Positions 1 through 35,521 of a stretch of DNA of 35,521 bases are shown in pieces (the stretch's first letter is position 1; each line of letters starts with the position of its first letter). Both the position numbers and the translations under genes were made by a program. This stretch comes from Spirogloea muscicola (taxonomy: Eukaryota; Streptophyta; Zygnematophyceae; Spirogloeales; Spirogloeaceae). Under the pieces are notes generated by a model. It was given only the letters and a program-made list of their open reading frames with translations, ran no database searches and was not told where the DNA came from. The DNA lies in assembly GCA_009602725.1 (NCBI GenBank), contig WELB01000112.1:151145-186665 (forward strand), in the 5' to 3' direction.

Positions 1-1
1 C

Positions 2-352
2 GCCAAGGAACGTAAATACGCAGACCACCAGGTGGGCGACGAATTTGTTCCCCTTGCAGTCGACGTACACGGGGCCTTCGGCGCAAAGTGGCTCGACTTG
101 CTTCACCGCCTGGCGCAGCAGGCCGCGGCCCGCCGCTACGGGCAGCAGGGCGAGCAGCCCGGCTTCAATGTTGCCGGGTCCCTCGCGCAGGTCTTCCGCA
201 TGCGGTTGGCCGTCTCGCTTCAGCGGTCCCTTGCGTTCGCGGTCCACTTGCGCGCAGGCCGAGCTTTGGCGGCGGCCTCTGGCTTCCGTCAGGGCGACGT
301 CTTTCCCCCGGCTAGCTACTCCGACTTGCATCTCCTGACTAGAGGTTACTGA
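2..352 (+). mobile_element. LINE 3' coding end (restriction-like endonuclease C-terminus), cut by window edge
   Basis: An open frame enters from the left edge and stops at 350-352. Its translation matches the C-terminal 115 or so residues of the long LINE ORF at 18617-20368: the D-V-H-G-A segment of the endonuclease region, then a V-F-R-M-R-L block, then H-L-R-A-G-R-A-L-A-A-A-S-G-F-R-Q-G-D and a terminal S-D-L-H-L-L-T-R-G-Y. No frameshift is seen in the visible part. The 3' UTR hairpin of the family follows about 105 bases after the stop. The frame continues beyond the window, so the copy may be longer than what is visible. Confidence 0.85.
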
Positions 353-520
353 GCGTCCTCTGGCTGATGTCTTCGTCCTAGTCCAAAGGCATGGACTGTA
401 GTGTAGTTCTTTTTCGGCTCCTCTTTCTTTGGCTTGGGATATTGTCCATTCTTTTTGGGCTGGCTTTGCCAGCCACTCTTCTCTATGGGCGAGCACATCT
501 CTTTTGGCTTCCTCCAGCAC
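353..520 (+). mobile_element. LINE 3' UTR with terminal hairpin
   Basis: Directly after the LINE stop codon. It contains GGCTGGCTTTGCCAGCC at 458-474, a perfect 7-bp stem with a TTT loop, followed by CTATGGGCGAGCAC. The same arrangement, with clear similarity over about 100 bases upstream (TTTTTCGGC, CTCTTTCTTTGGCTT, ATTGTCCATT), follows the LINE stop on the minus strand at 18152, so this is shared 3' UTR and not chance. Confidence 0.75.
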
Positions 521-769
521 CAATTGTGTGTCGTTCACATCCCCCCTATCCAAGCTTGTACACAAGGGGCCATCAGCCATTGCAACGATTCCACAAAGCT
601 CCCTCTACAAGGTGCACAATCAGCCCTGACTTTGCCGCCATGGCCCGCAGGTACTGTGTTTCAGCCTCAACTAGCGACTCCTACCTTGGCAACAAGTCCG
701 TGGCTTGCCCTGGGTCCTCCTTCATCAACGATCTCAACGCCCTCATGCCCGCCCAAGAAGTCAGCATCT

Positions 770-931
770 CGTTGTGGCAATTCAATCAAAGACAAGCGGA
801 TCAACCTTGGGACCTTCGACGAGGTTGTAGAGGAAGTCAAGGCGCCGTGGAGCAAGGACTGGACTGTCACGCTCATTCTGGCGAAGCAAAGCCGCGATCG
901 TAACTATGACAACAAGGCACATGTCCAAGGT
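770..931 (+). pseudogene. Possible exon remnant of unknown origin
   Basis: A frame across about 770-937 reads like protein (G-T-F-D-E-V-V-E-E-V-K, then W-S-K-D-W-T-V-T-L-I-L) with an acidic/basic composition unlike the surrounding repeats. It ends at a good splice donor (AAG|GTATGT at 931/932), after which the frame stops. I recognise no family. It could be a host exon stranded among repeats or part of another transposon. Other frames in this stretch are not better. Low confidence. Confidence 0.25.
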
Positions 932-1270
932 ATGTAGTGTCTATGCGCTAATGCAATGCTCTTGAAAGTCCGAGTGTGATCTTAGAAGCTTCCCATGCCG
1001 AGCTTATGCTATGGAGGATCTGTCTCTTTAAAGGGGGTCCTTGTAGACGTCTTCTCTTTGCTTGGTGCTCAGACGCCTTCCTCTCAAACGCTCCCAAACC
1101 AGCAACGTCAACTCCTCGTCAAGGGCGATGTTGACGTCTAAGAAGATGAACATCACTAGCACCACCAGGAGTGCTATCACAATCCCTTTTTGCTCCATGT
1201 CTGCACAAGCAGACCATGGAGAAGTTCATAGCTGAGGCTTGTATGCGAACTTTCACAATTCTCAAACTTG
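932..1270. other. Unassigned stretch
   Basis: No convincing coding frame, RNA gene or LINE match. Moderate GC, stops in all frames. It lies between the exon-like remnant and the 176-bp tandem dimer. Confidence 0.4.
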
Positions 1271-1294
1271 TCCCAGCTCACTCACAACCGGCAT

Positions 1295-1646
1295 GTGACT
1301 TGGCATGCCCGCAAAGCTTGCAAATTGTCGACACAATGCTTGCAATAGTACCTGGGAGAATGGCAGTGCTCTTGGCGTGAGTTCAGGAATCGGCGGTGCA
1401 ACTGAAGGCCGGTCCAGCCGCCTGCAAAATCCATCCAGCCACAAGTTGGCTCAGCAACGGACTGGCGGGCGTGACTTGGCACGCTCGCAAAGCTTACACA
1501 CTGTCGACACAACGCGTGCAAACATACCTGGGAGAGCGGCAGTGCTCTTTGCTTGAGTTCAGGAATCGGCGGTGAAACTGAATGCCAGTCCAGCCGCCTG
1601 CAAAGTCCCTGCAGGCACAGGATGAGTCAGCAACTCATGGCAGGCT
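1295..1646. repeat. 176-bp tandem repeat, two copies
   Basis: Two head-to-tail copies with a 176-bp period (TGACTTGGCA at 1296 and 1472). Shared blocks include CGCAAAGCTT, TGTCGACACAA, TACCTGGGAGA, GGCAGTGCTCTT, GAGTTCAGGAATCGGCGGTG and GTCCAGCCGCCTGCAAA. Divergence is substitutional with few indels. No third full copy is visible on either side. There is no consistent open frame through both copies, so a satellite-like or transposon-internal repeat is likelier than a protein repeat. Confidence 0.8.
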
Positions 1647-1649
1647 TGT

Positions 1650-2200
1650 TTGGCGGTGTGCCCGCTATGCCCTCGGCGTACGCGGTGCAGCGCTTGTGGC
1701 AGCCACCCGCAGTTGCTGATTGCACCCCCATGCGAGCGCCAGCGTTGACGCACTGCCGCTATTGTTCTCCTCGCAGCGCGAGCTTGCAGGTTGGAGGTTG
1801 CGTCGAAGAAGGCAGGTCGCAAGTGGCTGCGGAATCTCTGCAGCCGGCAGTGCTCGTGCAGCACACTCGCAGTGGCCTTGCGCTTGCGCGTCCGCGTGCC
1901 ACCGCCGGCGGCGGCGCCAGAGCGGGCGCGCCCGCCCTGCCCGGGCCGCCTGCGCTCGGTAAGCCAGTCGCAAGCCATGGGAGTGGGAGCAGTTGCCTTG
2001 CTCTCTTCTCGTCCACCACCGCGGCGCGCACCTGCTCCCGCCTTGCGGCAGGCGGAGCGCCGAGCTGGCGCTCCGCTGTCGCACGTTTCCGCCGAATCTC
2101 CGCACGCGCTGCTGGTGTGGCGGCTGGGCGCCCGGCGACCTCCGCCACGTATTGGTCATCCGTGACGTTCCGACCTCGACCTCGACCTTTTCGTGTGAAA
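1650..2200. other. GC-rich unassigned stretch
   Basis: Several overlapping frames are open on both strands because GC is high. None gives recognisable domains. It lies immediately upstream, in minus-strand sense downstream, of a decayed minus-strand LINE fragment, so it may be transposon-derived or mobilised flank. No gene is called. Confidence 0.35.
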
Positions 2201-2455
2201 AGGGGGATGGGTGTCTATGGCCAACGGGAAGAACTTGTCTGCCGGCGGATGGTCAGCGTACTAGAGCTCCTTAGCGCGAGCGGCGCCGGCGACCGCATAC
2301 CCAGCCTTGGTGGCACTATGGGCTGGGTGGGAGCGGTCGAAGGCGTCGGTGGTCACCACGTCCAGGAGAAGACGTGGCCCGCCGGCCTGTGGGGTGGCCA
2401 CCAGGTAGGTCTACGCGCCGGGCGTGGAGACCGTCGGCCCCTGTCCTGGAGCAGC
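2200..2455 (-). mobile_element. Decayed LINE endonuclease-region fragment
   Basis: Read on the minus strand, this gives the same order of motifs as the LINE C-terminal domain: A-D-G-L-H-A-R-R-V-D-L, then after a frameshift a D-V-V-T-T-D-A-F-D-R-S block, an A-K-E-L segment, an in-frame stop, and Y-A-D-H-P-P-A-D-K-F-F-P-L-A-I-D. The equivalent positions in the intact ORF (18617-20368) are H-T-R-R-V-D-L, D-V-V-T-T-D-V-V-D-R-S and N-E-F-V-P-L-V-V-D. At least one frameshift and one stop make this copy non-coding. Confidence 0.75.
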
Positions 2456-2464
2456 ATGACGCCG

Positions 2465-2655
2465 GAGTGCTCCACTCTGGCCAGGGGACCCACTTTCAGG
2501 ACCCTAGCCTCTCTGATTTGCGGCTGCTTAGCAGGGTTTACTGAGTGATTTGCAGCTGCTTTCTTTCTTTGTGTGCTTTGTTTTCTTAGCGCTTCCTCTG
2601 GCCCCCCTTCTCGTACTTTGTTCATTCTTTTTTGGGCTGGCTTTTCCAGCCCCTA
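2465..2655 (+). mobile_element. LINE 3'-terminal fragment with 3' UTR hairpin
   Basis: On the plus strand the last codons of the LINE (S-L-S-D-L-R-L-L-S-R-V-Y-stop) end at about 2545. They are followed about 90 bases later by GGGCTGGCTTTTCCAGCCC at 2634-2652 and CTCAATGGGCGAGC. Only some 80 bases of coding end remain. It sits head-to-head with the minus-strand fragment at 2200-2455, so at least two insertion or rearrangement events occurred here. Confidence 0.75.
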
Positions 2656-2679
2656 TCCTCAATGGGCGAGCCCTTCTCT

Positions 2680-3495
2680 CCGCAGCCACCGAGAAGCCCG
2701 CCTCCGCCTCCGCCGGGCATGCAGTGAGCTCTTCATAGAAGAAAGACTCTTTCTACACCCTTTCTTCCAGAGGGGTCTGGGGCTGTGAACTGTCAGCCCA
2801 AGAGAAAATAATGAAAAGGGGACTCGAGTACCCGGTAAGGAGAAGCTCTGCGCGCTTGGCTGCTACTTCTGGGTTGGGGTGCCTCTACGTGCTGACTCGT
2901 GATTTCTGAGCGGGTCAGCTTAGCAGCAGGTGATGTACATCTGTCGATGTACTTGCCTTTGTACTTGGCCGCTCAGGCCCTCCATCACTCAATACACACT
3001 TGATTACCTAGATGCAATTCACTCCGACCTGCGGCTGCTGATTCCAGTTTGCTAAGCTCCCATTCGCTGTAGTCTCTTGCATAGCTGTGTGATTCTGGTG
3101 GCTTTTGGCCCTTTGGACCTTGATCACTGACGTCTATTGGTAATGGCATGAACTCGTCTCCTATAAGGGGGGTCGCATATTCAAGCCTTCAGCCCCCCAG
3201 GTAGTTTTGGTGACCACGTTCCCCACCTTATGGCCGAGAAAGAAGCTCTTCAAGGCTAGGAAGTCGCTGCTGTCTTGTCTGAGAACCAGCTCTTGAAAAG
3301 GGAGGCGATGGCTGTTAAAGGCTAGCCCAATGTCTTCGTCCTAGTCCTTCGCACTCCGGCTCCTTCAGACCTTGTCCATTCCTTTGGGCTGGCATTTTCC
3401 TGCCACCAGTCAATCTGGCCGCGCTTTCAGTTAGCCCAAAAGCAATGAACAAACTCGCAAGGGCCCGGCATCCCACGCAGCTACGCAAGTGACTA
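2680..3495. other. Intergenic repeat-rich stretch
   Basis: No gene is seen. A degenerate reverse-orientation hairpin unit lies near 3303-3335 and a forward one at 3386-3404, the latter followed by CCACCAGTCAAT-TGGCCGCGCTTT-like sequence that recurs at 34245-34268. The rest holds nothing I can assign. Confidence 0.4.
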
Positions 3496-3499
3496 CTGC

Positions 3500-3740
3500 A
3501 AATCGGTGCTCAACAACCCCCTAATTAACAGCCAGTTGAAGTATCTAGCAGCCCGAAGAGAGTCGCCACCGCGAAACCCAGAGGCTGCAGCCAAGGTGAT
3601 GAGCCTGCCCCCAATTGCATGGCAAATGCTGGTATTGCTGCAGCGAGTAGACGCGCATGCAAAACACCTGATCCAGCAACCTGACGGCATTGACGCTGGC
3701 TGCTACCCTGCTGCCGTGGATGCTGAGTCACTGGTCGTCA
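3500..3740 (-). mobile_element. Decayed LINE 3' coding fragment
   Basis: On the minus strand one frame gives Q-V-F-C-M-R-V-Y-S-L-Q-Q, matching the Q-V-Y-R-M-R-L-S-V-S-L-Q block of the LINE, and another gives L-A-A-A-S-G-F-R-G-G-D-S, matching L-A-A-A-S-G-F-R-Q-G-D-S. The two blocks are in different frames and the terminal S-D-L-R-L-L-T-R-x-Y is degraded, so the copy is frameshifted and inactive. Confidence 0.65.
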
Positions 3741-4690
3741 CGCAAGCGGCTGGAGAATGTCCACCGAGTACCAAGAGTTCCGTGGGCGTCGAACGCCAGC
3801 ACAACAGAATCGCCCCCAGCAGGGTTGTCCTCGTTCTTGCGCTCCTTGGCGCCTGCAGCCTTACTGCCCACGTGCCCTGCCTCCTGAGCATATTGCTTTG
3901 GGTTGGCAGAGTCAAAAGGGTCTTTACTAACGAAGTCCTTAACAAGGCGAGCTCTCCGGCTCGACGTGATGGTGTCGACTGTGTGCTAAGTACCTCGCCG
4001 CCCCTCTTTTGAAGAAGCTCCTTGACTCTGACTTTGAATATTGAAGAAGCTCTTTCTAAGGGCGACGGCTGTGAAGGGCCAGCCTGGAAATGTGTGAACA
4101 AGTCTTATCATGAAGAAGCTTTTTTACCGGGGGCGATGAGCGTGAGAGGCCAGCCCAGAATGAGAGTACTTCACGAAGGAAGCGATTGCTGTGCCAGGTC
4201 AAAAAGCGGACAAAGGCCATCACCCACCATAAAGCCCTAAGCCCGTAAATATCTTAACACTTTATAGTCTGAAAGAGCCGGAACATGTGTACCATGTATG
4301 AAAGCAAGTGACTACTATGGACGGCGGCTCAATCACCCCTAGACCGCCGCTAAGCACCGCTAAAGCTCATCCAGGGGGCGAAACATTTGAAAAGCCAGCC
4401 TTGAAAGAATGGACAAGGTCTGAACGGGCCAATAAGAAGTAGCTACCAAAGAAGAAAGGGCTCGTCCATTGAGGATAGGGGCTGGAAAAGCCAGCCCAAA
4501 AAAGAATGAACAAACTACGAGAAGGGGGCCAGACCAAAAGGGGTGGAGGGCTGTGAAAAGCCAGCCCAGATAGAATGGACAGCCATCGCCTTAATTTGGA
4601 AGAGCTTGTTCTCTTTCGGAGGCTGCCGACCATGTCGCCTAAGGCAAGGAGAGCGTAACATGCTGACCTATCAGCATGTTATCACCTATC
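3741..4690. repeat. Cluster of reverse-orientation hairpin units
   Basis: At least five minus-oriented copies of the LINE 3' UTR hairpin occur without adjacent LINE coding sequence: degenerate ones around 4059-4090 and 4134-4160, then about 4376-4400, 4478-4497 (GGGGCTGGAAAAGCCAGCCC) and 4548-4567 (GGGCTGTGAAAAGCCAGCCC). On the minus strand each is preceded by a TTGTCCATTCT-like motif (seen on the plus strand as AGAATGGACAA). Spacing is 70-100 bases. No gene is seen in this stretch. Confidence 0.65.
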
Positions 4691-4985
4691 CGCGGCAGGA
4701 CGGAAATTCTTCCCTTGCCATCGACGGGGCAGTCCGTGCTCAGTGGCTCGAGTCGGCAAGCGCGCAGCGGTGTGTCCAGACGACGGGAAGAAAGCCGATT
4801 ATCCAGCGCGGCAGGCCCTCTCGCCTAGGTGTATCGCATGCGCCAGTCAGTATCGTTGCAGCAGCCAATTGCACACGCTTTGCATCTGCGTGCTAGTTGC
4901 GCCCTGGCTGCAGCCTCAGGTTATAGAGAGGGGATCTGCTAACGAGAGACTATTTTCTCTGACCTGCGGCTGCGTCATTAAAGCT
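4690..4985 (+). mobile_element. Decayed LINE 3' coding fragment
   Basis: Plus-strand frames give L-A-I-D-G-A-V-R-A-Q-W-L-E and then, in another frame, Y-R-M-R-Q-S-V-S-L-Q-Q-P-I-A-H-A-L-H-L-R-A and a C-A-L-A-A-A-S-G-Y-R-E-G segment. These follow the order of the LINE C-terminal region. A frameshift, internal deletions and loss of the terminal residues show decay. Downstream hairpins at about 5069-5087 and 5171-5187 fit a 3' UTR position. Confidence 0.7.
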
Positions 4986-5660
4986 CAATTGAGCACTAAG
5001 TGGCCACTTGAGTCGCTGCGTGCTTTAGCTTCTCTCTGGACCCTTCATACTTTGTTCAACGTTTTTCTGGGCTGGCCAATCAGAGCCATCGCCTCTACTG
5101 AAAGAGTCTTATCTTTCACCATGGCTGGTGCGGCTTTCCGGCCTTTTCGGACCTTGTTCATATTTCGTTGGGCTCTCTCACAGCCCTCGCCCCCTTACGA
5201 TGAGCTTATTCACTAGAGATAGTGGCTCTTTTATAGGGGCCGAGGGCTGTGGAAAGCCAGCCCGAAATGGAGTACCACTTAGGAAAATCACTTAATGATC
5301 TCTAATTAGCAGCCGCAAGTCAGAAAGACTAGCCGCCGGAAAGCCGTCCCCTTGACGAAAGAGACTGCAGCGAGAGTACGCCCAGTATGCGGATGCAAGT
5401 CGTGGGCCATGGACCAAGCCACAGCTATTGCCTTGAATCAAAACAATGAGGCTCTTGATGTTGAAAGGGCGGCTGTACTAGCAAGCCAGGTGCTTACATT
5501 GAAGGGAAGTAGAAGGAGGGAATGTGCTGTTTCTGTTCTGCGGCAGGGCTGCAGGATCCTAGCCTGTGGCTCCGTCATGAACACTTTCCGTATGCACCTG
5601 GCTGGCATTCACAGCCGCATCTTTTCATATCAGCGGACGCATTTTAGGATCCACAGTAGT
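4986..5660. other. Repeat-rich spacer with three hairpin units
   Basis: Hairpin-type units: forward at 5069-5087 (imperfect) and 5171-5187 (GGGCTCTCTCACAGCCC, a 5-bp stem), reverse at 5244-5263. The segment about 5295-5400, read on the minus strand, resembles the LINE end once more (the reverse complement of S-D-L-R-L-L near 5310-5330). No host gene is seen. Confidence 0.45.
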
Positions 5661-5671
5661 TCCGGGTCCAT

Positions 5672-6185
5672 ATCCGGCAGATGCCGGATGGACTGCACAC
5701 TCGCCGTGTGGACCTGGTGGCGTCCACGCCGGGCGGCGGCCCGCGCGTCATCGCCGATGTGGTCACCACCGATGTGGTGGATCGCGCCAATCCGGGGCTT
5801 TCTGCCTCGAGGGCTGGCCATGCAGCGGCGAACGCTGCTCGCTGCAAGGCGGCCAAATACGCAGACCACCCGGCTGGGGACGAGTTCGTACCCCTGGCCG
5901 TGGATGTGCACGGGGCTCTCGGGTCCCAGTGGGCTCGACCTGCTGGCCAGGCTTGCGCGGCGCGCTGTGTCCTGCAGGCGAGGTGAGCCGGCTGACTCCA
6001 GCGCCGCTGGCTTGTGGGCCCAAGTCTATCGCATGCGATTGTCAATCTCCCTTCAGCCGTCCATGGCCCACACCTTGCATCTGCGTGCTGGCCGTGCTCT
6101 CGCTGCAGCCTCTGGCTTTCGTCAGGGGGATAGTTTTCCGGCAGCTAGTCTGTCGGACTTGAGGCTCCTCACTAGTAGCTACTGA
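5672..6185 (+). mobile_element. 5'-truncated LINE copy with one frameshift
   Basis: Starts abruptly near 5672 and runs through the endonuclease signature (H-T-R-R-V-D-L-V-A-S, then I-A-D-V-V-T-T-D-V-V-D-R, then C-K-A-A-K-Y and E-F-V-P-L-A-V-D-V-H-G-A-L-G) to a terminal S-D-L-R-L-L-T-S-S-Y and stop at 6183-6185. A single extra G around 5931-5934, inside the codons for Q-W-L-D, shifts the frame. The rest of the C-terminus is read in the next frame without further damage, so this is a fairly young copy. The family hairpin follows at 6271-6290. Confidence 0.85.
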
Positions 6186-6300
6186 GTGGTCCATCCTCCA
6201 CCCATTCTGCCATAGCATTTTCAGGCCCCTCCGTGATTGTGGCCCATTCGAACCTTCGTCAATTCTTTTCGGGCTGGCTTTTCCCAGCCCTTGCCCCCGT
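6186..6300 (+). mobile_element. LINE 3' UTR with hairpin
   Basis: Follows the stop of the copy above. It is clearly similar to the UTR of the minus-strand copy at 18480-18616 (TCCATCCTCC, TTTTCAGGCCCCT versus CCTTAGGCCCCT, GAACCTT-GT-AATTCTTTT). Its hairpin is GGGCTGGCTTTTCCCAGCCC at 6271-6290. Confidence 0.75.
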
Positions 6301-6565
6301 TGGGAGACCACCTTCTTCACAAGATGCGCGGCCAGTTCCGCCCACGTGGCCGACGTGTGAACGAACTCTCGGAGCTCCGCGCTGACGCCAGCGCTTACCA
6401 GTAGATGGCTGCGTTGACTGTGATAGGCCAGCCCAGAACAACGAAAGAGCGAAGTGCAGACCATTTGGCGCTTCTTCAATATCAGCAGGCGGCAGTTCTC
6501 CCCTTCTTCCCCCCCCACCTCTCAATGGGCGAGCACCTTCTTCTTCCCCCCCCACCTCCGCCGCC

Positions 6566-7057
6566 ATGCGCCTGCCGCTGCGGCCCTGCGGCGGCCCAGT
6601 CGGCGCGGCGGCGCTCCAGCTGGAGGCGCGGCCCGACGACACAGCCGCCGTGCTCGTGGCCGCCGCCTGCGCGGCGCTCGGCGCCTCGCAGCTCCTTCCG
6701 CTGCTCCACCACGAGGGCGCCATTGCGCCGCAGCACGCCACCCTCCGTGAGCGCCCAGCATGCACGGCCCCTCGCCGCAGCAGCCGTCAAGCGAGACGTC
6801 TGGACAGGGCCATACATTGTGCTGTCAGCCGTGCATGGCTACGCACGGCTTTCGTGCGCCTCGCTGATGGGCTCTTGCGGAGCTTGCTGCTCGCCGAGGG
6901 GCTCGCAGAGGAGCTGCAAATCAAGGACGGTGACATGCTCGTCGAGTGCTGCGACTTCTCGGGCGCCATCTTGGACACGCCCCAAGCGGCCGAGCTCCAG
7001 CAGGTGCAACGGGTGCGGCGCCCACAAGCTGTGTCAGCAGCTTGCGCACCGTCATGA
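6566..7057 (+). CDS. Small ubiquitin-like-domain protein, two-exon model
   Basis: Model: exons 6566-6746 and 6909-7057, with a GT(GAGC)-AG intron of 162 bases, giving 109 residues. The N-terminus looks like a ubiquitin-like fold: an alternating hydrophobic first strand, then P-D-D-T and a helix ending L-G, then L-L-P-L-L-H-H-E-G-A, and, across the splice, A-T-L-Q-E-L-Q-I-K-D-G-D-M-L-V-E, which is the canonical 'tL-dlgIkDGDtL' end of the fold. The start is the first ATG of the frame. TGTAA at 7136-7140 lies 79 bases after the stop. The tail D-F-S-G-A-I loosely recalls the linker after the Ubl of DDI1, but no aspartyl-protease or UBA segment is found downstream. Alternatively splicing could occur after 7003 or 7012 into further exons I cannot identify. 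The Ubl call is firm, the gene identity is open. Confidence 0.6.
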   Translation: MRLPLRPCGGPVGAAALQLEARPDDTAAVLVAAACAALGASQLLPLLHHEGAIAPQHATLRERPACTAPRRSSRQARRLDRAIHCAVSRAWLRTAFVRLADGLLRSLLLAEGLAEELQIKDGDMLVECCDFSGAILDTPQAAELQQVQRVRRPQAVSAACAPS

Positions 7058-7135
7058 CCAGCTTCGCTGCCGTGTCGCAGTTGCTATCCGGCTGTGTTTG
7101 CGGCGTGCCAGTAGTGCGGTGCCTTATCAGAAACT

Positions 7136-7140
7136 TGTAA
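7136..7140 (+). terminator. Probable poly(A) signal TGTAA
   Basis: TGTAA is the usual polyadenylation signal of chlorophytes. It sits 79 bases past the stop of the Ubl-domain gene, at the expected distance from a short 3' UTR end. Inference from motif and position only. Confidence 0.45.
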
Positions 7141-7785
7141 TGTCAATTTTGTGCTGATTATAAATTTTAACTGGGGACGGCTCCGCGTCCCGCCGCCATT
7201 CCTGCCGCAGAGAGCACTGTGGGTTGTCAGCGGCAACGGCCGCGTATGTCCCTCGGGGGGCTGCTACAAGCCGTGCGGCAGAGGCCACGAGGTAACCTCC
7301 CCTTGCTAGCAGGTTGGGCAGCAGCAATGGCATGTGTCACTGATCTACGTCTGAAGAGCTAAGAGGCTGCAGAGCCCTGCCTCCTCCCCATCTGCGGCTG
7401 GTCAAGCTGACGGACAAGGTGCGGGCCTTGGTAGTCCTCCGAGCAGTGCCTACCCAATGAACAGCTCGCCAAGTCCTAAGGCATTCTGGAGCCGGACGAG
7501 TGGCACTGACACCGGCCTTCACTATCTTGGATAACCAACGGCGTCAGCATTCATCAAAATCTCTGCTCGTACCTTGTTGAAAGCAGACTCACGACACCTA
7601 ATGGCAGCGACGCATGTGGATCACGCAAATCTGATCAACTTGTCTGTTTGTCCTGCAGGTCTTCTACCGCCTGAGCTGCCCTGGCAATGTCTTCTAAGTC
7701 AGGAGTCTTTTAGCTGGCTGCTGCAGCTCTGCGGCAGCTGGAAAGATGGCCCGGAAATCAACCTGCACGTGAAGGAGAAATTAAT

Positions 7786-7856
7786 CCCATCTGCAAGCTA
7801 CAGAGAAAGTTCGTGTTGTGTATTCCCATCTGCAAGCTGCAGAGAAGGTTCCTGTT
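7786..7856. repeat. 39-bp tandem duplication
   Basis: The unit beginning CCCATCTGCAAGCT occurs at 7786 and again at 7825 and differs at only a few positions (CTACAGAGAAAGTTCGTG versus CTGCAGAGAAGGTTCCTG). A partial third echo (GTTCCTGTTA) follows near 7871. No coding role is seen. Confidence 0.8.
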
Positions 7857-8049
7857 ACACACAACCACAGTTCCTGTTATATACAACAACATCCTCTTCC
7901 TCACCCCAAGCCTACTCATGCTCACTTGCGAACCAGCAACTGTAGGCAAGGACGAGCATCCCCCTTTGTACATAGATCTCCAGTTGGAACGGTCTTGGCA
8001 GCTCAGCGGCAATGTGGTACATATATGAATGAGCATGTCCGGCACTACT

Positions 8050-8120
8050 TGAAGACTTCAGGGAGAGCTTCAGCAGACGGACTATCTGAAGACTGAAGGG
8101 CGAGCTGTAGCAGACAGACT
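8050..8120. repeat. 37-bp tandem duplication
   Basis: The unit beginning TGAAGACT occurs at 8050 and 8087, each ending AGCAGAC-GACT. It lies in the presumed 3' region of MAT1. Such replication-slippage duplications are a sign of non-coding sequence here. Confidence 0.75.
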
Positions 8121-8291
8121 GTACTATACAATGTCCTTCAGACGGAATACATTTGAGGAATGAGGAATGAGGAATGGTGAGGTGCTGCTTGCCATCCTTG
8201 CATACTCCTGCCAATCCTCGTACATGCACCACTAAAACAATCTGCGTTGACTCGTTGTTGTGGCCCACGAGCTGACCCGCTGAGCTCAGTC

Positions 8292-9708
8292 TCAATTCAC
8301 CCACAAGCTGCCAAGGAGCTCCTCCAGTGCTCGCTTCCGGGGGATGTCAATGGTCCAGCCGCCAGCCTTGGCAGCCCGCTCCTCTCTCAACCTCCGGCTG
8401 TCATCGTCCTCGGGTTCATCCTCGCCATTTAAGCTGTAGCCGCCATTTCTTGCTCCAATTGGGGTTGGCTGGGCAGCCAGAGGCCTGCCAAGCATGCTGG
8501 CTGGCGCTGATGGCAAGTATGTCGCACCAGGTTGGCCAGACATCGCGCCATCAGCTGATTCCTGCGCAAGGGAAAAACAGCACGCCCTTGATTGTGGGCT
8601 TCACCATTGACCTTCCTCCAGGTCTGGCAGACCTTGATAATGCCCATCTGAAACCTTCCCCAACTTTCCTTTCAGGCTTCTCACCTGTATGTCCGTTGTG
8701 CTGGCTGGGCCCGCATTGCCTGCCTGAGCAGCTCGTGCCGCTTGCTGCCGCTTCTCCGCCTGCATACAATTACTGTAAGACTAGATGATCTGATTGCAAG
8801 CTGCTGCCAAGGGCAATGCTTGAAAGCGAGAGACCGTGAAGAGACTAGTGCTTATGAAAACGAGGATGACCTTCTTGGCTTGCGACTGGACGATCTGCTC
8901 CGCATTCTGCTCCTTGTAAAGCTTTATTTTGGCCTCAGTGGCTGCAACATTGATGCCCTCTGATAAATTGAAGACTGCACATGTGAGCAGCAATACACCT
9001 GATGAGCTCCCCAATTGCCTTTCTGGGACACTAGTCCAGAGGCTGCCTGTTGCAAGCAAGTGTCATGCAAGGACTAAGTGCACTTCTGTCTGCTTCCCAC
9101 TTCATTGCTGACTCTAACAAGCTCCAAGCCCAAGACTGCCCTCCAACTGGAGCTTTCATGCCAGACCGCCTCCTTAGGCCGCCAAAAGCTTGTGTTGTGC
9201 TTCAGAGCGACTCTCGAGATCTCAAGCCCCTGTTGCCTGCTGAAGAAGTCAAGGTGCCAGCCCTGGCCAGCAGCGGCAATCGAGCAGTGACTTGGGTTCA
9301 TGGCGAGCCTGCAAGCACTATCTTCCGGGCTTGCGCGGACAGGAGCAAATGTACCCCGCGTTACTGCTCAGCATTTCAATTTAGCGCTGGAGTGTTCAAG
9401 GTCGAGGTGCCGTACTGATATCTTCGACCTCCTCCAGATAGTCATTGTAGTCCTTGACTGCAGGAAAGTCCTCCTCACGCTTGGTGTATCTGTACCAGGC
9501 AGCCACTCGGTGGCACCATCAGGCCCTTGTGACGAACCTGGCACCGAGCCTGGCGTGCCGTCTTTCGTATGGCGTGAGCCGTCGCAGCCATGGCTCGAGG
9601 GCTCTGAGGTCGGCAACGGGCTAGCAGAACCAGCGAAGCTGCGGAAGCTCACATCTCGCCAATGCGGCGCCGGATGGCCACCTCCTTGCCCAGCGGCGTG
9701 CCCTGCAT
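8292..9708 (-). CDS. MAT1: MAT1, CDK-activating kinase assembly factor (TFIIH), RING-less plant-type form
   Basis: Five exons on the minus strand: 9708-9653, 9489-9416, 8974-8871, 8759-8685 and 8561-8292. All introns are GT-AG and phases agree, giving 192 residues. MAT1 bridges CDK7 and cyclin H in the CAK module of TFIIH, in the nucleus. Diagnostic sequence: K-E-V-A-I-R-R-R-I, then K-R-E-E-D-F-P-A-V-K-D-Y-N-D-Y-L-E-E-V-E-D-I (exons 1-2), F-N-L-S-E-G-I-N-V, a charged coiled-coil-like helix ending N-A-E-Q-I-V (exon 3), a low-complexity linker, and the C-terminal R-A-A-K-A-G-G-W plus K-R-A-L-E-E-L-L-G-S-L-W, matching the CDK7-cyclin H binding end. The animal protein has about 309 residues with an N-terminal RING finger. 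Here the first ATG lies eight codons before K-E-V, and no cysteine/histidine cluster is found upstream on this strand. Divergent from the J-domain gene, 890 bases away. Confidence 0.93.
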
Positions 9709-10595
9709 CGGCCTCTGAGACGGCTACACCACGACCGGCCGCCGCCGCTGGACGTCCATGCCGTCTCTCGTTAGAGCCCTCTCCTGGCAGCCCTCTCCTG
9801 GTGGCCCGCCTCCCACTGGACGGTGCTGCAGGAGGCGACTCCCAGCCCCCTCCGTCGTCTACTTGAGCCAGGCCCTTGGAGCTACCTGGACCCCGCGGAG
9901 AGAGCTGCGGTCACTACGCCACGGCGCGGCTCCCGGGCGCTGGCTGCGGCGGCGGCGATGGCAGTGGCGGGGATGCCAACGTCAGTCTCCAGCTTTGGAA
10001 AGTCGTGTGAATTGGTGTTGGTGGAGCCCTCAAATTGCTGGAGCCCTTGAATGGGGCAAGTACCAAGGCAAGCGCATGGACAGACGTACATCAGGGCCTC
10101 GAGGCCGGCACTGGGGGTTGGGGCCGTAGGGGTTCTCGAAAGCCTGGGGTTTAGCGGATCCGGAACAACGTGGAGCCCCGTGAGGCCAGCTCCCTGCGCC
10201 AGCGCGCCCGAGGAGACGCCCACCCCCCATTGCGCCGCGGCGGCACAACGGCAAGGCCTCCATCACCAAAGCGGGACTCGGGCTCCCCCCCAGGTCTCGC
10301 CTTCTGCGGCGGCGGTCGCGCCAGAGCTGGCTGGCTGCAACATAGGAGTGGGAGCCCAAGGCCAGCAGTGCTCACAAAGCCGGCGAGGCTGGTGACCGCG
10401 ACGTGGGCACGCCGCGGTGCTGCGCATAACGAGCTATGGTGTCCCGATAAGAAGTATATAGCAGAAAAGAGCAGATAAAAAGGTGCGATGGGCCAGCCTT
10501 GCATGTGTGCGGTCGAGGTGCCTTGAGGGCCGTCGTGCCGCCAATGTTCGCGTCGCCCTCTCGGCCGCCACGACGACCAGGGCCGTCGCTCTCCG
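9709..10595. promoter_or_regulatory. Divergent intergenic region between MAT1 and J-domain gene
   Basis: GC-rich; holds the upstream regions of both genes. Open frames here on either strand lack recognisable domains and conflict with each other. No RING-coding exon for MAT1 was found. No clear TATA box or operator is recognised. Called regulatory by position only. Confidence 0.35.
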
Positions 10596-11692
10596 ATGCT
10601 GCCGCGGGACGCCCACGCCGTGCTCGGCCTTGAGCATGGCGCCTCCAAGCAGCAAGTGCTCGCCTCCGCCATGCAGCCTGCCCCTCCTGCAGCTCTTGCT
10701 TACGCTCAATTTGCAAGTCCGTATTGAGAATCCTCTGTCACAGGGCTTACAAGGGTGGCTGCTGCTGCCCGCGTTGCAGGTCAAGGACGCGTTCCGGAGG
10801 TTGGCCATGCGCAGTCATCCGGACCTGGCGACCTCCGCTCACAAGAGCCAGGCCGAGGCCAGCTTCCGGAAGGTGCGCCACTGCCTGCCTGTTCTAAGAG
10901 AAGCAGCTTTGCTGGAATGGAAAGCGATGTCTGCGCTGCTATCAGCAAGGACAACTGGGTCAGAGGGGCTCTGGTTGGGGCTCTGGACTACAACCTGGGC
11001 CTTGATTACAGCATATGTACAGCGAAGTACAATTGAAAGATGTCTTATGGCATGCAGATCAGCGAGGCATACAAGCTCTTGATGTCAGGTGCGTGCTGCC
11101 CACCAGCAGGCGCAGTTTTCCGTTTTAAAGAAGGCAGAAGGGCTTGTCACTCGCATTACTTCTGACATCTCATGCAATCATGCAATCATAGTGCTTGCTC
11201 CTACGCGCTTTGTGTAAAGTGCGTGGATGCATGCCAGGACAAGGCTTTACAGACGTCAACTTACAGGTTTGACTTAGAAAGGGCAAGCAATTGTAGATGA
11301 GTCGCAAGCTGGGCTGGTCAGCTTATGTGCACTTACACATTGCTGCTTCAATTCCTTGGCAACAGGAGAAAGACCAATTCGGTACTCCTTAGCGTGTAAG
11401 GTCCCTCTGCATCGAGGTCGTGGAAATCAAGCTCTGCCTTTCACTGCTCATGGATTCCTTTTGCTGCTCAAGCTGTGGTCAGCGTCGCCATATTGGTGTC
11501 TCGTCTGCTTGACTTTTGATAGTCAAGTGCTGATTTGGCTCTGGTATGACAGCGCCCGTGCAACACCGGGCTGCTGCTGATATGGACCATATTCGTCGAG
11601 GCAGTCGGCTTCACTACGGCTTGTCCAGCCTGCCGTTTGTCTTCCTCATTGGCGGCACAGTCTGCCTGGGCGGCTATCATCTTGTGACGTGA
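10596..11692 (+). CDS. Small J-domain protein with C-terminal membrane segment
   Basis: Five exons: 10596-10655, 10780-10872, 11058-11088, 11366-11395 and 11553-11692, all GT-AG with matching phases, giving 117 residues. The J domain begins almost at the start: D-A-H-A-V-L-G-L (helix I), K-D-A-F-R-R-L-A-M-R-S (helix II), the HPD loop at residues 33-35, then A-S-F-R-K and I-S-E-A-Y-K-L-L-M-S (helices III-IV). HPD is the motif that stimulates Hsp70 ATPase. After a basic linker, residues 95-112 (L-S-S-L-P-F-V-F-L-I-G-G-T-V-C-L-G-G) form one likely transmembrane helix near the C-terminus, which suggests a tail-anchored protein with the J domain in the cytosol, or an organelle membrane protein. 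Cysteine and glycine motifs of DnaJ type I are absent. Client and compartment are unknown. The fourth exon (30 bases) is the least certain, though its donor GTAAGG is strong. Confidence 0.85.
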
Positions 11693-13889
11693 GAGCCTGA
11701 CAGCCTAGCAAGTCAACTCTACATCCTTCCTCTCGTCTACTCCTGGAACTGCATGACACTTTTATCTCGTTTCTCATGCATGCGCAATGTCATCATATGT
11801 TGTGCAGTGCTTACAAGAAGACAAAGCAGGACTCTGAGTCCCGCAATCCATTCCTACCATGATGGATACTGATCATACAGCTCCAACTAGATGAAAGGCA
11901 GCTGCTAATTGTCACTCCTGTGTTAGGTTAGTAGGACCATGTGATGGCAGAAGCAATTGTCTATGCTTAGGCAGGCGTTAGAAGAGCAGGTGCCACATGG
12001 CATCAATTTTAGCTACGATACAGATTCTAGCTGAGTGAAGGAGGCTGTAGGGCAGCAACTTCTATGTGACCTGTGCATCTGGAAGGTGTTCAAGGCTGCA
12101 GCCCACTTGTTCCAAGTCCTGCCTCCTTTTGGTGTACGTATTTTCTACCCAAATGCACAAATTATGACCCAACAGTGTAAGCATTGTGCTGCTCTTGCTT
12201 CTTAACACAGCGATCTGTGTATGAGTGGATGACTTACTCGTGTGACACGCTGGTCCTGTAGAACATTTCCTGCTCCAGAATCTAAAGTACATACGTTGGC
12301 ATTGCTTGGCTGTGTGTAGGGTCCGGTGTCAATCTTCTTCCCGGAGCATTTACATAGAAAGAAGCCTGATGACCCAACAGTACAGTCAAGCCAGGCCCCT
12401 TGGATGTGGAATCGGTGCTGATTGGACATTGAGATTTTAAATCCAGCAGAAGCCCACCCATTTCACTTGAAAGGAAAGAAGTAGGAAGGACATCAAATGA
12501 AGATGTGATGTCCCCATAATGTTCTCTTTGTTGGCAGACCTACTTGCTTGCCGGCGTCAGCTGAGAGTCGGTCTGGCGCGCTTTGCTTGTTTTTGGCCCA
12601 TGTGGGGGAGGCAGCATGCAGGAAGCAGGGGAGGGATAGGACAATATGGCTTCAAGTCCTATTAGTAGAAACGGCTCAGGTCACATCGTAATTTGTGCGC
12701 AGCAAACTCCAGGGGTATACAGATAAGCAAATTCGGTAAGCCTTGCATATCGGATTGGCGACCAGGTGGAACACCGAGAACGAGAAGTAGATCAGCACCT
12801 GCCGAGTTGGAATCGGCCTGCTTCCTTTGGTAATGTCGGGACACCGCCGCCTGTTTGGCCTGGCTTGGTGCGCGCCCAGCACTCAAATGTATGGCTAGAG
12901 CCTAGTAACCCTGCAAACCAGGCGAAAGCGGCACTCGGTAAAACAGAGGAAAAGGCGCACGGTGTGCATGAAATGAAAGGCTGGCCAATCCCAGTCAATC
13001 CAGTACGCAACCAGTGCTTGCGGGACGCTAGTACGCCCCAAGCTACAGGCCCGACTACGAAGGCGTGCGTCGGCTTCAGAAAAATAGCTCTTCTCAAGAG
13101 GGGCCCGAGCTGTTGAACGCGAGCTCTCACCCATTTGCGTTTCATATGGCTCATGGTCTTCGCCACCTGTAGCTCTCCAGCCTGCCCCGCCGCTGGCGCG
13201 AGCGAGTCCACGCAAGAAGAAGCCCGCTCGGGCGCAGAGCGCGCAAGAGGTCTCGAGACCACACGGTGAAGGGGCTTGTGCGCTCCAAGGTGGGGGCGCT
13301 TGCTCTGCTCAAGCTTGGCGCGGAGGCTTGGTCGTGGTATCAGGCACGGGCGCACGGGCGGCAGCAGGACGGCAGCCTGAACGCTTGTGGTCGCTGCAGC
13401 TAGACGAGCAACGAGCGGAGGCGGCCTGGCGGCCTCGCCTCGAGCTGCACCGAACCCCAGCCTCTGGGTGCCGCACGGAACCCCCGTGCCCAGCTCGAAG
13501 ATGCGCATCCTGCGGGGGGTGCTGTGCCGACGCCATTGTTGCTGATCCGGCTCCTGCTGGCTCTCACTGGCGCGGAAGCGAGGGAACCATCAGCACCGCA
13601 CGGGAATACATTTGTCTGGCCCATGGCTGGCGGCGAACTCGTGGCAACCGCCAACGGTGATAGTGCACCCGCGTGGTACGCTGTCTGGTGGCTCGCTGCC
13701 CTCCTCACGACTTGACGAGTTGACGAGTTGACGAACCTGCGCTCGGCCATTGTTGCTCTTTGCCCACAATCTGAAAGTGTCCCTATGCTACCGGCAGTGG
13801 TCTGCAGCACAAAGCCTTTGCTGTAGAGTACTGTGATTAGCATTCCTGAGCAAAGAAGCACTTGAAGCATAGTCGTGCAATGCCACAGG
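11693..13889. other. Long stretch without a confident gene
   Basis: The left part (11693-12750) is AT-richer with frequent stops and looks non-coding. The right part (12750-13700) is GC-rich and open in several frames on both strands. One minus frame near 13508 contains M-R-I-F-E-L-G-T-G, which recalls methyltransferase motif I, and one plus frame contains N-T-F-V-W-P-M-A. Neither has supporting flanks, so no gene is called. A (TTGACGAG)3 microsatellite lies at 13712-13735. Confidence 0.4.
13712..13735. repeat. (TTGACGAG)3 microsatellite
   Basis: Three consecutive copies of an 8-bp unit, the last lacking its final base, about 155 bases upstream of the PHD-BAH start codon. Short and probably neutral. 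Confidence 0.8.
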
Positions 13890-16800
13890 ATGGCGAGTGC
13901 ACAGACATCCGTGCAGGAGGAGCCCAGGCGGGCACCTGGGCTAGAGGACTCCCTGCAGGTGTACCAGAGGATGCTCAGCAAAGGAGCTGGAGTTCAGTCG
14001 CTCTTGGACCGCCTCAGCGAGACAGTCCTTGTCCTGGCCGGGACAAACAAGCTGCGGGCCGACAGGGAACCCCAACCAGGGGAGCTGGCTCTCGCATCAG
14101 AAGCATATGGCATGATGGCCGCGACCCTTGAGATGGTGAGGCCAAAGGACGTGGTCACGAAGAAGGCGGCCCACGAGGCCATGGTGCACCTTGGTTACAG
14201 GTCTATGACGTCGAAGAAGCGCAGGACGGCCCCGCCAACGCCTGCCCCTTCTCCAGCCGCATCACAGGTGGCGCTCTTGGGCAAAACAAGCGCTTATGAG
14301 GCCCTGCCGATTTTCGATCAAACTTATGAGCAGGAGATCTCATTTTGTCTAGCAGAGCCTCTTATCTGAGCCAATCTTCTGTTACTGAGGACATCGTGAA
14401 AATGTGGCTATCATCCATCTCTTGAATGCAGGTGGCATGGAATCCTGAGGGGAAGGCTCTACTTCGTCCTCATCAAGAAATGTACTCTGCCAACAGCAGT
14501 GCAACTTATGCTCAGCCTCCACTTAGTCATCACGGTATTAAGTGCTGCACGCTTAATGTTTAACCCTTATCTTGTCACTGGAATTTGAGATGGTCAACCA
14601 TCATAGCATCTTCTTATCTTACCACATCCAGAGCAGTCTTCATGAGAAGTCTCCATGACCCATAGAAGGCTACTCTCAAGCATGTGACTGGAAGTATAGT
14701 GTGCATCGTGATTCACAAACCTCAGTTTCCCAAGATTGAGTCCTATTTACACTACACTCTTTATACAAACGATGTGCTTGTGCACAGATATCTAGTCAAT
14801 GACCTATTCACAATGCAGTACAATTTGAGCAGGGCCTTCTGACAAAATTGTGTTATTCATTCCTGTGATCAGGGCCTACGATGTCAAGGCCGACATCCTC
14901 CTCGGGTATGCCTGCATAGCTGATGTTGGTGTCTGTCGTGACGATTTATGAGAAAGAGTTTGCTGCAGAGCTCAGTTGCTCCCCAAGCTGCTATCATGCA
15001 AATCATGTGAAGGAGGCAGAAGTAGAGGCAAGCGTAGAAGCAAGAGCCAGCTTCACCTTCCAAATCCACATGCAAATCTGCTTCGTCTTTTCTTTGCCAG
15101 CCATCCCCCTGCTAGGAGCACTTGAAGGCGGTTCTTTATCGACCACACAGCTCATGGAGTTGCTAACCAGGCGGAGTGCGGAGTCACAGCATCAGAAGCA
15201 GCTGCAAATGGAGCAGGCCGCAAACCACCACCTGCAGGTCGGACAGCCCAGGTGCATTATGGAGCACAGCAAGTACTGTGCAATGGACGCTGCTGACAGG
15301 CAGAACTGTGACTGCTTACACACAGCCATCGCCCCTCCTCTGGGAAGAGCGCTATATCACTTCACGAGCTCTTTCCTTGCCTCTTAATTGGTCAAGTAGG
15401 AGAAGTCCCAGGTCCCTGTCATGAACGCTCATGGTCGCGTGGTCCGCTTGTATATGTTTGACAATATCACTAATTAAGCAACTGTTGCGTGCACCTGGGG
15501 AGGGACTTAAGGCAGCTTGGAACAGTCATGGTCCTCATGCAAAGCCACTTTGTTGCTGATGAGGGGTGGCTTCCGCTTGTTCAGGTAAACAAACAGGAGG
15601 GGCAATCTCTCCACTGGACACCTGAGTCCGATGCTCTCATGGTGTGCGAGGTCTGCAAGAAGCTGGACAGCAAGGCCACAGAGCTGCTTCTGTGCGACGC
15701 TTGTGAAAAGGGGCACCACCTAGACTGCGTCCAAGTATCTCGCGCTACACTTCCGCAGGTACGCTCGTCATGCGCAGGCCTGTATCACATCATGGGTGCT
15801 CATATGCAGGTCAATGTTACTCAGACTACAGTGCCATGTGTGCATGTGCAGGGCGACTGGTACTGCCCACCTTGCAGGGCACAGAAGAGCATAAGGCCCT
15901 CAAAGTATGGGCCAATCCGCGCCGCCAGCTTGCCTGCAACGTCTCGCCAGGGTCCTGGGACCAGTGCGGCTGAGGAGAGTCAGCTTGTCTTACCTGCTGC
16001 TGGGGCTTTGAGGTCCGCGATCACACCTTCTGGCCAGCAGTCCAGGGCACCAACGGCAGCGAGGACAGCCCAGCAGGAGCTTCTTGCGCAGGTCGCAAGG
16101 GCCAGCGGAGCGTGGGTGTTCTCTCAATGTCAGCTCAACGACCATGTGAAGCAGCAGGGGCCAGCTCCTGGGGACGCAGAGAAGGTTGCTCAGCCGACTC
16201 CAACAGAGGAAAGCCAACAAGTACAGAGCGGAGCGCTGCTTGCGCAGCAGTCTCAGACATTTTCCAGTGCAGAATCTTCACTGGCAGTAAAGGCAGACGC
16301 AGGGCCTGTTGAAAAGGCTATTGCCCTGTCAAAGGAGCCCGTGGTTGCAAACAATGAGCAGGAACAGTTGCCGGCAGTAGCATCTGGTAAAGTGCCAGTA
16401 GTTGGAGAGTCCAGCAATCAGGTACAGGATGCACAGGCAGGCGGAGAGGCAGGAGCACCTGAGAATAGTGGCAAAGTGCGAGAGTCTGAGCCCACAGAGG
16501 AGCTTGCTCATGATATTGAGTGGGAAAATAGCTCACCTCAACTCCATGAAAGGAGACTGCAGTATTCAGGTTGCCGCATTCGGGGTGTCTCCTACAAGGT
16601 CAATAGTTGTGCTTTATTTAGGCCAGAGTCTCCAGGTGATCGACCATATGTAGCCCGCCTGCAGGTACGATTTTGTATGAACCACTGCAATCAATGTCAT
16701 GCAGGCATCACAACATGCTCTCATTCACAGGATGTTATGACTAGTACTTCACAGCTTGCCTCTCACTAAGGCACGTTGTGTCCATGTTGCGCCCTTGCTT

Positions 16801-17817
16801 TGAACAGGAGATGTATGAGGACACTGCTGATAAAATGAAGGTGGTCATAGTGTGCTGGTGTTTCTACCCCTCTGACTTGCCAGAGGCTGTGGTCAAGCCG
16901 ACATCAATGCTCGAGGCAAATGAGGTCTGGCTGCATACCAGCATATATCTGAAGCTTGACAGCGAGCATGTGACCGTTGGGTGCATTGGCTGGCAACAAA
17001 CTGCAGCTCTTGAAGAGTTGCACGTTTTGCGAGCGTTGCAAACAGCAGGGCCGCTTTGCAGGGTGCGAGGCAGATTCTCATTGCTGTGTCTGCCTAGATT
17101 GGATTGTTGAGCCAGGTGTACGAGTCAAATCACAGCGACGTGAACCCACTGGAGTCGATACAGGGCCCATGCCTTGTCTTGAGCCCGCGCCAGGCGATGG
17201 AAGAGCTGAAGAAGAGAGAGCATCTGAAGGAGGAAGATGTGAGACCATTACCGCCCATATTCGTCTGCAGGTGAAAGGCCATTCTTTACCCCCTCAGTCA
17301 AAAATTTGCATCAGAGTTGCAGTCCTAAAATGTCACAGTAAAAGGTGGCCAATGCGATCACTACTCTCTCCTCAGCAGAACTTCGATGTGAAACTGGTCT
17401 TGTCCACATGTTTGACTGCTTGAGCATGTGCTCCATTCATTTCTACAAGGTGGCTGAGAAATCATCAAACCTTTCTCGACTTGCAAGCTTGTGGAGCTGG
17501 TCTCTTCCACAATCTAGAGCCTGAGATCTTCCTCTCGTTATTTCTACATTGCATTCTGGATGATATGCAGGATCTGATGCCTGCACTGTTGCCCGACTTT
17601 GCTTCAGGTGGCTATATAATGCACCTGAAGGCACGTTCACAGCTGCCCCCGATGCTGGGCCCCCCGATGCTGGGCCAAGCGTAGAATTGCAGCAGGTTTG
17701 AAAGAGGAAATGCAGCTGTGCTCAATCACTTCGCAACGAATTGATGAGGCGTGTGAAGTGGGCCTCATCTTCACTGGTGATAGCGTTGAGCCAGTACTTC
17801 GGGCCTTGAGCATCTAA
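13890..17817 (+). CDS. PHD finger-BAH domain chromatin reader
   Basis: Exons supported by phase and GT-AG borders: 13890-14267, 14432-14481, 14873-14905, 15171-15237, 15585-15734, 15852-16664, 16808-16924 and 17116-17270. Later exons (17379-17449, 17571-17607, 17696-17817 with the stop) are likely, but the join after 17270 is unresolved because phases do not meet. A helical N-terminus (126 residues) and a Q-rich segment lead to a complete PHD finger (C197, C200, C213, C216, H221, C224, C231, C234), then about 230 residues of A/Q/E/P-rich linker, then a BAH domain from about residue 462: Y-S-G-C-R-I-R-G-V, N-S-C-A-L-F-R-P-E-S, R-P-Y-V-A-R-L-Q, V-C-W-C-F-Y-P-S-D-L-P, E-S-N-H-S-D-V-N-P-L-E-S-I and P-I-F-V-C. 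PHD fingers typically read histone H3 tails and BAH domains nucleosomes or methyl-lysine, so a nuclear role is inferred. In plant EBS/SHL proteins the order is reversed (BAH before PHD). The loop between H221-C224 and W229 is short, so a micro-exon may be missing between 15735 and 15851. Confidence 0.8.
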
Positions 17818-17917
17818 TGTTAATTATTCTGTTGTATCTCGGTACAAGCTGCCTCATTTTGTTGCTTTGTTAAGTACCTGAGCTCATTCTTCTGCACAAG
17901 CTGCATGGAGTAGCCGG

Positions 17918-17922
17918 TGTAA
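17918..17922 (+). terminator. Probable poly(A) signal TGTAA
   Basis: TGTAA lies 101 bases after the inferred stop of the PHD-BAH gene, which supports the placement of its last exon. Motif and position only. Confidence 0.4.
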
Positions 17923-17999
17923 TGGTAGTCTAAGATGGTGGGCCCAAGAGTAGTGGGCCTTACTTCTTGTTCTCTCTCTCTACTTGTTACATTTAGTAT

Positions 18000-18450
18000 G
18001 GGGCACTTTAACAAGGCAGGGAGAAAGTGCTCGCCCATAGAGAAGAGGGGCTGGCAAAGCCAGGCCAAAAACAATGGACAATGTCCAAAGCCAAAGAAAG
18101 AGGTGCCGAAAAAGGACTACTCTACCAAACACGACAACACACTAGGGAAGCTCAGTACCTGCGAGTGAGCAACAGCAGGTCAGAGTAGCTCGATGCAGGG
18201 AAGGAGGCACTCCGCCGAGACCCGGAGGCGGCGGCCAGAGCGCGTCCTGCGCTTAATGACGCGCGCCAAAGACAATCGAGAAAGTGCTCGCCCATCCCCC
18301 AGAAGAATGTGCTCGCCCATAGAGGGGCTGGTAGAAGTTTGTTGCAGGAGTGTGTTGCATGTTGTGCCCCGGGGCACAACATACTCTGGTGGCTTGTTGC
18401 TGACTGGTGACAGTGCCCGTCCGCATGCGGAACACCTGCGCTAGCGAGCC
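18000..18450 (-). mobile_element. LINE 3' end with internal insertion of a 3' UTR fragment
   Basis: On the minus strand the LINE block V-F-R-M-R (near 18430) is separated from A-G-R-A-L-A-A-A-S-G-S-R-R-S-A-S-F-P-A-S-S-Y-S-D-L-L-L-L-T-R-R-Y and its stop (18152-18154) by about 160 bases. That extra sequence carries two copies of ATGGGCGAGCAC (18284-18330) next to a partial hairpin, i.e. 3' UTR material. The copy's own 3' UTR follows, with CTGGC-TTT-GCCAG at 18047-18066. It belongs to the same sub-family as the fragment at 34379-34462 (shared G-S-R-R-S-A-S). Confidence 0.75.
18359..18382. repeat. Perfect 24-bp palindrome
   Basis: The half-site ATGTTGTGCCCC is followed directly by its exact reverse complement, with no spacer. 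It lies inside the interrupted LINE copy. It could be a protein-binding site, an insertion-derived inverted junction or a cruciform-prone spot. Not seen elsewhere in the window. Confidence 0.8.
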
Positions 18451-18479
18451 AGCGGCGTCGCAGTGATTTTGAAAGAAGT

Positions 18480-20368
18480 GGCACTCTCAATGGGGGCAAG
18501 GGCTGCGAAAAGCCAGCCCAAAAAGAATTCACAAAGGTTCAGAGGGGCCTAAGAGCGGTGAGCAGCTACAAAGGGGCCTAAGGATGCAATGGTAAAACAG
18601 GGGGAGGATGGATCACTCAATAAGTACGAGTGAGGAGCCTCAGATCCGACAGACTAGCTGCCGGGAAGCTATCACCCTGACGAAAGCCAGAGCCCGCAGC
18701 GAGAGCACGGCCAGCTCGCAGGTGCAGAGCGTGGTCCATGGACCGCTGCAGGGATACAGAGAGGCGCATCCGATATACCTGAGCCCACGAGCCCGCGGCG
18801 TTGAAGTCGGCTGGCTCGCCGCGTCTGCGAGACACAGCCCGCCGCGCAAGCCTAGCCAATAGGTCAAGCCACTGGGACCCAAGAGCCCCGTGCACGTCCA
18901 CCACCAAGGGGACGAACTCGTTGGCAGGTGGGTGGTTGGAGTGCTTGGCCGCCTTGCAGCGAGCGGCCTTCGAGGCAGCGTGGCCGGCCCGCGAGGCAGA
19001 GAGCCCCAGGTTGGAGCGGTCGACCACATCGGTGGTGACTACATCGGCTATGATCCGCGCGCCACCTCCCGGCGTGGACGCCACCAGGTCCACACGACGC
19101 GTATGGTGTCCGTCAGCCCTCTCGAGGATGGGCATGACCGAGGCGTTCTCCATCGCCACCGTGTAGCCCGCCTCCTGAAAGATCCCGAACATAGCATCAC
19201 GCAAGAGGTCGTGCGCAGCTGTTCGTTCGCCTCCAGTGGCGCAGCGGAGGAGATGCGCCGCCAGCTCCGCCGGGTCCGTCGACCGCTCCCCACATTCGCA
19301 CTGCAGCACGCCCAGCAGGCAGGGCGGGGGGAGGCCCAGCAGGCGATGCGTGGCCGTGCGGAACAGCTCGTCCGGCAGCCTGAGCGCATCATACAGTGGG
19401 AGCGCAGAGAGCCAGGCTGCCGCGCCGGGGGAGGCGGCCGACAGCAGCCGAGCACGGCCGCGCACGTCGCCTGCGGGGAGGAGCTGCAGCGTGTCCGTGA
19501 ACGTCGCCTTGTCCACAGCAGCCATGTATCGCGCCTGCGCCTGCGAGTCGGAGGTGTGGGCGAGGTGAGCGAAGGGGACCACGCTCTCTGCAAGGGCCGG
19601 ATGCTCCGCGAGTAACCCGTCCTGGGCTGAGCGGAGGGCCTCCTGGAAAGGCAGCGAGCCAGTCGCCACCTCCTCCACAACCTGCTGCAGCAGGGGCCGC
19701 CCATCATGGAGGAAGCGCTGCGCCACCGACGTGGCGACCTGTGCCCAACTGCCGAGGAATGCTGGCCTGCAGACGCGCGCGAGCGAGCGGCAGCCGAGGC
19801 CGCCCTGGCCAGGGGGCAGTGTGGCCTGGAGCGTAGCGGCTGACGAGGCAAGGAAGCCATCGTGGCGGATGAGGGCCGCCGCGCCCTCCATGACCCCCGC
19901 GTCGAATGTGGTGTAGGCCGCCAGCACCGCGGGGCAGGGAGGGGTCGTCCGCGCCAAGTAGTGAGGACGCTGCACAATGCATCGATTGAGCATGGCAAGC
20001 GCCAGCTGCATGTCCTGCAGCTCGGGGAGGCGGGCCACTGGCTGGAGGTGCTCCTGAAGGCGGACGCGCAGTTGCCCGTCGACGAACGCTGGCGTGCCGA
20101 ACGGGACCCCAAGGATGGTGAGGCCGCTTGGGGGAGTTTGGCACCCAGGCGGCAGGGGCAAGGCGGCAGGGAGGACACGCGGCGACCACGCGGTACACTT
20201 CTCCGGGCGGATGGTCATGCCAAGGGCGGCCAGCTGCTGCTGGAAGGTGACGGTGGCTGCCGAGACCTCCCCCGGGCTGCCGACGAGCGTGGTGTCGTCG
20301 GCGTAGGACGGCAGAAGGACGCCGGGGTGCGCCGCCGCGGTGGCCCTGAGAGCGCGGCTGTGAGCCAT
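18480..20368 (-). mobile_element. 5'-truncated LINE with long intact ORF and 3' UTR
   Basis: Largest LINE copy in the window. Coding part 20368-18617, then a 3' UTR ending in GGGCTG...CAGCCC at 18500-18519. The 5' end cuts into the reverse transcriptase palm just before the catalytic YADD, so motifs 0-4 and any N-terminal region are missing. That is typical of incomplete target-primed reverse transcription. The 5' end lies about 320 bases from the NUP58 start codon, antisense to it. No target-site duplication could be defined by eye. Confidence 0.88.
18617..20368 (-). CDS. LINE polyprotein C-terminal part: RT palm end, zinc motif, restriction-like endonuclease
   Basis: 583 codons without a stop. 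In order: RT catalytic motif Y22-A-D-D25 with T-T-L-V-G after it (20305-20294); a palm/thumb region with G-L-T-I-L-G-V (residues 82-88) and H-Y-L-A-R; a zinc motif C357-x-C359-x12-H372-x3-C376 (19300-19241); then a restriction-like endonuclease signature with R425-V-D427, D442 in A-D-V-V-T-T-D and K475 in A-A-K-H, plus a conserved V-V-D-V-H-G-A-L-G block. This C-C-H-C plus PD-(D/E)xK order is that of RLE-type LINEs (R2, NeSL and similar). The family arginine-proline-aspartate is here arginine-valine-aspartate. The first in-frame ATG is probably internal to the full protein, because the element is 5'-truncated. It could encode only a C-terminal fragment if expressed. Confidence 0.88.
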   Translation of the reverse strand: MAHSRALRATAAAHPGVLLPSYADDTTLVGSPGEVSAATVTFQQQLAALGMTIRPEKCTAWSPRVLPAALPLPPGCQTPPSGLTILGVPFGTPAFVDGQLRVRLQEHLQPVARLPELQDMQLALAMLNRCIVQRPHYLARTTPPCPAVLAAYTTFDAGVMEGAAALIRHDGFLASSAATLQATLPPGQGGLGCRSLARVCRPAFLGSWAQVATSVAQRFLHDGRPLLQQVVEEVATGSLPFQEALRSAQDGLLAEHPALAESVVPFAHLAHTSDSQAQARYMAAVDKATFTDTLQLLPAGDVRGRARLLSAASPGAAAWLSALPLYDALRLPDELFRTATHRLLGLPPPCLLGVLQCECGERSTDPAELAAHLLRCATGGERTAAHDLLRDAMFGIFQEAGYTVAMENASVMPILERADGHHTRRVDLVASTPGGGARIIADVVTTDVVDRSNLGLSASRAGHAASKAARCKAAKHSNHPPANEFVPLVVDVHGALGSQWLDLLARLARRAVSRRRGEPADFNAAGSWAQVYRMRLSVSLQRSMDHALHLRAGRALAAGSGFRQGDSFPAASLSDLRLLTRTY

Positions 20369-20685
20369 TTTGGAAGAGCTAGCTGTTGCCTAGCTTCTTC
20401 CATGAGCCGCGCGCCGGCGGCTGCGGTGTTTGGGCCGGCTTCCTTCTCAACCAGTACTGGCTTAAATAGGCTACGCTTTCGATTCAAGCGCACCGCGCGC
20501 ATTACGATGTATCCACCAGCTCCCCAAATGCTTGTGGCGCGGCACTGCGGCCAGCAGAAGTGAGAGCTGCGGCCAGTGCTGTCGCTACGCGCTCGCCAGG
20601 CTGCAGGCGCTGACCCGGCAGGGCCACGGCGCGCGCCCGGCGGCGAGCTTTTGGGATTTGGTATTAGGCTTCAGTGGAGGCGCCC
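20369..20685. promoter_or_regulatory. Upstream region of NUP58 abutting the LINE 5' end
   Basis: GC-rich. On the minus strand it holds a TATA-like TATTTAA near 20462-20469 followed by an ATG at about 20403 opening M-E-E-A-R-Q-Q-L-A-L-P-K before LINE sequence begins. This may be the 5' end of another gene or promoter into which the LINE was inserted, or chance. On the plus strand it must contain the NUP58 promoter; no clear motif is recognised. Confidence 0.35.
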
Positions 20686-23004
20686 ATGTCCGCCTTCGGC
20701 GGCTTCTCCTTTGGCGGCGCGCAGACGGCGGCGCCCGCCACGCCTTCGCCAGCGGCGGCGGCGGCCGGGCAGGTGCACCTGGCGACCACGGACGCGGCGC
20801 CCGCCGCGTACGGCACCAAGTGGGACGACCTCCACCCGGACTCCCAGAAGCTGCTCCTGGCCGTGGAGGCCAAGGTGGCGGCGTGCCGCTCCGAGAGCCT
20901 GCAGCTGGGCCAGTGCCGGCGGCTGCACGAGCACGACGTGGGCGGCCCCGAGTCCTCGCTCGACGACGTTGCCGCTGCGACGCTGCAGAGCCTGGCGGCG
21001 CTCGAGTCCTCCGCCGGCGCCGAGGGCGCCGCCTCCCGCCAGCTCCTGCACGCCGCCAAGGCCCTGCTGCACGCCACCGAGCACGCCGTCCGCAACCTCC
21101 TGGCCGTCCGGCAGCGCTTTCCCAACCTCTCGCCGGCAGCGTCGCCGGCCTCGCCGCTGGGCGGCCCCGACTACTTCTACGCAGCCCGCCTGCCCAGCCT
21201 GCCGTCGCCGTACCTGGCACGCCGTGCCACGGAGTTCGAGAGCAGCTTCAGCGACTGCGCGCGGCGCGTCGTGGAGCTGGAGGCGCTGGCCGAAGCTGGG
21301 GGGGCCGGGAGGGATGTGGGCAGTGGTGGAGCCCCGCAGTGCCTCCCCGCTGTCGTGGTCAACCTGCACGCCTTTTTCATCCACATTGCCGCCAGGGTGA
21401 GGCGCCTCAAACCAGCAGGCGGGCCTGCAGCTGCTGCCCCCCGTTACCCCTGCCAGAAGTGGCGGGACGTAGAAAGAGCTTGGTGTTCATGCACGATGCT
21501 CTATCATCGAGGCCCGAGACACGACCTTGCTGGGAGAGGACAGGTCGGAGCATTGGGATCAATGGCAGCAAGTCAGGAGGATGGCTAGACTCATGATTCT
21601 GCTTGCAACCCTCAACCCCAAAGCCCTGACCCTAAACCCTTAAACTTTTCAACCCTAAGCCCTCTAAGACTCGAAAACCCAATCCTTGTACCCAAGTATT
21701 AATTGCCAATACGGGACTGCTGGCGAAGGTGGAGGCTCTGCACCAGCAGGTGGCAGCCGGGAAGCAGGCGTTTTTGGCGGACCGTCGGCGGCGCGGCGAC
21801 CACCGAGACCCCTTCCAGGACGCTCAGCGGCGGGAGGCGGCGCGAGCAGAGTCGCTGCAGAAGGCGCGACTAGGGACGCTGCCGAACCTCATTGCCGGCG
21901 CCAGCGTCGCTACGGCTGGCTCTGTGCCGCCAGGCACCTCTTCCGCTGCAGCCGGTGGCCTGTTTGGTGGCCCTTCGCCTGCGGCCTTTCCGTCTCTTGC
22001 CAACAAGAGCCCCAGCAGTGTGGCACCATCCTCCTCTATGTCACTGTTTGGGACCACCACCAATCCCTCCACGGCTACGTCGCTGATGGGCTTGCCGTCG
22101 ACGCCCTCATTATTTGGCGGTGCCTCTATGCCCTCACTTTCTTCCGCGACTACTCCAGCTGCTGCCAGCACGCCCTCCCTGTTGGGAGTGCCTGCATCAC
22201 CTTTGGCTTCTGGAACCAACTTGTTTGGAGGTCAGCGGATTACTGAGCTTCGTCGGGCCTTTGTCAAGCACTCCATCACTTACTATTCCCCTAGCAGACT
22301 TGCAATGCTTGTTGGAGACAGCTTACAGCTTTCTTGCGCTGCACAAGTCCTTCACTGATGCAAGTCGCAACAATTGGCTTGACATAATTCTCAGCAACAC
22401 AGAGGTGGTCTTCAGACGTGCGCTTTCCATCAGTGTTACTTGCTGATGTCTATGTGAGCTTCTAGTACTTTACTATTATACAGTGCTCATTCATGTCCTT
22501 TGCTTCGTCATCATGCAGGTGGAGCTCCGGGCGCTGGTCTTTTTGGATCCCCTTCGACCTCCACCAGCCTCTTCGGTACCCCTACTCCTGCTAGTGAAGG
22601 TGACAATGCAGACATAGTATACCCAGAATTGACATTGACTGGTAGCAAAATTATCACTACCGAAGGCTTCAAGTAAATTCTGCTATTTTCTCAAAGCATC
22701 TCAGCAATAGCATGGGTACTGCCCCCTCTGGTGCCCGCAGTTTCAGTGAACATTTCCTAAATTGGCTCATTATTGTGCATGTCAGGTTCTGGTGGGACTT
22801 CTCTCTTTGGCCTTGGAAATACCACAGCTACGGTCAGTATTCCATTCATTGTGACAATTCTCCAAATGACCGAGCAGATCTGCTCAAAGTGGTATCGTCC
22901 TATATGGTTGACCTTGCATGAGGCTTGCCAACTTCTTGTGGCTGGCTTGACGTGCGCAGACAGCAGTCAAGTCCAAACCTCGAGGAAGTACAAGGCGCAA
23001 ATGA
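20686..23004 (+). CDS. NUP58: Nucleoporin NUP58 (p58/p45 family), FG-repeat protein
   Basis: Five exons: 20686-21396, 21729-22230, 22519-22599, 22786-22832 and 22960-23004, all GT-AG and in phase, giving 461 residues. NUP58 pairs with NUP54 and NUP62 in the central channel of the nuclear pore, where FG motifs bind transport receptors. The N-terminus has A-F-G-G-F-S-F-G-G. The middle is helical (K-W-D-D-L-H-P-D-S-Q-K-L-L-L, N-L-H-A-F-F-I-H-I-A-A-R then V-E-A-L-H-Q-Q across intron 1, and F-L-A-D-R-R-R-R-G-D). The C-terminal half carries FG motifs (G-L-F-G-G, S-L-F-G-T, S-L-F-G-G, N-L-F-G-G, G-L-F-G-S, S-L-F-G-T, S-L-F-G-L). The start is the first ATG, directly before the FG cluster. The last exon (basic tail K-S-K-P-R-G-S-T-R-R-K) rests on a fair acceptor; using the AG eight bases downstream would give an acidic tail instead. 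Convergent with PRT6. Confidence 0.92.
21606..21690 (+). repeat. Degenerate telomere-like repeat in NUP58 intron 1
   Basis: A C/A-rich run with repeated CCCTAA-like words (CAACCCTCAACCCC, GACCCTAAACCCTTAAAC, CAACCCTAAGCCCT). CCCTAAA is the plant and green-algal telomere repeat, but only one near-perfect junction is present, so it may be a degenerate interstitial tract or simply a C/A-rich intron segment. Confidence 0.45.
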
Positions 23005-24361
23005 GTAAGCTTAGGACGGATGGGCAGCCTGTTTGTAGCCAAAGGGTGTCCAATGCTGCGCGTCATTGGCTAGTGTTAATAAGAACGGCTCGCTGGCTAT
23101 CCACAGCCTCGGCCCATCTTAGAGTGGACAAAAACTATCTCTCGACTGTAGCAAAAGCTGGATAGCACTACAAACAGGTCCGCTCACTTGCAGCCATTTT
23201 ATAAGTATTGTATGTAGTCATAGTATCTCAAAAGCCAGCCAGGTGTAGGGGAGGGGCGAGCTGGACTGCTTAAGCGACTGTTTAGGATCAATGTAAGACC
23301 TAAACAGAGCTGAAGGAGCTCCAAGTCGGGACTGCGGAGCACTGTGGCAAAGCCTGATGCCACAAGGTTGTGGACCTCGGAGCATCCTCTGGTATCGCAA
23401 CCTCAGCACTGGTCGAGGCTGCGAAGAGCCAGACTCCTCCCTTAGCCGCGGGTGGCCCACCGCAGTGTAGTTATCGTAGTACCGTAAGTAGATAGAATAA
23501 GTCCAATAAATGTCATGATTTCTTCACATATGACGACGAGTCTTAGCATATGAGTGAGTGCGTTGTTGGTAGATGTGGTTTGGCTATCTCTCATTTCTTT
23601 CTATTTATTGGTGGGAAGGATAGAATATGAGAAAGAAAGAATCAGCAAGCAGATATTGCACCTCATTATGAGGTGCCCATGAAATTGCATCTTTGGAAGC
23701 CTTCTCTGGCTATGTGCAGCTCAGCTGAAAAGTTCTGTGGTCAAAGTTGTTGTTTACTGACAATGCTGTTCCATTCCTTGATGAAAGAGGCAAGAGAACC
23801 ACCATGGATGGCAGAATGACCACTGACATGCATGCGAAGTCAGTGGTGGTGCAGACGTGTGATCATGGATTGCCTGCCTAAGGTTCTGTACAGGAGTTAT
23901 GGCAGGTCATATTGGATTCTGGCAGGTCTTGCAAGCGCAGTATCTCTACAACATCACTGCCCCAGCAATTTAACGTGGCCCTTGGCTTCAATCAATGTAC
24001 ATGGCGATGGGCAGCATTGTAGGGCGTTCGGCGGGGGTGTCTGTTTTACTGTTTGACAATGAAGAATCTCAATGCATCAACTTCTGCACTTCAAATTGGA
24101 TTCCGTATCCTGGTTGTGCTAGCTAACACGAGGGAGTTGTGATCAAGTCCATGACTTGCAACCTATGCAAACACCACAAAAGCTTGGGGTCAACAAGGTC
24201 GTCACATCCAAGACTGTCACACCTCGATTTGCAGAGTGCTCCCTTTGCAAGGCTGGCAATCAGATACATGCAGCACTATAAAGGACTGGATACACCAGAA
24301 TTGCATGTACAGAAGCACAAGTACTTATCAAGGAGCAGCAAACTCTGAGGAGCCAGAATGA
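23005..24361. other. Intergenic region between convergent NUP58 and PRT6
   Basis: About 1.36 kb with frequent stops in all frames and lower GC. TGTAA at 23292-23296 could end NUP58 transcripts. No LINE fragment, hairpin unit or RNA gene is recognised. The 3' UTRs of both genes must lie here. Confidence 0.5.
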
Positions 24362-27300
24362 CTACATTCGTTGCCATTGGGACGAGAGAGCTCGATAAGC
24401 AAAGAGTACCATTGCCGTAAGTGCCTCAAAGCGCTCTGCATTTAGATACAGAGGCTTCCCGCGCCGCAGGTTTTCGTCCTGAAGGAAAGTCACAAACAGC
24501 ACAATGAGTATTAAGCAGGACTGCTCCAAGCAAACTGACAGCAGAATTGAAAGCAAAGAGCCACTTACACACCTCCTCTCCATGTGCATCCAGATATGGG
24601 GAGGGCCATATTGAGCTCCTCTGGCCTCTCAGCAGTACTACTGAGGTACTCTGCAGACATCACAACACAGTAGTCTGAGTCACAATAAATTCTACATCTC
24701 AGCCATGTAGCCTGACACACTAGAGCACATTGTTGGTACCATATGGAGACAATGACATGGTTGTGATTGCTGCTTATGGATGACATCAATGATATAAGTG
24801 GAAGGTAGCCCGATATAGGACCAAGCAAGGCTTTGAGAGGTGCAAGTATGTCAAATGATTGCAATGAGCGGCTGCTATTCCTGCTTTGCGGAAACATCAG
24901 ATAGCGCACAAAGGCAGAAAGCATTCTACCCTGATTAGGAGGAAGACACACGTTCCTCCTCCACATGACTGCGCATGCTGCTGGCACTCCCCACGTCCAT
25001 CACGACTGTCCATGCAAATTGCCATGTGCAGACGGAGCACCCATTAGCTCATGCAACTTGCTGAAGGGCATCTATCAGCTTGATAGCTAAGTAGCCATCA
25101 TAAGCAAGGTGGAGACCTATACTTTGACAAGTGGCCTGTGATAGGATACAAGCTGTGCAGTGAGGTCATTCTAATACGTGTTCAGGTGAGGCATAGATGC
25201 AATCACAACAGCATCATAAGAACACAAATTGAAGGGAGGAGTATCTTGGATCTTGACAAGCTTACGAGCAGCACTGCCGTTGGCTGCGCACCAGCATTGC
25301 ACAACAAAGACGACCACAAACGAGACAAAGGGCTGGATGCTCTGGCACTGTCTTGCAGGTCAGGCACTTGTCCTTGACGTACCTATCAGAGTCAACAATG
25401 CCTCGAACACTCAGTAACATGACAACACTAGCAGCTCAATCAAGTCCGCAGGTGAAATTTCTGATGAGCACACATCTGGTATGAATCTACATCAAGGCCT
25501 TAGTACCAGATTTGAAAATCGCCTCCGTTTCTAAGTCAGGCAGTCAAGCGAGGTAAACCTTTGAAAGAGGTCATGGAATAGATGAGGAAGGGACAGTAAT
25601 CTGAATGGGGAAGCCAAAGAGGGTTGCACAATGGATGCTGCCACTTCAGCGCCCTTGATCTCCAAGTCCCTCTGCATGTGGCAGGCCCATCTCCTTGCTA
25701 CATTTTGGGCGTACTTATCCTCCAAGAACTGCCCCAAACTGGGCAGCCCAAGTTGTGCTTGCCATAGAAGTACCTCCACTTCCTCTTGAGAAACTTGCTT
25801 GGACAAAGTTTCATCTGCTACATTACCATGTCTGGCCCAATGATTGCCCAGCTGACGGTGTACTTGTTCTGCAGACATGGTCATGGCTGGAAGCGCCTCA
25901 AAAAGGAGGTGCCATAGCAGGGCAGAGGAGCGGAGGAAAGAAAGGTTGAAGCGGGCTAATGTGTCCATTGGTGATGTGGAGAATGACTGCAGCACCGCGG
26001 AGCTAAACGGATGAAGTGGTGCCAGGTAGCTGGCAAGGCTGCTATGGAGAAAGGCTGCCAGGGGCCTTAAGGTTGCAGGAAGCTTGCAGACTGCGCTAGG
26101 CACTTGGCAAACCAGATGCGCCAGGGCCTACACAACCCAAAAGCGAGTGGAATTATAAGGGCATCCGATCAGCTGTCAGACTCATCAATGAATGCTGCAA
26201 GTCACTTTCTTAATTGGTGATCCTGATGGGGATTCACAATCACAACCTATCTTTGATCTACTAATTGACTATCACCAATCATTCCAAAGTAGCCTTACCT
26301 TGATGGCATTGGCAAGGTACAACAGTCGAAGCACGGGCATGGCAGTGCTTGCACTGGTTGGCAGACAGAAGCAGAAATGTGCCAACGTTGTGAAGGGATC
26401 TCCTAACAAGACCGCTAGGGCGCAACTGTTCCAAAATTGTACATCGATATTGTTCTGGTTATGCTTCAGGTATGCTTGGCCAGCATCACCGCCTGATTGC
26501 TGATTATTACCTGCATGACATGAGCAATTAAGGCAGAGAGTATTATGAGCTTAGGTTGCTGAATGAAGAACAACAGACTGCATGGGTAAGCTCCAACATA
26601 CTTACAAGCCAAGCAGCAGAACAGCAAGAAGCATACTAGATGATCACAGACACGGCTACTTGGACCAGATTAGCAGAAAATATTACTGTCTGAAGCATAC
26701 CTAGACTTCCTTGTACTAATGATCCTACAAGCAGCTGCATGCCTCGCGCCCTCAAGCGGAGGGCCTGGATGCTGTGATTTCTTTGCCGGCTGGCCAGCCG
26801 TGCGAGAGCCGGCAGAATACTTGCGCCCTCTTCTTCTGTGACCTTCCCTAACCTCTCCACCGCCTTCTCTAATGCATGCCTTGGGTCAACCTCCATACTC
26901 ATACCCAACTGGCTCCGTGTTGCTAACTCCGCAGCAGACACAGTGTAGGCAAGGGCCTCCCATAGAAGTAGCCCCTGGTTATCCCGCCCCTCCATTAACG
27001 AAGTCCAGCTGTCATCATTAGGACGTGCCAAGTGTGCCAGACGCATGGTGAAGGCCTCCATGGCATCCTTGAGGTTGTTTCCAGCAGGCAAACCAGGAGA
27101 GCTAAGGCAGCTGTCACTACAGCATGCCCCTTCCCATGACCGCACGGCTGCCAGGTCCTGCTGGATGTTGATTGGAACAGAATCCGTGCTCGGCTCTGCA
27201 GGGGATTGGAGCACCGTCAAGGTGTCCTGCGCCTGCGAAACATGAGCCCTGGTTTGGTACTGCCTTGTCCCCTCTGGACAGGCGATGGGCACCAGGGGGA

Positions 27301-30300
27301 GTGTGGCATTTGCCAATCTCCTGCACATGGGGCACAGGTACTCTCCCTGGCATACAGAAACACCAGGTTGGTCTTAGATATCAGCGAGGATGTGCCCAAG
27401 ACTTGATCACTGCTGTGGTGGAGAGCCACAAGCTGGAGCACCAATGGCATCTAACGATTTAAAAAGCTGCCCTCAACCTGGATATACTCATTGAATTCCC
27501 AGCATGTTGAGCATCTATACTGAAGCAGTACAACTTTGGCACGGCCTGATGCACGCAGATTGAGCATTTTGTTCGCAATTCCATGCTTCACTTGCCAATG
27601 ACCATGCTATTTGTTATCTAGCTTAAGAAGGCTGGCACAGTGATTCTTAATGTCAAGGACAAACTTACCTCCACAGGATTGACAACACTGGCTCCCTCAT
27701 AATACTCGCGGCTCAAATACCTGCTTCATGAGAAAGGAGAGCATGAGAGCTAGCTGGTCCAATCTGCTTGATACCTTAAAAGCCAGGTCAAGGTCTTATC
27801 AGTCCGTCTTCTGCTTGAAATTAGACACGCAGACCTGACCGTGCCAATGTGCTGACAAACAAGCAGACCAGACCATGTCATCAAGGTGTCTAATGCACAC
27901 ATTGCATCCTTGGCAGGGCTATATAAGTCAATACAATAAGCTTCAAAAGTCTTAGCATGGTTGTCCTCGTCTGTGCTCTCATGCTCAGCCGCAGATGAAT
28001 CCTGACCTTTGCAAGAGGGAGGAGAAGTAGCGGTCGAGGCAGCTTTGGTGAAGAGCGTGCCCGCATGTTGCCACGTGCAGCTTGGCGCTGACGTCTAAGC
28101 CATGGTGGGCGCCCACCCTCCGCCTGCCCCTCCGCCGGCGGCTCTCCGCCTCCAGCTCAAGTCCGCCATCCAGATCCATATCTGCAACACCAGCAGCCGC
28201 CCCCCTGCCCGGCAAATGATCCATGATATCAACCAAGCCCCCGGAGAAGCTGACGCCGCCCCGCCTCTCCGCTGCCGCCGCCGATCTGGCCCGCTCCTCC
28301 CTAAGATTGTGGATTGCTGAGACATACTCCGCTAGAACGTCCCTGGTCGGCCCCACCTCGGCTGCAGGCCCACTTTGCCGGTCTGAGTTGCTCGGCGCTG
28401 CCGCTAACTGCTCCTCGACCGTACGCTCATCATTGTCTGCAAGAGTTGTGTCCATACTTTCTTGCAAGAGTTCAGCCGACTGTTCCGGAAGCTGAAAGCC
28501 TTGAACCTCTGTGCCTGGACGACTCTGCTGGACAACCAGATTGAGCTCCTCCGCGCTCATCAGTTCCGTCTCATCTTGCGGCTCTTGTGTCGGCTGGACA
28601 AGGGATATTGATTTTTGGGCCTCCAAGCCCTGCAGGGCGTGCGATGCAGGGGCAAGTTGAGGCAAGCCCCATGACGAGGAGCGGAGCATGGACGCTGCCA
28701 CAAGCTTGGACCGCTGTGCCAGAGCCACGTAGCAGAGGGGGCTCTCCGCAGCCCAGAAGCTGCTCTCACGGCACAGCGCGCACACGAGCGACGCCGAGTG
28801 CGTATCCTGCACCCGCCCTCCTTCGCTCCTCTCCTCAGCCTCCTCTGCATCTGGCACATCACCCATAGACACTGGAACGACGCCTGTGGCAACAGCTGGG
28901 GGCCGTGCCTCCAGCGGGCCTGCTGACATATCGCTGTCGTCGTCATTCTCCCTGCCCTCCTTCCGCCTGCTCTGCTCGCTGCCGCCCCTTGAGCCTTGAG
29001 CTATGGATGCCGCAAAGCGGTCCTGCGCACTACGCATGCGGGCCATTGCCTCTGCCTGCCGCATCTTTGCCAGCATCTTGCGACGATCGCCCTCAATTGC
29101 CCCTGCCGGAGGGGAGCTGGCAACCCTCCCTATCACTGTCGGGCTGTCCGTGCAGACTCCCACAATGTCGGGCGCCAGCTCCTCGGCTTCTCGCCGGCAT
29201 GCCTTGCTCAGGACCGTGAGTTCCTTGAGCAAGCGCGCCGCCAGCTGCGCCAGCTCGCCCCTCTCACCTTCCTCCAGCCGGCCACCACCATCATTGGCGC
29301 TGCGGCTAAGCTGCCCATTGGCAAAGCTGCGATCTGCCCACTTGCGTTGCAGGTCGGCGAGCAGCGAGAGAAGGCTGCAGGAGCCCTGACGGCCCCTTGC
29401 CTCCTGCACGGTGACATACTCTGCTGCCCGACTCACAAGTGGGACCTCCTGCGCGCGTATCAATTGCTTCCCCACAGCAGCTTTGCAGGCACTCAGGCCT
29501 AGTGCGAGCAGGTGGAGGGCGGCAAGCACGACGTGGTCAGGCGCCCGAGAGGTGCTGGCACTCTGGGCGTCCACCGCCTGCGCGTGGAAGAGAACGGAGA
29601 CGACCATCTTGTACACACCTGACGTTGTTGCAATCTGCCAGAGGCTGCTAAGTGGAGGAGTGGGGTCTTGCCACGTGGGTAGCTGGCTCGTTGATGCGGG
29701 CATGCCAAGCACCTCCTGAAAGCGGTCCTGGGTGCGCTGCAGCTCCCGGGGAGACCAGCGGACGTGGTAAAGATCCAGCTCGCGCCAGCACTCCTTCTTC
29801 AGAGAGTATTTGCCCTGGATGTGGGCCAACATATTGCAAGCGAGGTCACTACAACAGAAGCATCAAGGTCCTCTTCAAAGTGTGCACCCTTTGAAGAACA
29901 TACAGGCTCTGTAGCCTACTTATCATATGACTGTCTACTTTGAGTCGTACTTTATGTACAGAGAATTTCAGATATATGTCGCTGCCATCTCTTGTAAAGA
30001 AGGAAAACAATCACGAACACAGACGCCTCGGATGTCAGACCTATACTGACCAAGCCATGTGCGTCAGCCTCAAGAATGAAAGCGGGCAGAGTAACATGTA
30101 TGCAAACAAGAACCCAATCAGACTGTGCAAACCATCGTGGTATTGTAAGGAATGCAAAGGGCCCTACCTGTTCCAAACCACGGGGCATGCTGTAATCAGC
30201 CACCTGCTCCAGACAGGGCGTAACAAGAGGCGAGTCCGCTAGCTGCTGCGGGAGGCTCTCCAGAAGAGTGCTATGTGTTGCGTCACCTGCTGCCAGGCGC

Positions 30301-33300
30301 TGCACCAGCTCACGTCGGACACTCTGCTCGGTGGACAGGCCGCACAGGCTGCGCTCAGAGACCAGGCGGATGAGGAAGCAGAGGAGGTCGTGGGCGACAT
30401 CTGGCTCGTATTCATTTGCGGGCGTGGCGGACAGTGTGAAGTATTCAGCCAAGCCAAAGCGTTCGCAGACGCGGCCGACCAAGGCTTCTGGGAAGGAGAG
30501 CACTGCGCAGCACTGCAACAGGAACATGTCCAGCTCCAAAGTGTTCTCACACCTGCAAGGACTTGGTGTACATTTAGTATCAAGCATGATCAGGCAGTTT
30601 GGCAGCCTCTGATCCTTGGGGCACAATCCAAAGCATCTCATGATCTGAGACTCTTGACGCACATTCACAGATGCCTATCGTCTGAGCAGATTGCCGAGTG
30701 CCCACCCACCAATTGCACCCACAAAAACCAAAACCCTCAAAATTTTAAACCCCATCTACAAAAGAATCTCGTATGACAGGGCAGCAACCTGAATTTCAAG
30801 GTTAAAAAGTGCTGCAAGCTCTCTCACCAAAACACGGAGTGATATCGGTCAGCGAGCGCCACCATAGGGTGCCCATTCCGCCGCCACATGCCAGCTTGGA
30901 CTTGCGCGCACGCTACTTGCAGTCGCAGCGGGTGCTCCATGAGGGCCATGACAAAGCCGGGTGACCGAAATTCGGCTGGGAGAATGTCCAGCAGAAAGCT
31001 CTCGCCCGGAACAGCGACCTTGTTGCCTGCAGCTACAGCAGGGCCCAGTGCGCTGTGCAGCAGAAGCGCCAGCATGCGGTGCAGCGGAATGTGGAAGGAT
31101 ACCTCGAGCTGCGATGCATCTGGAACAATTGGTGAATCCTGGATGCTGAATGCAGCAGCGGCGTCTGGTAGGACCAAGGGCGTGTCGCTGCCCATCCACC
31201 ACATGTCGTCCTGGCTCTCTTCTACACCTCTTGTCAAGGACCCATTGACATCCACCACCTCACCGCTCTCCTCTCTCTCATTACCCTGCAACCTGTTCAA
31301 CTCCGACAAAGTCTCACGCATCCTGGCTTGCTGCGCAGCAGGGGCATTGTGATGAGCGGGCGGCCTGGCCCAGGCTCCTTGCTCTGCCTCTGCTTCAGGG
31401 GCTGTTGCATTCTCCATCTGCACATCCTCCGCCAACTCCGCTGCCGCCGCCGCCGCCGCAGCCGCCGCAGCCGCCGCCGCCGCGGGTCTCCGTCCATTCT
31501 CCTCCTGGGGCGGCCTCTCCATGGGCACGCCGCGGATCGTCACCCTCCCCAGGCGCAACTCCCTGGCAGCCCTCCCTGGCGGCAGCCGCCGGGTGGCGGC
31601 AGGGGCAGCCGCCTGGCCCTGGGGCTGCCTGGTGGCCCGGGCAGCATCCACAGCCAGCCAGAGGGCCACAATTTGCAGGCACTTGGACAAGAGATACAGC
31701 AGGGGCCCGGCCACCGCCACGCCTGCGATTCGATGAAGGCCCCAGCCGTGGACCTTGTCAGCCGCCTGCAGTGCAAATGCACTTGCCGTTGCCTGCGAGT
31801 GGCCAGCACCGCAGCCTCCTCCCTCCGGCAGCGATGCCTGATCCGCGGCGCCCTGTACCAGGAGCGTGTGAAGGCCAGCGAGCCGCTTCTCCAGCGTGTA
31901 CGAGTGCGACCAGTCGTCGCTCTCGACCTCCACATGCACGTGCACTTGGCGGACCTGGACTGCCATGCCCTGCAAGAACGCCAGGAGCTGCAGGAAGGTC
32001 TGCATCAACGCCGGCTGCTCCCTTGCTGTCCACCGCGCCACCTCCGGGTGGCTCAGCACGTAGCGAAGGTCCTCGGTGATGCGCCAATAGTGCTTCTTCC
32101 GCACCTCCCTCGTCCTGACCTGGATCCAGTGTGACAGGGTTGATTGATCAAGGGCTCATTAAGCAGAACACCACAGAAATGGTTCACAGAGCGAGAGCGC
32201 ATCATGCCAACATGCTCTTGCAGCCATCACAGATGCGAGTGTGCATGTCAAACTCTCATCTGCATAGACTTGCAGAGGGCTTAGAATGAGAGCACAGTAT
32301 GATGTCAAACTCAAAAAAACTGCAAGTAGCAAGAGTTCAGAGCTGTACATCAATGCGACCATCTTTGCCAGCGGCTAAGCGCAGGACGCGCTTGAGCATG
32401 CCCAGAAGCATGCTAAGGAGGCCGGCCTTCTCAACAAGGTGCGCCGTGAGCACTGGCACAGAGAAGATCTGCACCGAGAAGCTGTCAAGCACCGAGTGCT
32501 CAAAAAGCAGCACCTGGTACTCGGCCGGGTCAGACAGGAGGCTGTCATCCTCGTCAGTGGCAAACTCCCCAAGGAAGGAGTTGTAGTTGCTGATGAAGAC
32601 GAGAGAAAATGCTAGCTTGAATGCCGGATCACCAAGGAGCTTATACAGCAGCGCATGTGCGGAGGTCACCACATCCTTGGAGGCGGCGCGCTCGGCAAGC
32701 ATGAGCTCGGCGAGCAAACTGAGGCCCGGCGCAGCCACACACTCCGCCACGAAGCGCGTGGCCGACTCGCCGCAGTGGCACAGGCCCAGCAGCATGTCGA
32801 CCAGCGCTTGCGTCAGGCACCCTGCCTCCTGCTCCTCGCGGCCCTGTCGATCCCAGTGCCGTGCGCGCCGCATATCCGCCGCCTCGCGGGCGCCACTAAG
32901 GCAATCGCACCACCTACGCATCGTGGCGCCAAGCACCGGCCTTGCACGGCCGACAAACGCTTCCGGCAGTGACACCGGCGGCGCCCCATCAGACGGCCGG
33001 CGGTGGCGTGCACAGAAGCCACCCTCTTTCCACGCGCTCACGTCCCCGCAGTCGCAGCAGCCGCCGCCCGTGCGGATCATGGAATAGTCGTGCGCGCCGT
33101 GATCGCCCTCCAGGAAGCACTGCATGCACACTGCGCACGTCGGGTCGTTCTCGCATGTCCGGCACCGGTATGCAACGTCGTCCAGGCCCCAGATGGCTCC
33201 GCAGACGCCGCCCGAGGCACCGGCCACGCGCTTGAGGTGCTCCTTGGCAGCCTGCGGCTCCTGGCCATAGAGCAGCCAGGCCAGCCAGTCCACCGCCTCC

Positions 33301-33521
33301 TGGAAGCGCGCCAGGACCGTGGTGGAGCTGCCCTCCACATCCTCCAGGCTTGGCAGGAGGGCCCACACGATGACGTCGAGCTTGCCAGGATGGCTGGCGG
33401 CGAATTCCACCACGTTCTCGGGGCCCCATCCCAGCGTGTCCTGGTGCAGCCAGCTGGCCAGGCGCTGAAGACAGCGCGTCGACAGTGCAGCAGTCGTCAA
33501 TTGGGGCTCCTCGGCGCCATC
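24362..33521 (-). CDS. PRT6: PRT6-type N-degron E3 ubiquitin ligase (UBR box, RING, C-terminal UBR4-like autoinhibitory region), 5' end incomplete
   Basis: Twelve minus exons: from 33521 or further to 32349; 32119-30828; 30552-30168; 29814-28007; 27720-27669; 27346-26701; 26510-26299; 26127-25559; 25382-25266; 25005-24930; 24650-24573; 24478-24362. All junctions are GT-AG and phases agree, giving about 2170 residues, a usual size. It recognises N-terminal basic residues and ubiquitylates the substrate. The UBR box (33206-33000) has A-Y-R-C-R-T-C-E-N-D-P-T-C, H-D-Y-S, G-G-C-C-D-C-G-D and A-W-K. Exon 2 begins with H-Y-W-R-I-T-E-D-L-R-Y-V-L-S-H-P-E-V-A; exon 3 has L-D-M-F-L-L-Q-C-C-A and G-D-A-T-H-S. 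The RING is spread over C-A-L-C (28790-28768), C-G-H-A-L-H-x3-C (about 28079-28040) and C-P-M-C-R-R-L-A-N (exon 6). The C-terminus has C-L-V-C-G-R-L-C, C-G-G-G-T-C-V-F-L-L-I-R, W-P-S-P-Y-L-D-A-H-G-E-E and G-K-P-L-Y-L-N. No ClpS-like domain is seen, as in plant PRT6. No in-frame ATG precedes the UBR box, so a 5' exon is missing. Confidence 0.92.
27669..27720 (-). CDS. PRT6: 52-base micro-exon completing the PRT6 RING region
   Basis: Bounded by GCAG before 27720 and GTAAGT after 27669. It enters in phase 2 and leaves in phase 0, adding 17 residues (Y-L-S-R-E-Y-Y-E-G-A-S-V-V-N-P-V-E) after the RING histidines and before G-E-Y-L-C-P-M-C. Without it the frames of the flanking exons do not meet; with it they do, and the E-G-x-x-V-V-x-P sequence is what plant PRT6 proteins have at this place. 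It is easy for automatic gene finders to miss. Confidence 0.88.
31440..31484. repeat. GCC-type trinucleotide repeat coding poly-alanine in PRT6
   Basis: An imperfect (GCC)n run in exon 2 of PRT6 is read on the minus strand as about 15 alanines between R-R-P and E-L-A-E-D. It lies in a low-complexity linker, not in a catalytic domain, so length variation is probably tolerated. Confidence 0.85.
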
Positions 33522-34004
33522 TCAAAGGGGAGCACAAGTGCAGGTAGTGCCGGCAGCTGTGACAGAGCGAGGCGGCCAGCATCGCCGTGCGGCTCTACGA
33601 CGGCTTTCACGATGGCGCGCTTACCGCTTGGATGGGGCTGACGTGCCGCAGGCGCTCCGCCGACCGCATCTCAGTGCCTCCTCGCGGTCGCCGCCGCAGC
33701 GAGGTGCCGCGGTCGGCTCAGCGCTTCGGCGAACAACGGCTTCTATGCCGGCTCAGTGTGAGCCTCCACGCCGCAAATGACTTGCTGGCTGCCACGCGCC
33801 GGAGCTCGCTTCTGAAGGCGGGAGGGGCAGGCGCGGCAGCAGCGACTGCGACGGCGGCGGCGGGGCTCCGAGGCCCCGGCGGCCGGGCGACGCCGGCGCT
33901 TCCCCGCACAATGAGACGCAGCCTTGTGCGCAGGCTCACAGCCAGAGATATGAGGACAACCTCTGAATTTAAGAAGGAGAGCCTTGGGAGGAAATCCTGG
34001 CGCT

Positions 34005-34046
<42 letters not shown>

Positions 34047-34200
34047 GGCGCGGGGCGAGCGAGAGGCGCAAGGCCGTGCCTACAGGTCACTGCCTTTCTC
34101 CAGTCGTGCACCTTGTGGCAGGACACGACAGACGAGCCCCACCCTGGTGACGCATTCTCTGGTGACGGGCAGTGGGCGGGAGCTTCTTCCACTTGTCCTT
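33522..34200. promoter_or_regulatory. Region upstream of PRT6, with unresolved first exon
   Basis: GC-rich. The first PRT6 exon or exons and the promoter should be here on the minus strand. The in-frame stop at 33522-33524 means that exon 1 as drawn must start after an acceptor: TTTGAG at 33521 is weak, and CTTCAG at about 33480 is a better alternative. An ATG-initiated exon could not be chosen. Contains the (GCC)n run listed separately. Confidence 0.4.
34005..34045. repeat. (GCC)13-14 microsatellite upstream of PRT6
   Basis: A nearly perfect GCC run of about 41 bases, some 500 bases upstream of the first identified PRT6 exon. It could be 5' UTR or promoter sequence, or code a homopolymer in a missed first exon (poly-Gly or poly-Ala depending on frame). 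Confidence 0.85.
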
Positions 34201-34209
34201 CCGACTAGC

Positions 34210-34380
34210 GGCTGTCCATTCCTTTTGGGCTGGCTTCTCCCAGCCACCAGTCAATTCGGCCGCGCTTTTGTTGCTGACTATACATGGTCCTCTTCTAATA
34301 ATATCCTTCAGCGGCTTTCGGCACCCCTTTTCCTTCGAACCTTGTTTTCTCCGGGCTGGCTTTTTCCTTGCCCTCGCAGT
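34210..34380 (+). repeat. Two hairpin units of the LINE 3' UTR family
   Basis: GGCTGGCTTCTCCCAGCC around 34228-34245, preceded by CTGTCCATTCCTTTT and followed by CCAGTCAATTCGGCCGCGCTTT, as at 3360-3430. A second, degenerate unit (GGGCTGGCTTTTTCCTTGCCC) lies at 34353-34373, immediately before LINE coding sequence. Confidence 0.65.
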
Positions 34381-34462
34381 CCACACTCGCGCAGGACGCG
34401 CTCTGGCCGCCGCCTCCGGGTCTCGGCGGAGCGCCTCCGTCCCCGCATCGAGCTATTCCGAG
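34379..34462 (+). mobile_element. LINE C-terminal coding fragment (G-S-R-R-S-A-S sub-family)
   Basis: Reads V-H-T-R-A-G-R-A-L-A-A-A-S-G-S-R-R-S-A-S-V-P and then A-S-S-Y-S-E, i.e. the last part of the LINE ORF up to about ten codons before its stop. It then jumps, in frame, into the middle of another LINE copy. Confidence 0.75.
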
Positions 34463-35521
34463 GGCCTCACTCTCCTCGGCGTCCGCCTGGGCGCACCTGC
34501 CTTCGTGGCGGAGCAGCTGCAGGGGCGGCTGCAGGACCACCTCCGGCCGGCGGCCCGCCTGCACACGCTGAACGACATGCAGCTGGCAACCGCCATGCTG
34601 ACCCGGTGCATCTCGCAGCGGCCCCACTACCTGGCCCGCACCGTCCTTCCCTCACCGGCGGTGACGGCAGCGTATGAGGCCTTCGACACCGGCATCATGG
34701 CGGCCGCAGCCTCCCTCGTGCAGCACCCGGCGTTCCTCACCACCCAAGCTGCGCAGCTGCAGGCCAGCCTGCCGATCAGTCGTGGCGGCTTGGGATGCCG
34801 CTCAGTTGCCCGCGTCTGTGAGGCGGCCTTCCTGGGAAGCTGGGCGCAGGTGGCCGCCCCCATGTGTCAGCGGTTCCTCGTGCACGGACAACGCGCCCTG
34901 GAGCGGGCGGCAGCCGATGTGGAGACAGGCCAACTCCCCTTCCAAGTCGCCCTCCGCACTGCCCGCGACAGGCTCCTGCAGGTCCACCCCAACATGTCCG
35001 AGCAGACTGTTCCTTTCCGGCACCTCGCCCACACTCCAGACCTGCGGGCTCAGGCACGCTTCACGGCGTTGGTCGAGAAGGCGGCCTCCGACCAGGCGGT
35101 GGAGCTTCTCCCTCCGTCTGACGTTCGCGGGCGTGCTCGGCTTCTCTCCGCCTCTTCCCCTGGGGCGGCGGCGTGGCTCCAAGCGCTCCCACTCTATGCC
35201 GCACTTACCATGCCCGACGAGGTCTACCGGACGGCGGTGCATCGGCTCTTGGGGCTCCTCCCTCCCTGCCTTACAGGTGTCACACAGTGCGAGTGCGGCG
35301 CCCGGCACGCCGACCCTGCGGAGCTGGCCGCGCACATGCTCCGTTGCGCCCACGGAGGCGAGAGGACCGCTTCCCATGATCTTTTGCGCGATGGTATGCA
35401 GGGGGTGTTCATAGAGGCGGGCTTCAAGGTGGCGGTGGAGTGCTCCTCAGTCATGCCCATCCTGCGGGGCGAGGACGGCCGGTCGCACACCCGGCGCGCC
35501 GACCTGGTCGCTATCCCGCCC
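34463..35521 (+). CDS. LINE ORF, middle to endonuclease part, running off the window
   Basis: 353 codons without a stop to the last base. Starts abruptly at G-L-T-L-L-G-V (equivalent to residues 82-88 of the minus-strand copy) and runs colinear with it: D-M-Q-L-A-T-A-M-L, H-Y-L-A-R, G-G-L-G-C-R-S, F-L-G-S-W-A-Q-V, D-V-R-G-R-A-R-L-L-S-A, the zinc motif C-E-C-x12-H-M-L-R-C (about 35288-35350), and H-T-R-R-A-D-L-V-A at the start of the endonuclease. It differs from the other long copy at many synonymous and conservative positions but keeps all key residues, which suggests purifying selection on the source elements. The YADD motif is absent, so this copy is 5'-truncated. Confidence 0.88.

Follow-up and report, generated by a model that had tools for sequence, protein, structure and literature searches.

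A hairpin and a possible outer helix as a candidate recognition module at the 3' end of a Spirogloea LINE

Introduction

The locus described here raises the question of whether a LINE of Spirogloea carries, at the 3' end of its RNA, a structure by which the element's own reverse transcriptase would recognize its template. In the available parts of the work cited here, the detailed accounts of LINE tail recognition concern animal elements. In zebrafish ZfL2, a protein of the element binds a 3' stem-loop that is needed for retrotransposition (PMC4176376, as excerpted). For R2Bm, the accessible sections describe a 43-nt tag that is as good as the 248-nt untranslated region (UTR), and for R2Tg, 67 terminal nt with a pseudoknotted element (PMC10499050, PMC12222951); compact R2 tags of this kind have been used in gene insertion work (PMC12222951, same sections). 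A LINE from a microbial eukaryote with a compact 3' module would provide a further natural case for comparing the RNA choice of these enzymes. Among the titles and abstract openings listed by a literature search, we found none on 3' structures of protist LINEs, and the portions of PMC12014239 and PMC11453091 that were available contained nothing on this subject; most subscription journals fall outside the scope of that search, and its outcome is therefore no sign that such structures are unpublished.

We analyzed a contig stretch of 35,521 nt, referred to as the window. Copies of the LINE 3' end are named by the position of their hairpin (e.g., 457, 18066, and 4401).

Results

The window contains a LINE and 19 copies of its hairpin

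The protein-coding part of the LINE is represented by one long reading frame:

18617..20389 (-): LINE open reading frame (ORF), 5'-incomplete, with a YADD reverse transcriptase end, a CxC..H..C knuckle and an endonuclease-like C-terminus; the stop lies at the low-coordinate end

This 5'-incomplete ORF matched RVT_1 with an E value of 0.0021, which is below the curated Pfam cut-off. It contains SYADDTTL, which we take to be the end of the reverse transcriptase, and CxC..H..C followed by R-x-D-L-V ... A-D-V-V, presumably the order of a knuckle and a restriction-like endonuclease. The ORF gave no Pfam match to a knuckle or an endonuclease and no match among solved (PDB) structures, and the predicted protein model was poor (pLDDT 38.5). 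Judged by its motifs, the LINE is plausibly of the restriction-like endonuclease (RLE) type.

Using the LINE C-terminal motif plus stop as a query, we obtained seven matches, with stops at 352, 2544, 3055, and 6185 on the plus strand and at 18617, 18152, and 5292 on the minus strand. Six of the seven are followed by a hairpin 29 to 105 nt past the stop. An earlier note on this DNA had reported hairpins at five LINE ends, and all five are present at the reported sites:

458-464/468-474 (+): hairpin arms of copy 457, 105 nt past the stop
2634-2640/2646-2652 (+): hairpin arms of copy 2634, 90 nt past the stop
6271-6277/6284-6290 (+): hairpin arms of copy 6271, 86 nt past the stop
18519-18514/18505-18500 (-): hairpin arms of copy 18519, 98 nt past the stop
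18063-18059/18055-18051 (-): hairpin arms of copy 18066, 86 nt past the stop

The sixth end belongs to copy 5263, with its hairpin 29 nt past the stop. For the seventh match, at 3023-3055 (+), a search of 130 nt revealed no hairpin, and nothing resembling the arm lies at a suitable distance; the match contains four mismatches, its DNA similarity to the other ends is weak (best E 0.16, 55 nt), and it may represent a chance match or a remnant. At the protein level, identity to the ORF of copy 18519 amounts to 66% for the C-terminus of copy 457 (type A) and to 78% and 86% for the two C-terminus pieces of copy 6271 (type C). Remnants with the RAGRA motif and without an intact end were found at 4889 (+), 34388 (+), and 3609 (-); the first is followed by hairpin 5069, the second continues in frame into an internal ORF segment, and the nearest same-strand hairpin for the last is 3328.

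The sequence GGGCTG followed by CAGCC approximately 3 to 11 nt further on occurs 16 times on the two strands of the window; after dinucleotide shuffling of the window (60 replicates), the mean was 0.9 and the maximum 5. A profile search with the block around the hairpin identified 19 copies in the window, 18 of them at E ≤ 3.1e-6 and one (34353) at 0.011, with the next match at 0.11; this recovery is partly circular because all 19 copies were in the training set. Because the copies were located first, and mainly, via the 5' arm, the conservation of that arm is biased. In a search using only the upstream flank, nine sites were found, and the arm was present in all nine (seven exact, two with one mismatch). 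The copies, together with the tail-only fragments described below, are 5'-truncated and have a common 3' end, a pattern by which LINEs are recognized. The 19 copies are as follows, where z compares fold stability with that of shuffles and P compares outer strands with shuffled strands:

441..500 (+): type A module; outer strands 442-449/485-492 (TTGTCCAT/ATGGGCGA), inner arms 458-464/468-474; 60-nt fold z -4.35, 0/200 shuffles as stable
2616..2678 (+): type B module; outer 2617-2626/2661-2670, inner 2634-2640/2646-2652; z -2.87
6251..6314 (+): type C module; inner 6271-6277/6284-6290; outer weak (P 0.53); z -1.73
18475..18539 (-): type C module; inner 18519-18514/18505-18500; possible outer strands in another register, 18532-18523/18488-18478 (P 0.066); z -2.28
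18024..18085 (-): type A module; outer 18081-18074/18038-18031; inner CTGGC/GCCAG 18063-18059/18055-18051 with one broken pair beyond; z -1.67
4456..4516 (-): type B module, absent from the earlier note; outer TTTGTTCATT/AATGGACGAG 4514-4505/4470-4461, inner 4497-4491/4485-4479; z -5.17
4362..4421 (-): inner hairpin decayed in this copy; outer CTTGTCCA/TGGATGAG, 5' strand from 4417 and 3' strand to 4366 (P 0.032); fold z +0.72, not exceeding shuffles in stability
5047..5112 (+): copy with GGGCTGGC at 5069; outer TTCA/TGAA and CTTT/AGAG (P 0.23)
5149..5209 (+): copy with GGGCT/AGCCC at 5170; outer P 0.40
4044..4106 (-): copy with hairpin at 4085; outer CTTgTTC/GAAaGAG with a central G-A mismatch (P 0.35)
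5219..5279 (-): copy with hairpin at 5263; LINE stop 5292, 29 nt before; lacking the upstream strand that the other types have for the outer helix
4534..4584 (-): copy with hairpin at 4567; copy 4497 starts 70 nt on, and the tail seems interrupted
4112..4171 (-): copy with hairpin at 4156
3284..3332 (-): copy with hairpin at 3328
2761..2815 (-): copy with hairpin at 2799
6396..6449 (-): copy with hairpin at 6434
3372..3429 (+): type D copy with hairpin at 3386
34210..34270 (+): type D copy with hairpin at 34227; GC-rich outer GCGGCTG/CGGCCGC in another register (P 0.060)
34344..34374 (+): weak copy with hairpin at 34353; profile E 0.011

The terminal block is better kept than the remaining 3' UTR

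To compare types A, B, and C, we divided the sequence past the stop into the UTR up to the block and the terminal 64-nt block. The UTR, for which the comparison starts 1 to 3 nt off the stop in four of the six ends, was shuffle-like in all eight between-type comparisons (z -1.7 to 1.0), whereas the block gave z values of 8.5 to 21 in the same eight. With the 8-nt search arm left out, the 22 nt upstream had z values of 2.4 to 4.4 in all eight comparisons, and the 34 nt downstream had z values of 4.7 to 15.5 in six; in the other two, copy 18519 versus type A, they were only 0.3 and 1.5. As these flank-only scores show, the between-type similarity of the block rests partly on the search arm. The terminus of the LINE is thus kept better than the UTR, though less strongly than the z values of the block suggest. 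Copy 5263 was left out of these comparisons because its UTR is too short; its block gave z values of 4.6 to 7.0 against types A and B, and its upstream flank had no similarity to five other copies (z -0.9 to 0.0). A tail that is common to related elements and goes beyond poly(A), as in LINEs of the stringent type, was found for types A, B, and C. The tail-only fragments 18318, 18293, and 6527 agree up to approximately 8 nt past GGGCGAG, which places the end of the element close to the block.

The inner stem is not maintained by paired changes

The earlier note had stated that the stem is kept through paired changes between copies. We scored the register GGGCTG/CAGCCC (six pairs in 19 copies) on a hand alignment that was checked against the window and was used because a MAFFT alignment placed the 3' arms wrongly. 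Among 23 departures from the consensus pair, 17 were unpaired, 5 were one-sided G-U pairs, and 1 was two-sided and still pairing. The latter, a change from G-C to A-U, lies in copy 4401 (-), where three of the six pairs are broken. In total, 96 of 113 cells were paired, compared to a mean of 95.3 with shuffled partners, and 39% of 2,000 shuffles reached 96. All six pairs were intact in 7 of the 19 copies, at least one was broken in 11, and one copy had a gap. The departures were confined to the 3' arm in 19 of 23 cases, in part because the copies were located by the 5' arm. Cognate inner arms did not differ from arms swapped between copies (P 0.29 to 0.42), and RNAalifold on 18 of the 19 copies returned only a 4-bp inner stem at -2.2 kcal/mol. 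These data contradict the idea of paired changes, which membership among stringent-type LINEs would not require in any case: most departures break the pair, pairing is at the level of shuffles, and the inner stem displayed no covariation above background, the outcome that the earlier note had itself named as speaking against its claim, at the low power that 19 related copies provide.

The boundary of the stem appears to shift between copies because the loop-side bases of the 3' arm, i.e., the partners of positions 7 and 8, vary, while the 5' arm mostly reads GC. At positions 7 and 8, the stem is completed by the 3' arm in copies 457 and 18066 and left incomplete in others; in copy 457, pairs 2 to 8 are present and pair 1 is absent. 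An alternative register, TGGC/GCCA plus GGGC/GCCC, pairs in 114 of 149 cells, compared to 106 of 149 in the eight-pair register, and is the better fit for copies 5069, 4156, 4085, and 3328. This alternative may explain the seeming shift in register; covariation is unable to test it because the 5' arm is nearly fixed.

The lack of compensation in the inner stem favors a different explanation of the block, namely, that it is recognized, or merely inherited, as primary sequence, with an idle inner stem and an outer helix (described below) that arose by chance. Also in its favor, the 5' arm GGGCTGGC hardly varies, including in copies with an unpaired 3' arm, though the copies were located via the 5' arm, and at P 0.05, 12 of the 19 blocks are no more stable when folded than shuffled sequence. 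Against it, perfect stems of 6 to 7 bp are present in 9 of the 19 copies. The outer helix provides evidence on both sides, and with all of it considered, we regard this primary-sequence explanation as a real possibility, if an unlikely one.

An outer helix around the hairpin is supported but not settled

By folding the block, we found a second helix around the hairpin, which the earlier note had overlooked. In copies 457 and 18066, its strands are TTGTCCAT/ATGGGCGA; in copy 2634, they are TTTGTTCATT/AATGGGCGAG; in copy 4497, TTTGTTCATT/AATGGACGAG; and in copy 4401, in which the inner hairpin has decayed, CTTGTCCA/TGGATGAG. Less regular forms of the helix occur in copies 5069, 4085, 5170, and 18519. 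Strand against strand, the helix was more stable than with shuffled strands at P < 0.05 in 5 of the 19 copies (457, 2634, 18066, 4497, and 4401), with P values of 0.060 for copy 34227 and 0.066 for copy 18519; in 10 copies, the outer strands did no better than shuffled strands (P > 0.2). When entire 64-nt blocks were folded, 7 of 19 were more stable than dinucleotide shuffles at P < 0.05. For the seven chosen modules, the z values were -5.17, -4.35, -2.87, -2.28, -1.73, -1.67, and +0.72; six of the seven exceeded the shuffle mean in stability, which argues against the primary-sequence explanation, and for four of them, at most 6 of 200 shuffles were as stable. In the minimum-energy fold of the module at 18475..18539 (-), the inner arms pair as well, but not in the register listed above. 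Whole-module folding was not strand specific (mean z -2.0 for sense and -1.7 for antisense; 18 copies).

Copy 4567 was excluded from later tests of the outer helix because its tail seems interrupted. In the remaining 18 copies, swapping outer partners among copies weakened the duplex in five window settings of up to 34 nt (P 0.003 to 0.04). With 14 representatives, the P values were 0.003 to 0.045, and in a jackknife at one window setting, every P value was ≤0.027. The preference for the cognate partner was found on the sense strand only (antisense P 0.21 to 0.54). This strand bias is what an RNA helix containing G-U pairs should produce, and it counts against an outer helix formed by chance. 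Distant flanks had no partner preference (P 0.85 to 0.96). In wider windows, the P values of the swap test rose to 0.07 to 0.55, and leaving out types A and B and copy 34227 gave P values of 0.06 to 0.09.

We also aligned 10 copies chosen for placeable outer strands. In this alignment, in which the outer partners of the C types are misplaced, 82.9% of the outer cells pair, compared to 34 to 58% when the strands are slid. Column-wise covariation in these 10 chosen copies was not above shuffles (74 of 500 reached the score), in agreement with the primary-sequence explanation, and register-fixed pair counts in eight chosen copies were not above those of swapped partners (P 0.09 to 0.20). One outer pair varies between C-G, U-G, and U-A (4, 3, and 2 of 10 rows, with one row unpaired), which is the pattern sought; one pair is no proof. 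Relatedness among the copies, together with the fact that the helix was spotted before any test of it, means that the P values reported here are underestimates. Altogether, the outer helix around the hairpin is supported but not settled.

A candidate recognition module

The preferred reading is that the last ~60 to 67 nt of the LINE RNA, with the hairpin inside the outer helix, are a recognition module for copying; we estimate its probability at roughly 0.55. In such a module, the inner hairpin would consist of the nearly invariant 5' arm GGGCTGGC, a short T-rich loop, and CAGCC. Near the 3' end of the element, it would be held in a loop closed by the outer helix, the upstream strand of which (TTGTYCAT type) would lie approximately 8 to 16 nt before the hairpin and the downstream strand of which (ATGGRCGAG or TGGATGAG type) approximately 9 nt after it. 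By analogy with characterized elements, the reverse transcriptase of the LINE would bind the module, and target-primed reverse transcription would start at the adjacent 3' end. The 3' module is real and probably functional, and it would be a device of a known kind, that of stringent-type LINEs. Regarding the proposal of the earlier note that the hairpin is the template-recognition element, its presence at six of seven ends and a terminus that can be aligned across types A, B, and C, unlike the UTR, are indirectly in its favor and make it reasonable; the compensatory change in the stem is absent.

The two helices could also have separate roles, as in a two-part lock and key: the hairpin would be a grip that is invariant across subfamilies, and the outer helix would differ per subfamily by paired changes, perhaps allowing subfamily-specific recognition. 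We consider this division of roles doubtful. If true, it would represent a nested 3' recognition fold beyond those that the available parts of the literature describe for R2 or L2-type tails. The visible hairpin does not covary, and the outer helix is the part worth testing.

Alternatively, the structure might have no part in reverse transcription and might instead help to form the 3' end of the RNA, or to stabilize or export the RNA in the host, in the style of the histone-type stem-loop. Compatible with such a role are a small GC stem close to where the RNA ends and the lack of a poly(A) run behind it in the copies inspected; in addition, one type carries AGCCACCA past the stem, a sequence that we take to resemble the histone element. 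An Rfam scan of the window gave nothing at the gathering score, however, and the two matches with E values of up to 3 do not include the histone stem-loop; moreover, in most A/B/C comparisons, the similarity extends beyond the hairpin in both directions. A host-side function therefore appears improbable to us. That the repeat matters as DNA, e.g., as an insertion target for further copies, is very improbable, since the five neighboring same-strand copy pairs within 130 nt that would fit it also follow from template jumping or nested insertion, the outer helix contains G-U pairs, and the opposite strand shows no partner preference.

Discussion

A recognition module as preferred here would resemble the tails of stringent-type LINEs (UnaL2, ZfL2-1, and ZfL2-2) in having a stem-loop at the 3' end of the LINE RNA (PMC4176376, available portion). 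The zebrafish elements are members of the L2 clade, and for the Spirogloea LINE a second, outer helix is proposed. With the 3' core of R2, the module would share the similar size of the RNA core, helices with single-stranded junctions, and, plausibly, an element of the RLE type (PMC10499050 and PMC12222951, as far as these were accessible). Going by the nucleotide numbers in the accessible text, P1 and P2 of R2Bm are consecutive, whereas in the Spirogloea LINE the hairpin would be nested in the outer helix. Unlike R2, copies of the Spirogloea LINE sit among other sequence of the window, outside any recognized rRNA gene. The 3' UTR stem-loops proposed for human L1 and Alu are likewise position specific and were found computationally (PMC5135761, in part). 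Human L1, from a different clade, represents the relaxed poly(A) type, and the function of these stem-loops is hypothetical as well.

Outside matches and additional observations

The two Rfam matches are HOTAIR_2 at 4062-4140 (+), antisense to two copies (E 0.048; 24.9 bits versus 60), and L13-Bacteroidia (E 1); we consider both to be chance matches. A search for the dinoflagellate spliced leader, allowing up to 3 mismatches, found none. In a set of viral contigs, four DNA patterns gave 0, 0, 1, and 0 matches and no further copy. The single match is on a contig with phage-like ORFs, lies inside a reading frame without the flanking block, and is attributed to chance. The LINE protein had no relative in the same set (two pattern stretches, neither related). 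Among genome contigs, the one match of the LINE protein out of 29 candidate stretches (39% over 69 residues) is on a contig of a bacterial metagenome-assembled genome on which no LINE ORF was seen; this match, too, is considered coincidental.

Several features of the window concern the fate of LINE copies:

18293-18340 (-): two tail-only fragments in tandem, starting in CCAGCCCCTCTATGGGCGAGCAC and ATGGGCGAGCAC
6519-6541 (+): one tail-only fragment, alone
34344-34600 (+): chimeric copy in which the LINE C-terminal fragment HTRAGRALAAASGSRRSAS runs in frame into the internal ORF part LTLLGVRLG
3372-3455: 5' half of the block in both orientations, facing, with a D-type tail between, forming a larger inverted repeat

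Judging by the tail-only fragments, some copies may keep only about the last 17 to 31 nt. At the DNA level, the chimeric fragment and the end of copy 18066 share 93% identity across 73 nt. The minus-strand half of the inverted repeat is a weak profile match (E 1.5). In five pairs (4567/4497, 4497/4401, 4156/4085, 5069/5170, and 34227/34353), same-strand 3' ends are arranged head to tail 70 to 126 nt apart, as nested insertion or template jumping would give.

Two other features lie in the window:

27985-33521 (-): host gene(s) encoding a UBR box (zf-UBR E 9.2e-20), plus weak, sub-threshold matches of UBR1-like and RING type
1295-1634: a 176-base unit in two tandem copies, 84% matching

From its domains, the former looks like an intron-split ubiquitin ligase of the N-recognin type. 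A PHD finger is also encoded in the window, which, together with the UBR-box gene, makes the window look eukaryotic.
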